A DNA stretch of 64,000 nucleotides from Chitinophaga pendula. GTDB lineage: Bacteria; Bacteroidota; Bacteroidia; Chitinophagales; Chitinophagaceae. The notes beneath the pieces are model-generated. The model worked only from the letters and a program-made list of their open reading frames with translations. It ran no database searches and was not told where the DNA came from. Positions 1 through 64,000 of this stretch are shown piece by piece; position 1 is the stretch's first letter; every line of letters starts with the position of its first letter. Location: positions 1,550,001-1,614,000 of the forward strand of contig NZ_CP077769.1 in the NCBI RefSeq assembly GCF_020386615.1, in the 5' to 3' direction. The position numbers and the translations under genes were made by a program.

Positions 1-667
1 GAATGATATTTATAGCATATTATTATTAGAAGAAGATGTCATTTTATCCAGGCAGATCAGGCAGCTATTGAATATGAATAATTACAATGTTTTTATAGCT
101 TCCTCCTTGCAGGAAGGAATGGAAATGTGCAAAAAATACACGCCCGATGTCGTCGTATGCGACATGAGGATGCGTGGCGGTAGCGGCTTTCAATTCCTGG
201 TAGAATTACGTAACAACACCGCTATGCATAATATCGTTTATATCAGCATCAATGGAAAAGACAATAGAGAAGAAATGCGCACCTGTATGAACCTCGGCGC
301 AGATGACTACCTGCCCGCCCCATTCAACGGAAAAGAACTGCTGCTCAGCATCAAAGCCAGACTGGCACGATTCGCAACACTCAACAGCGCCCGGCACCCG
401 CCTCCCAGAAATACCATCGTTACCACCCTCTCCCTCGAAGTACCCGAAGAGATCAATAGTAAATTGAGCAAAACAGAAACCCGCGTTATAATTATGATAG
501 CTGATGGCCTGAATAACAAGGAAATTGCCGAAGCATTAGGTATCAGCACCAAAACAGTAGAAAACCACAGACACAATATCGCCCGTAAACTCGAACTTAC
601 CGGCCACCACGCCCTGGTCAAATACGCGATCAGGAACATCAAAAAACAACTAAAAATAACGCAGTAA
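1..667 (+). CDS. NarL/LuxR-type response regulator, start codon cut by window edge
   Basis: DNA-binding response regulator. The frame is open from base 2 and reads NDIYSILLLEEDVILSRQ, a normal first strand and acidic pocket of a receiver domain. The G at base 1 would be the third base of an ATG followed by AAT GAT, so only about two bases of the gene seem to be missing. The TTG at 68 and ATG at 74 would remove the first receiver strand and are not the start. The phosphoacceptor Asp lies in VVVCDMRM and the conserved Lys position is replaced (YLPAPFNG). The C-terminal 65 residues are a LuxR-type helix-turn-helix (NKEIAEALGISTKTVENH). Its cognate kinase is not visible here. Confidence 0.9.
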   Translation, partial: NDIYSILLLEEDVILSRQIRQLLNMNNYNVFIASSLQEGMEMCKKYTPDVVVCDMRMRGGSGFQFLVELRNNTAMHNIVYISINGKDNREEMRTCMNLGADDYLPAPFNGKELLLSIKARLARFATLNSARHPPPRNTIVTTLSLEVPEEINSKLSKTETRVIIMIADGLNNKEIAEALGISTKTVENHRHNIARKLELTGHHALVKYAIRNIKKQLKITQ

Positions 668-792
668 CCTGCCGTTACCACCCCCTATTCCCCACACTTC
701 CCCCGTATCACTCTCCCTTAGCACCTCCCGATAAATGAAAAATTAGCAGTATTTGCTCATGAGAACTGTAAAAACAGCAGTTTAAGACCTTT

Positions 793-824
793 TATGCTGT
801 CAAAATTGCTTGTTTATAACCTTG
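793..824 (+). promoter_or_regulatory. candidate Bacteroidota promoter of clpB
   Basis: TATG at 793-796, 20 bp, then TAACCTTG at 817-824. The Bacteroidota housekeeping consensus is TTTG-(19 to 21 bp)-TAnnTTTG, so there is one mismatch in each element at ideal spacing. It would give a leader of about 50 nt before clpB. Confidence 0.4.
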
Positions 825-881
825 GAGTCAATTTTGATGTTCTATTGAAAATAAAATTTAAAAAGGAGAAAACTAATATAC

Positions 882-3482
882 ATGAACCTCAATAATTTCA
901 CAATTAAATCACAAGAGACCCTGCAACAGGCCCAACAACTGGCGTTTAATAACCAGAACCAGGCCATTGAAACAGGTCACTTGCTAAAGGCTTTGCTGGA
1001 TGATGAGGATAGCGCAATTGAGTATCTGCTGAAAAAGAATGATGTGAATATGGGTTTCCTGTCCGGGAAATTAGATGAACAACTAAGTAAATACCCAAAA
1101 ATGGCAAGTGGAGACGCCGGCCAGGTACTCAGCCGCGAAGCAAATAACGCCATCCTCCGGGCTGGCGCCAGCCTGAAAGAATTCAAAGATGAATTCGTCA
1201 GCGTAGAACACCTATTATTAGGCCTGCTGAGTGGAAGCGATGATACCGCCAAAGCATTGAAAGATGCCGGCGTCACAGAAAAAGGCCTCAAAGCAGCCAT
1301 CAAAGACCTGCGCAAAGGCTCAACCGTCAATTCGCAAACCGCCGATACCCAATACAACGCTTTACAGAAATACGCCAAAAACCTGAATGAACTCGCACAG
1401 GCAGGTAAACTCGATCCCGTGATCGGAAGGGACGAAGAGATCAGGAGAACACTACACATACTCTCCCGCCGCTCTAAGAACAATCCTATCCTCGTCGGCG
1501 AACCAGGCGTGGGTAAAACAGCTATCGCAGAAGGACTGGCACACCGCATCATCAATGGCGATGTACCCGAAAATCTCCGCTCCAAGATCATCTTCGCCCT
1601 CGATATGGGTGCACTGATGGCGGGTGCAAAATACAGGGGAGAATTCGAAGAACGCCTCAAATCCGTCGTTAAAGAAGTAACGGAAAGCGATGGCGAAATC
1701 ATCCTCTTCATCGATGAGATACATACCCTCGTCGGCGCAGGTGCCATGGAAGGCGCAATGGATGCCGCCAACATACTCAAACCTGCCCTCGCAAGAGGAG
1801 AACTCAGAGCCATAGGTGCCACCACCTTAACAGAATACCAGAAGTTTTTCGAAAAAGATAAAGCCCTCGAACGTCGATTCCAGAAAGTACTGGTAGATGA
1901 ACCGAGCGTAGAAGATGCGATCTCTATCCTACGGGGCCTCAAAGAACGCTATGAAGGACATCACCACGTCCGGATCAAAGACGAAGCCATCATCGCAGCC
2001 GTAGAACTATCACATCGCTACATAACCGATCGCTTCCTGCCGGACAAAGCCATCGACCTGATCGATGAAAGCGCCGCCAAACTAAGACTGGAAATGAATT
2101 CCATGCCGGAAGAACTCGACGAACTGGAAAGAAGGATACGCCAGCTGGAAATCGAAAAAGAAGCGATCAAACGCGAAAATGATGAAGAGAAACTACGCGA
2201 ACTGGGAGAAGAGATCGCCCGCCTGAGTGAAGAACGTAACACCTTCAAAGCAAAATGGCAGGAAGAAAAAGAAGTAGTAGACAGGATACAGAATGCCAAA
2301 GCAGCAATAGAAAACCTTAAACAGGAAGCCGAACAGGCAGAACGTAACGGCGACTATGGCCGCGTAGCAGAGATCAGATATGGTAAAGTGAAAGAACAGG
2401 AACAACTGCTGGCCGATAACATGGCCGAACTGAACTCCCTTTCCGCTAATCATAAACGATTGCTCAAAGAAGAAGTAGATGCAGAAGATATAGCCGAAAA
2501 CGTCGCCAAAGCAACCGGTATCCCCGTCACACGCATGATGCAGAGCGAAAGGGATAAACTCCTACACCTCGAAGACGAACTGCACCAGCGGGTAGTAGGT
2601 CAGGAAGAAGCCATCGTAGCCGTGTCCGATGCCATCCGTCGTAGCCGCGCAGGACTGCAGGACCCTAAACGTCCCATCGGTTCCTTTATCTTCCTCGGTA
2701 CCACCGGTGTAGGTAAAACAGAACTGGCCAAAGCATTGGCAGAATACCTCTTCGACGACGAAACCATGATGACCCGCATCGACATGAGCGAATACCAGGA
2801 AAAACATGCCGTAAGCAGATTGGTAGGCGCCCCTCCGGGATATGTGGGATACGATGAAGGCGGACAACTGACCGAAGCCGTAAGACGTAAACCCTACTCC
2901 GTTGTGCTGCTCGATGAAATAGAAAAAGCACATCCCGATGTGTTTAATATACTCCTGCAGGTACTCGATGATGGCCGCCTTACCGACAACAAGGGTCGGG
3001 TGGTGAACTTCAAAAACACCATCATTATCATGACCAGCAATATGGGAAGCAACATCATACAGGAGAACTTCGAAAACATTAACGAGCGTAACCTGGATGA
3101 AGTAGTAGATGCTACCAAAGAAGAGGTCATGAACCTGCTCCGGCAAACCATAAGACCGGAATTCCTTAATAGGGTAGACGAGATCATCATGTTCCAGCCA
3201 CTGCTCAAAGAACAGATCAAAGGAATTATTAACATACAATTACAACACCTGAAGGCGCTCATGGCGAAGAATGGCATGATATTGGAATTTTCTGACTATG
3301 CGCTGGAATACCTGGCTACACAGGGTTACGACCCCCAGTTCGGCGCCAGACCATTAAAAAGGCTCATTCAGAAAGAGATCGTGAACCTGCTGAGCAAAAA
3401 AATACTGTCAGGTGATATAGATAAGTCCAAACCGGTATTGATAGATGTGTTTGATGGAGTAGTGGTGATCCGGAATGCTTAA
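882..3482 (+). CDS. clpB: ATP-dependent disaggregase ClpB
   Basis: Hexameric AAA+ chaperone that, with DnaK, extracts and refolds polypeptides from aggregates in the cytoplasm. The 866 residues are the normal family length. An N-terminal Clp_N repeat domain covers about 1-145. The first Walker A (GEPGVGKT) starts near residue 206 with Walker [12 protein letters not shown]. The charged coiled-coil middle domain spans about 405-525, and the second Walker A (GTTGVGKT) starts near 606 with [12 protein letters not shown]. The middle domain and the lack of a ClpP-binding loop separate it from ClpA and ClpC. An AAGGAG-like site lies 12-18 bases before the ATG. It is monocistronic, ending at a strong terminator. 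Confidence 0.98.
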
Positions 3483-3528
3483 CAATAAAGAGTTTAACTA
3501 AATACGACGATATACAGTGATTGTAATA

Positions 3529-3555
3529 CCCGGGTGATTCCTCATCCGGGTTTTT
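3529..3555 (+). terminator. rho-independent terminator of clpB
   Basis: A 9-bp stem CCCGGGTGA / TCATCCGGG (one G-U pair), loop TTCC, followed directly by five T. Confidence 0.9.
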
Positions 3556-3629
3556 AATACCACACAACAGACGTTATATAACATGCACTTTGCAGCGATA
3601 TTTATTAAATTTGATACAAACCGGAATTT

Positions 3630-4109
3630 ATGATGGGAACACGAGAGCAATACTTCATGAAGATAGCTGTAGAACTGTCCAGACAAGGTATGGAAAAAGG
3701 AGATGGAGGACCATTTGGCTGTGTCATTGTAAAAGGAGATGAAATAGTAGGCCGGGGATGGAACCAGGTACTGCTGCACAACGATCCTACCGCGCATGCA
3801 GAAGTAGTCGCCATCCGGGATGCCTGTACAAGGTTGGGCACCTTTCAGCTGCAAGATTGTGAACTATATACCTCTTGTGAACCTTGTCCCATGTGCCTGG
3901 GCGCTATATACTGGGCCCGCCCGATGAAAGTGTATTTTGCAAACACCCAGGACGATGCCGCTGCCATTGATTTCGACGACTCATTCATCTATAGGGAGAT
4001 CAATGTACCACACACAGATAAACGCATACCGTTTATCGCTTTCCCGTCTAAAGAAGCCAAAGAAGTATTCGAATTATGGAAAAGGAAAGAAAATAAGTTA
4101 CTCTATTAA
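3630..4109 (+). CDS. guaD: guanine deaminase (cytidine deaminase fold)
   Basis: Zinc hydrolase of purine salvage, deaminating guanine to xanthine in the cytoplasm. At 159 residues it matches the small bacterial GuaD type rather than the amidohydrolase type. Visible are GGPFGCVIV, the zinc and proton-shuttle motif TAHAEVVAI, the second zinc motif SCEPCPMCLGAIYWARP, and FDDSFIYREI, which is typical of Bacillus-type GuaD rather than of tRNA adenosine deaminase TadA. The start is ATG-ATG; either Met could be used. It stands alone between two terminators. Confidence 0.88.
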   Translation: MMGTREQYFMKIAVELSRQGMEKGDGGPFGCVIVKGDEIVGRGWNQVLLHNDPTAHAEVVAIRDACTRLGTFQLQDCELYTSCEPCPMCLGAIYWARPMKVYFANTQDDAAAIDFDDSFIYREINVPHTDKRIPFIAFPSKEAKEVFELWKRKENKLLY

Positions 4110-4142
4110 AGGAAATGCCGCCCCAAGGGCGGCGTTTCCTTT
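4108..4142. terminator. bidirectional terminator between convergent genes
   Basis: Stem GCCGCCC / GGGCGGC with loop CAA, extended by AAAGGAAA / TTTCCTTT. It serves guaD on the plus strand and the anti-sigma gene on the minus strand. Confidence 0.9.
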
Positions 4143-4152
4143 AATACCCGTT

Positions 4153-4506
4153 TTACCGGGCGGAAAAAAAATGATAGGCCCAGAACGCCGCCAGCGTGAG
4201 GAAAAGGATAACCAGTATCGTCAACGCCAGCTGTACATAAAAATGCTGCTCCCGCCGGCGATGATTCTTCTTACGCAATTTGCGCATCATCTCCCATTTC
4301 ATCTGCCTTAACCAGCCCGGGATCTTCTCCTTTTGCCGGATGATCGCCAATCCCTCTAACGCCTCATTGCAAAGTTCACAATCCGTCAGGTGCTCTTCCA
4401 CTTCATGCAGTGCATCGCCCGAGAGACGTCCCTCCACATAGTCCAGCAACTGTTGCTGCGTAGGACATTTAGTTTTCACAAATATATTTTCGAATGATGG
4501 CTGCAT
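4153..4506 (-). CDS. zinc-finger anti-sigma factor, single membrane span
   Basis: A 117-residue protein whose N-terminal part has the ZAS-like arrangement C...H-x3-C-x2-C (CPTQQQ then HLTDCELC), a basic linker (KLRKKNHRRR) and one C-terminal transmembrane helix (VQLALTILVILFLTLAAFWA). Such proteins sequester a partner ECF sigma factor at the inner membrane. The gene lies 62 bp downstream of the sigma factor on the same strand, so the pair is probably an operon. Almost no periplasmic domain remains after the helix, so it probably does not sense an external ligand directly. Confidence 0.82.
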   Translation of the reverse strand: MQPSFENIFVKTKCPTQQQLLDYVEGRLSGDALHEVEEHLTDCELCNEALEGLAIIRQKEKIPGWLRQMKWEMMRKLRKKNHRRREQHFYVQLALTILVILFLTLAAFWAYHFFSAR

Positions 4507-4568
4507 ATGATCAAGTGCAATTTACAATATATCAACGTACATACCCAGATAGCGTGATCCCGCTTATA

Positions 4569-5135
4569 TCAGTGAGAATGTATCTTGTCTAATAACAATT
4601 TAAGGTTCCTCTTCCCGTTTTGAATATAACTCTTCACCTGCAGTAACGTAAATCCTGTCTGCTCCGCAATCTGCTGATAAGATTGCTTCCGCAGGTAAAA
4701 ACGCTCCACACAGGTACGCTGCTCGCTATTGAGCATCACCAATGCCTGCTCCATATGCTCCAGCAGCTGATCCTTTTGTATAAAGGCCGATTTGTCGGTT
4801 TCATCAGCAGGATTCTGTAAGTGACGATCGGTGATCTCCTCCTTAAAACGGTCGCCTTTCTGCCGCAACTGCATCAGGCAATGATTGCGGGCCACCTGGT
4901 ATATCCAGGCCCTGAAATACTGTATATCATGCCGGTGCAGATCAGACAACATCTTGAGGAAAATATGCTGTACACTGTCACGGGCATCATCTTCATTCTT
5001 CAGGTATTTCATACATACACCCAACAGTAATATCGCATACCGGTCGAACAACATGCCTATCCATTCGCTGTTGCCATCGGTACGATACCGTTGTAGTATT
5101 TCTTCATCTGTTAGTTGTAAGTATTGTTGATTCAC
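4569..5135 (-). CDS. ECF-type RNA polymerase sigma factor
   Basis: A 188-residue sigma-70 family protein. Region 2 is intact: LFDRYAILLLGVCMKYLKNEDDARDSVQHIFLKML, followed by FRAWIYQVARNHCL. Region 4 carries a helix-turn-helix (LNSEQRTCVERFYLRKQSYQQIAEQTGFTLLQVKSYIQNGKRNLK). The anti-sigma gene follows at 62 bp. A terminator on the same strand at 5186-5235 separates this pair from the upstream paralogous pair, so it should have its own promoter. Confidence 0.9.
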   Translation of the reverse strand: MNQQYLQLTDEEILQRYRTDGNSEWIGMLFDRYAILLLGVCMKYLKNEDDARDSVQHIFLKMLSDLHRHDIQYFRAWIYQVARNHCLMQLRQKGDRFKEEITDRHLQNPADETDKSAFIQKDQLLEHMEQALVMLNSEQRTCVERFYLRKQSYQQIAEQTGFTLLQVKSYIQNGKRNLKLLLDKIHSH

Positions 5136-5185
5136 GGGCTAAAGATACTATCCACTTATAAGATGCAGGAATAATAAGAATCCAT

Positions 5186-5235
5186 AAAAGACCGGTCCGC
5201 TGTATCACAGGTAGCTCCTGTAACACGGCGGACCG
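5186..5235 (-). terminator. terminator of the upstream sigma/anti-sigma operon
   Basis: Read on the minus strand: GGTCCGC...ACAGG, loop, CCTGT...GCGGACC, then GG and TCTTTT. Outer arms are at 5194-5200 and 5228-5234. Confidence 0.75.
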
Positions 5236-5256
5236 CTTATATATCGATTATACTGA

Positions 5257-6429
5257 TCAGAGATTGTCAAGCGCTTTCTGCGCGGCATCCTTCATACTGC
5301 CATTCATCCGGATCACTTCCTTGAATGCCCGGCGTGCCCGGCCCATCTGCCCCTTACTACGATAACATACACCTAACTGGTATTGCGCCAGCTCACCATA
5401 GCGGCCGGTGCTGGTAGATGCCAGCCGTTTATAACGGCTCATCGCTTCTCCCAGATCACCTTGCTGCTGGTATACCATTGCCGCCTTATACAGATATTCA
5501 TCCGTGTTAGCAGGTTCTGCCGCACTCTTTTCTTCATTCTTGGCAGCAGGCTTCTCCTTAGGCGCATCGTCTTTATCTTTTTCCTTTTCCTTGGCCGCTG
5601 CTATCCTCGCCTTTTCTTTCTCCGCCGCTGCCCTCTCCGCTGCTGCCTTGTCTGCCGCTGCTTTCTCGGTAGCAGCCTTGTCCGCCGCTACCTTCTCCGC
5701 TACCCGTTTCAAACTGTCTGCTGTCTTCGCCCGCTCCGCCGCCGTTCTACCTGCCGGACTATCCGTCGGCTTCTTCGCATCTTTAACAGGAGGGACTTTC
5801 GCTTTGGCGGTATCCTTCCTGGCAGCAGGAAGTACAGTAGGTGCTGCCGGTGGCGTTACACCAGCCGCTTTCGGGGCCGTAGCCGCCGACCCAGCAACAG
5901 GCTCCTTATTCACCGCTGCAATAGCTGCCTTATGATCGGTAACCGCGGACTCACTTTCACTACTACTGGTCTCCGGCAGGTTCACAGGCGTCGCTGCCGG
6001 CGCCTGTACCGCCACTACAGGTCGGTACGTAGGCTTATTACGTTTATAACCTTGCGATAAGTAAACAGCACTCACACCCAACACCACAAATGCCAGTATC
6101 CAGAAGTAAATAAGAAAACTCTCCTTCTTCTTCTCCCGCCGGATGAAATCCTCCTTACGCTGCGATTGCGAAACAGAGCGGATACTGTCACGGATATACT
6201 GTTGGATATTACCCGCCATAACAGGATATTGCTCCCTGAGCTGCTCATTTTTCAACGCCTGCAGCGCCTCATGGCAAAGATCACAATCCACCAGGTGCTG
6301 CTCTACCAGGTGCTTTTCCAGCTCGGTCTGCCGCCCTTCCAGGTAACGGGGCAACTGATCCCTGTTCAGACAGCGGATGCCGGTAAATATCTTCAGTAAC
6401 TTCTCGTTATATGGCTGATTATTTGACAT
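5257..6429 (-). CDS. membrane anti-sigma factor with Ala/Lys linker and TPR domain
   Basis: A 390-residue protein in three parts. Residues 1-75 form a zinc-finger anti-sigma domain (CLNRDQ...HLVDCDLCHEAL). One transmembrane helix lies near 104-125 (FLIYFWILAFVVLGVSAVYL). Then comes a long Pro/Ala/Lys-rich linker (about 135-305) with runs of AADKAAAEKAA, likely extended or coiled, ending in a periplasmic TPR-like domain (about 306-388; LYKAAMVYQQQGDLGEAMSRYKRL). Its start overlaps the end of the upstream sigma-like gene by 11 bp. The TPR domain suggests a periplasmic protein partner, but none is identifiable here. Confidence 0.78.
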   Translation of the reverse strand: MSNNQPYNEKLLKIFTGIRCLNRDQLPRYLEGRQTELEKHLVEQHLVDCDLCHEALQALKNEQLREQYPVMAGNIQQYIRDSIRSVSQSQRKEDFIRREKKKESFLIYFWILAFVVLGVSAVYLSQGYKRNKPTYRPVVAVQAPAATPVNLPETSSSESESAVTDHKAAIAAVNKEPVAGSAATAPKAAGVTPPAAPTVLPAARKDTAKAKVPPVKDAKKPTDSPAGRTAAERAKTADSLKRVAEKVAADKAATEKAAADKAAAERAAAEKEKARIAAAKEKEKDKDDAPKEKPAAKNEEKSAAEPANTDEYLYKAAMVYQQQGDLGEAMSRYKRLASTSTGRYGELAQYQLGVCYRSKGQMGRARRAFKEVIRMNGSMKDAAQKALDNL

Positions 6430-6994
6430 AGGAAAGGTTCATCATTTGTACAGTCAGTTTTCGCTTCGCTTGCTTCAGCAGCGTCCGTATCTTATCCGTG
6501 CTCTCCTGACGGCCGGATGCCAGCTCGTCAAAACTCTTATTATCCAGGTAGAACGCTTCCAGTAACTGCCGATCCTCTGGTTGCAATTTCTGCATCGCCT
6601 GGTGCAGCCGACGTATCAGTTCCTGCTTCTCTATATTGTTAGACCCCGCCTTCTCTACCTGCGCCGCCAGATATTGCAAGTCCTTGGACTCACGGGTAGG
6701 GTGGTAGGGCGTCTGCTTGTCCGAATGTCCCTGCTGCGCCTGGATCGTATAATATATCCAGTCACTCGCCTTGTTAATCGTTAACGTCTTTAATCCAGTA
6801 CTTAACCGCTGCAATAAGGAAGGAAAAACCTGCTGGATATTAGAACCAGGTTGCTTATTGATCTCAGGTAAACAAACAGCTACCAACAGATGACTATACC
6901 TTTCTAATAGCACACCCTCTGCCTCCCTGTCTTTCAACCTGCGCACCCGCGACATCAATTCCTTATCTGATAAATGGGTAAGTTGCTGCTGCAT
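6419..6994 (-). CDS. divergent ECF sigma-like factor
   Basis: A 191-residue protein aligning end to end with the intact sigma factor at 4569-5135: LSDKELMSRVRR against LTDEEILQRYRT at the N terminus, and a region-4-like C terminus (LQPEDRQLLEAFYLDNKSFDELASGRQESTDKIRTLLKQAKRKL). Region 2 is eroded. The acidic core-binding stretch (DARDSVQHIF in the paralogue) is NIQQVFPSLL, and the -10-recognition stretch FRAWIYQVARN is ASDWIYYTIQA. It may be a weak sigma factor or a regulator that titrates its partner. It is translationally coupled to the TPR anti-sigma gene. Confidence 0.65.
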   Translation of the reverse strand: MQQQLTHLSDKELMSRVRRLKDREAEGVLLERYSHLLVAVCLPEINKQPGSNIQQVFPSLLQRLSTGLKTLTINKASDWIYYTIQAQQGHSDKQTPYHPTRESKDLQYLAAQVEKAGSNNIEKQELIRRLHQAMQKLQPEDRQLLEAFYLDNKSFDELASGRQESTDKIRTLLKQAKRKLTVQMMNLSYVK

Positions 6995-7166
6995 ATAAAC
7001 ATTTTGAAACTACGGTATTATGGATTCGTCGGCATACTTAACTCACGGTGATACTTTTCACGGCTATAGCACACTGCATACATTATTAATATTTACGCAA
7101 AAATGGCAAAAAGGTTCACTTATCTTTAGCCTGCCAAAATGATCGCATATACTAATTACAATTAAT

Positions 7167-7925
7167 ATGCCATACGCCATTACCGTAGTACCCGTCATGC
7201 CATTGCGGGCCGAGCCGTCACATAAAAGTGAAATGATTTCCCAGGCTGTCTGGGGAGAATGCGTAGAAGTACGCAATACCGGACCGGACAACTGGGTACA
7301 GGTAAAATGCCAGTATGACGGATACGAAGGATGGGTCACTGTCAGTCACCTGGAAACGATCCCCCAGCAACTGTTTGATGCTCCCTACACACACTTCCTG
7401 CCCAAATGGATCAACACCGTACAACTCAATGGTACCCCCGTGCAAGTGCCCTATGGCGCATTGATAAAAGAGGGTAACACCGCTGCCGTATGGGGAACCT
7501 GCCAGGTACAATTTGAGGAAACACAACCATTACAACCCGCTCAGGGCACCTCCATCCTCCGCGATGCCTTCCTCTTCCGCAATACAGCCTACCTCTGGGG
7601 CGGAAAGACCGTCTTCGGCACCGACTGCTCCGGCCTCTGTCAAACCGTCTTCAAAACCCATGGCCTGCCGCTCCTCAGAGATGCCTATCAGCAAGCTACC
7701 CAGGGTACCACCGTCGACTTCCTGCAGGAAGCCCGCCCCGGCGACCTCGCCTTCTTCGACAACGCAGATGGCAAGATCACACACGTCGGCCTACTGCTCA
7801 ACGAACAAGAGATCATACACGCCTCCGGCAAAGTTAGAGTAGACCCCATCGACAACCAGGGCATCATTAATAGCGATACCGGCCAACGCAGCCACTCCCT
7901 GCGTATCATCAAACGATACTACTGA
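7167..7925 (+). CDS. NlpC/P60 (C40) peptidoglycan endopeptidase with SH3-like domains
   Basis: A 252-residue cysteine peptidase. The N-terminal half is bacterial SH3-like (VMPLRAEPSHKSEMISQAVWGECVEV...NWVQVKCQYDGYEGWV). The catalytic domain begins near 135, with Cys in GTDCSGLCQTVF, His in ITHVGLLL and the third polar residue in IIHASG. The family cleaves D-glutamyl-diaminopimelate bonds in cell-wall peptides. No signal peptide is visible, so it probably acts on recycled muropeptides in the cytoplasm, as YkfC-type enzymes do. It is monocistronic, with a terminator directly after it. Confidence 0.88.
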   Translation: MPYAITVVPVMPLRAEPSHKSEMISQAVWGECVEVRNTGPDNWVQVKCQYDGYEGWVTVSHLETIPQQLFDAPYTHFLPKWINTVQLNGTPVQVPYGALIKEGNTAAVWGTCQVQFEETQPLQPAQGTSILRDAFLFRNTAYLWGGKTVFGTDCSGLCQTVFKTHGLPLLRDAYQQATQGTTVDFLQEARPGDLAFFDNADGKITHVGLLLNEQEIIHASGKVRVDPIDNQGIINSDTGQRSHSLRIIKRYY

Positions 7926-7935
7926 TCCTCCACAT

Positions 7936-7970
7936 AAAAAAAGCCCACAACGTCAGGTTGCGGGCTTTTT
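7936..7970. terminator. bidirectional terminator
   Basis: AAAAAGCCC(A)CAAC, loop GTCA, GTTG(C)GGGCTTTTT. It lies between the NlpC gene and the convergent TauE-like gene. Confidence 0.88.
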
Positions 7971-7988
7971 GATGAAAATGAGATATCG

Positions 7989-8360
7989 TTACTTATCAAA
8001 GAATAATATTTTGATAGCCAGCACGATCATCAACAACGCAAATACCTTTTTGATGATCACATCCGGAATATTAACCGCCAGCTTACCGCCTAAATAACCA
8101 CCCGCTATAAATCCAATAGCAATACAAACCACAAACCGGTAATCAATATAACCTTGCTTATAATATTGTATAACCGCCAGGATACCCACCGGAAACATCA
8201 ACAGCCCCAATGTTGTGCCCTGCGCCTGATGCTGGGACAAACCAAACAGATACACCAGGGCAGGTACAATGATGATCCCACCACCAATGCCGACCACACC
8301 ACTGAATATACCAGCCATCAAGCCCAATAACAGGAGTCCAAGGATAATAGGAAGCGGCAT
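7989..8360 (-). CDS. half-length TauE/SafE family membrane protein
   Basis: A 123-residue membrane protein with the TauE/SafE (DUF81) signature of one half-repeat: GLMAGIFSGVVGIGGGIIIVPALVYLFGLSQHQAQGTTLGLL, then three further hydrophobic segments. Full-length members have about 250 residues built from two such halves, so this one would have to dimerise. The family exports sulfite or other organosulfur anions; the substrate here is unknown. It starts 5 bp after the pyrophosphatase gene and is almost certainly cotranscribed with it. Confidence 0.8.
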   Translation of the reverse strand: MPLPIILGLLLLGLMAGIFSGVVGIGGGIIIVPALVYLFGLSQHQAQGTTLGLLMFPVGILAVIQYYKQGYIDYRFVVCIAIGFIAGGYLGGKLAVNIPDVIIKKVFALLMIVLAIKILFFDK

Positions 8361-8365
8361 AAAGA

Positions 8366-8905
8366 CTATTTTTTACCGAACATTTTGCGGTATCCCTCAA
8401 TACTCTCTATAATGATCTGCTCCGCCTTTTTCTTGTCCTGGAACTCTTCCACCTTCACCGTCTTGTTCTCCAGTTTCTTGTACTCCTCGAAGAAATGACG
8501 CATCTCAGCAATAAAGTGAGGAGGCAACTCGCTGATATCATTAATGTAGTTCACACTCATATCATTGGCAGCTACTGCTATGATCTTGTCATCCGCTTCA
8601 CCACCATCCACCATCTGCATCACACCAATCACCTTGGCTTCCATAATACACATCGGCACCACGTCTACCTGAGAAAGGATCAAAATATCCAATGGATCAT
8701 GATCATCGCAATAAGTCTGAGGAATAAATCCGTAGTTGGCAGGATAATATACTGATGAATATAATACACGGTCCAGTTTCAGCAATCCGCTTTCTTTGTC
8801 CAGCTCATATTTAGCACGGCAGCCCTTCGGGATCTCAATGATCGCATTTACAATATGAGGCGACTGCGAACCTGTACTCACGCTGTGCCAGGGATTTGTC
8901 ATCAT
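8366..8905 (-). CDS. ppa: inorganic pyrophosphatase, family I
   Basis: A soluble 179-residue enzyme hydrolysing pyrophosphate from biosynthetic reactions. The family I signature [11 protein letters not shown] carries the metal-binding aspartates. Also visible are the substrate Lys region [27 protein letters not shown] and a C-terminal GYRKMFGKK. The start is MMTNP or MTNP. It is the first gene of a two-gene unit with the TauE-like protein. Confidence 0.96.
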
Positions 8906-9157
8906 AATTCTTCGTTTCTTTTAAATTTAAATGTCTGATTGTTGTGAAACACTTGCCACCACCGGTGTTGGAGCCGGTAATAGACTGCCGCCCTGAATAG
9001 ATCTGGCAGATCATATACTATAACCACCTGCATAAACAGCTAGATATATGTCAATATATTGCCATTCAAGACTTTTGCTCAGTGCGCAAAATTAATGAAC
9101 TCGGCGATAATACCGTAATAATTAATAGGCAATTAAACAGTTAACCAGCAACGGGCA

Positions 9158-9628
9158 TTATTTAACAGCTGGTGCAGACTGTAAGGAATCCTGGTGCATA
9201 ATCGTACTGGAATCCATCGTAGATGTGGCTGGTGGTATATAGTTAGGAATGATACTCTCAAATGTCAGCGATATCTTCCATTGACCCTTCTCCTTGATCA
9301 ACTGCAACATCTCTTTCTGGCTGGAAGATGAATTAAGTACCGTTACAGTAGCCTTATCCCCGTTCTCCTGTGTATCTATCACTTCTATCTTTGCCTTCTT
9401 GATCTTATCCCGCTCCGCATCATTCCTGCGCGCATCAAAAATAGAATATAATTGAATGATCTGTTGCGACTCCTTCGTAGCATACTCCCTTGCCTGGTCA
9501 AAGTTAGACTCCTGGATAGCATGCATAAACTCCAGCGCCACTTCCTGAGGAGCAGCCCGTTTTTTACAAGCAATCAACAATGTACCTGAAAACAGCAGCA
9601 GTGTAAGAAATCGCCAAAAATTGGTCAT
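9158..9628 (-). CDS. lipoprotein, DUF4878/NTF2-like
   Basis: A 156-residue protein with a lipoprotein signal peptide (MTNFWRFLTLLLFSGTLLIAC, Cys then KK). The mature part begins APQEVALEFMHAIQESNFDQAREYATKESQQ, the typical start of the NTF2-like DUF4878 fold, and ends in a Ser/Thr-rich tail. Such proteins are cell-envelope lipoproteins of unknown role. No clear partner lies nearby; both flanking gaps exceed 220 bp. Confidence 0.75.
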   Translation of the reverse strand: MTNFWRFLTLLLFSGTLLIACKKRAAPQEVALEFMHAIQESNFDQAREYATKESQQIIQLYSIFDARRNDAERDKIKKAKIEVIDTQENGDKATVTVLNSSSSQKEMLQLIKEKGQWKISLTFESIIPNYIPPATSTMDSSTIMHQDSLQSAPAVK

Positions 9629-9705
9629 GCGGTTGATAAGTTAAAATATCATGAACAAAAATAGGGGGAAAGATTGATATCTGCAAAGCTATTAGCAAAT
9701 AGGCA

Positions 9706-9727
9706 ATGACCACCTGCAGGCGGTCAT
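9706..9727. repeat. 22-bp near-perfect inverted repeat downstream of phoH
   Basis: ATGACC-A-CCTGCAGG-C-GGTCAT, symmetric except for one A/C pair. It lies between phoH and the lipoprotein gene. It could be a weak terminator for phoH on the minus strand, but no T run follows in either direction. Confidence 0.45.
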
Positions 9728-9858
9728 CCTACTGCTGGAATGGGCAGCTATAACTATCTCTAACCCTTTTGCCTCAATTGCAGAGGCTGTTAAGGAAGTG
9801 TTAATTGTGTACTGGCGGGCTGTTTATGCGGGAATAGCCGTAGTCGTTCGTAAGCGTG

Positions 9859-10821
9859 TTAGTGACTTTCTTCACGTTCTTTAGCGGCATCATATGCTCG
9901 TATGATCGCCTTTACTAACCGGTGTCTCACTACATCCTCTTCATCCAGCTGCACATACCCGATACCGTCAATGTTCTTCAATATCCGGCCGGCCTTCTCC
10001 AATCCCGAACGTTGATTTTTGGGAAGATCTATCTGCGTAAGGTCCCCCGTAATAATTGCTTTGGCAGAGGCCCCGATCCTCGTCAGAAACATCTTCAACT
10101 GTAGATCGGTGGCATTCTGGGCTTCATCCAGAATAATAAATGAATTGTCTAACGTACGTCCACGCATATACGCGAGAGGGGCAATCTCAATGACCCTGTT
10201 GGTCATATAGTATGTCAGCTTCTCCGCTGGGATCATATCATCCAGCGCATCATACAACGGACGCAAATAAGGATCAATCTTCTCCTTCAGGTCCCCGGGC
10301 AAAAATCCTAAACTCTCACCAGCTTCCACCGCAGGCCGCGTCAAAATAATCTTCTTCACCGCCTTGTTCTTTAAAGCACGCACCGCCAGCGCTACCGCCG
10401 TATACGTCTTACCAGTACCAGCTGGCCCGATCGCAAACACAATGTCGTTCTTCTCCGCCATCGACACCATCAGCTTCTGATTAGCCGTACGAGCCCTCAC
10501 AGTACGCCCGTTAGGACCAAACACAAGCACCTCATTCGGATTCCGCTCCTTGAAATTATCAACCGCTATCTCATCTCCCAATATCTGCTCAAAATAATTC
10601 TCACTCAAATTACCGTTCCGCTCCAGATACTGCACTAATTGACCAATCTTTTCCTGGGCATTCGCCACCTCTTCCGGTGCGCCGGACAGTTTTATTTGGG
10701 TACCTCTGGAAAGGATCTTTAGTAAAGGGAACTTCTTCTTCAGTAAATCCAGTTTCCCGTTGTTAACACCGAAAAACTCAATAGGATTAATACTCTCTAA
10801 ATTGATAATGGACTCTGTCAA
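9859..10821 (-). CDS. phoH: PhoH-family ATPase
   Basis: A cytoplasmic P-loop NTPase of 320 residues. An N-terminal KH-like segment (about 10-75) precedes the PhoH domain with Walker A GPAGTGKTYTAV, the motif ALKNKAVKKIILTRPAVEAGESLGFLPGDLKEK, and Walker B SFIILDEAQNAT. The family belongs to the superfamily I helicase-like fold and is linked to RNA metabolism and stress. It stands alone here; the ybeY gene that often follows it is absent. Confidence 0.93.
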   Translation of the reverse strand: MTESIINLESINPIEFFGVNNGKLDLLKKKFPLLKILSRGTQIKLSGAPEEVANAQEKIGQLVQYLERNGNLSENYFEQILGDEIAVDNFKERNPNEVLVFGPNGRTVRARTANQKLMVSMAEKNDIVFAIGPAGTGKTYTAVALAVRALKNKAVKKIILTRPAVEAGESLGFLPGDLKEKIDPYLRPLYDALDDMIPAEKLTYYMTNRVIEIAPLAYMRGRTLDNSFIILDEAQNATDLQLKMFLTRIGASAKAIITGDLTQIDLPKNQRSGLEKAGRILKNIDGIGYVQLDEEDVVRHRLVKAIIRAYDAAKEREESH

Positions 10822-10958
10822 TGATCTTTGATTTTGAGTTATATGGACTTGTATAGCAAGGATGCAGGCCCGTCTCTGGTATAAACAAACACCCGCATCC
10901 TCCTTACTAAAATATGCTTTTCCCCGGCAATCAACAGCCAGGTACTGTTAAGCAATTA

Positions 10959-11414
10959 CTAAATCCGGTAACCGTTCTGTTTGAAAGCTTCCACCTTCTC
11001 AGCAATCGCCTTGTCGCCCAATGCCAGAATACGCGCAGCTAATACAGCCGCATTACGCGCACCTGCCTTGCCTACCGCCAATGTACCAACCGGCAAACCA
11101 GCAGGCATCTGAACAATAGAATACAACGCATCAACGCCCCCGGGTAAACCACCTTCCAAAGGAACACCTAATACCGGTAATGATGTATAAGCAGACACCA
11201 CACCAGGCAACGCTGCCGCCATACCAGCTGCGGCAATAATTACGCCAAATCCCTTCTCCTGAGCCGTGATACAAAGCTCACGTACTTTGTCAGGATTACG
11301 ATGCGCAGAGGCTACAATCATCTCCCCGGTGATATTGAAAAATGCCAAGTAGTTCAACGCTTCCTGCATTACCGGCTTGTCGCTCTCTGAGCCCATAAGA
11401 ATTAGTACTTTCAT
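10959..11414 (-). CDS. purE: N5-carboxyaminoimidazole ribonucleotide mutase (class I PurE)
   Basis: De novo purine enzyme converting N5-CAIR to CAIR. The start chosen is the Met of MKVLILMGSESDKPVM, which begins the first beta strand; an upstream in-frame ATG would add 16 unconserved residues. The active-site motifs MGSESD, SAHRNPDK and SIVQMPAGLPVGTLAVGKAGARNAA are intact. Length is 151 residues. purK, the usual neighbour supplying N5-CAIR, is not in the window. Confidence 0.95.
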   Translation of the reverse strand: MKVLILMGSESDKPVMQEALNYLAFFNITGEMIVASAHRNPDKVRELCITAQEKGFGVIIAAAGMAAALPGVVSAYTSLPVLGVPLEGGLPGGVDALYSIVQMPAGLPVGTLAVGKAGARNAAVLAARILALGDKAIAEKVEAFKQNGYRI

Positions 11415-11722
11415 CTGATACCTGTTTGTTTTATAGTTGTAAAATTGAATTGTCGCCGGCAATTACCAGCTGCCAATACCGGCCCCGCTGGGTTAATTAA
11501 TTGTGTCTCAAAGATATCTATCCTTTCAGAATTCAAAAAAAATGATAATCCACAAATGGTGGATAAATCATGCCAAACCCCCGCCCCCAAAAGACATCTA
11601 CTCCCCAATCACCCGCCCCAAAAAAACACCCCAAAATTATTCCGGCCATTTTTAACCGGCAATAACTACTTTTAAGGCACCTTTTTGCTGTTATAACGCA
11701 CAAAATTGAGCATTTGCCAAAA
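11415..11722. other. divergent intergenic region without a recognised gene
   Basis: 308 bp between purE (minus) and the histidine kinase (plus). It contains C-rich runs around 11577-11640 and A-rich runs, but no convincing ORF, hairpin or promoter match. Confidence 0.5.
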
Positions 11723-14701
11723 ATGAGCCAAATTATCCGTCTGGGAGAACCAGCTGCCGTCTTCAATAAAGATGGGCAACTACTGGAAATCAATGATGCC
11801 TTCAAAAATACCTGTCGCTCCTACCTGGGCTTCGATATTAAAACAGGCGATAACATCAGCAAAATAGGTGTCTGCGGACCCGAAGAAAACCGCCTCCTCC
11901 TCCTTTGCTGCCAACGCGCCCTCGCAGGAGAAAGATGCAGCATCACCAAAACACTCACACTGCCAGGCCTCCCCGCCGCTCAGTATGAAGTCTCCTTCAG
12001 CCCTTGCTCCTCCGAAAATGGCCACGCCGATACCGCTTACTTCATCTGGCACAACATGACCCCTCAAAACGATCGTACCTGCCTCCCGCAGGAATATATG
12101 GCTCACCTCGGTCAAGCCGTAGATAGCTTCGCACTCGTCGTCGCTATCGACCAGCAGGGCCACATCCAACATGCCAACAGGCAGGCCGAAATATTCCTCC
12201 AACAACCGCCAGGAAGCCTCCGCTATCGCAACTTCTGCGAGGCCGCCGCCTGCCAGCCGGAAGAATGGTCCGCCTTCCTCGACCTCGTCCGGTCCGGCCT
12301 CAAAAGCCGCATCGACATCCGCTGCAATACCTCCCTCCACACCCCCCTCTGGCTCGACCTCCAGTCAAGCCCACTGACGTGCGGAGATCCGGGATACCTC
12401 CTCATAGGTTTCGATATCACCAGCCGCAAACAACAAGAACAAAAAGCCAGAGACGACGAACAGTTCTTCCGGCACGTAGTCGAAAACCTACCCATCGGAT
12501 TACACGAATTCCAACAGGATGGCCTCACCGTCAACATGAACAGCCAACAACGCAACATCTGGGGCGCCGACCATCCCATATTCAAACAGCCAGACTATAA
12601 CATACTCAACGATCCCTTCTACCAGCGCAATGGCCTCACACAACTCTTCCGGGAGGTAATCCAAAGAAAAACACCTATCAAACGTGAGATCATCATGAAA
12701 TACCGGGAAAGGCATGCCGCCGGCACAACCCGCCTCCTCCCCGCATACTACGAAGCCACCATGTTCCCGTTGCCTTCACAACATGGTCACCTGTTCCTCA
12801 TCCTCAACGAAATCACAGAAAAGAAACTGGCCGAAATAAGCCTCGAAAAAAGCGAACGCCTCCTCGATAATATCATCGAAAATATGCCCATCGGATACAT
12901 CCAGTTCGATAACCTCGGATATATCCGCCGCATCAATCAAACACAACGCGAATTCTTCGATACCCCCGACAAAGTCAGCCGCCTGCACTACAATATCATG
13001 AGCGATACCTTCGCCCGAAACGCCGGCCTCCACGAACTGTTCCTGCAAGTACTCCGGGAAAACCAACCCCTCAGAGTAGAACGCCGCCTCGACTTCTCCC
13101 AGGCAGAACAATGGACCAACATCGGCCGCGAAGTATTCCTCGACCTAACCATATTCCCCGTCCAGGACCCCGTAGACAAAGACGAGATCGTAGTCGTACT
13201 GGTCAACGATATCTCCGATAAAAAACTACAGGAAGCCGAAAACATACAATACCAGGAATTCCTCCAGCAAACCGGCAGAGTAGGCAAAATAGGAGGGTGG
13301 GAAATGGATATCGCCTCCGGCCGCCTCCGATGGTCCGCCGAAACATACCGCATATACGGCATCCCACAGGGTACCACCGTCGAAATGAATGAACTCTACC
13401 GATACTACGCCCCAGATACACATCGGGAAATAGAACGCCTCATCCAGCTCTGCATCGACAAACAACAGCCCTTCGACGTACAATTCGATATCCTCACCGG
13501 CGATAACCAATCCAAAAGAATACGCACCATCGGTCAACCCCACCAGGATACCCTCAACCCCGGACGTATCTACGGCGTCGTACAGGATATCACCGAACAA
13601 TACCAGATACGCGACGAACTCTCCCGCAACATAGAACTCATGCGCCTGTTCTTCGATACCATCGACATGGGATACGCCTCCATCGAAAAAGAAGGAACCC
13701 TCAACTTCCTCAACCAAAAAGCAGAACAGATCATCGGCAAAAAAGTACCGGTAGGCACTAACATCCTCACCGTAATGCCCGACCTGCACGATACCCCCTT
13801 CGAACTGAGATTGCTCGAATGCGCCGAACAACAACGCTCCCAGTCATTCGGTAGCTACTTCCGTCATACCGACAAATGGTACGACTTCCTGCTCGCTCCC
13901 ATGCGCGATGGCGCCATCTCCCTTTTCATAAGAGATGTCACCGAAAGCCGCAACCTGCAGCGAGACCTCCGAAAAGCCAACGAACAACTGTCCAGCCTCA
14001 ATAACTCCCTCGTCAACCAAAATAAACAACTGGAAGACTTCGCACATATCACCTCCCATAACCTGCGCGCTCCAATCGCCAACCTCAAAGCACTCATGCA
14101 GATGCACAACGAATCCGCCGTCAGCCACGAACGCGAACTCTACCTGGGAATGCTACACGAAGTGATCAAAAAAACAGACGAAACCCTCAACGACCTCGTG
14201 GAAGTCGTTCAGATCAGAAAAGATATGAACGTCGAAAGAGAACTGCTCTCTTTTGCCGATCGATTGCAGAAAGTGAAAGACATACTCCGCGCAGATATGG
14301 ACACCAGCGGCATCCAACTCACCTACGACTTCAATGAAGCACATACCATCGAATACCCGCGCGTATACCTCGATAGCATCCTCCAAAACCTGATCACCAA
14401 CGCCATCCGATACCGCGCCGCAGAACGAATCCCTACCCTCCACCTGCAAACACGACGGATAGGCAACGACATCGAACTGTCCGCCATAGACAATGGTATC
14501 GGTATCGACATGGAACGCTTCGGTAGCAAACTATTCGGCTTCCGCAAAACATTTCATAAAAATAAAGAAGCAAAGGGAATAGGCCTGTTTATCACAAAAA
14601 CACAGGTAGAAGCAATGGGTGGAAGTATACGTGCAGAAAGTAAGCCTGGGGCCGGAACCAAATTTATTATTACTTTTAGACCCGAATCGTCCCCCTTATG
14701 A
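11723..14701 (+). CDS. multi-PAS sensor histidine kinase
   Basis: A 992-residue protein with no signal peptide or membrane helix, so probably a cytoplasmic sensor. About six PAS-like modules can be traced by their starts: AAVFNKDGQLLEIN, ALVVAIDQQGHIQHAN, LPIGLHEFQQDGLTVN, MPIGYIQFDNLGYIRRIN, IGGWEMDIASGRLRWS and MGYASIEKEGTLNFLN. The phosphoacceptor His is in EDFAHITSHNLRAPIANL (near 775). The ATPase domain has NLITNAIRY, DNGIGID and KGIGLFITKTQVEAMGG. ATG at 11723 is preferred to an upstream TTG. The last four bases overlap the next gene (ATGA), so the two are translationally coupled. Confidence 0.93.
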   Translation: MSQIIRLGEPAAVFNKDGQLLEINDAFKNTCRSYLGFDIKTGDNISKIGVCGPEENRLLLLCCQRALAGERCSITKTLTLPGLPAAQYEVSFSPCSSENGHADTAYFIWHNMTPQNDRTCLPQEYMAHLGQAVDSFALVVAIDQQGHIQHANRQAEIFLQQPPGSLRYRNFCEAAACQPEEWSAFLDLVRSGLKSRIDIRCNTSLHTPLWLDLQSSPLTCGDPGYLLIGFDITSRKQQEQKARDDEQFFRHVVENLPIGLHEFQQDGLTVNMNSQQRNIWGADHPIFKQPDYNILNDPFYQRNGLTQLFREVIQRKTPIKREIIMKYRERHAAGTTRLLPAYYEATMFPLPSQHGHLFLILNEITEKKLAEISLEKSERLLDNIIENMPIGYIQFDNLGYIRRINQTQREFFDTPDKVSRLHYNIMSDTFARNAGLHELFLQVLRENQPLRVERRLDFSQAEQWTNIGREVFLDLTIFPVQDPVDKDEIVVVLVNDISDKKLQEAENIQYQEFLQQTGRVGKIGGWEMDIASGRLRWSAETYRIYGIPQGTTVEMNELYRYYAPDTHREIERLIQLCIDKQQPFDVQFDILTGDNQSKRIRTIGQPHQDTLNPGRIYGVVQDITEQYQIRDELSRNIELMRLFFDTIDMGYASIEKEGTLNFLNQKAEQIIGKKVPVGTNILTVMPDLHDTPFELRLLECAEQQRSQSFGSYFRHTDKWYDFLLAPMRDGAISLFIRDVTESRNLQRDLRKANEQLSSLNNSLVNQNKQLEDFAHITSHNLRAPIANLKALMQMHNESAVSHERELYLGMLHEVIKKTDETLNDLVEVVQIRKDMNVERELLSFADRLQKVKDILRADMDTSGIQLTYDFNEAHTIEYPRVYLDSILQNLITNAIRYRAAERIPTLHLQTRRIGNDIELSAIDNGIGIDMERFGSKLFGFRKTFHKNKEAKGIGLFITKTQVEAMGGSIRAESKPGAGTKFIITFRPESSPL

Positions 14702-15090
14702 AACCAGTCCAATTGATTTTTATCGTAGATGATGATCCAATACACCAACAGATTGCACAGATCATGATCGAGCGTCAGGGGATAAGTGAAAGAATACGCA
14801 CCTTCTCCGATGCAGAAGATGTACTTAACTGCCTGAAAGAGAACCGCGCACAGTCCACCGAACTACCGGATGTGATCCTGCTCGACCTCAATATGCCGGT
14901 AATGGACGGATGGGACTTCCTCGAAGAGTACGCCCTCTTTTATAAGGAATTACCCAAAGACATACGCATCTTCGTACTCACGTCCTCCATAGATGAAAAA
15001 GACCGCGAACGCGTAAACGCTTATGCTTTCGTCACCGGCTATCTCACCAAACCGTTGTCTAAAGAGATCGTACAGAAACTATCTGCCTGA
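14698..15090 (+). CDS. single-domain response regulator
   Basis: A 130-residue receiver-only protein: acidic pocket IVDDDPIHQQ, phosphoacceptor Asp in VILLDLNMPVMDGWDF, the Thr/Ser position FVLTSS and the conserved Lys in YLTKPLS. It has no output domain. Its start overlaps the kinase stop, so the kinase is its phosphodonor. It probably acts through protein contact or as a phosphate sink or relay. Confidence 0.93.
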   Translation: MKPVQLIFIVDDDPIHQQIAQIMIERQGISERIRTFSDAEDVLNCLKENRAQSTELPDVILLDLNMPVMDGWDFLEEYALFYKELPKDIRIFVLTSSIDEKDRERVNAYAFVTGYLTKPLSKEIVQKLSA

Positions 15091-15135
15091 CAGGTCACCT
15101 CAACACGCCGGTAGCGATCCCCACTACCCGTAACA

Positions 15136-15804
15136 CTAGTTAGCTGCCTGCTTCAGCTGAACGATCATCTGCGCCGGGTCAGCAGCCGAAAATACCGTAC
15201 TACCCGCTACCAACACATCTGCACCCGCCCGGATAATGTCCGCCGCATTCTTCAGATTAATACCGCCGTCCACCTCTATCAACGCATGCGCACCATTATG
15301 CGAAATCAACTCCCGCACCTGCCGGATCTTATGCAACGCCTGTGGTATAAAAGACTGCCCGCCAAAACCGGGATTTACACTCATCACCAACACCAGGTCC
15401 ACATCATTGATCACATGCTCCAGCATGTGCACCGGCGTATGTGGATTCAATGCCACACCGGCCTTCATCCCCAGCGACTTGATCTGCTGAATATTACGGT
15501 GCAGGTGCCGGCATGCCTCCAGGTGCACCGTCAGCACATCCGCACCAGCATCACGGAACGCCTCCGCATATCGCTCCGGCTCCTCTATCATCAGATGCAC
15601 ATCACATACCTTCTTCGTCGCCTGCCGTATCGCCGAGATCACCGGCATACCAAAACTGATGTTCGGCACAAAACGGCCGTCCATCACATCCAGGTGCAAC
15701 CACGCCGCCTCACTCTCATTCACCATCGACACCGCCTGGCCTAACTCTAGAAAATTCGCCGCCAGCAACGAGGGCGCTATTATTATTGACTTGTCTTTCG
15801 TCAT
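15136..15804 (-). CDS. rpe: ribulose-phosphate 3-epimerase
   Basis: A 222-residue TIM-barrel enzyme of the pentose phosphate pathway interconverting ribulose 5-phosphate and xylulose 5-phosphate. Motifs: IIAPSLLAANFLELG, LHLDVMDGRFVPNISFG, VDLVLVMSVNPGFGGQSF and IEVDGGINLKNA. The metal-binding His and Asp residues sit in these motifs. It lies 29 bp downstream of the TPR lipoprotein gene and is probably cotranscribed with it. Confidence 0.96.
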   Translation of the reverse strand: MTKDKSIIIAPSLLAANFLELGQAVSMVNESEAAWLHLDVMDGRFVPNISFGMPVISAIRQATKKVCDVHLMIEEPERYAEAFRDAGADVLTVHLEACRHLHRNIQQIKSLGMKAGVALNPHTPVHMLEHVINDVDLVLVMSVNPGFGGQSFIPQALHKIRQVRELISHNGAHALIEVDGGINLKNAADIIRAGADVLVAGSTVFSAADPAQMIVQLKQAAN

Positions 15805-15833
15805 AGTTGTAAATCTAAGATAAATTTAATCGA

Positions 15834-16850
15834 CTACTTACCCCCCTCCAGCGCCGCTAACGCCTGGCTCGCCTCCGGGTACTGCTTACGGAAAGATAAT
15901 GCTTTGTTGTAATCCGCAATAGCCGCCTCCTTATTACCCGTCCGCTCATAACAAAGCCCCCGGTAATAATAACAGGCCGCATCCGTAGGGGCCGTCTTGG
16001 CGCCCAGGTTAAAGTAATACAACGCCTCCTTCCACTGCTGCTGATCCTTGTAAAGTTTCCCCAGCGACATATACACAGGAGCATAAGCAGGATCAGCCGC
16101 AATACATTGCTTGTACGCCGCCACCGCCTGTGCCTTCTTCCCCGCACCGTCATAATACCTCCCGATAGCATGCAATGGCTCCGCATTCGTCGAATCCAGC
16201 CGGAACGCCAGCGTATAGTAAGCCACCGCATCCGGTGATCCCTTCGCTTGCAACAGGTCACCCAGCTCCATCACCGCCTCATACTCACTGTGCGTACCCG
16301 CTGCCGCCACCGCACTGCGTAAATGGGCTATCGCCGCTACCGTATCCTTCAGATCCTCCGCCATACGGGCCTTCAGGTAAAATGCCTGGTCCCGTGTAGC
16401 CGCCTGCCGCGATAACAAGGTAGCAAGACTGTCAGCAGCCGTATACTGCTTGGCTTCCGTCAACGCCATCGCCAGCTTATACTGCAGATACGAATAGTCC
16501 GGCTGTAATAACAACGCCTGCCGGAAGAAACGCGCCGCACCGGAATAATCCTCCGAAAGCAACGCCGCCTCACCAGCGCCGGCCCAATAATCTACCTGCT
16601 TACTGTCCAGCGAGGCCGCCTTCTCAAAATCCCGCTGCGCCAGCGTAGGATTCGTATTGAATAATAATAAGGCCCTCCGGAAATACAAATCCGCCTTATC
16701 CGGGAATTGCCCAATGGAATCCGTCAGCGGCGCTACCATCGCATTGTGATAGGCCGTATCCGCCGCCACCACAACCGCCGCCGGCTGACGACCACCCGAT
16801 CCGCAACTCCATATCGCAAACAGCGCTCCTGTTAAATATAAATATCTCAT
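15834..16850 (-). CDS. TPR-repeat lipoprotein
   Basis: A 338-residue protein starting MRYLYLTGALFAIWSCGSGG, a lipoprotein signal with Cys 16. A longer frame exists upstream but would run into thrC and has no signal sequence. The rest is a chain of about seven TPR units (for example YNKALSFRKQYPEASQALAAL and YYNFGAK-type helices). Such proteins scaffold envelope complexes. It precedes rpe; no functional link is evident. Confidence 0.85.
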   Translation of the reverse strand: MRYLYLTGALFAIWSCGSGGRQPAAVVVAADTAYHNAMVAPLTDSIGQFPDKADLYFRRALLLFNTNPTLAQRDFEKAASLDSKQVDYWAGAGEAALLSEDYSGAARFFRQALLLQPDYSYLQYKLAMALTEAKQYTAADSLATLLSRQAATRDQAFYLKARMAEDLKDTVAAIAHLRSAVAAAGTHSEYEAVMELGDLLQAKGSPDAVAYYTLAFRLDSTNAEPLHAIGRYYDGAGKKAQAVAAYKQCIAADPAYAPVYMSLGKLYKDQQQWKEALYYFNLGAKTAPTDAACYYYRGLCYERTGNKEAAIADYNKALSFRKQYPEASQALAALEGGK

Positions 16851-16868
16851 GTAACCGATTCGATTGTT

Positions 16869-16901
16869 AAAAAACGGCTGGTCACCTCCTGGTGCCAGCC
16901 G
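16869..16901 (-). terminator. terminator of the thr operon
   Basis: On the minus strand: CGGCTGG-CACC, loop, GGTG-CCAGCCG, then TTTTTT. It ends transcription after thrC, separating it from the TPR/rpe unit. Confidence 0.9.
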
Positions 16902-16950
16902 CCGTAAAACTATCATCAAAAATCGTAATTGTAAAATACCGTCGCAACAG

Positions 16951-18249
16951 CTATTGTAATAACCACTCCCGCAACGCCTCATAAGTGGCCGGAAGCGCCG
17001 TAGCCTGCTTCTCCTGCGCATAAAGCGCCTGGATGCGGGCAGGGGTCTCAATATGCGCTTGTAAAGAAGAGGGGGCCGTATCAGCAAACTTCACCGGGTG
17101 AGCCGTCTCCAGGAAAATACCAGTACCCGCATACCCCGTCTCCCGCAGGTAACGCTGCAATCCCAGGTAACCTACCGCACCGTGAGGGTCCAGCATATAA
17201 CCGTATCGCTGCCACACCGCCTCCATCGTAGCTACCGTCTGCTCATCTGTAAAAGCATACGACGAAAAATGCGCCGCCAACTGTGATCGGTCATTACCAA
17301 ACAACTGCAGGATACGCACGAAATTACTGGGGTCAGATACATCCATCGCATTCGATAAGGTCGGAAATGCCGTCCCCGGCGTATAATGCCCGCTGTCCAT
17401 AAAACGGGGCACCGTATCGTTGATGTTCGTGCTGGCCACAAAATGCGCCACCGGTAATCCCAATGCAGCCGCCATCAGCCCCGCACAGATATTACCGAAA
17501 TTACCGCTGGGCACCGAAAACACCGGTGGCCGCTCCTGCGCCCCCAACTGCCGCAACGCCAGGAAATAATAGAACATCTGCGGCAACCACCGCGCTACAT
17601 TGATAGAATTGGCCGATGTCAACGGCCGCTGCTCCTGCAAAGCCGCATCCAGAAAGGCCGTCTTCACCAGCTGCTGACAGTCGTCAAAAGTACCCGACAC
17701 CGCCAGCGCCGAAATATTACCTCCCAACGTCGTCAGCTGCTTCTCCTGTAAGGTACTCACCTTCCCCGAAGGATACAGGATCACCACCTCCACACCGGGC
17801 ACCCCGTAAAAACCACTGGCTACCGCACCGCCGGTATCCCCCGACGTAGCCACCAGCACCGTCACCGGCTTCGCATCGCCGCCCCGGAAATAACCGAGAC
17901 AACCGGCCATAAATCGCGCCCCCACATCCTTAAATGCCAGCGTAGGCCCGTGGAATAACTCCAGCGAATAAACGCGCTCACCCACCGCCCGCAAAGGAAA
18001 AGGAAAACTGACCGTATCCCGGATAATACCGCGCAACGCCGCCTCCGGGATCGCATCCCCCACAAAGGGCTGTATCACCTGGTACGCAAGCTCCCGCTCA
18101 TCATAACGCTCCGGGTAGGCCGCCACCAATGGGTCCAGCCGGGGAATAACAGTAGGGAAATAAAGCCCCTTGTCTGGCGCCAGCCCGCGTATCACCGCCT
18201 CCCGGAAAGATACCTCGTGCTGCCGCTGATGTAAACTATAATATTGCAT
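16951..18249 (-). CDS. thrC: threonine synthase
   Basis: A PLP enzyme converting O-phosphohomoserine to threonine. The 432 residues fit the long class with the N-terminal motif YYSLHQRQHEVSFREAV. The PLP lysine is in HGPTLAFKDVGARF, with cofactor contacts at ATSGDTGGAVA and VPSGNFGNICAGL. It is the third gene of thrA-thrB-thrC, 48 bp after thrB. Confidence 0.97.
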   Translation of the reverse strand: MQYYSLHQRQHEVSFREAVIRGLAPDKGLYFPTVIPRLDPLVAAYPERYDERELAYQVIQPFVGDAIPEAALRGIIRDTVSFPFPLRAVGERVYSLELFHGPTLAFKDVGARFMAGCLGYFRGGDAKPVTVLVATSGDTGGAVASGFYGVPGVEVVILYPSGKVSTLQEKQLTTLGGNISALAVSGTFDDCQQLVKTAFLDAALQEQRPLTSANSINVARWLPQMFYYFLALRQLGAQERPPVFSVPSGNFGNICAGLMAAALGLPVAHFVASTNINDTVPRFMDSGHYTPGTAFPTLSNAMDVSDPSNFVRILQLFGNDRSQLAAHFSSYAFTDEQTVATMEAVWQRYGYMLDPHGAVGYLGLQRYLRETGYAGTGIFLETAHPVKFADTAPSSLQAHIETPARIQALYAQEKQATALPATYEALREWLLQ

Positions 18250-18297
18250 GTGCTGTCTTGTCTGAATAAATAATGTAGATCGGATAGGAGAGGGGCA

Positions 18298-19227
18298 CTA
18301 GTCCGCCAACACCCTCACCCCCGTAGTGTTAATAGGAGATACATAGATCTTGTAATCAACTCCCAGTGGCGCATATACGCTGTCCATCGTTGCCGCTACC
18401 TGACGGGCCGTCGCCTCGCCCTGGCTCAACATGAACACCGATGGACCAGACCCGCTGATACCTCCGCCCAACGCCCCGGTCTCCTTACACTTCAGCTTCA
18501 ACTCCTGGAAAGCAGGTATCAGGATAGAGCGCACCGGCTCCACGATCACATCCTCCAGCGAACGCGCGATCAGCTCATAATCTTCCTGGTAAAGACCTGC
18601 CACCAACGCACCCACATTCCCCCACTGACGGATAGCATCCGTCATCAACACTTTCTGCTTCAATATCTCCCGCGCATCCGCCGTCTTTACTTCTATCTGC
18701 GGATGTATCACCGTCACCCACAACGCCGGTGGCGTATGCAGCGAGGTAATATCCAGTGGCTTATAACTGCGTACCAGCGTAAACCCTCCCATGATGGCTG
18801 GTGCCACATTGTCCGCATGCGCCGCCCCGCTGGCCAGCCGCTCACCTTCCATCGCAAACCGTACCAGCTGCCGCGGCGTAAACGGCCGCCCCAGCAACTC
18901 ATTCACACCTGCTACCGCCCCGGCAGCGCTGGCAGCACTCGAGCCAATACCACTACCAGGATGTATGTGCTTAAAGATCTCAATAGCAACACCTACATCC
19001 GGTTGCCCATACTTCTGCAATAACGCCTGCGCAGACACCCCAGCCACATTACGGCTCGCCTCCAACGGCAACAACGCCCCGTGTATAGCACTGATCTGCA
19101 CACCTGGCGTATCCGTGCGGCGAATAATCATCTCATCCCCGGGCGCTTCTAACGCCAATCCTATTACGTCAAAGCCACAGGCTACGTTCGCAACAGTAGC
19201 GGGGGCAAATACTTTTATCTGTTCCAT
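18298..19227 (-). CDS. thrB: homoserine kinase
   Basis: A GHMP-family kinase phosphorylating homoserine. The start is set at MEQIKVFAPATVANVACGFD, which gives 309 residues, the usual length; an upstream ATG would overlap thrA. The ATP loop PGSGIGSSAASAAGAV and the C-terminal motif GGGISGSGPSVFMLS are intact. It lies 34 bp after thrA. Confidence 0.96.
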   Translation of the reverse strand: MEQIKVFAPATVANVACGFDVIGLALEAPGDEMIIRRTDTPGVQISAIHGALLPLEASRNVAGVSAQALLQKYGQPDVGVAIEIFKHIHPGSGIGSSAASAAGAVAGVNELLGRPFTPRQLVRFAMEGERLASGAAHADNVAPAIMGGFTLVRSYKPLDITSLHTPPALWVTVIHPQIEVKTADAREILKQKVLMTDAIRQWGNVGALVAGLYQEDYELIARSLEDVIVEPVRSILIPAFQELKLKCKETGALGGGISGSGPSVFMLSQGEATARQVAATMDSVYAPLGVDYKIYVSPINTTGVRVLAD

Positions 19228-19261
19228 AGCAATGATAGCTGCATTTATACTTGATGGGTAA

Positions 19262-21703
19262 TTATCGGGCCGTACGGATAATGTCCGCAAAGATCCCGGA
19301 AGCAGTTACGTCCGCACCGGCGCCCGCACCTTTTACGATCAACGGCTGCTGCGCATACCGGTTCGTCGTATACAACACAATGTTATCCTTACCTTCCAAC
19401 TGGTAGAACGGATGCTCCGGCGATACCGCCTGCAACCCCACCGATGCCCGCCCGTCTGCAAGGCTGGCCACAAACTTCAGCCGCTTACCTTCCGCCTCCG
19501 CTGCCCGCCGCAACTGACCAAAATGATCCGCATGCACATCCAGCTGCTCGTAAAATGCCGCCACCGATGGCGCCTCCAGGCAGGCCGCCGGCAAAAATGA
19601 GTGATTCGTAATATCAGCCAGCTCCATCTCCACACCACTCTCCCGGGCCAGGATCAATATCTTCCGCATCACATCCACCCCACTGAGGTCTATCCGCGGA
19701 TCAGGCTCCGTATACCCCTCATCCTGCGCCGCTTGCACCACCTGCCGGAAATCAGCATCCCCCACAAAATGATTGAATACAAAATTTAGACTACCAGACA
19801 ACACCGCTTCTATACGATGCACCTTGTCTCCACTCCGTACCAGGTCATTCAGTGTATTGATAACCGGTAACCCCGCCCCCACATTCGTCTCAAAAAGGAA
19901 TGCCGCATCATAACGCCGCGCCAGATCCTTTAACTGCCGGTAATAACGGTAGTCCGAAGAACAGGCTATCTTGTTACACGTCACCACCGATATCCCGTGC
20001 TGCAGGAAATCCGCATACACCGCCGCTACTTCCGAACTGGCCGTATTATCGATAAATACACTGTTGCGTAAGTTCAACGCCTTGATCTGCTTCACAAAGG
20101 CCGGCATATCCATATCAACACCCTCATCCAGCTGCTGCCGCCACTCCTGCAACGAAAGCGTCTCCTGCCCGAATGCCATCTTACGGCTGTTAGCCAACCC
20201 CGCCACCCGCAAATGCAACCCCAACTCCTGCTTCAGGTAAGTCTCCTGCTGCTGCAACTGCTCGAGCAACTTACCGCCTACATTACCCACCCCAGCTATG
20301 AACAGGTTCACCTGCTTCACCGGGGTCTCGAAAAATGCCTCATGTATCACATTCAACGCCTTCTTGACGTCCGCTTTATTAATAACCGTAGAAATGTTCT
20401 TCTCCGTAGAACCTTGCGCAATAGCCCGTACATTCACCCCGTTACGCCCCAGCGCCGCAAACAGCTTGCCGCTGGTACCGTGATGGTTCTTCATCTTATC
20501 ACCTACCACCGCCACAATAGCCAGGTCCCGCTCCACAATCAGCGGCTCTATCTGCTTCTCCTGTATCTCCTGCGCAAACTCACTGTCCACCGCACTCTTC
20601 GCCTTCAACATATCCGCCTCATGGATACCCACCGTAATAGAATGCTCCGACGAACTCTGCGTGATCAATATCACATTGATACGCTCATACAACAGCGACT
20701 CGAAAAGTCGCTTCGAAAAACCAGGAATACCCACCATCCCACTGCCTTCCAATGTCAGCAACGCAATCTGCTGTATACCGGAAATACCAGTCACCGGATG
20801 ATCACGGTCCTCACTGTATTGTATCAACGTACCCGCATCCGCTGGCGCAAATGTATTTTTGATCCAGATAGGGATCTGCTTTTGCATCACCGGCTGTATA
20901 GTAGGAGGGTAGATCACCTTCGCCCCAAAATGCGATAACTCCATCGCCTCCTCATAACTGATATGCGCAATAGGGATCGCCTGCGATACCAACCGCGGAT
21001 CAGCCGTCATCATCCCGCTCACATCCGTCCAGATATCCAGCTGCTGCGCCGGCAACGCCGCCGCCAAAATCGCCGCCGTATAATCAGAACCGCCACGACC
21101 CAACGTCGTCGTATCCCCGTCAGCGGTAGCCGCCACAAAACCCGGTAACACCACATAACCGGCCGCCTCCTGCGCAAAGTATTGACCAATCTGGTGATTC
21201 GTCGCCAGGAAATTAACGTGCGCACTACCGTAATGCGCATCCGTCACAATCAGCTCCCGGCTGTCCTTCCACACCGCCTGCACCCCCAATTGCTTCAGCT
21301 TCTCCGCCACCAGGTAAGAAGAGATCAACTCCCCGAAACTCATAATCTTATCCAACGTCCGCACACTCAACTCTCCCACCTGGAAAATACCGTCACATAA
21401 ATTCTCCAACGCATTCAACCGCTTCTTCAACTGGCTGATCAACCCACTCTGCGCCGTAATAGGAAACAACGCCCGGATCGTCTCCAGATGTGTATACTCA
21501 ATCTCCTGTAATAAGCGCTTATATAATTCCTGACCCTGACCAGCCTGCTGACCACAACGGATCAGCTTATCTGTAATACCGCTCATCGCAGATATCACAA
21601 TGGCAAAACGATCGCCGCTGGATTGCTGCCGTATGATCTGGCACGTCTGTTCTATAGCACTGGCGCTACCCACGGAGGTGCCGCCGAATTTTAATACTTG
21701 CAT
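19262..21703 (-). CDS. thrA: bifunctional aspartokinase / homoserine dehydrogenase
   Basis: An 813-residue fusion catalysing the first and third steps from aspartate to threonine. The kinase part opens with MQVLKFGGTSVGS and has GRGGSDYTAAILAAAL. Tandem ACT regulatory domains cover about 310-460. The dehydrogenase begins near 465 with NLFIAGVGNVGGKLLEQL and has the catalytic region GGCS-like GVDVMRKILILARE. Feedback by threonine through the ACT domains is expected for the family. It is first in thrABC, behind a Thr/Ile leader and its own promoter. Confidence 0.97.
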   Translation of the reverse strand: MQVLKFGGTSVGSASAIEQTCQIIRQQSSGDRFAIVISAMSGITDKLIRCGQQAGQGQELYKRLLQEIEYTHLETIRALFPITAQSGLISQLKKRLNALENLCDGIFQVGELSVRTLDKIMSFGELISSYLVAEKLKQLGVQAVWKDSRELIVTDAHYGSAHVNFLATNHQIGQYFAQEAAGYVVLPGFVAATADGDTTTLGRGGSDYTAAILAAALPAQQLDIWTDVSGMMTADPRLVSQAIPIAHISYEEAMELSHFGAKVIYPPTIQPVMQKQIPIWIKNTFAPADAGTLIQYSEDRDHPVTGISGIQQIALLTLEGSGMVGIPGFSKRLFESLLYERINVILITQSSSEHSITVGIHEADMLKAKSAVDSEFAQEIQEKQIEPLIVERDLAIVAVVGDKMKNHHGTSGKLFAALGRNGVNVRAIAQGSTEKNISTVINKADVKKALNVIHEAFFETPVKQVNLFIAGVGNVGGKLLEQLQQQETYLKQELGLHLRVAGLANSRKMAFGQETLSLQEWRQQLDEGVDMDMPAFVKQIKALNLRNSVFIDNTASSEVAAVYADFLQHGISVVTCNKIACSSDYRYYRQLKDLARRYDAAFLFETNVGAGLPVINTLNDLVRSGDKVHRIEAVLSGSLNFVFNHFVGDADFRQVVQAAQDEGYTEPDPRIDLSGVDVMRKILILARESGVEMELADITNHSFLPAACLEAPSVAAFYEQLDVHADHFGQLRRAAEAEGKRLKFVASLADGRASVGLQAVSPEHPFYQLEGKDNIVLYTTNRYAQQPLIVKGAGAGADVTASGIFADIIRTAR

Positions 21704-21838
21704 GAAAAAATAAATTTAATCGGATAATGTGCAGGTTCCCCTGCCGGTTGTTACCACCCTGAGTGGTCGCTGGACGATATGTGATCACTAACCCCGCACT
21801 GGGGTCGTAATAATGGTGGACGTAGTAATAGTGCTCAC
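21704..21838 (-). promoter_or_regulatory. thr operon leader region with three hairpins
   Basis: Between the leader peptide start and thrA, three short hairpins follow one another on the transcript: ACCCC/GGGGT (21791-21805, overlapping the end of the leader ORF), ACCAC/GTGGT (21753-21767) and GCAGG/CCTGC (21731-21744). An A/T-rich tract with six T ends one base before thrA. The layout is that of a ribosome-controlled attenuator. The T run is 17 bases beyond the last stem, so a classical terminator is not certain and control of thrA translation is also possible. Confidence 0.6.
21788..21838 (-). CDS. thrL: thr operon leader peptide (Thr/Ile-rich)
   Basis: A 16-codon ORF starting GTG: Met then STITTSTIITTPVRG, with six Thr and three Ile codons, followed by TAG. 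It lies upstream of thrA inside the transcribed leader predicted from the promoter at 21915-21946. The composition closely parallels enterobacterial thrL, where stalling at Thr/Ile codons controls the operon. The start is uncertain: the same frame stays open upstream to another GTG near 21895. Confidence 0.7.
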   Translation of the reverse strand: MSTITTSTIITTPVRG

Positions 21839-21914
21839 ATAGCCATCGGAGAGATAACAGATAGCAGAGAACTGATATGTAAATGAATGTTGCACTATTA
21901 TGACTTTCGTATTA

Positions 21915-21946
21915 CAAATGTGGACATTAAATTTCACAATTGCAAC
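21915..21946 (-). promoter_or_regulatory. promoter of the thr operon
   Basis: On the minus strand GTTG (21943-21946), 20 bp, CACATTTG (21915-21922). This matches TTTG-N20-TAnnTTTG with one mismatch per element. Transcription would start near 21908, giving a 200-nt leader. Confidence 0.6.
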
Positions 21947-22086
21947 ACAACGCCAAAAGTTTAGAAAATATTCAAAATCACCACCATTTACTGTACAGTA
22001 CTGATTTTGATAGCAGTATACCCCTCATTTTGGACTTGTTTTTAATGACATTTGTATGACAATATGAAGGCGCAGCAGCCACTGCT

Positions 22087-22263
22087 TGTAATATTCCTAT
22101 AGCATTCCTGTATCATTCCTGTATCATTCGTATATCATTTGTATATCCAACCCATATCCAAACTTATACAATAGGTATACAACGACTATACCGCACCTAT
22201 ACAATGACTATAGGATCACTATAGGATGCCTATACAACGCTTATACAACGCTTATACGAGACT
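22087..22263. repeat. array of sixteen 11-bp TATA-phased repeats
   Basis: 177 bp that divide into 16 consecutive 11-mers plus one inserted base (after the seventh unit). Nearly every unit begins TATA or TGTA. Units drift from TGTATCATTCC / TATATCATTTG on the left through TATATCCAACC to TATACAACGAC, TATAGGATGCC and TATACAACGCT on the right. The last full units include two identical TATACAACGCT copies. It fills the intergenic region between the divergent thr operon and hmgA and encodes nothing obvious. It is not a CRISPR array (no spacers). Confidence 0.88.
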
Positions 22264-22273
22264 CTTCTAAGTG

Positions 22274-22292
22274 ATTGATAGTTAAATGATTA
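22274..22292. repeat. 19-bp motif beside the 11-bp array, copy 1
   Basis: ATTGATAGTTAAATGATTA, 11 bases after the array. A copy with 18 of 19 bases identical lies at 48486-48504, next to the second 11-bp array, in the same orientation but on the other side of its array. Confidence 0.7.
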
Positions 22293-22334
22293 TAGGAATA
22301 TTCCCCCGCTGCGGCCATCCCAACCCCGCCCACA

Positions 22335-22366
22335 TTTGTCAGATGCAACAGGAAATTGTACATTTG
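22335..22366 (+). promoter_or_regulatory. consensus promoter of the hmgA leader
   Basis: TTTG (22335-22338), 20 bp, TACATTTG (22359-22366). This is an exact match to the Bacteroidota consensus. Transcription should start only about 10 bases before the leader ATG at 22384. Confidence 0.8.
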
Positions 22367-22383
22367 GAACAGCCTGTTGAATC

Positions 22384-22488
22384 ATGCCTTATTTCCGCAA
22401 TTTTACATATCACATCGATAAGCGCAGATGGAAGTACTACTTCCTGCTGGCCACGCTGGCTATGAATGGGGCATCCCCCGCCAGATAA
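22384..22488 (+). CDS. leader peptide of hmgA, Tyr/Phe-rich
   Basis: A 34-codon ORF with ATG 17 bases after a consensus -7 element. It begins MPYFRNFTYHIDKRRW and continues KYYFLLATLAMNGASPAR, stop TAA. Residues 17-27 (KYYFLLATLAM) match the leader of the 4-hydroxyphenylpyruvate dioxygenase gene at the same residue numbers, with four synonymous codon differences and one substitution. The pattern of change and the position argue that the peptide itself is selected. It probably regulates hmgA, 50 bp downstream, in response to tyrosine or a related metabolite. Confidence 0.75.
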   Translation: MPYFRNFTYHIDKRRWKYYFLLATLAMNGASPAR

Positions 22489-22514
22489 TCCGTTACGCCC
22501 TTTCTTTTTCTTTC
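22456..22514 (+). promoter_or_regulatory. candidate attenuator at the end of the hmgA leader
   Basis: GGGG (22468-22471) can pair with CCCC just after it, or GGGGC (22468-22472) can pair with GCCC (22497-22500), which is followed at once by a pyrimidine tract of 14 bases with 11 T. CTGGC (22456-22460) and GCCAG (22480-22484) can also close an outer stem. The pairings exclude one another, as in an attenuator, but the stems are short. Confidence 0.45.
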
Positions 22515-22537
22515 ATCACCATTACAATCCACTATTT

Positions 22538-23695
22538 ATGCCTCATTATCATAAACTGGGTCAGATCCCCCATAAACGGCATACGCAATTCCGCAAGCCC
22601 GATGGTAGCCTTTATTCAGAACAATTGTTCTCTACAGAAGGCTTCTCCTCTCACTACTCCTTGTTGTACCACTGCCACCCACCTACCGAGATCATCCGTG
22701 TCGATGAACCTTACAGCGTAGCACCCAAAGTGGCAGAAGAGAAAATGCTCAAACATCGCAGCTTCCAGGGATTCTCCATACAACCGCAGGACGATTTCCT
22801 GCAAAGCCGCAAACCCGTGCTCGTCAACAGCGATTGCCATATCGTACTGGCCGCACCGCGCATAAGCATGCAGGACTATTTCTATAAAAATGCCGACGCC
22901 GACGAAATGATCTTCGTACACGAAGGCAGCGGCACCCTGCACACACAATACGGACAGCTGACCTTCGGATATGGCGATTACCTCGTCATCCCAAGAGGTA
23001 CCATCTACCAGATATCTTTCGATACCGCAGACAACCGCCTCTTTATCGTAGAATCATTCAGCCCCATACGCTATCCTAAACGTTATCTCAGCCATTATGG
23101 CCAGCTGCTCGAACACGCTCCCTTCTGCGAACGCGATATCCGCCAGCCCCAACAGCTCGAAACCATCGATCAGGCCGGCGACTTCCTCATCAATATCAAA
23201 AAGAAAGGCGTCATGTACCCCATCCACTACGCACATCACCCGTTTGATGTTATCGGATGGGATGGCTGCGAATACCCGTTCGCATTCTCCATACACGACT
23301 TCGAACCCATCACCGGCCGCGTTCACCAGCCGCCTCCCGTACACCAGACCTTCGAAGGCAATAACTTCGTCGTATGTTCCTTCTGCCCACGCTTATTCGA
23401 CTATCACCCGCTGGCAATACCCGCTCCATACAATCATAGCAATATCGACAGCGATGAAGTACTGTACTACGTAGATGGCGACTTCATGAGCCGCAAACAT
23501 GTCACCCGCGGCATGATCACCCTCCACCCCGGTGGTATCCCCCATGGACCACATCCCGGAGCCGTAGAAAAAAGCATCGGCGCAAAAGAAACAAAAGAAC
23601 TGGCCGTCATGGTAGATACCTTCCACCCGCTGCAAATCACAGAAGACGCACTGGGCATAGAAGATAAAGCATACGTAATGAGCTGGTCTGAATAA
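22538..23695 (+). CDS. hmgA: homogentisate 1,2-dioxygenase
   Basis: A non-haem Fe(II) cupin enzyme opening the ring of homogentisate to maleylacetoacetate in tyrosine and phenylalanine degradation. The start is MPHYHKLGQIPHKRHTQF; the longer frame overlaps the leader ORF and is unconserved. Length is 385 residues, somewhat short for the family. Motifs: GSGTLHTQYGQLTFGYGDYLVIPRGTIYQI, NFVVCSFCPRLFDYHP, and the iron-site segment GMITLHPGGIPHGPHPGAVEKSIG with ELAVMVDTFHPL. The pathway partner HPPD is at 32905. An unusual leader peptide precedes it. Confidence 0.95.
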   Translation: MPHYHKLGQIPHKRHTQFRKPDGSLYSEQLFSTEGFSSHYSLLYHCHPPTEIIRVDEPYSVAPKVAEEKMLKHRSFQGFSIQPQDDFLQSRKPVLVNSDCHIVLAAPRISMQDYFYKNADADEMIFVHEGSGTLHTQYGQLTFGYGDYLVIPRGTIYQISFDTADNRLFIVESFSPIRYPKRYLSHYGQLLEHAPFCERDIRQPQQLETIDQAGDFLINIKKKGVMYPIHYAHHPFDVIGWDGCEYPFAFSIHDFEPITGRVHQPPPVHQTFEGNNFVVCSFCPRLFDYHPLAIPAPYNHSNIDSDEVLYYVDGDFMSRKHVTRGMITLHPGGIPHGPHPGAVEKSIGAKETKELAVMVDTFHPLQITEDALGIEDKAYVMSWSE

Positions 23696-23710
23696 TTTAT
23701 TTTACTTTTG

Positions 23711-23764
23711 ATGCCCGTAATAAGTAGCATGTACCCATGACACTTATTGCGGGCATTTCTATTT
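23711..23764 (+). terminator. terminator of hmgA
   Basis: Arms ATGCCCGTAATAAGT (23711-23725) and ACTTATTGCGGGCAT (23742-23756), 14 pairs plus one T-G, then TTCTATTTTC. Confidence 0.75.
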
Positions 23765-23788
23765 TCTTCACATAGCAAATTTGTAAGC

Positions 23789-24781
23789 ATGGAATTCAGA
23801 CAACTGGGTGAAAGCGACGTAAAATTATCCGCCATTACCTTCGGCGCATGGGCCATCGGTGGATGGATGTGGGGCGGCGCAGAACGCAAAGACGCAATAG
23901 CTGCCATCAAAGCCTCCATCGATCATGGTATTACCTCCATCGATACAGCCCCCGTATACGGACAAGGAACCAGTGAAGATATCGTAGGAGCAGCCATCAA
24001 AGGCATCGCTCGCGATAAAGTACAACTGGCCACCAAATTCGGCATGCGCTGGGACCTCGCAAAAGGTCAGTTCGGCTTCAAAAGCCAGGACAACAACGGC
24101 AACGATATCGATATCTATAAATATGCAGGCAAAGAAAGCATCATCAAAGAATGCGAAGACAGCCTCAGCAGAATGGGCACCGACTATATCGATCTCTACC
24201 AGATCCACTGGCCCGATAATACCACCCCCATAGAAGAATCCTTCGAAGCCGTACTCCGCCTGCAGGAACAGGGAAAGATCCGCGCAGCAGGAGTATCCAA
24301 CTACAGCGTAGAACAAATGCAGGCGGCTGAAAAAGTGATCTCCCTCGCCTCCAATCAGATCCCATTCAGCATGGTAGAACGCTCCTACGAAGACAACGTA
24401 ATACCTTACAGCATCCAACATAAAAAAGGAATACTGGCATATAGCCCCCTCCAAAGAGGTATCCTCACCGGCAAGATCAAACGCGATCACAAATTCAGTA
24501 ATGGCGACACCCGCGCCGACTCAAAATTCTATACACCGGAAAATATCGATCGCATCAACGCATTCCTCGCTGCCATCAAACCAATGGCCGAAAGCAAAAA
24601 TGCAACACTGGCACAACTCGTGATCCGATGGACCATCGAACACCCAGGCATCACCGTAGCACTCGTAGGCGCCCGCAACGAAGAACAAGCCCTCCAGAAT
24701 GCCAAAGCCTTCGAAGTGAAACTGAGCGCAGAAGAGATCGACTTTATCAACAAACATCTCGCACAACTGCAACTGGTATAA
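23789..24781 (+). CDS. aldo/keto reductase
   Basis: A 330-residue NADPH-dependent TIM-barrel oxidoreductase. The start is MEFRQLGESDVKLSAITFG; an upstream ATG lies inside the preceding terminator. Catalytic tetrad: Asp and Tyr in SIDTAPVYGQGTSE, Lys in VQLATKFGMRW, His in DLYQIHWPD. A cofactor-binding end AHPGITVALVGARNEEQ-like is present. The subfamily resembles sugar- or general stress-type AKRs (YhdN/GSP69); the substrate is unknown. A terminator precedes and follows it, so it is monocistronic. Confidence 0.9.
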   Translation: MEFRQLGESDVKLSAITFGAWAIGGWMWGGAERKDAIAAIKASIDHGITSIDTAPVYGQGTSEDIVGAAIKGIARDKVQLATKFGMRWDLAKGQFGFKSQDNNGNDIDIYKYAGKESIIKECEDSLSRMGTDYIDLYQIHWPDNTTPIEESFEAVLRLQEQGKIRAAGVSNYSVEQMQAAEKVISLASNQIPFSMVERSYEDNVIPYSIQHKKGILAYSPLQRGILTGKIKRDHKFSNGDTRADSKFYTPENIDRINAFLAAIKPMAESKNATLAQLVIRWTIEHPGITVALVGARNEEQALQNAKAFEVKLSAEEIDFINKHLAQLQLV

Positions 24782-24807
24782 AACACCTTTATATAGCTAT
24801 ATAAAAC

Positions 24808-24847
24808 ACGGCAAAAGCATTACACTGCTTTTGCCGTACTATTTTTA
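24808..24847 (+). terminator. terminator of the aldo/keto reductase gene
   Basis: ACGGCAAAAGC (24808-24818), loop, GCTTTTGCCGT (24827-24837), then ACTATTTTTA. Confidence 0.85.
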
Positions 24848-24957
24848 CCCCCATAATCAATTAAGTGTTAATTAGACAACTATGAACACTGTATTAAGAA
24901 TCCCTTAAAATTCCATTAAAGCACCACAACAACCCCATAGCATAATAATTTCAACAT

Positions 24958-24965
24958 TATCTTTG
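24958..24965 (+). promoter_or_regulatory. -7 element upstream of the acetolactate decarboxylase gene
   Basis: TATCTTTG matches TAnnTTTG exactly, but no TTTG lies 19-21 bp upstream. It would give a 5' leader of about 200 nt before 25176. Confidence 0.4.
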
Positions 24966-25103
24966 ACGCGAATTAAGGCACAACATCATACGGCCCCTGC
25001 TCCCGTATCTTGCCAACCTTATTATAAGTAGCTGAAAAACCAATCCTCGTGCATCATACCAATAGCATTCAATTCCGTCTATCGTTCACATACCTACAAT
25101 CTG

Positions 25104-25155
25104 CCTGATGGCCCTCCATCAGGTAACCGCAGGCAATGGTCCTTGCCATTGCCTG
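25104..25155 (+). promoter_or_regulatory. two perfect hairpins in the leader of the acetolactate decarboxylase gene
   Basis: CCTGATGG / CCATCAGG (25104-25123, loop CCCT) and CAGGCAATGG / CCATTGCCTG (25130-25155, loop of 6) stand six bases apart and end 20 bases before the ATG. A 16-codon ORF from ATG 25108 to TAA 25158 (MALHQVTAGNGPCHCL) runs exactly across both. No T run follows, so a translational or RNA-stability role is likelier than termination. Confidence 0.6.
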
Positions 25156-25175
25156 TAACTTTCAAAACATAAGAT

Positions 25176-25982
25176 ATGAACTACAAACTACTCCTCACCA
25201 TACTGATAGTACCCACTGCGTTATTTGCCCAGGTAACTAAAAAACAACCCGCCCCCGGCAACAAATCACGTACACTACTGACCGCAGGTATAGCGGGTGG
25301 ATTGATCGGCGGATTGTATGATGGCCTGTATCCCGTCAGCATACTGAAAGCCAACGGCGACTTCGGCCTGGGTGCCCCAGATAAAATTGATGGAGAACTC
25401 GTCATGTTCAAAGGAAAAGTATACCAAACACAAGCCTCCGGACAAACATTCGAAGTCACCAACGACCCACTCATACCATTCGCTATGGTCAACTACTTCC
25501 ATGCCGACCACTCCGTTAAGATACCAGCCGGCATGAACAAACCAGCATTCTTTCATTGCCTCGATAGCCTGCTCACCAATCCCAACGGATTGTACGCAAT
25601 CCATATCAAAGGCCGCTTCGCTAAAATGCGCACCCGCGCCTTCCCGCCAAGCGAACCTCCCTATCCCGCCCTGTCTGCCATACTCGACAAACAACACTTT
25701 TTCGAATATACCGCCACCTCCGGCGATCTCATAGGATACCGGCTACCAGCATTTATGGATAATACCAATATATCCGGATATCACTTTCACTACCTGTCCG
25801 ATTCCAAAAAACAAGGCGGACATATGGTAGATCTCTATACCGATGACATTACTGTCGAAATATCCGAACTCGATAGCTACACCGTATTGGTACCCACCAA
25901 AAACGCCGCCTTCGATCATTTCGATTTCAAAAAAGATAGGGGAGAAGACATCAAAAGCGTAGAAAGAGGAGCCAAAAAATAA
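25176..25982 (+). CDS. exported alpha-acetolactate decarboxylase
   Basis: A zinc enzyme converting 2-acetolactate to acetoin. It has a signal peptide (MNYKLLLTILIVPTALFAQ) and so is predicted to be periplasmic or secreted. Family motifs: FGLGAPDKIDGELVMFKGKVYQT, VNYFHADHSVKIP, NPNGLYAIHIKGRFAKMRTRAFPP, and the zinc site GYHFHYLSDSKKQGGH with three His. The extracellular location means its substrate must leave the cell or arise outside; acetolactate synthase is not nearby. GH81 follows 172 bp downstream. Confidence 0.88.
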   Translation: MNYKLLLTILIVPTALFAQVTKKQPAPGNKSRTLLTAGIAGGLIGGLYDGLYPVSILKANGDFGLGAPDKIDGELVMFKGKVYQTQASGQTFEVTNDPLIPFAMVNYFHADHSVKIPAGMNKPAFFHCLDSLLTNPNGLYAIHIKGRFAKMRTRAFPPSEPPYPALSAILDKQHFFEYTATSGDLIGYRLPAFMDNTNISGYHFHYLSDSKKQGGHMVDLYTDDITVEISELDSYTVLVPTKNAAFDHFDFKKDRGEDIKSVERGAKK

Positions 25983-26154
25983 CACCATATTCATATCCTA
26001 CATAAACCACAACATCTAACCTACCCGTGTAACGCTGCCGCTCCAGCTGGTACTGCATATACAGCTACCGGCCGGAAATAATATGCTCCTTTAATACCCG
26101 TACCAATAAAAAACAACTACAACTGCCAACACAACCAACCTAAACACATATACC

Positions 26155-29100
26155 ATGAAAACCGTGAAATTTAGCTTATGCGCCTTACTCATTTTGGGTG
26201 GCATAGCTCGGACAACAGCGCAGACTGTCGTCCCCGTCGGCGCAGGTAGCTACGCCGCTTACCCGCCCGCCGGCCTATCCTCAGAAGATGGCCCCGGCTC
26301 CGTCGAACGATTCGCCTTCGAACGCCCCATCTATGTCGCCAAAGACAACAAAAAGGCCATCCCCACCAACGACTGGTGGACCGACCTGGTCGTTAGTGGC
26401 AACAAAACCGGTAAACTGTGGATCGCTCCGCTTGTCGTCGAACCAAAAGAAAATGGACTCAACGTATTCTTTCCGAACAACTACGAAGTAGATGCCAAAA
26501 GAGCTGGCATGATCCTCGGACCCCAGTTGCAGATCAGCGCCAATGGATACCAACCGGATAAAGCATTTGCAAAAGATTGGTCAGATTGGGGCCTGATCAT
26601 GTCCCAGCAAGATAGCGCACATAATACCAGTATCGATGTTACCATGGCACAAGGACAACCTTTCGTCTGGTATCAGACCCATGGCATCAATCCCGAATTC
26701 TCGATGGATGGAGAGGCACCCGCCTATCTCCACCAAGATGGCAGTACCGTCGAATTTCCCACCACAGCCCCCTTCATCATCAAAACCCGTGACAGGTACC
26801 TCGGATTACACTTCGACAATAAAACTACCGCAGAGATACAGGGACAACAATACGTAGTCATCGACCTGGGACACTCACAACCTATTACCAGGGTCACAAT
26901 CAACTGGGAAAACGCCTTCGCTTCCGGATATTACCTGCAGACATCCGACGATAGCATCCACTGGCAAACAGTATTCTCCGAGATCAAAGGCGATGGAAAC
27001 CTGGACGACATATCACTAAGCAAAGCAGCGGGCAAATATATCCGCCTCCAGCTTACCAATAAAGCTACTATCTTCGGTTATTCCATATGGGAAATGAGCG
27101 TCTATAACAAAGAACAACTGATCTCCCTGCGCCAACCCGTTACCGTCTCCTCCATACAAGGCTACTATATCGGTACCAACGTGAACGATGGCAACATTAA
27201 CTCCCGTTGGGGCTCCGATCCGGCAATAACCACCCGCCTCGTCCTCAACAACCATAACCAGGATGCCTTTTTTGTACTGTCAGCACTACCCGCTTTAACC
27301 GATCTGCCGACTTTCGATCAGTACGCCTGCAATAGACCCACCGATACAAAATTGAGCTACCGGTACGATGCCGCCGCAGGTAAAGTATACTCCTACTGGA
27401 ACATTACCACACAAAACCTCCGGGGAGGAACAAATGGTCCGGTTATGCAGGGATTCCTGCCACACTTATACGCCAACGCTGAGCATAACATACAATTTGC
27501 CGGATATAACTACCGGAATATCCGTGGTATCATCAAAACAGCCATCGGCAACTCATTCGCCTTCACCTACAATTTTGATGGCATATTACCTACCTACTCC
27601 GCACCGTTCAGAGACACCTCAGATGCCCATCCCTACGATCCTTCCCTCATGTTCTCCTTACTTAGTAAATATTCCAGGGTAAAAGGATATGGTGCAGATA
27701 CCTACTGGGGTGGAAAAGACCTCGTCAACCTGGCTAAAAATACCTTGATAGCAAAAGAACTGCATCATCAATCCTATCAGACACTAAAAGAAAAAACAAA
27801 AGCCGCACTCGTCGACTGGCTCACTTATACACCGGGTGAACCTTATCATTATTTCGTCCGCTATGACCGATGGGGCGCAATAGTCGGCTTCAACGAAAGC
27901 TACTGGTCCTACGCATTTACCGACAACCATTTCCACTACGGATACCTCATACTGGCTAGCGCCCTGTATGGCATGACCGATCCCGATTTCCTGCAGCAAT
28001 ATGGAGAAATGATCAAACAGGTCGCAAAACAATATGCCAACTGGGATCGCGCGGATAATCGCTTCCCCTTCCTGCGCACCTTCAGTCCCTGGGCCGGACA
28101 TAGCTACGCCGGCGGCATCAGCTCCCCTAATGGCAACAACCAGGAGTCATCCTCCGAATCTATGCAGTCATGGATCGGCCTGTTCATCCTCGGCGATCTC
28201 CTCAATGATCAGGAAATCAAAGATGCCGCCGCCTTCGGATATTCCAGCGAATCATATGCCTGCCTCGAATATTGGTTCGATTGGAAAAAAAGAAACCTGC
28301 CCGCAGGACTTAACTACAACATGATCGGCATGCTCTTCGATCAGGCCGCCATACATGCCAAATACTTCGGTGGCCCGGATGCATACGTACATGGTATCCA
28401 ATACCTGCCCGTAAATCCCGGATTCAAATACCTCACCAGAGATACCGCCTGGGCAAAACGCGAATACGCCGATATGCTCCGCGAAACCATCGCCGAAGAT
28501 GGCCTCAAAGAAGAAGCTGACCTGGGCGTCGACTGGGCTGGCGTCATGCTGGGATTCCGGCAACTGTTCGACCCGGCATATACCGCCGCTTATATAGACA
28601 AAAACAGACAACTGGCTGAATCCAGCGATAAATACATACTCAAAGATGTAACCGCCAGCATGACCTATTTCTACACGCATGCAGACCAAAACCTCGGCCG
28701 CTTCTCTACTAACTTCCGTACCGACTTCCCCTTGAGCAGCGTATTCGAAAAAAATGGAACGTTCAGCCATGCAGTCGCTTACAACAGCACCAAAAGCACC
28801 CGCAACTGCAACATCTACAACAGCGCCGGCGCTCTCATCGCATCATTCCCCGTACCTGCCGCTACATTGGTAACTTATCCCTCACTGCCCGCCTATGGCA
28901 ATGCACCCACCGGTTGCTACGACCTGCTCCCCGCCAGCGCTGTCGCCTCCTCCGGAAACGCAGATGCCGCTATAGATGGCGATCCAGGCTCCCGATGGGA
29001 AAGCAAATTCGAAGATCCTCAACAACTCACCGTAGACCTGGGAACCTCCGCTCATGTCAGCGAAGTAACCCTCTCCTGGGAAGCTGCCAACGCGAAAAAC

Positions 29101-30360
29101 TACTACCTCCTCGCTTCCAAAGACAGCCTCCACTGGGACACTCTGGCCGTGAAAACGAATATGCCGCTGGGAAACCGGATAGATACTATTACCAACCTCG
29201 ACTACACCGGCCGCTACCTCAAAATGCTGGGCACCGCCAGGAACACCCCTTGGGGATACTCCATCTTTGAATGCAAAATATGCGGCACCGTTACAACACC
29301 TGCTGAACCGGAAGTAATACTGCCCGCCTTAATACAGGCAGAAGACTACACCAGAATGAATGGTGTACAAACAGAATCTTGTGCAGATGGCGGAGGAGGA
29401 GAGAACATCGGATACATCGATACCGGCGACTGGATGGAATACAAAATATACACACCGGCAACGGACGACTACCAGCTGAAATTACGTATCGCTAGCCCCG
29501 ATAGCACAGGTAAAGTTACCGTACTGCTCGATGGACAGAAAAAATATACCTTCAACGTCCCTAATACAGGCGCCTGGCAATCCTGGAAAACACTGATAGC
29601 ATCCATCTCATTGCCCGCCGGTGATCACATCATCAGATTGCTGGCAGAAAATGGACAGTACAACGTGAACTGGCTCGATCTCAGGATACCCTTCAAAGGA
29701 TTTTCCACACATATCGAAGCAGAAGACTATACCGCCATGTCAGGCATACAAACAGAACAGACATACGACTTGGAAGGTAATCTCAACGTTGGCTGGATAG
29801 ACAACGGCGACTGGATGGACTATCAGGTCAACTTACCGCATGCAGGCGAATACATCGTGAAATACCGCGTGTCCGCTGCCTACAACCAGGGCGGACAACT
29901 CCTGCTCCTGTCCGGCAACCAGGCATTAGACACCGTCAATATCCCGGATACAAAAGGCTGGCAGAACTGGACTACCGTCAATGGCAAACTAAACATAGAT
30001 ACCGCAGGTACCTACACCTTCCGCTTAAAGGCAACTACCTCCGGATTCAATATCAACTGGTGGGAAATACAGGAAAAAGAAACATGGGCGAAAAATCGCT
30101 CCGCTTTCATGACCTGGGGAAAACCCCCGGTTGTCGCATCCGGAAAATCAGCCCTTAAGATATATCCAAATCCCGCTTCAACTTTGGTACACCTGCTATC
30201 AGATAAACAGACCTGGTACTACGTACTGAATGTACAGGGCCGGATAGTAAAACAAGGAAAGCTCGTAACAGGAGATAACGTGATAGAGATCAATGGATTG
30301 TTGCCTGGTATCTACTTCATAAAAGTAACAGACCGGTCTTATAAGCTGATGATAGAATAA
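26155..30360 (+). CDS. secreted GH81 endo-1,3-beta-glucanase with CBMs and T9SS tail
   Basis: A 1401-residue modular enzyme for fungal-type beta-1,3-glucan. Order: signal peptide (1-22, ending ARTTAQ); GH81 N-terminal sandwich beginning PTNDWWTDLV; an inserted discoidin-like domain (about 228-360) whose halves are in reversed order; the GH81 catalytic part with DNHFHYGYL and PWAGHSYAGG...GNNQESSSESMQSW (acidic catalytic residues); a normal F5/8 type C domain (about 920-1045); two CBM6-like domains starting IQAEDYTRMNG and IEAEDYTAMSG, each with GDWM; and a T9SS sorting domain LKIYPNPAS...GIYFIKV. It is probably secreted across the outer membrane by type IX secretion. Confidence 0.92.
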   Translation: MKTVKFSLCALLILGGIARTTAQTVVPVGAGSYAAYPPAGLSSEDGPGSVERFAFERPIYVAKDNKKAIPTNDWWTDLVVSGNKTGKLWIAPLVVEPKENGLNVFFPNNYEVDAKRAGMILGPQLQISANGYQPDKAFAKDWSDWGLIMSQQDSAHNTSIDVTMAQGQPFVWYQTHGINPEFSMDGEAPAYLHQDGSTVEFPTTAPFIIKTRDRYLGLHFDNKTTAEIQGQQYVVIDLGHSQPITRVTINWENAFASGYYLQTSDDSIHWQTVFSEIKGDGNLDDISLSKAAGKYIRLQLTNKATIFGYSIWEMSVYNKEQLISLRQPVTVSSIQGYYIGTNVNDGNINSRWGSDPAITTRLVLNNHNQDAFFVLSALPALTDLPTFDQYACNRPTDTKLSYRYDAAAGKVYSYWNITTQNLRGGTNGPVMQGFLPHLYANAEHNIQFAGYNYRNIRGIIKTAIGNSFAFTYNFDGILPTYSAPFRDTSDAHPYDPSLMFSLLSKYSRVKGYGADTYWGGKDLVNLAKNTLIAKELHHQSYQTLKEKTKAALVDWLTYTPGEPYHYFVRYDRWGAIVGFNESYWSYAFTDNHFHYGYLILASALYGMTDPDFLQQYGEMIKQVAKQYANWDRADNRFPFLRTFSPWAGHSYAGGISSPNGNNQESSSESMQSWIGLFILGDLLNDQEIKDAAAFGYSSESYACLEYWFDWKKRNLPAGLNYNMIGMLFDQAAIHAKYFGGPDAYVHGIQYLPVNPGFKYLTRDTAWAKREYADMLRETIAEDGLKEEADLGVDWAGVMLGFRQLFDPAYTAAYIDKNRQLAESSDKYILKDVTASMTYFYTHADQNLGRFSTNFRTDFPLSSVFEKNGTFSHAVAYNSTKSTRNCNIYNSAGALIASFPVPAATLVTYPSLPAYGNAPTGCYDLLPASAVASSGNADAAIDGDPGSRWESKFEDPQQLTVDLGTSAHVSEVTLSWEAANAKNYYLLASKDSLHWDTLAVKTNMPLGNRIDTITNLDYTGRYLKMLGTARNTPWGYSIFECKICGTVTTPAEPEVILPALIQAEDYTRMNGVQTESCADGGGGENIGYIDTGDWMEYKIYTPATDDYQLKLRIASPDSTGKVTVLLDGQKKYTFNVPNTGAWQSWKTLIASISLPAGDHIIRLLAENGQYNVNWLDLRIPFKGFSTHIEAEDYTAMSGIQTEQTYDLEGNLNVGWIDNGDWMDYQVNLPHAGEYIVKYRVSAAYNQGGQLLLLSGNQALDTVNIPDTKGWQNWTTVNGKLNIDTAGTYTFRLKATTSGFNINWWEIQEKETWAKNRSAFMTWGKPPVVASGKSALKIYPNPASTLVHLLSDKQTWYYVLNVQGRIVKQGKLVTGDNVIEINGLLPGIYFIKVTDRSYKLMIE

Positions 30361-30407
30361 TCACTCGGCTATAAGTACCGGTCCGCTGGATGTATCTTGT
30401 AATACTG

Positions 30408-32399
30408 CTACTTCAGATGCTGGGCAAAAAATCCCATCATGGCTTTGTAAAAAGTAATGGAATTATCCTCATGATGAAAGCCATGCCCTTCATTATAACG
30501 CACCATATAAGGTACATCCAGCCCTTTCGCCCGCAACTGCCGTACCATCTGGTCCGACTCCTGAATATTCACCCGGGGATCATTCGCGCCTTGCACAATG
30601 AATAAAGGTTTGGTGATCTTATCAATGTTCAGCGCAGGAGATACTGCCTTCATAATCTCCTGGTCCGCCGCCGACTCCGCATCATACCACTGCTCATACA
30701 CTTGTTTCAGAAATGGTTTCCAGTAAGGAGGGAAGGCCTTAAAGAACGTGAATAGGTTAGAGACGCCCACATAGTCCACTCCGCAGGCATACAGGTCCGG
30801 TGTCTTCACCAGGCTGCCCAGCGTCGCCAGGCCACCATAACTACCACCGTGGATACCGATCTTTCCGGGTTGTGCCCATCCCTTCTTGATAGCATACTGC
30901 ACCCCGTCCTCCAAATCGTTCAGCATATTACGGCCAATCTGTTTACTTCCCGCCAGAAAGAACTGTTTACCATATCCGCCGGAACCGCGATAGTTCACTT
31001 GCAACACCGCATATCCACGGCTGGCAAACAACTGCGCCGCAAAATCAAATCCCCAGCTATCCCTTACACCGTAAGGCCCACCATGTGGATACACGATCAT
31101 CGGCAACGGTTGCCCCTTAGGCGCATTCGCCGGCAACGTAATATAACCGTGCACCGTCAGCCCATCCCTCGCAGTAAAAGAAAACGGCCTCGACGCACTC
31201 ATCTCCGGCTCTTTCAGGTTAGGCATCAGGTCCAACATCTTCTCCAGCTTGCCGGAAGCTACATCGTAAGTATAATAAGCACCGTACAACCGGTCGCTGC
31301 TCACAAACAACAGGTATTTATCTTCCTTTAACGTAGCAGCCGATATGCTCACACTCCTGTCGCCGATCTCCTTTTTGAACCGCGCATACAACCGCTTAAA
31401 ATAAGCACTCACCGGTACCAGCTCCGCCTTATCCCCATCATAACTATAGTAGTCGATCTCGTAGTTACGGGCACGGGAGGTACCTATACCGCCCGCATCA
31501 AACACCGGGTGCCCGAACAATGTCTTGATCACCTTACGCACAGAAAGATCGTACAACTGTATCACCGACTTGTCCGTCTCCAGGTTGGAAAGCACATATG
31601 CCCGGTGTCCCTTCGGATCAGTATAATCAAAGTCCAAGATGCTGAAGTCGTTACGCCAGTCCGTACGCGCTACCTCGCGGAAATCCGTCTCCCCGGGTGC
31701 ACGATACATCTGCACATTGGTCGTACCATTTAACTGCCGGCTATAACCGCGTACAAAACCGTCCTTGTCGATATCATAACCCATAATCGGGTTCTCCTTG
31801 TCCTTATTCTCCATCAGCTTCTCCAACTGCCCGTTGACAATATTCAGCTTGAATGGCTCAAAAATCTCAGGATCCTCCTTGTTCATCGTCACCACCACAT
31901 GATCCGGGTCCGATACAATACGATAAATACCCTCTACCTTGATGTTTTTAAATGGGGTCAGTGATTGCTGATGACTGCCGTCTACATCAGCGACAAACAA
32001 CTCATAGTTCTCATCCCCGCCCTTATCCTGCAGGTACAGCAACCGGTTGTTATATCCCCATACATAGGTAGATACCAGTTGCTCCCCTTCCGTAATAGCC
32101 CGCGTCACCTCACCGGTCGCCAGCTCCTTCACATATACATGCCGCTTCGCATTAGCATCCTTCTCCCGGTAAGACAAATACTTACCGTCCGGAGATAAAC
32201 TAAAACCACTCTGTTTAGGCTTGGCAAAAAAATCCGATACCTGGTACCGGAAACTACCTTTGTCATAATGCCCCATTTGCTCAAATACCGCCTCAGGGGA
32301 GGGGAGGGTAGTGTCTCCGGGTTTCGGCTGCGCCTGCACCCCTAAAGATGCGCCAGCCGTCACCAATGTGCTGATAATAATTTGCATCGCGCTGCTCAT
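30408..32399 (-). CDS. S9 family serine peptidase (prolyl oligopeptidase type), exported
   Basis: A 663-residue alpha/beta-hydrolase peptidase with a signal peptide (ending GVQAQ). A beta-propeller domain (about 60-390) is followed by the hydrolase domain. Nucleophile Ser is in GIHGGSYGGLAT, Asp in VQGANDPRVNIQESDQM, His in YNEGHGFHHED. This resembles acylaminoacyl- or dipeptidyl-peptidase-like S9C enzymes acting on short peptides in the periplasm. It is convergent with the GH81 gene and monocistronic. Confidence 0.92.
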   Translation of the reverse strand: MSSAMQIIISTLVTAGASLGVQAQPKPGDTTLPSPEAVFEQMGHYDKGSFRYQVSDFFAKPKQSGFSLSPDGKYLSYREKDANAKRHVYVKELATGEVTRAITEGEQLVSTYVWGYNNRLLYLQDKGGDENYELFVADVDGSHQQSLTPFKNIKVEGIYRIVSDPDHVVVTMNKEDPEIFEPFKLNIVNGQLEKLMENKDKENPIMGYDIDKDGFVRGYSRQLNGTTNVQMYRAPGETDFREVARTDWRNDFSILDFDYTDPKGHRAYVLSNLETDKSVIQLYDLSVRKVIKTLFGHPVFDAGGIGTSRARNYEIDYYSYDGDKAELVPVSAYFKRLYARFKKEIGDRSVSISAATLKEDKYLLFVSSDRLYGAYYTYDVASGKLEKMLDLMPNLKEPEMSASRPFSFTARDGLTVHGYITLPANAPKGQPLPMIVYPHGGPYGVRDSWGFDFAAQLFASRGYAVLQVNYRGSGGYGKQFFLAGSKQIGRNMLNDLEDGVQYAIKKGWAQPGKIGIHGGSYGGLATLGSLVKTPDLYACGVDYVGVSNLFTFFKAFPPYWKPFLKQVYEQWYDAESAADQEIMKAVSPALNIDKITKPLFIVQGANDPRVNIQESDQMVRQLRAKGLDVPYMVRYNEGHGFHHEDNSITFYKAMMGFFAQHLK

Positions 32400-32572
32400 A
32401 ATTCTGAAAATAATACGGTAATGTGTAAAATTAACTGGACTTGATAGTAATACAGGTTAACCGAAGTTAGAAATTAGTTATTCAACGTTAATATTTAAAA
32501 ATTGTTAGCCCGATCTTGATTAGTACAAATTTCAGATTTGGAATTTCATAGTTTTAATTGTAGCTTGCGAGT

Positions 32573-32671
32573 ATGCACGACCTGCATTCATATTATCCTC
32601 ACACAGACCAACGTCACAAGAAATACTACTTCTTGATGGCAACGCTCGCTATGGATTCGTTAACGGCTTAA
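32573..32671 (+). CDS. leader peptide of the HPPD gene, Tyr-rich
   Basis: A 32-codon ORF, ATG to TAA: MHDLHSYYPHTDQRHK then KYYFLMATLAMDSLTA. Residues 17-27 (KYYFLMATLAM) repeat the hmgA leader core at the same position. Codons differ synonymously for Lys17, Leu21, Ala23 and Leu25. It ends 11 bases before a terminator hairpin. The following 195 bp up to HPPD (32710-32904) contain no other ORF I would support; upstream 32400-32572 holds only weak promoter-like TTTG and TAnnTT pieces. Confidence 0.75.
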   Translation: MHDLHSYYPHTDQRHKKYYFLMATLAMDSLTA

Positions 32672-32709
32672 GGCCGGCACCTGCTACCTCAACGGTGGCT
32701 TTTCTTTTT
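32664..32709 (+). terminator. leader terminator (attenuator) before the HPPD gene
   Basis: GCTACC (32683-32688), loop TCAAC, GGTGGC (32694-32699), followed by TTTTCTTTTT. A small stem CGGC/GCCG with loop TTAAG covers the leader stop codon (32664-32676). Its position between leader peptide and gene is that of an attenuator. Confidence 0.7.
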
Positions 32710-32904
32710 CCATTATTTCACTCTTTTTCCGGCAGCCTGGCCTGCGCTAGATCGTTTCCCTGCACACTGCGGTGATACCATCATAAGCACCTTCACACAG
32801 CACACACACTCACTCACTTTATTGCATAATCGTTTAAAGGTATTCTGATCATACACCAATTCAGATCATACACCAACACAATCTCACCTTAATTTCAATT
32901 TGTT

Positions 32905-34029
32905 ATGGATTTGGCAACAGCACCTGCGGCAACTGAGACCCGCGATTTTCTTCCCCTCAACGGTACTGACTATGTAGAGTTCTATGTAGGGAATGCCAAA
33001 CAGGCGGCGCATTATTACAAAACGGCTTTTGGCTTTCAGTCAGTAGCCTATGCCGGCCCTGAAACCGGCGTGAAAGATCGCGCCTCCTATGTTTTGGTAC
33101 AAAACAAACTCCGCTTCGTCCTCACCACCCCACTGCAACCAGGTAACGAGATCTCCACGCACATCGAAAAACATGGCGATGGCGTAAAAGTACTCGCCCT
33201 CTGGGTAGACGACGCTCGCGCAGCCTACGAAGAAACCATCAAAAGAGGCGGCCGGTCCTACCTCGAACCCGTAGTCGAAAAAGACGAATTCGGCGAAGTA
33301 GTACGCAGCGGTATCTACACCTACGGCGAAACCGTACACCTCTTCATCGAACGCAAAAACTACAATGGCCCCTTCCTGCCCGGCTACAAAGAATGGAAAA
33401 CCACCTACAACCCCGCCGATGCAGGCCTCCTGCACGTAGACCACTGCGTAGGCAACGTAGGCTGGAACGAAATGAACACCTGGGTAGACTACTACGCCAA
33501 CGTAATGGGATTCCGCAACCTCATCTCCTTCGATGATAGCGACATCTCCACAGAATACTCCGCCCTCATGAGTAAAGTAATGAGCAACGGCAACGGTAGA
33601 GTAAAATTCCCCATCAACGAACCGGCGGAAGGCAAAAAGAAATCCCAGATCGAAGAATACCTCGACTTCTACGGAGGTCCCGGTGTACAACACGTCGCCA
33701 TCGCCACCAACGATATCATCCGCACCGTCTCCGATCTGCAAAACAGAGGCGTGGAATTCCTCAAAGTACCTGCCTCCTATTACGAAGAACTGCTCGATAG
33801 GGTAGGCCAGATAGATGAAGATATAGCCCCCCTGCGCGAACTCGGCATCCTCGTAGACCGCGACGACGAAGGATACCTCCTCCAGATCTTCACCAAACCC
33901 GTACAAGATCGCCCCACCGTATTCTTTGAGATCATCCAGCGCAAAGGCGCCCAATCCTTCGGAAAAGGCAACTTTAAAGCACTGTTTGAATCCATCGAAC
34001 GCGAACAGGCACTACGTGGCAACCTTTGA
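32905..34029 (+). CDS. hppD: 4-hydroxyphenylpyruvate dioxygenase
   Basis: An Fe(II) enzyme converting 4-hydroxyphenylpyruvate to homogentisate, the step before HmgA. Length is 374 residues, normal. Two vicinal-oxygen-chelate domains are seen: the first from VEFYVGNAKQAAHYYKTAFGF, the second from VDHCVGNVGWNEMNTWVDYY. Iron ligands are His180 in LHVDHCVGN, His in GPGVQHVAIAT and Glu in PTVFFEIIQRKG. It ends KGNFKALFESIEREQALRGNL, typical of the family. It is separated from hmgA by about 9 kb but shares its leader-peptide type. Confidence 0.97.
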   Translation: MDLATAPAATETRDFLPLNGTDYVEFYVGNAKQAAHYYKTAFGFQSVAYAGPETGVKDRASYVLVQNKLRFVLTTPLQPGNEISTHIEKHGDGVKVLALWVDDARAAYEETIKRGGRSYLEPVVEKDEFGEVVRSGIYTYGETVHLFIERKNYNGPFLPGYKEWKTTYNPADAGLLHVDHCVGNVGWNEMNTWVDYYANVMGFRNLISFDDSDISTEYSALMSKVMSNGNGRVKFPINEPAEGKKKSQIEEYLDFYGGPGVQHVAIATNDIIRTVSDLQNRGVEFLKVPASYYEELLDRVGQIDEDIAPLRELGILVDRDDEGYLLQIFTKPVQDRPTVFFEIIQRKGAQSFGKGNFKALFESIEREQALRGNL

Positions 34030-34093
34030 TAAAAACACTATCCAAAGGCCCCCATACATTTCTTTTTTTTCACTGTAAGGTTACAACAACAAC

Positions 34094-34128
34094 AGCTGCC
34101 CTCGCCGTCATAAGCAGGGCAGCTTTCT
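34094..34128 (+). terminator. terminator of the HPPD gene
   Basis: AGCTGCCCT (34094-34102), 13-base loop, AGGGCAGCT (34116-34124), then TTCTGT. The T run is poor but the stem is perfect. Confidence 0.65.
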
Positions 34129-34196
34129 GTAATACCACAACCCCCGCGTTTTGATTTCCCCTTTTTTGATTTTAGCTTTGAGGATACGTTTTAATT

Positions 34197-34385
34197 ATGA
34201 AGACACAAACATTATTCGGGATCCTCTTCCTATTGGGTGGCATCTTTCAAGCCATCACCGCCATACTCATCTATCAGGGCCACAGGCATTATATCCTGCG
34301 TTTTGCTAACAGGAAAGTCGGTATGATAATATATAGTATTTTTGCATTATTACTATTTTTCCTGGCGTATGTAAACCTGGTGTAA
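34197..34385 (+). CDS. small two-helix membrane protein
   Basis: A 62-residue protein, MKTQTLFGILFLLGGIFQAI..., with two hydrophobic helices separated by a basic loop (YQGHRHYILRFANRKVG). No family recognised. The helix-loop-helix topology and clean start support a real gene; it is followed 135 bp later by the L,D-transpeptidase. Function unknown. Confidence 0.6.
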   Translation: MKTQTLFGILFLLGGIFQAITAILIYQGHRHYILRFANRKVGMIIYSIFALLLFFLAYVNLV

Positions 34386-34520
34386 AACAAGCCAGTCACA
34401 TACGTTAGAGCATGTTTTATGCGTTAATGCAGAGAAAGAGAAATAAAGCCCAGCTGGTGAAATACCACGCAAATAGCCACCGCAACGCTATTATTTAAGT
34501 ATAAAATATTGTTAAAGTTG

Positions 34521-35357
34521 ATGATGAAGCAGATTATACTGGCATTAGGAATTCTACTGAGCGGTACCGCTGCACTGGCACAACAATCCTTCCTGGATAA
34601 CCAGAAACTATTCCCTAAAGTAGGGAGCGCCTACCGGGAAAAAGAAGAACGCCTCAAACAGGAGTTCGCCAAAAAAGGCATCCCCTATCCGGCAAAATTT
34701 ATGTACATCCGCTCCTTCAAACTCGATAGCGAACTGGAGATTTGGGTGAAAAATAACGTAGCCGATACCTTCCGCCTCCTCAAAAGCTACCGCGTATGTA
34801 CCCTCTCCGGCAAAATGGGTCCCAAACGCAAAGAAGGCGACCGCCAGGTACCGGAAGGCTTCTACTACGTCAACGACTTTAATCCTAACAGCAGCTACCA
34901 CCTCTCCCTCGGCATCAACTATCCCAACTATTCCGATCGCATCCTGAGCGATCAGAAACGCCCCGGCGGAGAGATCTATATCCATGGCAACTGCCTCACC
35001 ATAGGCTGTATACCGCTGACAGACGAATTCATAGAAGAAGTATACATACTGGCCGTCAACGCCAAAAATGCCGGACAAGACTTTATACCCGTGCACGTAT
35101 TCCCCGTGAAATTCGGTAACATACGCTCCATGGACTACCTCGGCAGCGTATCCCTCTCCGACAACGCCGCCCAACAGTTCTGGCTCGAACTCAAAACCGC
35201 CTACGACTACTTCGAAAAACACCACCGCCTGCCGGTAGTACTCGTCGATAGCCAGGGTAAATACACCACCAGCGGTATGAAGCTCTTGGCAGGTGCCCGC
35301 ATAGGCAGCTCCCTGCGCCCCGATCCCGTAAAGCCACAGGGCGGAAGTGGCATGTAA
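34521..35357 (+). CDS. L,D-transpeptidase (YkuD-like) family protein, exported
   Basis: A 278-residue cysteine enzyme of the cell wall. The start is set at the ATG giving MMKQIILALGILLSGTAALAQQ, a signal peptide; a TTG four codons upstream is less likely. The catalytic motif is IYIHGNCLTIGCIPLTDEFIEE (HGN...GC), the L,D-transpeptidase pattern with His and Cys. It resembles the ErfK/YafK type with a long C-terminal extension. It forms or edits 3-3 crosslinks or anchors proteins to peptidoglycan; exact substrate unknown. Confidence 0.85.
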   Translation: MMKQIILALGILLSGTAALAQQSFLDNQKLFPKVGSAYREKEERLKQEFAKKGIPYPAKFMYIRSFKLDSELEIWVKNNVADTFRLLKSYRVCTLSGKMGPKRKEGDRQVPEGFYYVNDFNPNSSYHLSLGINYPNYSDRILSDQKRPGGEIYIHGNCLTIGCIPLTDEFIEEVYILAVNAKNAGQDFIPVHVFPVKFGNIRSMDYLGSVSLSDNAAQQFWLELKTAYDYFEKHHRLPVVLVDSQGKYTTSGMKLLAGARIGSSLRPDPVKPQGGSGM

Positions 35358-35389
35358 AACAATACAATAGAGGCGATTTAAAATATGGG

Positions 35390-35424
35390 AAACGATCCGT
35401 CATAACGATGGATCGTTTTTTTTT
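35390..35424 (+). terminator. terminator of the L,D-transpeptidase gene
   Basis: AACGATCC (35391-35398), loop, GGATCGTT (35410-35417), inside a run of nine T. Confidence 0.88.
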
Positions 35425-35468
35425 ATTAGTTTTATGTAAGCGCTCCGGCGCCGCCTAATCCATATTTT

Positions 35469-36452
35469 ATGAAGAGCCTCTCATTTGTACTGTACTTCCT
35501 GAGCCACCATCCCGTATGGTCGTTCCTCATACTCCTGTTTCTCGGCATCCTGCTCACCAGCCTCATTCGCAAATGGATATTCCTGCTGCTCGGCTTCCTG
35601 GGCGCATTGGCCAATATATTCCTCGCCCACTACCTTAACGCCTGGTTCCTCAACGCCTATGGCATCAAAGGAGAAGCTGTCATCACCCGCACCGTAGATA
35701 CTAACTCCACCCTCAACGATGCCCCCGTGTACGACTACGACGTACTGCTCAAAACCGCCGATGGCAAAGATGTCATCACCGGATTCTCTACCATGTCCGC
35801 CGCCATATACCCCCTCCGAAACGAAATACTGATACCGCCACAAGGCCAGTTCTTCGTAGTAAAATATATCCCCGGATATGAAAAGAATATCGTCGTACTA
35901 AGCGACGATTCCCCCTATGGCAAACAACGACTGTCTGCTTTAGGACAAGAAAACGTAGAAAAAGCCCGCATACAATACAACGCTAGCCCCACCAATAAAG
36001 ACTTCCGCCAGCAATACCTGGCAGCTCTGAAAGAATATCTCGACGAGCCGCAACACCGGTACGATACCTTCACCGTAAACCGGTACCGGCAAATATTGGG
36101 CGCACTCGAAGCAGGCAAAGATCCGGAACAATCACTAACCACCACCACCGTAATCAACGACCTGAGTAACTTCAACACCCTCACCCAGGCACAGCAGGAC
36201 CTACAGGCTAATCCCACAGATCCGGCCGCCCGCCAACAACTGATACAGGCCATCAAAGGCTTCCTGTCCAGTCAAATGGCCGGACAAGACAGCGCTACCA
36301 TCAAAGGATATCAACAAATGCTCAAAGCCCTGGAATCGTCCACTACCATCATGAAAGGGGGAGGCAACCCCGGCCAGCTCACCATAAAAAAGGTCGAAAC
36401 CATCCTCAACGGAGATACTACCCACGGACGAACCGTTATCATCGGCCAGTAG
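35469..36452 (+). CDS. membrane protein of unknown function
   Basis: A 327-residue protein. Two hydrophobic helices at the N terminus (about 5-30 and 35-60; WSFLILLFLGILLTSLI and WIFLLLGFLGALANIFLAHYL) are followed by a beta-rich segment resembling DUF3592-type domains (GEAVITRTVDTNSTLNDAPVYDYDVLLKTADGK). The rest (about 145-327) is soluble, Gln- and Asn-rich and mostly helical (QQDLQANPTDPAARQQLIQAIKGF). I do not recognise a specific family. It stands between two gaps of more than 100 bp. Confidence 0.7.
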   Translation: MKSLSFVLYFLSHHPVWSFLILLFLGILLTSLIRKWIFLLLGFLGALANIFLAHYLNAWFLNAYGIKGEAVITRTVDTNSTLNDAPVYDYDVLLKTADGKDVITGFSTMSAAIYPLRNEILIPPQGQFFVVKYIPGYEKNIVVLSDDSPYGKQRLSALGQENVEKARIQYNASPTNKDFRQQYLAALKEYLDEPQHRYDTFTVNRYRQILGALEAGKDPEQSLTTTTVINDLSNFNTLTQAQQDLQANPTDPAARQQLIQAIKGFLSSQMAGQDSATIKGYQQMLKALESSTTIMKGGGNPGQLTIKKVETILNGDTTHGRTVIIGQ

Positions 36453-36630
36453 GGTTGACCCTCCTGAGCCATTATTAACTGTCAGTTACACAGCCTTTAA
36501 CCACCTGAAAGGCCCCCTCCGGTCACCACTTCCTACGGACCTGCCTCCAGCGGGTTTTCCGTCCGACACTTCCATTTTGAAATCTCAATTATTTTTTGAA
36601 ACTTGTCAAAGGTCAAATCAATTTACTATT

Positions 36631-37206
36631 ATGAACAGAAGAGAAGCCATCAGGAACGTGGCCCTTTTGCTAGGCAGTGCGATGACTGCTTCCACGTTAG
36701 CAGCCCTCAACGGCTGTAAATCTTCCGGTCCGAAAAACTATGAGCTGTCCACACCGGAGACAAAATCATTACTGGCGGAAATCGCCGAAACCATCATCCC
36801 CGAAACAAACACACCAGGCGCTAAAGCAGCTAAAGTAGATGAGTTTATCGTGAGAATGGTCAGCGACTGCTATAAGCCGGAAGATCAGCAACAGTTCCTG
36901 GAAGGCCTGAAGAAAATTGACGCTGCAAGTGAAAAACAGTTCAGCAAAAAATTTGTCGACCTCACACCAGAACAACGTACCACCCTACTCACCGATATCG
37001 ACAAAGAAAGAGTGGCTTACAATAAACGCGAAAACAAGAAAAAAGAAGATCCTCCTCACTATTTCCAGGCCGTAAAAGAACTCACCCTGCTGGGCTACTT
37101 TACCTCCGAACCAGGCGCCACCAAAGCTTTACGCTATGTAGCCGTTCCTGGTAAATTCGAAGGATGCGTACCTTATAAAAAGGGCGATAAAGCCTGGGCT
37201 GTCTAG
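36631..37206 (+). CDS. gluconate 2-dehydrogenase subunit 3 family protein (gamma subunit)
   Basis: A 191-residue small subunit starting MNRREAIRNVALLLGSAMTASTLAALNGC, a twin-arginine-type signal with a following Cys. An upstream ATG at 36577 would place 18 extra residues before the RR motif. In FAD-glucose dehydrogenases of the Burkholderia type this gamma subunit carries the export signal and escorts the signal-less catalytic subunit across the membrane. Here two such catalytic subunits follow at 140 and 81 bp, in one operon. Confidence 0.85.
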   Translation: MNRREAIRNVALLLGSAMTASTLAALNGCKSSGPKNYELSTPETKSLLAEIAETIIPETNTPGAKAAKVDEFIVRMVSDCYKPEDQQQFLEGLKKIDAASEKQFSKKFVDLTPEQRTTLLTDIDKERVAYNKRENKKKEDPPHYFQAVKELTLLGYFTSEPGATKALRYVAVPGKFEGCVPYKKGDKAWAV

Positions 37207-37346
37207 TTACACCCACAGCAACAGCATAGTGTTAAATGTAATCGTAATTCCGTCCGATCCACTCCCCCGTGCGGGAAGACTTAGCTGCCAGTTACAGCAA
37301 AACGGTTCATTCCACGTTTTTTCTTCACGTCTTAAATTGTATTGCC

Positions 37347-39044
37347 ATGAATCTTAATATAAAAGCGCAGGAGCAGAACACCTACGATGCCATCGTCATA
37401 GGATCAGGTGTTAGCGGTGGTTGGGCTGCCAAAGAGCTGACCGAAAAAGGATTAAAAGTATTAATGCTCGATAGAGGTAAGCCCCTCGAGCATGTTAAAG
37501 ACTACGACACCGCTACCAAAGATCCCTGGGAATTCCCACATCGTGGCCGCCTTACCGTAGACCAACGCGAAACACATCCCAAACTAAGCAGGGACTACCC
37601 ATATAGCGAACATAACGAGAAGTTCTGGATCAAAGATGTCGATAGCCCATACAACGAAGTAGAACGCTTCGACTGGTACCGTCCTGATATCGTAGGGGGC
37701 AAATCCATCATGTGGGGCCGCCAGTCCTATCGCCTCAGCGACCTCGATTTCGAAGCCAACCTCAAAGATGGCATCGCCGTCGACTGGCCCATCCGCTACA
37801 AAGACATCGCCCCCTGGTACGACTATGTAGAACGGTTCGCCGGTATCAGCGGCACCCGCGAAGGCCTGCCACAACTGCCCGATGGCCAGTTCCAGCCAGG
37901 AATGGAAATGAACTGCGTAGAGAAAGAGGTGAAGAAAAGGATCGAATCCAGCTTCCAGGGCCGTATCATGACCATCGGTCGCGTAGCCAACCTCACACAA
38001 CCACTGCCCGGCCGTACCGCCTGCCAGTTCCGTAACCTCTGCAGCCGCGGATGCCCATTCGGCGCTTACTTCAGCACACAGTCATCTACACTGCCCGCTG
38101 CCGTAAAAACAGGAAACCTCACCCTGCGACCCGATTCCATCGTAAACAGCATCGTCTACGATGAACAAAAAGGAAAAGCCACCGGCGTGCGCGTCATCGA
38201 CAAACATACCAAAGAAATGATCGAATATCACGCCAAGATCATATTCGTCAATGGCTCCACACTGGGTAGCACCTTCGTACTCATGAACTCCACTTCCAAC
38301 CGGTTCCCCAATGGACTCGGCAACGACAGCGGCGTACTGGGTAAATACCTTATGGACCACCACTTCCGTACAGGCGCCTCCGGTATAGCCGAAGGCTTCG
38401 ACGATAAATACCTCTTCGGACGCCGTGCCAACGGTATCTATATCCCCCGCTATCGCAACGTCGGCAGCGACAAACGCGATTATATCCGTGGCTTTGGATA
38501 CCAGGGTGGCGCAGGTCGCGGCGGTTGGAGCCGCGGTATCGCCGAAATGGGCGTAGGTAAAGACTTCAAAGAAATGCTGACAGAACCCGGCACCTGGTCC
38601 ATGGGACTCGGTGGATTCGGAGAATGCCTGCCCTATGAAGATAACCTCGTCACTTTGGATACCTCCACCAAAGATGCCTGGGGCCAACCCGTACTGAAAT
38701 TCAACGCCAAGTTCAGAGAAAATGAAATGAAAATGCGCAAAGACATGGCCAACGATGCCGCCGAAATGCTCGAAGCTGCCGGCATCAAAAATGTAAAAAC
38801 ATACGATAACGGCTCCTGGCCCGGAATGGCCATCCACGAAATGGGTACCGCACGCATGGGCCGCGATCCTAAATCCTCCATCCTCAACGGATGGAATCAG
38901 GTGCATACCGTGAAAAATGTCTTCGTGACAGATGGCGCCTCCATGACCTCCGCCTCCTGCGTAAACCCGTCACTCACATACATGGCGCTCACCGCCAGAG
39001 CAGCGGACTACGCAGTCAAAGAACTGAAGAAAGGAAATATCTAG
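37347..39044 (+). CDS. GMC oxidoreductase with iron-sulfur motif, copy 1
   Basis: A 565-residue FAD dehydrogenase acting on a sugar or other polyol. The Rossmann start is YDAIVIGSGVSGGWAAKEL. The motif CQFRNLCSRGC (C-x5-C-x3-C) has the spacing of the 3Fe-4S ligands in Burkholderia FAD-glucose dehydrogenase alpha subunits. The catalytic His region is AIHEMGTARMG, followed by ...VTDGASMTSASCVNPSLTYMALTARAADYA. There is no signal peptide; export with the gamma subunit is inferred. The start is ATG at 37347; an upstream ATG adds unconserved residues. The cytochrome c subunit is not nearby. Confidence 0.9.
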   Translation: MNLNIKAQEQNTYDAIVIGSGVSGGWAAKELTEKGLKVLMLDRGKPLEHVKDYDTATKDPWEFPHRGRLTVDQRETHPKLSRDYPYSEHNEKFWIKDVDSPYNEVERFDWYRPDIVGGKSIMWGRQSYRLSDLDFEANLKDGIAVDWPIRYKDIAPWYDYVERFAGISGTREGLPQLPDGQFQPGMEMNCVEKEVKKRIESSFQGRIMTIGRVANLTQPLPGRTACQFRNLCSRGCPFGAYFSTQSSTLPAAVKTGNLTLRPDSIVNSIVYDEQKGKATGVRVIDKHTKEMIEYHAKIIFVNGSTLGSTFVLMNSTSNRFPNGLGNDSGVLGKYLMDHHFRTGASGIAEGFDDKYLFGRRANGIYIPRYRNVGSDKRDYIRGFGYQGGAGRGGWSRGIAEMGVGKDFKEMLTEPGTWSMGLGGFGECLPYEDNLVTLDTSTKDAWGQPVLKFNAKFRENEMKMRKDMANDAAEMLEAAGIKNVKTYDNGSWPGMAIHEMGTARMGRDPKSSILNGWNQVHTVKNVFVTDGASMTSASCVNPSLTYMALTARAADYAVKELKKGNI

Positions 39045-39125
39045 CATTCATTATAAGTGCTGATAGGCAGCAGGGTAGCCTCACCGCACCCGCCTGACCT
39101 GTCAGCACTTTATCATTCTGCAACA

Positions 39126-40823
39126 ATGAATCTTAACATCAGAGCAGTAGAACAAAATACCTACGACGCCATCGTGGTAGGCTCCGGTATCAGCGGCGGC
39201 TGGGCCGCTAAAGAACTGTGCGAAAAAGGCCTGAAAACCATCGTACTAGAAAGAGGTCGCAACGTAGAACATGTGAAAGACTACACCACCGCCATGAAAG
39301 CACCCTGGGAATTCGAACACCGCCTCGGATTCACCAACGAAATGAAAGAAAACTTCCCCATCCAGAGCCGCTGCTACGCCTTCGATGAAGCCACCCAGCA
39401 ATTCTGGGTCAACGACAAAGAAAATCCTTATAACGAAATAAAACCGTTCAACTGGCTACGGGGCTACCAGGTAGGAGGCAGATCCCTCATGTGGGGCCGC
39501 CAATGCTATCGCTGGAGCGATGTCGACTTCGAAGCCAATGCCAAAGATGGACATGGCGTAGACTGGCCCATCCGCTACCGCGACATCGAACCGTGGTACA
39601 GCTATGTAGAAGAATTCGTCGGCGTCAGCGGACAAGCTGAAGGCCTCCCTCAACTACCCGATGGACATTTCCTGCCTGCCATGGAAATGAACTGCCTCGA
39701 AAAACATGTCGCCGGTCGCATCAAAGCACACTTTAACGATCGCATCATGACCATCGGCAGAGCTGCACACCTCACCAAAGGTCTCCATGGCCGCGGCCCC
39801 TGCCAGTACCGTAACCTGTGCGCCAGAGGATGCCCCTTCACCGGTTACTTCAGCAGCAACGGCGCTACCTTGCCGGCCGCCGCCAAAACTGGCAACCTCA
39901 CCTTGCGCCCCGATGCCGTAGTACTCGAAGTACTATACGACGACAAAAAACAAAAAGCCACCGGCGTCCGTATCCTCGATACGCATACCATGCAGACCAT
40001 CGAATACTACGCCAATATCATCTTCCTAAACGCATCTACCCTCGGCACCACCCAGATATTGCTTAGCTCCGTATCAAGCCGCTTCCCCAACGGGTTCGGC
40101 AACGACAGCGAACAGGTAGGACACAACCTCATGGACCACCACTACGGCGTCGGCGCCTGGGGCTCCTTCGATGGCTTTAAAGACCAATACTACAGCAGCG
40201 GACGCCGCCCCAACGGCATCTATATCCCCCGCTTCCGCAACATCAGCGAAGCCACCAAACGCACCGACTACGTACGGGGATTCGGATACCAAGGGGGCGC
40301 AGATCGCTCCAGAGGTACCACCTGGGATGGCATCGGTGCCGCCTTCAAAGAAGCACAGACAGATCTGGGAGATTGGAGCATGGGCGTCGGCTCCTGGGGC
40401 GAACACCTGCCTTATTATGAAAATAAAGCCACCCTCAACAAAGACAAAAAAGATAAATACGGCCTGCCCACCCTCGACATCGACTGCGCCTTCAAAGAAA
40501 ACGAAATGACCATGAGAAAAGACATGCTCGAAAGCGCCAAAGAAATGCTCGAAGCCGCAGGTCTCAAAAATGTAGGCGGCTACGACGATATGCCGCCCCC
40601 CGGACACTGTATCCACGAAATGGGTACCGCACGCATGGGAAAAGATCCTAAAACCTCCGTCCTCAATGGCAACAACCAGTTGCATGCCGTGAAGAACGTA
40701 TTCATCACAGATGGCTCCTGCATGAGCTCATCCGCCTGCCAGAACCCGTCTATCACCTACATGGCGCTGACAGCAAGAGCATGCGACTTCGCCGTGAAAG
40801 AGGCCAAAAAAGGAAATATCTGA
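39126..40823 (+). CDS. GMC oxidoreductase with iron-sulfur motif, copy 2
   Basis: Tandem paralogue of the preceding gene, of exactly the same length (565 residues) and the same opening MNLNI(K/R)A(Q/V)EQNTYDAIV. It has C-x5-C-x3-C as CQYRNLCARGC, the catalytic region CIHEMGTARMG, and ends VKEAKKGNI against VKELKKGNI in copy 1. Substrate-pocket segments differ, for example LGDWSMGVGSWGEHLPYYENKATLN against TWSMGLGGFGECLPYEDNLVTLD, suggesting different sugars. Start ATG is chosen by alignment to copy 1. Confidence 0.9.
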   Translation: MNLNIRAVEQNTYDAIVVGSGISGGWAAKELCEKGLKTIVLERGRNVEHVKDYTTAMKAPWEFEHRLGFTNEMKENFPIQSRCYAFDEATQQFWVNDKENPYNEIKPFNWLRGYQVGGRSLMWGRQCYRWSDVDFEANAKDGHGVDWPIRYRDIEPWYSYVEEFVGVSGQAEGLPQLPDGHFLPAMEMNCLEKHVAGRIKAHFNDRIMTIGRAAHLTKGLHGRGPCQYRNLCARGCPFTGYFSSNGATLPAAAKTGNLTLRPDAVVLEVLYDDKKQKATGVRILDTHTMQTIEYYANIIFLNASTLGTTQILLSSVSSRFPNGFGNDSEQVGHNLMDHHYGVGAWGSFDGFKDQYYSSGRRPNGIYIPRFRNISEATKRTDYVRGFGYQGGADRSRGTTWDGIGAAFKEAQTDLGDWSMGVGSWGEHLPYYENKATLNKDKKDKYGLPTLDIDCAFKENEMTMRKDMLESAKEMLEAAGLKNVGGYDDMPPPGHCIHEMGTARMGKDPKTSVLNGNNQLHAVKNVFITDGSCMSSSACQNPSITYMALTARACDFAVKEAKKGNI

Positions 40824-40834
40824 TCCGGTCAATA

Positions 40835-40878
40835 ACATAATGGCTGACCGGTCATCCGCCGGCCAGCCTTTATGTTTA
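40835..40878 (+). terminator. hairpin after the GMC operon
   Basis: ACATAATGGCTG (40835-40846) pairs with CAGCCTTTATGT (40864-40875), 11 of 12 positions, followed by TTATAGCATATTTTTTAG. It probably separates the GMC operon from the GH35 gene. Confidence 0.6.
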
Positions 40879-40914
40879 TAGCATATTTTTTAGTGAACAA
40901 TACAGACAGTAACA

Positions 40915-42729
40915 ATGAAAAAACTACTCTTCAGTAGTGTGCTGGCCCTTGCCTGCTATACCGCACAGGTACAGGCACAAACACAAGGCAGGCACACCTT
41001 CGCCCTTAGTAAATCCGCCTTCCTGCTGGACGAAAAACCCTTCCAGATGATCAGCGGCGAAATGCATCCCGCCCGCGTCCCGAAAGAATACTGGCGCCAT
41101 CGCATCCAAATGACCAAAGCAATGGGCTGCAACACCATCGCCGCCTACGTGTTCTGGAACTACCAGGAACCGCAGGAAGGTCAATTCGACTTCTCCTCCG
41201 AAAACCGCAACATCGCCGAATTTATCAAAATAGCCCAGGAAGAAGGAATGTGGGTCATGCTCCGCCCAGGCCCATACGTCTGCGCTGAATGGGAATTCGG
41301 TGGCCTGCCGCCCTACCTGCTACGTACCCCCGATATCAAAGTACGCTGCTTGGACCCGCGCTATATGAACGCCGTCACCCGCTATATCCAGGCCCTCGCA
41401 ACTCAGGTAAAACCGTTGCTGGTAACCAATGGCGGACCCATCGTCATGGTACAAATCGAAAATGAATATGGTAGCTACGGCAACGACAAACAATACCTCC
41501 TCAAACTGAAAGAACTGTGGGAACAACAGGGGATTAACGTCCCATTCTATACCGCCGATGGCGCCACCGCCTACATGCTCGAAGCTGGGTCCGTACCGGG
41601 CGCCGCCATCGGACTCGACTCCGGTGGCTCCGAAGAAGACTTCGCACAGGCCGCAAAACAACAGCCAGATGTACCGTCCTTCAGCAGCGAATCATACCCG
41701 GGATGGCTCACACACTGGGGCGAAGCCTGGGCCAGACCCAAACCCGAAGGCATCCTCAAAGAAGTCAAATTCCTCATGGATACCAAAAGGTCCTTTAATC
41801 TCTATGTCATTCATGGCGGCACTAACTTCGGTTTCACCGCTGGCGCCAACTCCGGCGGAAAAGGCTACGAACCGGATGTGACCAGCTACGACTACGACGC
41901 TCCCATCAACGAACAGGGAAATGCTACACCTAAATACCACGCCCTCCGCGACCTGATCAGCACCTACCTGCCCAAAGGCAAAAAATTACCGCGCATACCG
42001 GCAGCAATTCCCACCACCACCTTTCCCGAAATACAACTCACGCCCTTCACCTCCGTATGGCAACAACTACCGGCAGCTGTCCATTCCGTACAGCCGAAAC
42101 CGTTCGAAGCATACGCGCAGGACTATGGCTTCATCGTATATAAAACAACACTCATCGGACACAAAAGCGGGAAACTCGTACTCACCGACCTCCACGACTA
42201 TGCTACCGTATTCCTCAACGGACAATACGTAGGAAAGATCGACAGAAGACTGGGTGAGAACAGTATCACCTTACCCAAAAGTGAGGTAGCACATCCCGAA
42301 CTCGAAATACTGGTAGAAGGCATGGGACGTATCAACTTCGCACAACATCTCATCGATCGGAAAGGGATCACAGACAGAGCCACCCTCAATGGCATGACCC
42401 TGATGAACTGGGACGTATTCAACTTGCCCATGAACACCGATTACATCACCGGCCTGAAACAAACAACGCAGACCGCCCAACGCCCGGGACAGTTTTTTAA
42501 AGGCAGCTTCGAACTGAAAACAGCCGCCGATACCTACATCGATATGTCTAAATTTAAAAAAGGCATCGTATGGGTAAATGGCCATAACCTAGGCCGCTAC
42601 TGGGAAATAGGCCCGCAATACAGATTATATTGCCCCGCCTCCTGGCTCAAAAAAGGCAACAATGAAGTCGTAGTATTCGACCTCCACCAGGTAACACCCG
42701 CCCCCATCAGCGGAGTGGCGTCCCTCTAA
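40915..42729 (+). CDS. GH35 beta-galactosidase, exported
   Basis: A 604-residue retaining glycosidase with signal peptide (ending CYTAQVQAQ). The catalytic acid Glu is in VMVQIENEYGSYG, the nucleophile Glu in FSSESYPGWLTHWGE, with GEMHPARVPKEYWRHRIQMTKAMGCN at the barrel start and a C-terminal galactose-binding-like part (KGIVWVNGHNLGRYWEIGPQ). It acts in the periplasm on terminal beta-galactosides. Its proximity to the GMC dehydrogenases suggests, but does not prove, that released sugar is oxidised there. Confidence 0.94.
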   Translation: MKKLLFSSVLALACYTAQVQAQTQGRHTFALSKSAFLLDEKPFQMISGEMHPARVPKEYWRHRIQMTKAMGCNTIAAYVFWNYQEPQEGQFDFSSENRNIAEFIKIAQEEGMWVMLRPGPYVCAEWEFGGLPPYLLRTPDIKVRCLDPRYMNAVTRYIQALATQVKPLLVTNGGPIVMVQIENEYGSYGNDKQYLLKLKELWEQQGINVPFYTADGATAYMLEAGSVPGAAIGLDSGGSEEDFAQAAKQQPDVPSFSSESYPGWLTHWGEAWARPKPEGILKEVKFLMDTKRSFNLYVIHGGTNFGFTAGANSGGKGYEPDVTSYDYDAPINEQGNATPKYHALRDLISTYLPKGKKLPRIPAAIPTTTFPEIQLTPFTSVWQQLPAAVHSVQPKPFEAYAQDYGFIVYKTTLIGHKSGKLVLTDLHDYATVFLNGQYVGKIDRRLGENSITLPKSEVAHPELEILVEGMGRINFAQHLIDRKGITDRATLNGMTLMNWDVFNLPMNTDYITGLKQTTQTAQRPGQFFKGSFELKTAADTYIDMSKFKKGIVWVNGHNLGRYWEIGPQYRLYCPASWLKKGNNEVVVFDLHQVTPAPISGVASL

Positions 42730-42801
42730 AATACACAACCGTGTGCTGCACACCGGTATTCCCGGCAGCAGCACATGGTCTGTAAAATAATTCGACATTG
42801 G

Positions 42802-44556
42802 CTATAAGGTGAGGGTCTTCTCTTTAGTCGTCGTATATGTCTCCGCAGTAATAGTATTCACAAATGTCCATTCAGACGTTACTTGGCTCTGCGTAAAAGT
42901 GATCTGCACAAAACCCCGCTTCGAAGCATTCACATACTCCACATCCGCTATCAACCCCGGTACCAGCGTCTCAAAAGCGCCTAGCAGATCCGGACAGGTG
43001 TTGAACAGGAACCCCAGGTACTTCTCAAATCCGGGTGAACTCACAGAGGCCGTCGCCAGCTCTTTCCCTTTCTCCACACCGCCGTTATCCTTCAATAGGT
43101 TATACCAGGCATTATGCGTATCGCCCGCAAACGATATGACAGGCTTATTAAAGGCATTATACAGGTACTCCCGCTCTGCCGGATAGCCATCCCACGCATC
43201 CAGGTTGTAAGGGAGTAATACCGCATTCGCACGGCTGCGCTGCGTCTCCTGCTGATAGCGTCTCGCAGTGGCCAGCTTGGCGAGTTTCTTCCTGGCATAG
43301 GAGAATTGTGGGCTCGACAGCACAGAGGGGTCCTGCGTACCACCGCCGTCTATCAAGGCCAGGATAGGAATAAGTACCCGCATCAGCTCCTCGTCTATCA
43401 GCAGTTTACCCATCAACACCTGCTGCCCCAATACCTGCCAGCGGGCATTGCTGCCGTTCACTTTATTGATCAGCCAGTCCCGTTGTGTCGTGCCAAGTAT
43501 CGTACGGGTAGGCGCCTGCCAGGCTTGTACAAACGCCGCCTGATCAAATTGGGGCTTCGTCCCCCCAGCAGGCACTCGCATAAAGTCCGCATAGGCCAGC
43601 TGCTTCTCACGGCCGATCACCCGCGTATCCAGCATATGCAGGCTCAACAGACTGCCAAATGTGAAGGTGCGGTAGATCTGCTGGATAGACGTACTCTTAA
43701 AGGGAAGATATTCACTGTACGCTTGTAAAGCAGCTTGCTTCCTCACCTGGAAACTGCCTTCATTAGGCTGATGATTTTCTGCACCGTCCTTATAGGTGTT
43801 GTTGGCAATCTCATGATCATCCCATACACAGATAAATGGTTTGGTACGATGCGCCAGCTGCAGGTTTTTATCCGTACGGTACTGCCTGTATCGCGTACGG
43901 TAATCAGGCAGCGACAAGATCTCATGCGTAGGCTGATGATTCCGCCCGAGCGCAGCCGTATGCGCATCCGTACCATACTGACCGTCACCATATTCATAAA
44001 TGTAGTCGCCGAGATGCACAATGATATCCGCATCCGAATTCGCCATCGCATGGTATACATTGAAAAGTCCGGCAGCATAGTTCGCACACGAACAGATCGC
44101 CAGCTTCACCTGCGAAGGATGCGCAGCAATAGTAAGGGTCTGACCAGTATCAGAAACAGTGTTGTCCGCCTGGTTGGCAAAACGATAGTAGAATCGCTGC
44201 CCTGCAGGCAACTGCTGTATCTCCACCGCTACAGTATAATCCCTGCCGGCATCAGTGGTCACCTCGCCTTGACGCAGGATCGTAGTAAATGCCGCATCCG
44301 TCGCCAACTGCCATTGCAGCGTAGCAGATGGCTGCGTAGTGGAATAACGTGTCCAGATGATCACCTGGGAAGAAGTAGGATCAAAACTGGCTACACCGTG
44401 CTCAAACTGCGACAACCGGAAATTGTCGGCAGAAAAGCCTCTCAATACCTGTTTGTCGTCTTTGCAACTAATAAAATTAGGGGCCAGGAGTACACCGCTG
44501 GTTAACAATAGGGCGTCCTTTAGGAATTTTCTACGGGGCAATTGTGGTTGGGTCAT
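42802..44556 (-). CDS. PhoD-like alkaline phosphatase, Tat-type signal
   Basis: A 584-residue periplasmic phosphodiesterase/phosphomonoesterase. The N terminus PRRKFLKDALLLTSGVLLAPNFISC carries a twin-arginine motif and a possible lipobox. A fibronectin-like N-terminal domain (about 40-140) precedes the metallophosphatase core with ICSCANYAAGLFNVYHAM, VHLGDYIYEYG, FICVWDDHEIANNTYKDG and SFAGDTHNAWYN. Metal ligands Asp, Tyr, Asn and His sit in these motifs. It lies downstream of a terminator of azoR, so it is its own unit. Confidence 0.9.
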   Translation of the reverse strand: MTQPQLPRRKFLKDALLLTSGVLLAPNFISCKDDKQVLRGFSADNFRLSQFEHGVASFDPTSSQVIIWTRYSTTQPSATLQWQLATDAAFTTILRQGEVTTDAGRDYTVAVEIQQLPAGQRFYYRFANQADNTVSDTGQTLTIAAHPSQVKLAICSCANYAAGLFNVYHAMANSDADIIVHLGDYIYEYGDGQYGTDAHTAALGRNHQPTHEILSLPDYRTRYRQYRTDKNLQLAHRTKPFICVWDDHEIANNTYKDGAENHQPNEGSFQVRKQAALQAYSEYLPFKSTSIQQIYRTFTFGSLLSLHMLDTRVIGREKQLAYADFMRVPAGGTKPQFDQAAFVQAWQAPTRTILGTTQRDWLINKVNGSNARWQVLGQQVLMGKLLIDEELMRVLIPILALIDGGGTQDPSVLSSPQFSYARKKLAKLATARRYQQETQRSRANAVLLPYNLDAWDGYPAEREYLYNAFNKPVISFAGDTHNAWYNLLKDNGGVEKGKELATASVSSPGFEKYLGFLFNTCPDLLGAFETLVPGLIADVEYVNASKRGFVQITFTQSQVTSEWTFVNTITAETYTTTKEKTLTL

Positions 44557-44628
44557 GATAGGGGGTTTAAAAATACAATATCCCCCGATATTACAATTTA
44601 TGACTGCCCCTCCGTATTAAGTGTATAT

Positions 44629-44673
44629 TAAAAATTACCTACCGCCAACACCCATAAAGCCGCCGGCGGTAGG
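44629..44673 (-). terminator. terminator of the azoreductase gene
   Basis: On the minus strand CCTACCGCC, loop of 18, GGCGGTAGG (arms 44665-44673 and 44638-44646), then TAATTTTTAA. Confidence 0.7.
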
Positions 44674-44685
44674 CAATAGCAATAC

Positions 44686-45288
44686 CTAAGATATCACCAG
44701 GCTGCCAAGACCTTTCTCAAGGGCCGTCTCCTGCAACTGTGGTATCGCAGTGCCCTCAGCACGTACCACAGTAATATCCGTTAACCCTATCATCCCCAAT
44801 ACCGCCTGTAGATAAGGCACCGAAAAGTCATAGACTTTCATCGGCCCCTCCGAATAAACACCGCCCGATGCCGAAGCCAGGTAAACCTTCTTCCCGGTCA
44901 GTAACCCTTCCGGGCCATTCTCCGTGTACTGAAAAGTGATACCTCTCCGCACCACCTGGTCTAACCACGCCTTCAGACTGGAATGTATACTGAAGTTGTA
45001 AAATGGCACTCCGATCACGATAATGTCGGCTGCCTGCAACGCCGCAATCGCATCAGCAGATATTCGTGCCGCCGCCGCTACCTCCGTACTCCATTGCTCA
45101 TCAGGCGTAAAGAATGCCTGTATATGCAGGTCCTGCAAGTGCGGTATAGGATCGCTGATAAGGTTATGTACCGTTACAACACTACCAGGATAGGTAGCCT
45201 GCAAACGCTCAATAATGCCGTTGGCCAAACGGATACTGTAAGAGGCCTCGCCCCGTGGACTCGAAATGATGTGCAATATATTTTTCAT
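44686..45288 (-). CDS. azoR: FMN-dependent NADH:quinone oxidoreductase / azoreductase
   Basis: A 200-residue flavodoxin-like enzyme giving two-electron reduction of quinones and azo compounds. Motifs: ILHIISSPRGEASYSIRLANGIIERL, VIGVPFYNFSIHSSLKAWLDQVVRRGITFQYTENGPEGLLTGKKVYLASASGG. It lies 98 bp downstream of the DoxX gene on the same strand. With the divergent HxlR-type regulator this forms a quinone or electrophile stress module similar in content to YodB/CatR-controlled genes of Bacillus subtilis. Confidence 0.93.
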   Translation of the reverse strand: MKNILHIISSPRGEASYSIRLANGIIERLQATYPGSVVTVHNLISDPIPHLQDLHIQAFFTPDEQWSTEVAAAARISADAIAALQAADIIVIGVPFYNFSIHSSLKAWLDQVVRRGITFQYTENGPEGLLTGKKVYLASASGGVYSEGPMKVYDFSVPYLQAVLGMIGLTDITVVRAEGTAIPQLQETALEKGLGSLVIS

Positions 45289-45386
45289 TTGCTTCGATAT
45301 TTAAAATATTTATGTATAGACATAACATTCCCCTGTCAAAGACTTCGTCTTTTTTTAAATGCAGGGGCAGAATAAAATAGCGCTGA

Positions 45387-45785
45387 TTAATAACGGTAGC
45401 TGGCTACAGGAGTAGCCGCCGCCACAGAGTGTTGTAACTTGTGATAAGTAAAGTAGGAGAGGGCCAGCAGTAAAAGCGCGACGATCGGTCCCACCGCATT
45501 GCCAATTGGATCACCGGCAGCCGTATGCGCAATAAATGCCGATACAAATGTAAACGTGAATCCCGCATACGTCCACTCCTTGATACGCCCACTCACCGGC
45601 GTCAGCAATAATATCGCACCCGTCAGCTTCGCAACAGCCAGCTCTACCCGGAAATAACCGGGATAACCTAAATGCTGAAAACCCGCCTCCACAGTTGCTT
45701 GCGTTAAATACGCATAGGCCGAAAAACACATCATCAACGCGATGACACTTGTCACAACCCAGTAAGTAATTTTGATTCCTTTCAT
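45387..45785 (-). CDS. DoxX-family membrane protein
   Basis: A 132-residue protein with four predicted helices: VVTSVIALMMCFSAYAYL, VELAVAKLTGAILLLTPV, WTYAGFTFTFVSAFIAHTAAG and NAVGPIVALLLLALSYFTY. It belongs to the DoxX/DoxD family, which in Bacillus includes the thiol-stress protein CatD. It is the first gene of a probable DoxX-azoR operon divergent from the HxlR regulator. A TAGTTTTG -7 element lies 20 bp before its start. Confidence 0.87.
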   Translation of the reverse strand: MKGIKITYWVVTSVIALMMCFSAYAYLTQATVEAGFQHLGYPGYFRVELAVAKLTGAILLLTPVSGRIKEWTYAGFTFTFVSAFIAHTAAGDPIGNAVGPIVALLLLALSYFTYHKLQHSVAAATPVASYRY

Positions 45786-45804
45786 GTGATGAGTTTTAGT
45801 ACAC

Positions 45805-45812
45805 CAAAACTA
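45805..45812 (-). promoter_or_regulatory. -7 element of the DoxX/azoR operon
   Basis: TAGTTTTG on the minus strand is an exact TAnnTTTG. The -33 position is not conserved, which would suit a regulated promoter. Confidence 0.5.
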
Positions 45813-45845
45813 TTTACATTTGGTAATAAATGATTAGCAGTATAC

Positions 45846-45867
45846 AAAAGGTTAGTACTAACCTTTT
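45846..45867. promoter_or_regulatory. 22-bp perfect palindrome, candidate HxlR operator
   Basis: AAAAGGTTAGT followed by its exact reverse complement ACTAACCTTTT. It sits in the divergent intergenic region, 23 bp upstream of the hxlR ATG and about 35 bp upstream of the DoxX -7 element. The central TTAGTACTAA resembles the TACT...AGTA type of sites of this family. It most probably binds the adjacent regulator. Confidence 0.75.
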
Positions 45868-45890
45868 TATTAGTGCCTAAACACAATCAG

Positions 45891-46280
45891 ATGAAAGATC
45901 AACTAACACGGGAAAAAAAATGTAGCGCCTACCAGGCAGCCCTGGACGATGCACTATATGCGATCGGCGGAAAATGGAAACTACGTGTGATCAGCGCTTT
46001 AAAACATGCCGGTGCCATGAGGTTCAACGAACTGCAACGCGCCATCGCAGGTATCTCCGCCCGCGTATTATCCAACGAACTGAAAGACCTCGAACTGAAT
46101 GGCTTCGTCAAAAGAATAGTCTACACACAAACACCTGTAATAGTAGAATATGCACTGACAGATTATGCCGACTCACTCGGACATGTACTGCAATCCCTCA
46201 TCGCATGGGGAGAACAACATCGCATCACACTGAGAGAAGCACATCGCGCCCAGGTAACAGGTAACTCAGAAAATAATTAG
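45891..46280 (+). CDS. HxlR-family transcriptional regulator with N-terminal Cys
   Basis: A 129-residue winged-helix regulator: ALYAIGGKWKLRVISALKHAGAMRFNELQRAIAGISARVLSNELKDLELNGFVKRIVY is the classic HxlR core. Cys11 (REKKCSAYQ) lies just before it, as the redox-sensing Cys does in YodB and CatR. ATG at 45891 is preferred; a GTG six codons upstream would start 5 bp after the palindrome. It probably represses itself and the divergent DoxX/azoR genes until Cys11 is modified by quinones or oxidants. Confidence 0.9.
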   Translation: MKDQLTREKKCSAYQAALDDALYAIGGKWKLRVISALKHAGAMRFNELQRAIAGISARVLSNELKDLELNGFVKRIVYTQTPVIVEYALTDYADSLGHVLQSLIAWGEQHRITLREAHRAQVTGNSENN

Positions 46281-46315
46281 CGTATACGCATATAAGTTAG
46301 TATATTCATAAAAGG

Positions 46316-46356
46316 AATGCCGGCCCCGGAACCACAAGTTCCGGACCGGCATTTTT
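46316..46356. terminator. bidirectional terminator
   Basis: ATGCCGG and CCGGAAC pair with GTTCCGG and CCGGCAT around a CACAA loop, followed by TTTTTC. It separates convergent hxlR and the M57 peptidase gene. Confidence 0.9.
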
Positions 46357-46370
46357 CATTGACCCGATAA

Positions 46371-47288
46371 CTATTTTTTCAGGTATACCGCTTTCAGCGC
46401 AGTAATATCATTAGCCGTAAATGGCCGGTTCGTACCGTCAGAACACGCCAGCATCCAGGACTTGGCATCAGGATCAGTAGGCGTATTCGGAATATGGATC
46501 ATACCAACATCCGCACCACCGGATCCTTCATTGTAATTACCCACCGGCTTCTCACCAAGCCAGACAAGTATTTGATCCAATGTCGAATAACCACAACTGT
46601 AGTTGCGCATATGATAATCCGAATGACGGAACCCTATAGCATGCCCGATCTCATGTGCGATCACCGTCGTCAACTCATCCACATTCTTATAACTGTTGGA
46701 ATATACCCGCGTCGTCAACGTAAACCCCTTGGCAGGATTACCCAGGCTGTCCGGAAATCCTGCCGCTTGCCCGAGAATAATACTGCCATCTGGAGTAGTA
46801 CCCAGATCCCGGGCAGTTACCAGTATATCATTGCTGACGGATTTATCTACCCGCTGCATAGATAATTGAAGGCCTACCGCATTATAACGGTCTATCGCTT
46901 TTTGTACACATACCTTAAAGAGGGAATCCGAACCGCCGGCATCCACCGCGATCTTTAATACCCTTGGTAATCGCGTTACCACGTATTTAGTCCGGTACTG
47001 CTCTGTACCAGGCTTGCGCTGCTTTAAAGCAACTATATCAGCTGCCATCGCATCCAGTTGCGCCGCCGTCAGGAACACGTCCCCCTCCACAACATAACCG
47101 TTTCCTTGTTTAAACGCATTAGAGGGGTTAAAACCGGCTTCCAGGATCCTTATGTTCTCTGCCTTACTGAGATTATTGATAGGGGTATTCGGGGAAGAAG
47201 CAGGTCTGTTGTCTTTTTTACAGGCTGTAAACATCGCGCCGGCCAGGCACACCAGTGCCAGCGACACACGCATAGAGGGAGTCTTCAT
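46371..47288 (-). CDS. M57-type (HEIGH) zinc metallopeptidase lipoprotein
   Basis: A 305-residue protein with a lipoprotein signal (VCLAGAMFTACKKD). The zinc motif is TTVIAHEIGHAIGFRHSDY, the extended HExxHxxGxxH form of metzincin-like peptidases; the surrounding sequence fits the dual-action HEIGH (M57) family common in Bacteroidota. The Met-turn is likely in the PDAKSWMLACSDG region. It probably acts on extracellular proteins from the cell surface. Confidence 0.88.
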   Translation of the reverse strand: MKTPSMRVSLALVCLAGAMFTACKKDNRPASSPNTPINNLSKAENIRILEAGFNPSNAFKQGNGYVVEGDVFLTAAQLDAMAADIVALKQRKPGTEQYRTKYVVTRLPRVLKIAVDAGGSDSLFKVCVQKAIDRYNAVGLQLSMQRVDKSVSNDILVTARDLGTTPDGSIILGQAAGFPDSLGNPAKGFTLTTRVYSNSYKNVDELTTVIAHEIGHAIGFRHSDYHMRNYSCGYSTLDQILVWLGEKPVGNYNEGSGGADVGMIHIPNTPTDPDAKSWMLACSDGTNRPFTANDITALKAVYLKK

Positions 47289-47502
47289 GGTTGTAGATTT
47301 TGGTTATTACTCAATTTGGGTCGATATGCAGACCAACATAGCTATTTGATGGTCGTAGGTAAACATAGGAGCTCCTGTATAAAGGATACCATCGCCTTTT
47401 TATTTTACCCCATCCTGCTGAAAAATTTTTTTCAGCAGGGAGCAACCTCCGGTAATTCTCTGGCGTAATCAGTACATCGAGAAAAATTAAATCAACAAGT
47501 CT

Positions 47503-48357
47503 ATGTTAAATGCAATCAAACGCCAGCTGGCTGTAGTAGCCATCTGCGGCCTCTCCATGACCGCGTGTAAGAAAGATGATAATAATAATCCGACAACACC
47601 TCCGCCACCTGCCAACAACATCACTTTAAGACAAACTTCATTAGGACAAGTATTAACCGATAGCCTAGGAAAAACCCTGTACCTATTCACCCGCGACACC
47701 ACCGGCAACTCCGTATGTACCGGCGGATGTCGCACCACCTGGCCTGTTTTTTATGCCGCCGAGATCAGAGTGCCAGAAGGCCTGCTGGCAAGCGATTTCA
47801 GTACCATCACCCGTCCTGATGGCGACAAACAAACCACCTACAAAGGATGGCCTTTGTACTATTACAACGCCGATGGCGCCGCTGGCGACGTGAAAGGAGA
47901 GAACGTCGGTAAAGTATGGTACGTAGCCAAAGCCGATTACACGATCATGCTCATGAATGGTCAACTGGTAGGCCACGATAACAAACACTACACCAGTAAT
48001 TACACAGAAGGTGATGAGATCGTACAGTACTTCACCGACGCAGCTGGTCGCACCCTGTATGCTTTCAGAAATGACCGTTTCAATAAAAACAACTACACTA
48101 GATCAGACTTCTCTAACAACGCCGTTTGGCCAATCTATGAAACCGCTGCACTCAAAAGTATCCCTTCCGTTTTAGCGGCTTCCGATTTCACCACCATCGA
48201 CGTATTCGGTAGAAAACAACTGACCTACAAAGGATGGCCTTTGTACTACTTCGGACAAGATGCACAACAACGGAGTAAAAATAAAGGCATCAGCTTCCCC
48301 CAACCGGGTATCTGGCCAATCGTAAACCAACAGACAGCAGCAGCTGCACAACCCTGA
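47503..48357 (+). CDS. lipoprotein with two COG4315-type repeats
   Basis: A 284-residue lipoprotein (signal LAVVAICGLSMTACKKDD, then a Pro/Asn-rich linker). Two repeats share the family pattern: GQVLTDSLGKTLYLFTRDT...CTGGCRTTWPVF...TYKGWPLYYYNAD, and YFTDAAGRTLYAFRNDR...NAVWPIY...TYKGWPLYYFGQD. The first keeps a Cys pair (CTGGC), the second does not. Function of the family is unknown; it occurs on cell surfaces. A terminator follows directly. Confidence 0.85.
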   Translation: MLNAIKRQLAVVAICGLSMTACKKDDNNNPTTPPPPANNITLRQTSLGQVLTDSLGKTLYLFTRDTTGNSVCTGGCRTTWPVFYAAEIRVPEGLLASDFSTITRPDGDKQTTYKGWPLYYYNADGAAGDVKGENVGKVWYVAKADYTIMLMNGQLVGHDNKHYTSNYTEGDEIVQYFTDAAGRTLYAFRNDRFNKNNYTRSDFSNNAVWPIYETAALKSIPSVLAASDFTTIDVFGRKQLTYKGWPLYYFGQDAQQRSKNKGISFPQPGIWPIVNQQTAAAAQP

Positions 48358-48390
48358 TAAGTTATTAATGGAAGAGGACCATACAAACCG

Positions 48391-48422
48391 GGAGGTCGGC
48401 TGCTGGGCCGGCCTCCTTTCTT
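48391..48422 (+). terminator. terminator of the COG4315 lipoprotein gene
   Basis: GGAGGTCGG (48391-48399), loop of 8, CCGGCCTCC (48408-48416; one T-G pair), then TTTCTTATTT. Confidence 0.82.
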
Positions 48423-48485
48423 ATTTACAGCAACAGTAATAGCTTGTAAAACAATAAATTAAGTAATAATTAGCTGGTGTATCGT

Positions 48486-48504
48486 ATTGATAGTTAAATG
48501 GTTA
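48486..48504. repeat. 19-bp motif beside an 11-bp array, copy 2
   Basis: ATTGATAGTTAAATGGTTA, identical to the copy at 22274-22292 except for one G/A. It lies 21 bp before the four-unit 11-bp array. Confidence 0.7.
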
Positions 48505-48525
48505 AGTGCTCAGGTCCACCTCTCC

Positions 48526-48569
48526 TGTATCATTCGTATAACATTCGTATATCATTCCTATATCCAACA
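48526..48569. repeat. four-unit 11-bp TATA-phased repeat
   Basis: Units TGTATCATTCG, TATAACATTCG, TATATCATTCC and TATATCCAACA. The first is identical to unit 4 of the array at 22087-22263, and the others are one to three changes from its units. It lies in the 358-bp gap between two exported-protein genes. Confidence 0.82.
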
Positions 48570-48715
48570 GGTATTTCCCGTTTAGGTGAACGATGTATAA
48601 CTGACAGACTTTCAATGAATAAAATGAACACTTTTTGAGGATAATGAACATCCGAGGAAACGCATAGTAACCTAACTTTATTCCGCTTGTTCTTTAATCA
48701 TCAAATGCAACGTGT

Positions 48716-48865
48716 ATGAAAATATCATGTAGAACCGCACTCGGACTGGGAATACTCCTGTTCTTTTTCTCCTCCGCAGGAATGGCTCAATCATACCCGC
48801 AAAAAAATACCGCCCCGACACATCCCATAGCCAAACACATACCGCCTCCCATAAAGACATTATAG
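48716..48865 (+). CDS. small secreted peptide of unknown function
   Basis: A 49-residue ORF with a clear signal peptide (MKISCRTALGLGILLFFFSS then AGMAQ) and a 23-residue mature part rich in Pro and Lys (SYPQKNTAPTHPIAKHIPPP). A TAACTTTA -7-like element lies at 48673-48680 and a strong terminator follows 30 bp after the stop, so it looks like a complete transcription unit. No family recognised. Confidence 0.65.
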   Translation: MKISCRTALGLGILLFFFSSAGMAQSYPQKNTAPTHPIAKHIPPPIKTL

Positions 48866-48894
48866 GTTAGGGGTTTTTGATTATACATATAAAG

Positions 48895-48919
48895 GCAGGG
48901 TAATACACCCTGCTTTTTT
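48895..48919 (+). terminator. terminator of the small secreted peptide gene
   Basis: GCAGGGT, loop AATAC, ACCCTGC, then six T. Confidence 0.92.
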
Positions 48920-49072
48920 ATGCACTGATACCAAAGATCAGCCAATCTCGTTATCTTCATGATGGCCTCCTCGTGAAAGCCGGTGTCATCCCACCTCTTG
49001 TTTTTTGCCCGTAATTTTATTAATTTAGAAATACTCGTTCTTTTTCATTGTTCACCGCTAAACACGTTCACC

Positions 49073-49513
49073 ATGGGACAAGTGCAAAATATCTTACATA
49101 CCAAAGGAAACGCTGTGTATGCAGTTCACCCCGACGATACAGTGTATGAAGCACTGAACGTCCTGGTAGATAAAAATGTAGGAGCCCTCGTAGTACTCGA
49201 TGGTGACAATTTCCTCGGTATCTTCTCCGAACGCGACTACGCCCGCCGGGTGATCCTCAAAGGCCGCGCATCCAAAGAAACACGCATCCGCGAGATCATG
49301 ACAGAAAACCCCATCACCGTCTCCCTCGATGCCTCCATCGAAGACTGCATGATCAAAATGACCGATAAACATATCCGCCACTTGCCCGTAGTAGACGATA
49401 ACGGCCGCCTCGCAGGACTCATCTCCATAGGAGATGTCGTAAAGTTTATCATCGACGAACAACGATACGTCATCAATAACCTGGAAAGTTATATCAATGG
49501 CACCCATCACTAG
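49073..49513 (+). CDS. CBS-domain protein
   Basis: A 146-residue protein made of two CBS modules: VYAVHPDDTVYEALNVLVDKNVGALVVLDGDNFLGIFSERDYARRV and IREIMTENPITVSLDASIEDCMIKMTDKHIRHLPVVDDNGRLAGLISIGDVVKFII. Start ATG at 49073 is the first that gives the conserved N terminus; upstream residues are unconserved. Such pairs bind adenosine nucleotides and regulate other proteins. No partner is adjacent; the next gene is convergent. Confidence 0.92.
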   Translation: MGQVQNILHTKGNAVYAVHPDDTVYEALNVLVDKNVGALVVLDGDNFLGIFSERDYARRVILKGRASKETRIREIMTENPITVSLDASIEDCMIKMTDKHIRHLPVVDDNGRLAGLISIGDVVKFIIDEQRYVINNLESYINGTHH

Positions 49514-49534
49514 CCCATGAGCAAACCTTCCTGG

Positions 49535-50041
49535 CTATCTTATCAAACCCAGCTGCTGCATCATCGATAATTCATCCGTCACCCGCCAGTGCTCAACGAT
49601 CCTGCCACGGACAATCCTTTCAATGTTGATCTGGTTCACGGTAAATTTTTTCCCGGTAGCTGCCCTCCCAAAAAGAGGTCCCTTATGAGTACCGCTCACC
49701 GTCACCCGGGCTACCGCCATGCTGTCATTGACAACCAGGTCCTGTATCTCGTAATGCAAGTCCGGAAACGCAGTCCGCAACGCCGACACAATAGGCTTCA
49801 GACCCGCAGGCCCCGGAGGAGGATCCGGCACACTGGGCGTATGGTTAATATACCCGGGCGATAACAACACATCCAGCTCCTCCAGCCGGCCCTCATTCCA
49901 TACTTGAGAAAAATAACGGGAAACGATCTGCCTGTTCTGATCCGCCTGCGAAACAGGACGCCGCTCAGCTACCCGGCCACAACCCGGTAACAGCAAAGAC
50001 GCAAAAGCCAAAACAATAAAAGAAGGAATAACTGCTGACAT
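49535..50041 (-). CDS. SnoaL-like/ester cyclase-family lipoprotein
   Basis: A 168-residue protein, start MSAVIPSFIVLAFASLLLPGCGRV, a lipoprotein signal. The mature domain is SnoaL-like: NRQIVSRYFSQVWNEGRLEELDVLLSPGYINHTP...GLKPIVSALRTAFPDLHYEIQDLVVNDSMAVARVTVSGTHKGPLFG...VNQINIERIVRGRIVEHWRVTDELSMMQQLG. The fold resembles polyketide cyclases, but most such proteins have unknown substrates. An earlier in-frame ATG lacks a signal-like N-region. Confidence 0.85.
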   Translation of the reverse strand: MSAVIPSFIVLAFASLLLPGCGRVAERRPVSQADQNRQIVSRYFSQVWNEGRLEELDVLLSPGYINHTPSVPDPPPGPAGLKPIVSALRTAFPDLHYEIQDLVVNDSMAVARVTVSGTHKGPLFGRAATGKKFTVNQINIERIVRGRIVEHWRVTDELSMMQQLGLIR

Positions 50042-50135
50042 AACGATTTTTGTCAGCCAAAGTTCCGGGGTTTCATACCCCGCTCCAATCACATAGGGTA
50101 ACTTTTTGAGATAGCTACTACAGTACCCTCCGGAC

Positions 50136-50408
50136 CTATTTCCAAAGTCCTTCCATGATCAACGGAATAAACAACCTGTTCTTAGGTACATCCTGCCCGG
50201 ATGCAGGTGCACAGCTGCCATCAGTAACAGAGAAATGCTCCGGATCGGCTATCAGCCGCGTATTTAATTGCATATAGGATTGCATCAGGAACAAGGGCGC
50301 CGTACCCCCACTATAACCCCGGCCACCAGACCCCGAACAGAAATACGACGCTCCCAGGGTTACTACCCCTGCCAGCAAGATCACCATAAGTACAAGTACC
50401 TTTTTCAT
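50136..50408 (-). CDS. small exported protein, unknown
   Basis: A 90-residue protein: signal or membrane anchor MKKVLVLMVILLAGVVTLGASYFC, then SGSGGRGYSGGTAPLFLMQSYMQLNTRLIADPEHF and a C-terminal KNRLFIPLIMEGLWK. The ATG chosen gives the typical MKK start. No family recognised. It lies 94 bp upstream of the ester-cyclase-like gene on the same strand. Confidence 0.6.
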   Translation of the reverse strand: MKKVLVLMVILLAGVVTLGASYFCSGSGGRGYSGGTAPLFLMQSYMQLNTRLIADPEHFSVTDGSCAPASGQDVPKNRLFIPLIMEGLWK

Positions 50409-50627
50409 ATAATGGCGTTTACGTAAATAAAGACGAACCATCCATAAAAAAGTTGCAAGGCAGGATAACTTTTTTTAAAGATCATTGTTAATCAATCGCA
50501 TAGCGTGAGGTAAATAGGCAAACTTCCTCCTGTCCACCGGCCCGCAAGTATTAAAAATTACTTAAAAAGCCCCGGCCACCCACACCTAATGCATAAAAAA
50601 ACCTAACTTTTAATAAAATATAGTAAT

Positions 50628-50894
50628 ATGAAAAAGTTACTCACCGGTTTGTTGGCCATGTTCATGGGATTATCCGTAACAATGGCACAAACACCTGCAA
50701 CAGCAAAAAAAGAAGCAAAAGCCGCTAAAACAAAAACAGAACAAACCGCCACCAAAACTAAAAAGGATGGTACCCCGGACATGCGCTACAAAGAAAATAA
50801 AGCCGCTACCGCACCAGGCCCTAAGAAAAAAGATGGCACACCAGACATGCGCTATAAATCAAATAACAAAGAAGCCGGAAAGAAAAAATCTTAA
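50628..50894 (+). CDS. small exported Lys-rich protein with KKDGTPDMRYK repeats
   Basis: An 88-residue protein: signal peptide MKKLLTGLLAMFMGLSVTMAQ, a Lys/Ala-rich linker, and two copies of KKDGTPDMRYK separated by 16 residues. The mature protein is strongly basic. Similar short repeat proteins occur in Bacteroidota, but their function is not established. A TAACTTTT -7-like element is at 50604-50611 and a strong terminator follows. Confidence 0.72.
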   Translation: MKKLLTGLLAMFMGLSVTMAQTPATAKKEAKAAKTKTEQTATKTKKDGTPDMRYKENKAATAPGPKKKDGTPDMRYKSNNKEAGKKKS

Positions 50895-50916
50895 TAACAC
50901 ATTAAAAGCACATAAT

Positions 50917-50949
50917 AAAAAAGCCGTACGCATCATACGTACGGCTTTT
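50917..50949. terminator. bidirectional terminator
   Basis: AAAAAGCCGTACG, loop CATCATA, CGTACGGCTTTT. It lies between the convergent small exported protein and aspartokinase genes. Confidence 0.92.
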
Positions 50950-50967
50950 CCTTTATTAAGATCATCC

Positions 50968-52233
50968 TTATTTCATCAACCGCTGCACTGTTACCCGCGA
51001 ACGCTGCTCCAGCAATATACGCCGGTTCGTACACAACTCACTCAGCAACCCGTCTTCATAATAGCGCACCGTTAGCAACTCCAACCCCTCATTATACGCA
51101 ATCTTGTAATCAAGATGTAACGTCTTGATCAGCTGCTCTATCTTCTCCGGATTATTATCTATACAGCAGGAAAAACTGATCGCACCATTCTGCATCAGGT
51201 TGATCTTGATCTTCAATCCGTGGAAGATCTCATAAATATCACTGATACGCTCCTCCGTAATAAAACCATAGTCACGCGATGTAATAGTGATCAACACCTG
51301 GCTCTTCTTCAATACAATGATAGGAGGAAGCTGCTTGCCTACAGCACTCTCATGGATCACCGTACCAGGCAGGTCCTTGTTCAGAAAACATTTTACATAC
51401 AAGGGGATCTGCTTGTTCTGCAACGGCTTGATCGTCTTCGGATGGATCACCTGCGCACCATAATATGCCATCTCTATCACCTCGCTGAAGCTGATCTCCG
51501 GTATATTGATGGTGTTGGGAAATAACTTCGGGTCCGCATTCTTCAACCCTTCCACATCCTTCCAGATAGTCTGGCTCTCCGCATTCAGCAGGTTGGCAAA
51601 TACCGCAGCAGAATAATCACTGCCCTCACGTCCCAACGTCACACTCTCATTCTGGTCCGTACTGCCTATAAAACCCTGCGTGATCACCAGGTTCATCGTA
51701 TTGAATATCGGAAACACCTTCTCATTCACCTGACGACCCGTCACCTCCCAGTCAATATTACCGTCACGGAAATTATCATCCGTACGGAAAATATCCCTTA
51801 CATCCAGCCACACATTAGGTAAGCCGGCCATATTAAAATAAGCACTCACGATCGCTGTGCTCAATAACTCACCCAGGCTCACCAACTGATCATAGTAATA
51901 GTCAAAATTACGTATCGGCTTCTCCCCAAGTGTCCATTCCGCTTCCGTAAAAAACTGTTGCAACTGCGTATACAAAGGATGATCCTTCGTACCCAGCAAA
52001 CCCTCCGCTACCTGTATATGCTGCTGCTCTATATTGTACAATAATTGCGCTGCAATCTCCCGCTTACGCATAAAATAATTCTGTGCTACCTTCTCCAACT
52101 CATTGGTCGTTTTACCCATAGCAGAAATAACGATCAATATCTTCTCATCAGGAAACGATTGCAGAATGCCGACTACCTGCCGTATACGTTCAATGCTTTC
52201 TAAACTTGCACCACCAAACTTGAAAACCTTCAT
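50968..52233 (-). CDS. lysC: monofunctional aspartate kinase
   Basis: A 421-residue kinase phosphorylating aspartate, the first step to Lys, Met and Thr. Motifs: MKVFKFGGASLESIERIRQ, VTLGREGSDYSAAVFANLL and the ACT segments QVLITITSRDYGFITEERISDIYEIFHGLKIKINLMQNGAISFSCCID. It differs from the kinase half of ThrA (19262-21703) in several motifs (FGGAS against FGGTS), so it is an ancient paralogue. A weak promoter (TTTT-N20-GTACTTTG) lies at 52267-52298; no leader peptide is seen. Confidence 0.94.
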   Translation of the reverse strand: MKVFKFGGASLESIERIRQVVGILQSFPDEKILIVISAMGKTTNELEKVAQNYFMRKREIAAQLLYNIEQQHIQVAEGLLGTKDHPLYTQLQQFFTEAEWTLGEKPIRNFDYYYDQLVSLGELLSTAIVSAYFNMAGLPNVWLDVRDIFRTDDNFRDGNIDWEVTGRQVNEKVFPIFNTMNLVITQGFIGSTDQNESVTLGREGSDYSAAVFANLLNAESQTIWKDVEGLKNADPKLFPNTINIPEISFSEVIEMAYYGAQVIHPKTIKPLQNKQIPLYVKCFLNKDLPGTVIHESAVGKQLPPIIVLKKSQVLITITSRDYGFITEERISDIYEIFHGLKIKINLMQNGAISFSCCIDNNPEKIEQLIKTLHLDYKIAYNEGLELLTVRYYEDGLLSELCTNRRILLEQRSRVTVQRLMK

Positions 52234-52374
52234 ATGTGGGATTATCTTCTGTTAAAAAATATTTGGCAAAGTACGACAACTTTAAATTTGTTTTAAAAAC
52301 TCTCTTTACGGAAATGACACTTTCGTTAAAATAGGCCTAATTCGTTTAATTTCGTCCGGAAACTCCCGAACGTT

Positions 52375-53385
52375 ATGAGTAACAAGCAAAAAGTAATGAC
52401 ACTGGATGAATTTACCATCCAGGAGCTTAGGAACTACCCCGGCGCTACCGGCCAGCTATCAGGCCTGCTAAGGGATATAGGCCTGGCTGCCAAACGCGTC
52501 AATGTAGAAGTGAACAAAGCCGGTATAGCGGATATACTCGGAGAAGCAGGTAAAACAAACGTACAGGGCGAATCCGTAAAGAAACTCGATGAATTCGCTA
52601 ACGAACAGTTCATCAACTCCCTCCGTACCAGCATCTATTGCTGTGGTGTCGCCTCAGAAGAAGAAGAAAGCTTCATTATGTTCGATGATGAACACTCCAA
52701 AAACTCCAAGTATGTAGTGCTCATGGACCCCCTCGATGGCTCCAACAACATCGACGTGAATGTGTCTATCGGTACCATCTTCTCCGTATACCGCCGCCTG
52801 TCACCCGAAGGTACCTCCTGCGAACTCGAAGACTTCCTACAGCCAGGTACCCAACAGATAGCCGCCGGATATATCATCTACGGCGCCTCTACCATGCTCG
52901 TATACGCCACCCGCAGAAGCGTACAGGGCTTTACACTCGACCCCTCCATCGGCGAGTTCTGCCTCTCCCATCCTAACCTCAAGTGCCCCCCGGATAGCGA
53001 TATATTCTCCGTAAACGTTGGATACTACCACCTCTACGAAGCAAATATCCGCCGGTCCATCGACCACTTCATGGCCAGATCAGAAGAAGAAAAAATATAT
53101 CGCCACCGCTTCGTAGGTTGCATGGTCGCCGAAATTCACCGTACCCTCATACAAGGCGGTATCTTCATGTACCCCGCCTTCGGTAAATATAAATCCGGCC
53201 GCCTCCGCCTCTGCTACGAATGCAATCCCATGTCTTTCATCATGGAAAAAGCCGGCGGCGCTTCCATGGCAAACGGTAAACAACGCCTCCTCGAACTCAA
53301 ACCCGCACAACTACACCAACGGATCCCCATATTCATCGGCTCCAAAGGCCTCATGGATACCTGGCAACAAATCGTCAATCAATAA
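52375..53385 (+). CDS. fbp: class I fructose-1,6-bisphosphatase
   Basis: A 336-residue gluconeogenic phosphatase. Metal and substrate motifs: VASEEEESFI, VVLMDPLDGSNNIDVNVSIGTIFSVY (DPLDGS), a sugar-binding stretch RYRHRFVGCMVAEIHRTLIQGGIFMYP, and ...RLCYECNPMSFIMEKAGGAS. It is divergent from lysC and ends at a clear terminator. Confidence 0.96.
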   Translation: MSNKQKVMTLDEFTIQELRNYPGATGQLSGLLRDIGLAAKRVNVEVNKAGIADILGEAGKTNVQGESVKKLDEFANEQFINSLRTSIYCCGVASEEEESFIMFDDEHSKNSKYVVLMDPLDGSNNIDVNVSIGTIFSVYRRLSPEGTSCELEDFLQPGTQQIAAGYIIYGASTMLVYATRRSVQGFTLDPSIGEFCLSHPNLKCPPDSDIFSVNVGYYHLYEANIRRSIDHFMARSEEEKIYRHRFVGCMVAEIHRTLIQGGIFMYPAFGKYKSGRLRLCYECNPMSFIMEKAGGASMANGKQRLLELKPAQLHQRIPIFIGSKGLMDTWQQIVNQ

Positions 53386-53407
53386 CAATCCAACGTATTA
53401 ATATATC

Positions 53408-53451
53408 CCACCCTTGCACGTCCGCAATAAACGGCAAGGGTGGACCTTTTT
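53408..53451 (+). terminator. terminator of fbp
   Basis: CCACCCTTGC (53408-53417), loop, GCAAGGGTGG (53434-53443), then ACCTTTTTC. Confidence 0.88.
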
Positions 53452-53508
53452 CATCCCCTTTGTACATAAACCTCCCCTCAGTCCCCCTTTATTACTTCAA
53501 TTAGGTTA

Positions 53509-53559
53509 ATATCTGTCAAGTTCCGGTTAAATTCCGAAAAGTCAACGCCTGACAGATAT
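53509..53559. repeat. 10-bp perfect inverted repeat upstream of the PUL sigma gene
   Basis: ATATCTGTCA (53509-53518) and TGACAGATAT (53550-53559), 31 bases apart. The right arm ends two bases before TATCTTTC (53562-53569), a -7-like element. A dimeric regulator or a DNA loop is possible. Confidence 0.6.
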
Positions 53560-53589
53560 ACTATCTTTCGAAGTCCTAACCAGCAAGGA

Positions 53590-54261
53590 GTGACAACATC
53601 TGAGTACTATAACAACACCGGTCAACCGGAGCATGTGAACAATGACCAACAAACTCCCGTCGATGAACTGACACATGGCTGGCAGGAATTCCAACGCCAT
53701 AACGAACGGGGCCTCTATAAGATTTACCACCACCTGTTCGACAACCTGTACCATTATGGTATCTCCGTCATACAAGACAAAACACTCATAAAAGAAGCCA
53801 TCAACGATGTCTTCGTCGAACTATGGCAAAAACGCGATCGCCTGCAAATACCAGATAACATCCGCAACTATATCTTCATCTGCTTTAAAAGACGCTTGTA
53901 TAAAGCCCTCAAAAAACAACCAACCCATACCAGCCATATCGATAACCCACTCTTCCCCGAACCGACCGTAGCTCCTTACGAAACGGTCCTCATCCAACTC
54001 GAAACCGACGCACAACTACGCCTGCGCATGGAAAACATACTGGCATTACTCACCTCCCGCCAGAAAGAATTCATACGCCTGCGCTTCTACGAAAACATGA
54101 GCATGGAAGAAATATCCCTCAAAACCTCCGCCTCCGTACGCACCATCTATAACACCTTACACAATGCACTATCTCTCATCCGTAATACCATCTCCATCCC
54201 TATATGGACGCTCCTGACACTTTCGTGGTATTTTTGGGAATTTATCCGCTCCCTTTGGTAA
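53590..54261 (+). CDS. ECF sigma factor of the PUL (FecR-linked), hydrophobic C-terminal tail
   Basis: A 223-residue sigma factor of the Bacteroidota FecI-like type. Region 2: LYKIYHHLFDNLYHYGISVIQDKTLIKEAINDVFVELWQKRD, then IRNYIFICFKRRLYKAL. Region 4: LTSRQKEFIRLRFYENMSMEEISLKTSASVRTIYNTLHNALSLIR. It ends IPIWTLLTLSWYFWEFIRSLW, about 20 hydrophobic residues that could reach the membrane. The GTG at 53590 overlaps an AAGGAG site; a GTG at 53635 is the alternative. FecR follows at 42 bp. Confidence 0.85.
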   Translation: MTTSEYYNNTGQPEHVNNDQQTPVDELTHGWQEFQRHNERGLYKIYHHLFDNLYHYGISVIQDKTLIKEAINDVFVELWQKRDRLQIPDNIRNYIFICFKRRLYKALKKQPTHTSHIDNPLFPEPTVAPYETVLIQLETDAQLRLRMENILALLTSRQKEFIRLRFYENMSMEEISLKTSASVRTIYNTLHNALSLIRNTISIPIWTLLTLSWYFWEFIRSLW

Positions 54262-54303
54262 AAAAATAACAACACCTCCCTCTTTAATAAAAACGGGCAA
54301 TAC

Positions 54304-55308
54304 ATGGACCTGCAGCAATATAAAATGGAAGACTTCATGCTCAACGATTCCTTCGTTCGCTACTGCCTGCAGATAGATGCTGCCGACATAGCCTTCTGGG
54401 AAGACTTCAAAGCGCGTCATCCACAACAGCAGGCAAACATCAACACAGCCAGAGAATGGGTACTTAAACTGGGTAATCACCTCACCGCCCAAGACAAACA
54501 ATCCGCCTTCGAACAACTAAAAGCCAGGATCGACCTGCCAGATACCAGCCGCATGCCACCCCACCACCGCAAACCCTGGTATGCCGCCGCAGCAGTGCTC
54601 ACAATGGCCCTGATCGCCCTTACCTGGCTATGGCAAAACAATAGAAGCGTAAAACAAACACAACGACCACGCATCACCTATAAAACATACAAGGCCTCCG
54701 ATACACAACGCCGCGAACTCATACTGCCCGATGGATCCCGTATCGTACTCAACGCCAACAGCCGCCTGCAAGTACCAGACGACTTCGGCAACAACAACCG
54801 CCATCTTACCTTATATGGCGAAGCCTGGTGCGAAATAGCTCCGGATGAAACATGGCCCTTTGCCATCACCGCCGGCACCACTCATGTACAGGTATTAGGC
54901 ACCACTTTTCGCATCCGTGCCTACGACTTCGATAGCACCGTCACCATCGCACTGCTGTCCGGCAAAGTAAAAGTAGCCGCCGGCAAACAACAACAACGCG
55001 AATTGCAACCAGGACAAGCCGTCGCCGTCAAAGAAAATAATATCGGCAACGTCCCCATGGACATCAACTACGAAGAAAACTGGCAACAGGGCAAACTCCT
55101 GTTCAAAGATGCTTCCCTCGAAGACATCGCACATGCCCTCCAGAACTGGTATGGCCTAAAAGTCAACCTGCCAACAGGCCCGTACAAAACAGTACACTTT
55201 AACGGCACATTCATCAACAAATCATTGCAGGACGTCACAACTGCTATCACATATATCACCGGTATTAAGATCGATCAAAAAAAGGGACAACTATTTATCA
55301 GCCATTAA
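54304..55308 (+). CDS. FecR-family anti-sigma factor
   Basis: A 334-residue inner-membrane regulator. The cytoplasmic N-terminal domain (about 1-90) binds the sigma factor, one transmembrane helix is near 97-113 (AAAVLTMALIALTWLW), the periplasmic FecR domain contains RRELILPDGSRIVLNANSRLQVP...LYGEAWCEI...VLGTTFRIRAY, and the C-terminal DUF4974 domain has GKLLFKDASLEDIAHALQNWYGLKVNLP. It relays the signal from the SusC-type receptor 50 bp downstream, which carries an STN domain. Confidence 0.95.
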   Translation: MDLQQYKMEDFMLNDSFVRYCLQIDAADIAFWEDFKARHPQQQANINTAREWVLKLGNHLTAQDKQSAFEQLKARIDLPDTSRMPPHHRKPWYAAAAVLTMALIALTWLWQNNRSVKQTQRPRITYKTYKASDTQRRELILPDGSRIVLNANSRLQVPDDFGNNNRHLTLYGEAWCEIAPDETWPFAITAGTTHVQVLGTTFRIRAYDFDSTVTIALLSGKVKVAAGKQQQRELQPGQAVAVKENNIGNVPMDINYEENWQQGKLLFKDASLEDIAHALQNWYGLKVNLPTGPYKTVHFNGTFINKSLQDVTTAITYITGIKIDQKKGQLFISH

Positions 55309-55358
55309 ACATCTCAGCTTCACTGTTATCGTAAGCTAACTATTAAACTACCGACGTT

Positions 55359-58300
55359 ATGAAATACAACCGCAACTCCTGTAAATACAGGAGAATGGCC
55401 CTCCGTGTGTGCTGCATGGCCGCAACCGTATTGCTGCTGTCCTGGGTACAGGTAACGGATGGCCTCAAAAGTAAAGTGAACATAGGATTCCAGCAAAGCG
55501 GCGTGATCAGCATCCTCCACTACCTGGAGAAAAATGCCCAGATCAGGTTCTCCTACAATCGCGACGACCTCGAACGTACCGCCAAACTCACCATCGACAA
55601 AAAAGTACGTACCGTAGAAGAACTCCTCAAAGAGATCAGCGCCGCCACCGGCCTGGAATTTAAGATCATGCAGGACATGATATGGGTCAAACCTGTACCG
55701 ACTCCCGCACCCTCACCAAAGACAGCCACCGCCACTCCGGATATAACCGGCACCGTTAAAGCAGCCTCCGGCGAACTATTGCCGGGGGTGAGCGTCAAAG
55801 TAAAAGGTACCTCCAATGGCATACTCACCGATGTAAACGGCCGGTTCATACTCAAAAATGTACCCGACAATGCCGTCCTGGAAATATCCTACATCGGCTT
55901 CGAAACAACAGAACTGCCCCTGAAGGGCCGCTCAGAACTATCCATCACACTCAGCCCTTCCGTAAAACAACTCGAACAGGTTGTAGTAGTCGGATATGGC
56001 ACCCAACGTAAAGGCAACGTAACCAGCGCAATCTCCTCCGTAAAAGGAGAAACCGTACAAAATATGGCCACCAACAACCCCATCGATGCATTACAGGGTA
56101 GGGTAGCAGGCCTTACCGTAACAAACGCCGGCGGACAACCAGGCGCCGCCGCAGATGTCCGCATCCGAGGCGTCGGCACCTTCGGCAGCCACAAACCCCT
56201 CTACGTAATCGATGGCACACCAGGCGACCCCTATTATCTCAATAACAACGATATCGCCTCCATGGAAGTACTCAAAGATGGCGCTGCCGCCGCTATATAT
56301 GGCTCCACCAGCGCCAACGGCGTCATCCTCATCACCACCAAAAAAGGCAAAAAAGGACCGCCACTCATCGAATTCAACTCCTACTACAGCTTCGTCAATC
56401 CCACCCGGAAATATAATCTCCTGGACGCCGATGGCTACAAAAAAGTACATAAAATGATGTACGAAAATGTAGGCAGAACACCGCCCGCATTCGTCACCAA
56501 ACAAACTGGTGTCAATACCAACTGGCAGGATGAAATACTCCAACAGGGAACAGCAGAAAACTATAATATCAACCTCCGCGGCGGTGGCGACTTTATCAAC
56601 TACGCCCTCAGCGGCGATATCACCAATGAAAAAGGAACCTACGTAGGCTCCGGCTTCAAAAAGAAAACCGTCCGCTCCCGAAACGAATACAAAAAAGATT
56701 TCCTCACCATAGAAGCCAACATCACCTACTCCGAAACAAGAGCAGAAGCACATAAATTCAATCCCAGGGAAGCCTACTTCCAGTCTCCGCTGTTGCCAGT
56801 ATTTGACCCGGCAGAAAAATATCGCTACGCCCTCCAGGTCGATAACCTGCCCAAATACCAGAACCCACTCGCCGCAGACCACTATCTGCAGGGATACACC
56901 AACACACAATATTTTAATGCGAATGTCCGCCTGAGCGCACAACTATACAGAGGCCTCAAATTCGTGAGCAACCTCAACTTCATCAACGCAAACGAATTTA
57001 CCTATACCTTCCGCCCCGTAGTACGTATCAACCCGAACGACGGACAAACACCCTATGCCAACTTATATAACCAGCGCTCCAACTATCGCGAACGCCTCAT
57101 GGAAAACCTGCTGTACTACGACTTACTAAAAGGAAAACATTCCCTCAACATCATGGCGGGTTACACCGCACAGGAACAAACCAACGACTGGCTCAACGTA
57201 ACCGCCGATGGTAAAACCATCGTACGAACCGTCGTAGATGGAGAGATAAAAGAACAGGTAGTACCGGGCGGTTTCCTCGACCCTTCCTTCGTCACCATCG
57301 ATGGCGCTAAAGGGGGCACCTTCGGCGCCGGTGGCAGCCGCAATAAATATGTAAGACTGTCCACCCTCGGCCGTATCAACTACGCCTACGACGATAAATA
57401 CATGCTCCAGTTCTCCGTCCGCCGCGATGGCTCCTCCAAATTCGACATGGCCTACCGATACGGCATATTCCCTTCCGTATCCGCAGGATGGAATATCCAA
57501 CGCGAACCTTTCATGGCAGGCATCAAATGGCTGGATATGCTGAAACTCCGCGCCAGCTACGGCCAGCTGGGCAACGAATCCGCATTGGGATTCTATGACC
57601 ACCAGACGCTCATGTATGTCGACAACACCTGGCTCGGCGGATACGTGCAGGGATCCGGCGGAACACCCTGGACAGGCATCATCGCACAGGACCTCGTAGA
57701 ACGTAAACTGCGCTGGGAAACAAGCCGCTCCACCAACGCCGGCTTCGACTTCGCATTACTCAATAACCGCCTCAGCGGTGCCTTCAACTTCTTCAACAAC
57801 GTAACCGATGGCCTCCTCATCACCAAAGAAGTAGCACCCTCCTCCGGCCTCAACAACCCCGTACTCAACGTCGGTAAGATCCGAAACAGAGGTTGGGAAC
57901 TCGAAGTCACCTACAGCGAAAAGAAAAAAAATTGGCAATACAGCATAACCGGCGTACTCAGCTCCGTAAATAACAAAGTACTCAGCCTCGCCAACAACGG
58001 ACAAACATTGTACGGCACCGGCCTCAAATTCGGTTCCGATCACATCGCTAACCAAACCCGCGCAGGCAAAGAAATCGGCGCCTTCTATCTCTATGAAGCC
58101 GATGGCATCTTCCAATCCGACGATGCCGCCGCAAACTATAAAAACAAAGAAGGACAACCCCTCCAACCTGCCGCCAAAGCAGGCGATATCCGCTTCCGAG
58201 ATACCAACGGCGATGGCGTCATCGACGAAAATGATAAGTCCTACCAAGGCGCCGCTTTCCCCTCCCTCGAATATGGATTCAACCTCAGCGCCGCCTGTAA

Positions 58301-58754
58301 AGGCTTCGACCTCGCCCTATTCTTCCAGGGCGTAGCTGGCAACAAAATATACAATGGCAACCGGTTCGAACTCGAAGGCATGGATGCCGGCCGCAATTTC
58401 CTCAATACCACCCTCAACGCCTGGACACCACAAAATACCAACACCGATATGCCAAGAGCCGTACTGGGAGATCCTAACCGCAACGCCAGAGAATCCACAC
58501 GCTTCCTGGAAAAAGGCGATTACCTGCGCCTGAAAACAATACAGCTGGGATACACCTTCTCCACCGCATTGCTGAAACACATCCACGTACAACGGCTTCG
58601 GCTATATGTAGGCGCACAGAACATACTCACCTTCACCAAATACAGCGGCCTCGATCCCGAGATCGGCAGAACTGCCGTACTCAACTCAGGCCTCGACCGC
58701 ATGCAATACCCACAGAACAAAAAGGTGATGTTAGGCGCCCAGCTATCATTCTAA
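55359..58754 (+). CDS. SusC-like TonB-dependent receptor with STN domain
   Basis: A 1131-residue outer-membrane importer of oligosaccharides. A signal helix is followed by an STN domain (about 40-112; VNIGFQQSGVISILHYLEKNAQIRF...), then a carboxypeptidase-regulatory-like domain (DITGTVKAASGELLPGVSVKVKGTSNG), the SusC plug (VVVVGYGTQRKGNVTSAISSV...DALQGRVAGLTVTNAGGQPG...PLYVIDGTPGD) and a 22-strand barrel. The STN domain explains the upstream sigma/FecR pair. SusD follows after 3 bp. Confidence 0.97.
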   Translation: MKYNRNSCKYRRMALRVCCMAATVLLLSWVQVTDGLKSKVNIGFQQSGVISILHYLEKNAQIRFSYNRDDLERTAKLTIDKKVRTVEELLKEISAATGLEFKIMQDMIWVKPVPTPAPSPKTATATPDITGTVKAASGELLPGVSVKVKGTSNGILTDVNGRFILKNVPDNAVLEISYIGFETTELPLKGRSELSITLSPSVKQLEQVVVVGYGTQRKGNVTSAISSVKGETVQNMATNNPIDALQGRVAGLTVTNAGGQPGAAADVRIRGVGTFGSHKPLYVIDGTPGDPYYLNNNDIASMEVLKDGAAAAIYGSTSANGVILITTKKGKKGPPLIEFNSYYSFVNPTRKYNLLDADGYKKVHKMMYENVGRTPPAFVTKQTGVNTNWQDEILQQGTAENYNINLRGGGDFINYALSGDITNEKGTYVGSGFKKKTVRSRNEYKKDFLTIEANITYSETRAEAHKFNPREAYFQSPLLPVFDPAEKYRYALQVDNLPKYQNPLAADHYLQGYTNTQYFNANVRLSAQLYRGLKFVSNLNFINANEFTYTFRPVVRINPNDGQTPYANLYNQRSNYRERLMENLLYYDLLKGKHSLNIMAGYTAQEQTNDWLNVTADGKTIVRTVVDGEIKEQVVPGGFLDPSFVTIDGAKGGTFGAGGSRNKYVRLSTLGRINYAYDDKYMLQFSVRRDGSSKFDMAYRYGIFPSVSAGWNIQREPFMAGIKWLDMLKLRASYGQLGNESALGFYDHQTLMYVDNTWLGGYVQGSGGTPWTGIIAQDLVERKLRWETSRSTNAGFDFALLNNRLSGAFNFFNNVTDGLLITKEVAPSSGLNNPVLNVGKIRNRGWELEVTYSEKKKNWQYSITGVLSSVNNKVLSLANNGQTLYGTGLKFGSDHIANQTRAGKEIGAFYLYEADGIFQSDDAAANYKNKEGQPLQPAAKAGDIRFRDTNGDGVIDENDKSYQGAAFPSLEYGFNLSAACKGFDLALFFQGVAGNKIYNGNRFELEGMDAGRNFLNTTLNAWTPQNTNTDMPRAVLGDPNRNARESTRFLEKGDYLRLKTIQLGYTFSTALLKHIHVQRLRLYVGAQNILTFTKYSGLDPEIGRTAVLNSGLDRMQYPQNKKVMLGAQLSF

Positions 58755-58757
58755 AAC

Positions 58758-60296
58758 ATGACAACCATGAAAAAGACAATACTATATATATGCTTGCTCG
58801 GAGCGACCCTGGGAATGACCTCCGCCTGCAAAAAAGATGTCCTTAACCAAAACGCTCCCGACAAACTGGATAGCGAAACCTACTGGACCAGTAAAGAAAG
58901 AGCACTGTCAGGCCTCGCCGCCGCCTACTCCCAAATAGAAGGTTTCGTATACTGGGACAACTACGTCGAAGCCCGCTCCGTACGCAATTTCTACCGCGAA
59001 GATTATGTACAACCCGGCGATGACGCCTACAACTACTCCTGGTGGATGGAACACTATAACTTCAACTTCACCGCAGGCAACTACGCCATCGACCTGCTCT
59101 GGAGAGAGAACTACAGAGGTATCTACTACTCCAATCAGGTACTGGAAAAAGTCACCGCCATGCCACCCGCCGCGATCGATGATGCCGCCCGTAAACAGAT
59201 ACTGGCCGAAGCTCATTTCCTCCGCGCCTACTATCACATGAACCTGTTGCTTAACTTCGATCGCATCATCATCCGCGAAAAAGTACCTGCCAGCGAAACA
59301 GACATACCCAAACAACTGTCCGCCCGCAAAGAATCCTGGGACTTTATCTGCAACGACCTTAAACAGGCAGAACAAACCTTACCGCTCAGAAGCGCACGCC
59401 CGGCAACAGAACTGGGCCGCGCAACAAAAGGCGCCGCCCAGGCATTCCTGGGTAAAATATACCTCTACCGCGCAGGAGAAGAAAAAGCAAGCGCACACAC
59501 ACACTACACCGATGCCGCCACCTGGCTGGGTAAAGTATACGCCTCAGGCGAATATAAACTCACAGAAAACTTTATGAACATGTTCAATGGCCTGGGTAGA
59601 AATACAACCGAGTCCATATTCGAACTGCAACAAACCGCCGATGTCAACAACGGCGCCTCCTACTCCTCCTATCTGAACGACTGGATGGCCGCCAGCGAAA
59701 TGGGTGGATATGGCGAAATATATGGCACCGGAAGACTGCTGAAAGAAATGCAGCAGGAGGGAAGAGTAGCCACCGATGGCAACTATGACCATCGCATTTA
59801 CGCCACCATATTATTCAACGATCCCTACTTCAACGATCCGGCCACACGAAGAGCATATGGCTATACCTACCATGATATTTTCGGAGAAAACGCCACCACC
59901 GTCGCCTTCCGCAAATGGATACCAGATTCCTTAAACCGCCTGGGAAGAGACAATGCCATCAACGTCCCCCTCGTAAGATTAGCCGACGTAATGCTCATGC
60001 TGGCAGAGTCCTATAACGAACTGGGCAAACCTGGCGAAGCCATGGACCTCGTCAATCGTGTAAGAGCCCGCGCCGCCATGCCGCCATTACAAAGCAACGA
60101 CAAACAGATCGTCTTCCGCTACATCATGCACGAAAGGGTCATGGAACTCACCCTCGAAGGCTGCCGGTTCTATGACCTCCGCAGATGGGGCCTGCTACCC
60201 GCAAAGATGCAGGAAGCTGGCAGAACATTCAGCCCGGACAAAGCATTCTACCCGCTCCCGCTGAAAGAAACAGTCAACAATCCAATGGCACACTAG
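58758..60296 (+). CDS. SusD-like outer-membrane glycan-binding lipoprotein
   Basis: A 512-residue RagB/SusD protein, the lid of the SusC transporter. Lipoprotein signal KTILYICLLGATLGMTSACKKD. The SusD pattern is present: LNQNAPDKLDSETYWTSKERALSGLAAAYSQI, ILAEAHFLRAYYHMNLLLNFDRIII, TKGAAQAFLGKIYLYR, and the C-terminal ADVMLMLAESYNELGKPGEAMDLVNRVRARAAMPPL with ERVMELTLEGCRFYDLRRWG. The start is at MTT or at MKK three codons on. Confidence 0.96.
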   Translation: MTTMKKTILYICLLGATLGMTSACKKDVLNQNAPDKLDSETYWTSKERALSGLAAAYSQIEGFVYWDNYVEARSVRNFYREDYVQPGDDAYNYSWWMEHYNFNFTAGNYAIDLLWRENYRGIYYSNQVLEKVTAMPPAAIDDAARKQILAEAHFLRAYYHMNLLLNFDRIIIREKVPASETDIPKQLSARKESWDFICNDLKQAEQTLPLRSARPATELGRATKGAAQAFLGKIYLYRAGEEKASAHTHYTDAATWLGKVYASGEYKLTENFMNMFNGLGRNTTESIFELQQTADVNNGASYSSYLNDWMAASEMGGYGEIYGTGRLLKEMQQEGRVATDGNYDHRIYATILFNDPYFNDPATRRAYGYTYHDIFGENATTVAFRKWIPDSLNRLGRDNAINVPLVRLADVMLMLAESYNELGKPGEAMDLVNRVRARAAMPPLQSNDKQIVFRYIMHERVMELTLEGCRFYDLRRWGLLPAKMQEAGRTFSPDKAFYPLPLKETVNNPMAH

Positions 60297-60330
60297 GTTT
60301 TATCGCAGCTATAAAAATGGAACAGTGAGT

Positions 60331-63300
60331 ATGATCAGTTTAATCCACCTCCCGTTAGCAGCCGTTCTAAAAACGGCTGCTAACGCCTTTGCCGCCAAGA
60401 AGTACCTGCAGCTGATGATCTGCATCGCCTGCTACTGCTGGCCAATGACCGCCCTCGCACAACAACCCGATTGGGAAAACCCGCGTCATACCTCCCAGGG
60501 AACACTTCCGCCTCGGGCTCATTTCATTCCTTTCGCCTCCCGCGAAACAGCCCTCCGGCAAACACTTCCAAGCCCATGGGTACAATCCCTCGATGGTAAA
60601 TGGAAGTTTAATATCGTCAGCAACCCGTCCTTACGCCCCACCGGCTTCCAGCTGCCATCCTTCAATGATGCCGCCTGGAAAGAGATAAACGTACCGGCCA
60701 ACTGGCAGACAGCGGGCTTCGATAGCTACATCTTCACCGATGTCGAATATCCCTTCCCGCCAAATCCACCCAAAGTGCCCGCCGCCTTCAACCCGGTAGG
60801 TTCCTACCGCCGCTCCTTTCAGGTACCCGCACATTGGAAGAACAAACAGGTATGGATACAGCTCGGCGCCGTCAACTCCTTCTTCTATATCTGGATCAAT
60901 GGCCAATACCTGGGATTCAGCAAAGACAGCAAAACACCAGCAACATTCAATATCACACCCTTTCTCCGGAAAGGTAATAACGTACTGGCGTTGCAGGTAT
61001 TCCGATTCAACGATGGCTCCTACCTCGAAGGACAGGACATGTGGAAACTAAGCGGCATCGAACGTTCTGTATACCTCCTCGCAAGACCGCCCGCCTGCGT
61101 GTACGACTTCTTCGCGCAACCTTCCCTCGTCAATAACTATCGCGATGGCCGCCTGCAACTGCAGCTAACATTAAATCAACAACCAGGTAGCACCGCCGCC
61201 GGCCAGCAACTAGAAGTACAACTGCTGGATAAAAACAAAGTACTGCTGTCCCGCCAATGGCTGCCAGCAAAGGATACCGTCTGGAACATGGATGCCGTCA
61301 TCCCCAACATCAGCGCCTGGAGCGCAGAACATCCCAACCTATATACTTTACTCATCACTCATAAAGACAAACAAGGAAAAGTACTGGAAACGATCGCTCA
61401 CCAACTGGGCTTTCGCAACGTAGAGATCAAAAATGGTCTTTTCCTGGTAAATGGCGCCCCCATCAAGTTAAAGGGCGTCAACAGGCATGAACACGACATG
61501 TACAACGCCAGGGTCATCACAAAAGAAGAGATGATCCGCGACATCCGGACCATGAAAGAATATAATATCAATGCCGTCCGGAACAGCCACTATCCTTGCA
61601 ATGAAGAATGGTACGAACTCTGCGACCGCTATGGCATCTATGTCTTAGATGAAGCCAATATAGAATGTGATGGCATGTCCTTGCATCCCATGAAGACCTT
61701 GTCAGATAATCCCGATTGGGAAGCCGCTTACCTCCATCGTACCCGCCGCATGGTACAGCGCGATAAAAATTATACCTGCATCGTCACCTGGTCATTGGGA
61801 AATGAAAGCGCTTTCGGCAACAACTTTAAAACAACCTATAACTACATAAAATCAGTCGATCCCACCAGGCCCGTACAATACGAAGGGGGAGGGGATAACG
61901 CATGGACAGATATCTACTGCCCCATGTATAAACCGGTCAACGTACTGAAACGATACGTACAGCAACAGCAGCAAAAGCCGCTCATACTTTGTGAATACGC
62001 CCATATGATGGGCAACAGCGGTGGCAACTTGCTCGACGATTGGGAACTGATCTATCAGCATCCGCAACTACAGGGTGGCTTCATATGGGACTTCGCCGAT
62101 CAGACCTTCAAACGTAAAGACGAACAGGGCCGCGATATCTGGGCCTATGGCGGTGATATGGGTACCGTAGGCGCTACCAGCGATACCAGCTTCTGCGCCG
62201 ATGGCTTGCTCGCCGCCGACCGGTCCCCGCATCCCCAGGCCTTCGAAGTCAGGAAAGTATATCAATACATACGGATCACCCCCGTAGACAGCTCCATGCA
62301 GCAATGGCGTATACAGAACCACTACGACTTTACTAACCTGTCCGCCTATACTTTACGCTGGTCCCTCCGGGCCGATGGTAGGCATATCACCGCCGCCAAT
62401 ATGCCGCCCATCCAACTCCGGCCAGGCACAGATACCGTAGTGACAATACCACTGCCTCCCATACATCCGCAACCAGGAGTGGAATATTTCCTGCATTGGC
62501 AGGCTTCCACCAACGCTGCCGCACCGCTGTTACCCAAAGGTTGGGTAGCCGCCACAGAACAATATCGTTTGCCTGCCTACCAACCTATTCGTCTGCAACG
62601 ACTCAACACCGCTATGCTGTCCACATTGCGGGTACAGGATACGGCGGACGAACTTCGCATCGGCAATGATCATTTTACCGCTGCCTTCAGTAAGACCCGG
62701 GGCTGGCTGCATCAGCTTGTAGCAAATGGCACCGCTCTTATGGCAAGTCCACTCATGCCACATTTCTGGCGGGCAGCCACCGACAACGATATTGGCAACA
62801 GTATGCAGATACGCGCCGCCGTATGGCAACATGCCGCAGATAGTGCCGTATTGCAGGCGATCACCGCTTCCATACAGGATAGCTTCCGCATAACAATAAG
62901 TACCCGCCACTTCCTGCCCACCGTAAAAGTGCAATACAATACCTCCTATCGCATACTGGCCAACGGAGATATCAACGTCAGCGTCGACTTCCTCCCGGCA
63001 GATACCACCATGCCCGAACTACCGCGTATCGGTATGCGCATGTCCGTGCTCCCGGCATACGACAACGTAAGCTGGCTGGGAAGAGGGCCCTTCGATAATT
63101 ATGCCGATCGGCACTTCGCAGCAGAGGTAGCTGTCTATTCCGCAAAAGCAGATGCCCTCTTTCATCCCTACCCAAGAGCACAGGAAAGCGGCTATCGCAC
63201 CGGCATCCGCTGGGTAGCACTGCAAGCCGCCAACAAAAGCGGCTGGATCATGACCAGCGACTCCCTCATGAATACCGGTATACTGCATTTCAACCAACAA

Positions 63301-63534
63301 CGGCTCGACTTCGATCGCTCCCGTAACAAACATGGTGGATCAATGACCAATGAACCGCTCATCACCTGGAACATCGATTACCGGCAATCAGGCGTGGGTG
63401 GCGACAACAGCTGGGGCGCCAAAGCACACCCGCAATATCGCATCCCCTGCCGCAACTATCACTACTCATTCCTCCTGAGACCATTACCCGCTGGCGCCAA
63501 CGCCGGCACACTGGCAAAAGAACGATGCGAATAA
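60331..63534 (+). CDS. GH2 beta-galactosidase, exported
   Basis: About 1067 residues. A signal peptide ends at PMTALAQQ. N-terminal jelly roll (DGKWKFNIVSNP...NVPANWQTAGFD), Ig-like domain, then the TIM barrel with catalytic acid Glu in CIVTWSLGNESAFG and nucleophile Glu in LILCEYAHMMGNSGG. The C-terminal domains follow the LacZ long form (GRGPFDNYADRH...). The start is uncertain: a GTG at 60325, ATG at 60331, or ATG at 60415, because the first codons contain a 14-bp perfect hairpin. Confidence 0.94.
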   Translation: MISLIHLPLAAVLKTAANAFAAKKYLQLMICIACYCWPMTALAQQPDWENPRHTSQGTLPPRAHFIPFASRETALRQTLPSPWVQSLDGKWKFNIVSNPSLRPTGFQLPSFNDAAWKEINVPANWQTAGFDSYIFTDVEYPFPPNPPKVPAAFNPVGSYRRSFQVPAHWKNKQVWIQLGAVNSFFYIWINGQYLGFSKDSKTPATFNITPFLRKGNNVLALQVFRFNDGSYLEGQDMWKLSGIERSVYLLARPPACVYDFFAQPSLVNNYRDGRLQLQLTLNQQPGSTAAGQQLEVQLLDKNKVLLSRQWLPAKDTVWNMDAVIPNISAWSAEHPNLYTLLITHKDKQGKVLETIAHQLGFRNVEIKNGLFLVNGAPIKLKGVNRHEHDMYNARVITKEEMIRDIRTMKEYNINAVRNSHYPCNEEWYELCDRYGIYVLDEANIECDGMSLHPMKTLSDNPDWEAAYLHRTRRMVQRDKNYTCIVTWSLGNESAFGNNFKTTYNYIKSVDPTRPVQYEGGGDNAWTDIYCPMYKPVNVLKRYVQQQQQKPLILCEYAHMMGNSGGNLLDDWELIYQHPQLQGGFIWDFADQTFKRKDEQGRDIWAYGGDMGTVGATSDTSFCADGLLAADRSPHPQAFEVRKVYQYIRITPVDSSMQQWRIQNHYDFTNLSAYTLRWSLRADGRHITAANMPPIQLRPGTDTVVTIPLPPIHPQPGVEYFLHWQASTNAAAPLLPKGWVAATEQYRLPAYQPIRLQRLNTAMLSTLRVQDTADELRIGNDHFTAAFSKTRGWLHQLVANGTALMASPLMPHFWRAATDNDIGNSMQIRAAVWQHAADSAVLQAITASIQDSFRITISTRHFLPTVKVQYNTSYRILANGDINVSVDFLPADTTMPELPRIGMRMSVLPAYDNVSWLGRGPFDNYADRHFAAEVAVYSAKADALFHPYPRAQESGYRTGIRWVALQAANKSGWIMTSDSLMNTGILHFNQQRLDFDRSRNKHGGSMTNEPLITWNIDYRQSGVGGDNSWGAKAHPQYRIPCRNYHYSFLLRPLPAGANAGTLAKERCE
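60353..60385. repeat. 14-bp perfect inverted repeat at the 5' end of the GH2 gene
   Basis: CGTTAGCAGCCGTT (60353-60366) and AACGGCTGCTAACG (60372-60385) with loop CTAAA. It lies between SusD and the first certain GH2 codons. No T run follows. It may stabilise the upstream susCD message or limit GH2 expression. Confidence 0.8.
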
Positions 63535-64000
63535 TTACAAGATACTTGACCGCCCTCATAGGCATAGGCTGCCTGCACGCGCAGGCCCAGCAACCAGATA
63601 GGCAAAAGTTCCCGGATGTACTCGATATCCGACACCAGGTAAAAGATACCAATAACACCGTTGCTGGTTTTTTCGCCGACCAGGGCGCCTGGCACGCCTA
63701 CGCACTGCCAGCTCGTGAAGAAGATAATGGAGCCTTCGTCGGCCCCCTCATCATGGACATGCAGGGGCGCTGGCTGGGCCATAACACCGCCCGCTTGCGC
63801 ATATTCGAAAACGAGAGAGAATTGCCCATGTCCGCCATCACCGTGCATTATTACCCGGGAATACTCGTACAGACCTGGCAACTGCCGGGCCTGCAGGTAA
63901 ACATGCAACTGCTGTATAGCAATAAAAACACAGCCGTCATACAAGCGACGATAAAGAATACAGCCAAACAATCGCGCACCCTCGACCTGCAATGGTCGGC
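63525..64000 (+). CDS. GH63 (YgjK-like) glycosidase, cut by window edge
   Basis: The frame is open from ATG 63525 to the window end (158 residues shown). Signal peptide MRIITRYLTALIGIGCLHAQ then AQQ. The N-terminal domain FFADQGAWHAYALPAREEDNGAFVGPLIM...ARLRIFENERELPMSAITVHYYPGILVQTWQLPGLQVNMQL matches the beta-sandwich of the E. coli YgjK alpha-glucosidase (FFDLGAWHGHLLP...LTVWQDG...YSIPGALVQKL). It overlaps the GH2 end by 10 bp and belongs to the same PUL. The catalytic domain is beyond the window. Confidence 0.8.
   Translation, partial: MRIITRYLTALIGIGCLHAQAQQPDRQKFPDVLDIRHQVKDTNNTVAGFFADQGAWHAYALPAREEDNGAFVGPLIMDMQGRWLGHNTARLRIFENERELPMSAITVHYYPGILVQTWQLPGLQVNMQLLYSNKNTAVIQATIKNTAKQSRTLDLQWS

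Follow-up and report, generated by a model that had tools for sequence, protein, structure and literature searches.

In the window of Chitinophaga pendula DNA analysed here, a stretch of 64 kb, two short ORFs, one ahead of hmgA and the other ahead of hppD, belong to two related subtypes of a leader peptide of approximately 29 residues found in the Chitinophagaceae, a family from soil and water. The peptide itself, and not the RNA alone, is under selection, and the leaders probably act in cis, with the nascent peptide setting ribosome pausing, and hence expression of the downstream gene, in response to a tyrosine-type input.

The leaders of the window and their genes

The hmgA leader peptide (22384..22488, forward strand; 34 aa, RNFTYHIDKRRWKYYFLLATLAM) is of the HmgA type, its ORF translating as MPYFRNFTYHIDKRRWKYYFLLATLAMNGASPAR, and the hppD leader peptide (32573..32671, forward strand; 32 aa, translated as MHDLHSYYPHTDQRHKKYYFLMATLAMDSLTA) is a Chitinophaga form of the HppD type. 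Both ORFs had been called in an earlier, sequence-only reading and are present as described, as is the KYYFLxATLAM reported at residues 17-27 of each peptide; the four synonymous codon differences counted between them (Lys17 AAG/AAA, Leu21 CTG/TTG, Ala23 GCC/GCA and Leu25 CTG/CTC) and the single Leu/Met replacement are also correct. The resemblance of the two exceeds chance, since the hppD leader, as query against the organism's own 7.66-Mb genome, retrieves the hmgA leader with an E value of 9.4e-4; that search and a degenerate-codon pattern yielded no convincing third copy in the genome. The label 'Tyr-rich' suits both peptides of the window; Tyr19, the second of KYY, is however not conserved, with Tyr in 57 of 142 hmgA leaders and mostly Ile, Val or Cys in the others.

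The gene for homogentisate 1,2-dioxygenase, hmgA (22538..23695, forward strand; 385 aa), starts 49 nt past its leader stop; the hmgA leader and the HmgA N terminus both begin MP..., with KR at residues 13-14 in both. The gene for 4-hydroxyphenylpyruvate dioxygenase, hppD (32905..34029, forward strand; 374 aa), starts 233 nt past its own leader stop, and its product scores 452.1 bits on TIGR01263 (cut-off 277). The window HmgA lies well under the TIGR01015 cut-off (60.5 vs 510.75) and above that of Pfam HgmA_N (49.5 vs 20.2), and because it fails the one while passing the other it is taken, on these profile scores, to be a divergent HmgA.

A leader family across the Chitinophagaceae

Conserved upstream ORFs had been expected in related genomes, and homologous leaders with saturated synonymous sites were found throughout the window's family. 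The HmgA type has the signature MPxxRNF[TI]YxIDKRxWKYxFL and the HppD type MxPDYPHKxFxDxRxxYxLLMxxLAMDS, the pattern common to both being DxR...Y..L[LM]..L. KYYFLxATLAM does not serve as the family signature, as most hmgA leaders outside Chitinophaga differ from it, having KY[YIVC]FLL..LE or similar. Clear genome-wide matches are confined to the window's own family (Chitinophagaceae according to named records); among 296 genomes of the phylum, only weak matches were obtained beyond it, the best of which (E 0.0057 and 0.0062) were taken as noise. Among the matches listed, an HppD-type leader occurs in at least 67 of 101 sampled genera. The family reaches three or four places per genome at most, and in some genomes two or three copies stand before unrelated genes. 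An inserted segment that brings in an in-frame stop disrupts one hmgA leader, and 32 of the 102 genomes with an HmgA match have a strong leader at neither hmgA nor hppD. A same-strand ORF lies just upstream of 24 of 39 leaderless hmgA genes vs 51 of 134 with a leader; as this is a trend only, a strict rule that the leader occurs only where the gene is first in its operon was rejected. Origin of the leader from a duplicated hmgA 5' end was likewise dropped, there being no match in a profile comparison.

After removal of identical sites, the leader set comprised 306 members, with anchored rows for 151 of the HmgA type and 110 of the HppD type; most of the diverged Chitinophaga leaders do not figure in these 261 rows. 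Start codons are ATG or TTG in 151/151 and 108/110, respectively (TTG and CTG starts being assigned by position), and length is narrowly distributed, at 29-31 aa in 111/151 and 78/110, with a minimum of 27. The codon-level test gave, for the two leader types, pS of 0.85 and 0.80 and pN/pS of 0.25 and 0.29, vs pN/pS of 1.1-1.5 in the two shifted frames. Since synonymous sites are saturated and pN/pS is low, selection acts on the peptide rather than on RNA only, as the sequence-only reading had argued from two leaders.

Target genes

Of 118 HmgA-type leaders matching the exact pattern (80 of them shown with titles), 113 sit before hmgA on the same strand, and the remaining five are followed by no more than 163 nt of DNA. 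Among 117 family genomes (E up to 1e-5), hppD lies downstream of 61 of 74 HppD-type leaders, 59 by coordinates and two as partial genes at contig ends. Together with further targets, these counts bear out the idea of a cis element that can be reused. A new observation is that the HppD-type leader also stands before tyrosine phenol-lyase and other genes that are not hppD. Six tyrosine phenol-lyase loci bear it, two of them in genomes (G354 and G364) that lack an hppD or hmgA match, and the tyrosine link gains support from the placement before this unrelated enzyme in those two genomes; among the best 30 tyrosine phenol-lyase loci, only five have the leader. Additional targets of the HppD type include genes for PEP carboxykinase, PEP synthase, a histidine decarboxylase-like decarboxylase, an aminotransferase, transporters (MFS among them) and LytTR regulators. 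The target set is therefore broader than tyrosine degradation, and a minority of targets, namely the LytTR, MFS, histidine decarboxylase-like, PEP carboxykinase and PEP synthase genes, do not encode tyrosine enzymes. The 60 loci examined for such targets are the top and multi-match rows among the listed matches (L394 being the same place as L367), and proportions among them are no census. In the match lists of the 117 genomes, compared by eye, no leader was seen before tryptophanase.

Promoters and the region behind the leader

Promoters of the Bacteroidota have a -33/-7 consensus. In the window, a predicted promoter of the hmgA leader transcript (22335..22366, forward strand) consists of TTTG at 22335, a 20-base spacer and TACATTTG at 22359, and a weak -7-like box, TAGTTTTA, can be discerned in the sequence before the hppD leader (32549..32556, forward strand). 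Across the family, 130 of 141 hmgA leaders have a TAnnTTT box in the preceding 100 nt (vs 48.6 in shuffles), and 77 of 81 in a second leader set have the box just upstream; the enrichment is limited to the upstream side of the leader, with none in the spacer between leader and gene. For HppD-type leaders whose target is neither HppD nor tyrosine phenol-lyase, the box is not clearly enriched (13 of 22 vs 10.3), and the stricter TAnnTTTG is found at 7 vs 1.65. By predicted transcription start, the leaders would lie at or very near the mRNA 5' end.

Behind the window's hppD leader, a terminator-like hairpin of 6 pairs and a loop of 5, followed by TTTTCTTTTT, occupies 32683..32709 (forward strand), 14 nt from the first base of the leader stop. 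Shuffled versions of the 47-nt segment containing it fold just as well (z -0.66), and the region has 3 sites of hairpin plus T-run vs 1.8 expected. One Chitinophaga hmgA form has a hairpin plus T-run behind the leader at 15 of its 16 loci (vs 1.9 in shuffles); elsewhere, the structure marks an enriched minority (19 of 150 vs 5.5, and 19 of 82 vs 3.0), a recognisable terminator being missing at 131/150, at 63/82 and at 26/28 of the remaining HppD-type leaders. No hairpin was found 13-16 nt past the stop at eight other Chitinophaga hmgA loci, that of the window included, or at 8 of 9 Chitinophaga hppD loci, the window's hppD being the exception. A general intrinsic terminator was accordingly rejected, as the structure is near-constant in one Chitinophaga hmgA form only. 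No conserved antiterminator was seen by eye in the leader-gene regions inspected, and spacer G content, considered because low G might betray a Rho site, is close to that of control upstream regions (0.123-0.153 vs 0.141).

Proposed mechanism and likeness to arrest peptides

In the mechanism that we favour, the leader would lie at or near the mRNA 5' end of tyrosine-breakdown genes and ribosomes would translate it first. Conserved residues of the nascent chain (IDKRxWKYxFL or PDYPxKxFxDxRxxY..LL..LA) would then govern a pause near the end of the leader, and what the ribosome does there would settle the expression of the following gene. The output may run through the hairpin and T-run approximately 14 nt past the leader stop in a single Chitinophaga hmgA form and possibly also at the window's hppD; where there is no such hairpin, Rho or translational control may serve. 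The likeliest input would be tyrosine or a tyrosine-derived metabolite, switching the genes on.

Like described arrest peptides, the leaders are short ORFs of conserved amino-acid sequence that lie ahead of catabolic genes in the mRNA 5' leader. Profile comparison with Pfam, NCBIfam and PDB found nothing significant that would indicate homology to such peptides, with no PDB chain below E 0.3 for the HmgA-type profile or below E 10 for the HppD-type profile. TnaC, the leader of the E. coli tna operon, serves one operon; in contrast, the Chitinophagaceae family has been copied before several genes, and its arrest and ligand are putative. The Y-x-I-D of the leader family may correspond to an F-x-I-D in TnaC. 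The SpeFL leader ORF has approximately 30 residues. As described in PMC8429421, TnaC responds to Trp and has essential aromatic and Asp residues inside the peptide, a trait to which the present leaders are comparable, and SpeFL responds to ornithine, with ligand-dependent termination arrest. The leaders resemble TnaC further in being short, conserved ORFs before a gene for aromatic-amino-acid degradation, and SpeFL in preceding the gene of a catabolic enzyme, although SpeFL is from a different phylum and no sequence relation to it was found, the ligand and arrest being again putative on our side. By analogy, then, the leaders may work like TnaC and SpeFL while being members of neither group.

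Alternative explanations

A small trans-acting protein, binding an enzyme or a regulator, say, and encoded in the same transcript by chance, would also explain strong selection at the protein level, and a leader peptide with action in trans, peTrpL, is described in PMC7298713. Such a protein would not need its placement, however, and the separate copies at hppD and hmgA, together with multiple copies before unrelated genes, render this explanation unlikely.

In codon-counting attenuation, known from the classical amino-acid attenuators of the trpL and hisL type, a shortage of charged tRNA would slow the ribosome at Tyr/Phe codons, with a resulting switch in RNA structure. The Chitinophagaceae family shares with those systems a leader ORF and, in part, a terminator-like hairpin with its T-run, and its leaders are rich in Tyr, Phe and Trp. 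The fit is nonetheless poor, because Tyr19 varies and 20 of 82 hppD leaders have Phe in place of Tyr17, whereas at many non-aromatic positions the residue never changes; codons for the amino acid in question do not form a conserved run in the family. Arg5, Asn6, Asp12, Lys13, Arg14, Lys17 and Leu21 of the hmgA leaders are conserved to the same degree as the aromatics, in part by construction at pattern-fixed positions, as the hmgA selection set was partly fetched by a pattern fixing residues 5-7, 9, 12-14 and 16-18 and limiting 8 and 11; the pattern has no bearing on the pS/pN contrast, on residues 19-28 or on alignment A3, and A3, whose 20 members were found by profile ahead of the pattern scan, has the same invariant residues. 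The usual sign of such control is also wrong for genes that degrade the amino acid. The doubt cast on classical attenuation by the sequence-only reading is well founded, and we regard this mechanism as quite improbable.

It is very unlikely that the leader is a ribosome loader that boosts translation of the next gene through reinitiation, a proposal set out, with a Bacteroidetes gap peak of 11-14 bp, in PMC4833913. The leaders do lie near a predicted transcription start, and at some loci the gap is only 31-50 nt, but the gaps range over 31-313 nt for hmgA and have medians of 69 and 83 nt in the two leader sets, above that peak, and loading requires no conserved amino-acid sequence.

Very low probability also attaches to an MgtL-like destabilising leader, in which an early M-x-P-D-x-P would cause ribosome drop-off at low magnesium or energy, modulated by an ABC-F protein. 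The hppD leaders have P3 and D4 invariant and P6 at 85 %, resembling MgtL with its EPDP motif and EttA dependence (PMC11282234), and an energy signal would suit the PEP carboxykinase and PEP synthase targets. Yet the motif is absent from the HmgA type, and the bulk of the conserved block is elsewhere, extending to residue 28.

An RNA or DNA element instead of a peptide, to which the probable transcription of the leader and the hairpins behind some leaders might point, is contradicted by saturated synonymous sites and by pN/pS above 1 in the other two frames, finds no match in the 64-kb window to any Rfam family at its gathering score, and has a negligible chance of being correct.

Implications

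A cis-acting leader whose nascent peptide sets ribosome pausing would make the ribosome tunnel a candidate site of tyrosine sensing, and might explain how tyrosine breakdown is regulated in Bacteroidota. To our knowledge, the known ligand-sensing leader peptides mostly serve one operon. We suggest only tentatively, as a possibility that is rather doubtful on present evidence, that the leaders form a regulon in which many unlinked Chitinophagaceae genes have each acquired a copy of one nascent-chain sensor of tyrosine or a tyrosine-derived metabolite; if that is true, the ribosome would take the role that a tyrosine-responsive transcription factor has elsewhere. The family would also be a natural dataset on how arrest peptides may evolve and change their targets.

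Two leader peptides in one genome

The short open reading frames (ORFs) that the sequence-only reading had placed ahead of hmgA (22384..22488, forward strand, 34 aa) and hppD (32573..32671, forward strand, 32 aa) are both present in the window, and re-reading of the sequence confirmed the noted codon differences between them. With the hppD leader as query, a protein search of its own 7.66-Mb genome recovered the hmgA leader (E 9.4e-4); no convincing third copy was found there, the next protein matches having E values of 1.27 and above, or by pattern search. No Pfam or NCBIfam family matched the peptides, a PDB search gave nothing significant, and the window had no Rfam match at gathering scores.

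Related leaders fall into two subtypes of about 29 aa, the HmgA type and the HppD type, named after the usual downstream gene. For hmgA leaders (n=140, codons 2-28), pS was 0.85 and pN 0.21, a ratio of 0.25, compared with 0.23 for codons 21-60 of the hmgA gene; for hppD leaders (n=82) the ratio was 0.29, compared with 0.47 for the hppD gene itself. Because the two other reading frames gave ratios of 1.1-1.5, the leader is conserved as a peptide, in agreement with the earlier proposal that selection acts on the peptide sequence and not on the RNA alone. Start codons were ATG in 142 and TTG in nine of the 151 HmgA-type leaders, and ATG in 96, TTG in 12 and CTG in two of the 110 HppD-type leaders. 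Lengths of 29, 30 or 31 aa accounted for 111/151 and 78/110, respectively, with none below 27 aa and long tails up to 45 and 90 aa; so narrow a length would be unexpected were the N-terminal block alone important. Strong synonymous bias was seen at Tyr19 of hmgA leaders (TAT in 52/57) and His7 of hppD leaders (CAT in 64/69).

Distribution within the Chitinophagaceae

A match to the 32-residue hppD leader occurs in 28 of 40 Chitinophaga genomes (E up to 0.1), and all 30 loci obtained for the 31 matches lie upstream of HppD or HmgA. At 17 of the 20 Chitinophaga hmgA loci listed, TTG occupies the conserved position, without ATG where it would be expected, and is followed by a peptide like LSISLKYTSNSQLNYYFLMATLAMDS. 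A profile search found leader matches in 74 of 117 Chitinophagaceae genomes (E up to 0.1), the strong ones mostly before HmgA and of the form MPFFRNFTYWIDKRRWKYIFLLATLELS, while HppD leaders outside Chitinophaga read MRPDYPHKLFSDKRxxYCLLMEALAMDS. The profiles of the two subtypes align over DKR-Y-LL-L (E 6e-4, with a probability of only 28 %); kinship between them is likely, though not certain, and the hppD leader of Chitinophaga seems to stand between the two. When 296 genomes of the phylum were searched, clear matches (E below 1e-3) were confined to the Chitinophagaceae. The exact pattern RNF[TI]YxxDKRxWKY, run against public genomes, found at least 118 loci, and the 80 titles listed were Chitinophagaceae genera, including Chitinophaga, Niastella, Ferruginibacter, Flavisolibacter and Sediminibacterium, or carried looser labels (Bacteroidetes or Sphingobacteriales bacterium).

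At 113 of 118 pattern loci a same-strand HmgA lies 31-313 nt past the leader stop, the other five having too little DNA downstream. HmgA and HppD are each encoded in 102 of the 117 family genomes; HmgA-type leaders occur in 54 (E up to 0.01; 52 below 1e-13) and HppD-type leaders in 68, and comparison of coordinates placed a leader before 59 of the 103 listed HppD genes. Of the 102 HmgA-bearing genomes, 32 lack both a strong HmgA-type leader and any leader at hppD. In four genomes of one genus (leader loci L357, L362, L378 and L381) hppD is followed, just before the locus sequence ends, by an HmgA-type leader, so that hppD and hmgA are likely neighbours with a leader each, hmgA lying beyond the end of that sequence. 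Upstream of HmgA in the 1.9-Mb genome G418 (L298), the two halves of the leader share one frame and are split by a short insertion carrying an in-frame stop. Upstream of HmgA in G350 and G441, of one genus, two short ORFs (L275 and L307) resemble each other, end in LVA.LVFAQY and differ from the leaders above; they may represent a leader type that has diverged or is separate.

Promoter and downstream hairpin

Of 141 hmgA leaders, 130 are preceded within 100 nt by a TAnnTTT box (48.6 in shuffles), mostly 20-29 nt from the leader start, as are 77 of 81 hppD leaders (30.4 in shuffles), mostly at 10-19 nt. The leader-gene spacer showed no enrichment (48/142 vs 54.6 for hmgA, 28/81 vs 29.9 for hppD), and the leader is therefore probably the first coding region of the hmgA and hppD mRNAs. 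For 22 HppD-type leaders that have neither HppD nor tyrosine phenol-lyase as target, TAnnTTT was found at 13 (10.3 in shuffles) and the stricter TAnnTTTG at seven (1.65). In the window, the forward-strand hmgA promoter reads TTTG-N20-TACATTTG, and the hppD box is weaker. Degenerate 11-bp tandem repeats (22093-22257; units ATTCCTATATC and TATACAACGCT) sit upstream, between the hmgA promoter and an opposite-strand gene, which we take to be aspartokinase-like. Two adjacent, similar forward-strand ORFs (37269-40823; 591 and 588 aa) are presumably a tandem oxidoreductase pair.

In 15 of the 16 Chitinophaga hmgA loci of the TTG type (one of which has ATG), a hairpin with a T-run begins 13-16 nt past the stop codon's first base, with several different stem sequences; shuffles gave 1.9 when any position between 0 and 40 was allowed. 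None occurs at that place in eight further Chitinophaga hmgA loci, including that of the window, or in the eight other Chitinophaga hppD loci. The window's hppD leader has one on the forward strand (32683-32699, 14 nt past the stop codon's first base), in a segment no more stable than its own shuffles. Elsewhere such hairpins are enriched yet a minority (19/150 vs 5.5; 19/82 vs 3.0), and the remaining HppD-type leaders do not exceed chance (2/28 vs 1.4). Where the hairpin is present, termination may be conditional; leaders lacking it could use Rho or translational control.

Wider targets of HppD-type leaders

Fifteen of 74 HppD-type leaders (E up to 1e-5, 117 genomes) adjoin no listed HppD, two preceding partial HppD genes and 13 lying elsewhere. 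Together with hand-chosen loci from further genomes, the targets comprise tyrosine phenol-lyase at six loci (L338, L339, L363, L383, L399 and L400; for L338, TIGR02618 score 762.5, cut-off 720.7), PEP carboxykinase (L342, L390; L391 by sequence), PEP synthase (L345), a histidine-decarboxylase-like PLP enzyme (L340; L377 by sequence), a class I aminotransferase (L387), MFS transporters (L334; L370 by sequence), LytTR-domain proteins (L336, L341; L333 and L388 by sequence) and a histidine-kinase-like protein (L332). No target was clear at L335, L343, L344, L369 and L384, and contig ends cut the region at L346 and L392. At L335 and L369 the next large same-strand ORF, presumably ribonucleotide-reductase-like, begins about 1.26 kb downstream.

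Searches of two tyrosine phenol-lyase genomes, G364 (L338) and G354 (L339), found no HppD or HmgA match. In a set of 379 genomes, the leader is present at five of the 30 best tyrosine phenol-lyase loci, all five from the two closest genera; 13 of the other 25 have, no more than 120 nt upstream, a same-strand ORF of 190 codons or longer, and the rest showed no recognized leader. Tyrosine phenol-lyase and a tryptophanase-like paralogue (approximately 47 % identical) are often tandem or divergent in the family (e.g. G331:C3:113978-116870).

Proposed mechanism

Exchangeable tyrosine codons, together with non-aromatic residues that do not vary in this way, speak against attenuation by codon counting, and the earlier judgement that classical codon stalling fits poorly thus stands. 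Since each target has its own leader copy, a role in cis is favoured. On the model of TnaC and SpeFL (PMC8429421), arrest of the ribosome by the nascent chain is the most plausible proposal; tyrosine or a product would trigger it, and it would turn the genes on. Among the titles and abstract openings listed for an open-licence library, no paper was found that describes Bacteroidota leaders upstream of hmgA, hppD or tyrosine phenol-lyase. Given PEP carboxykinase and PEP synthase among the targets, the signal could be broader, e.g. growth on amino acids.
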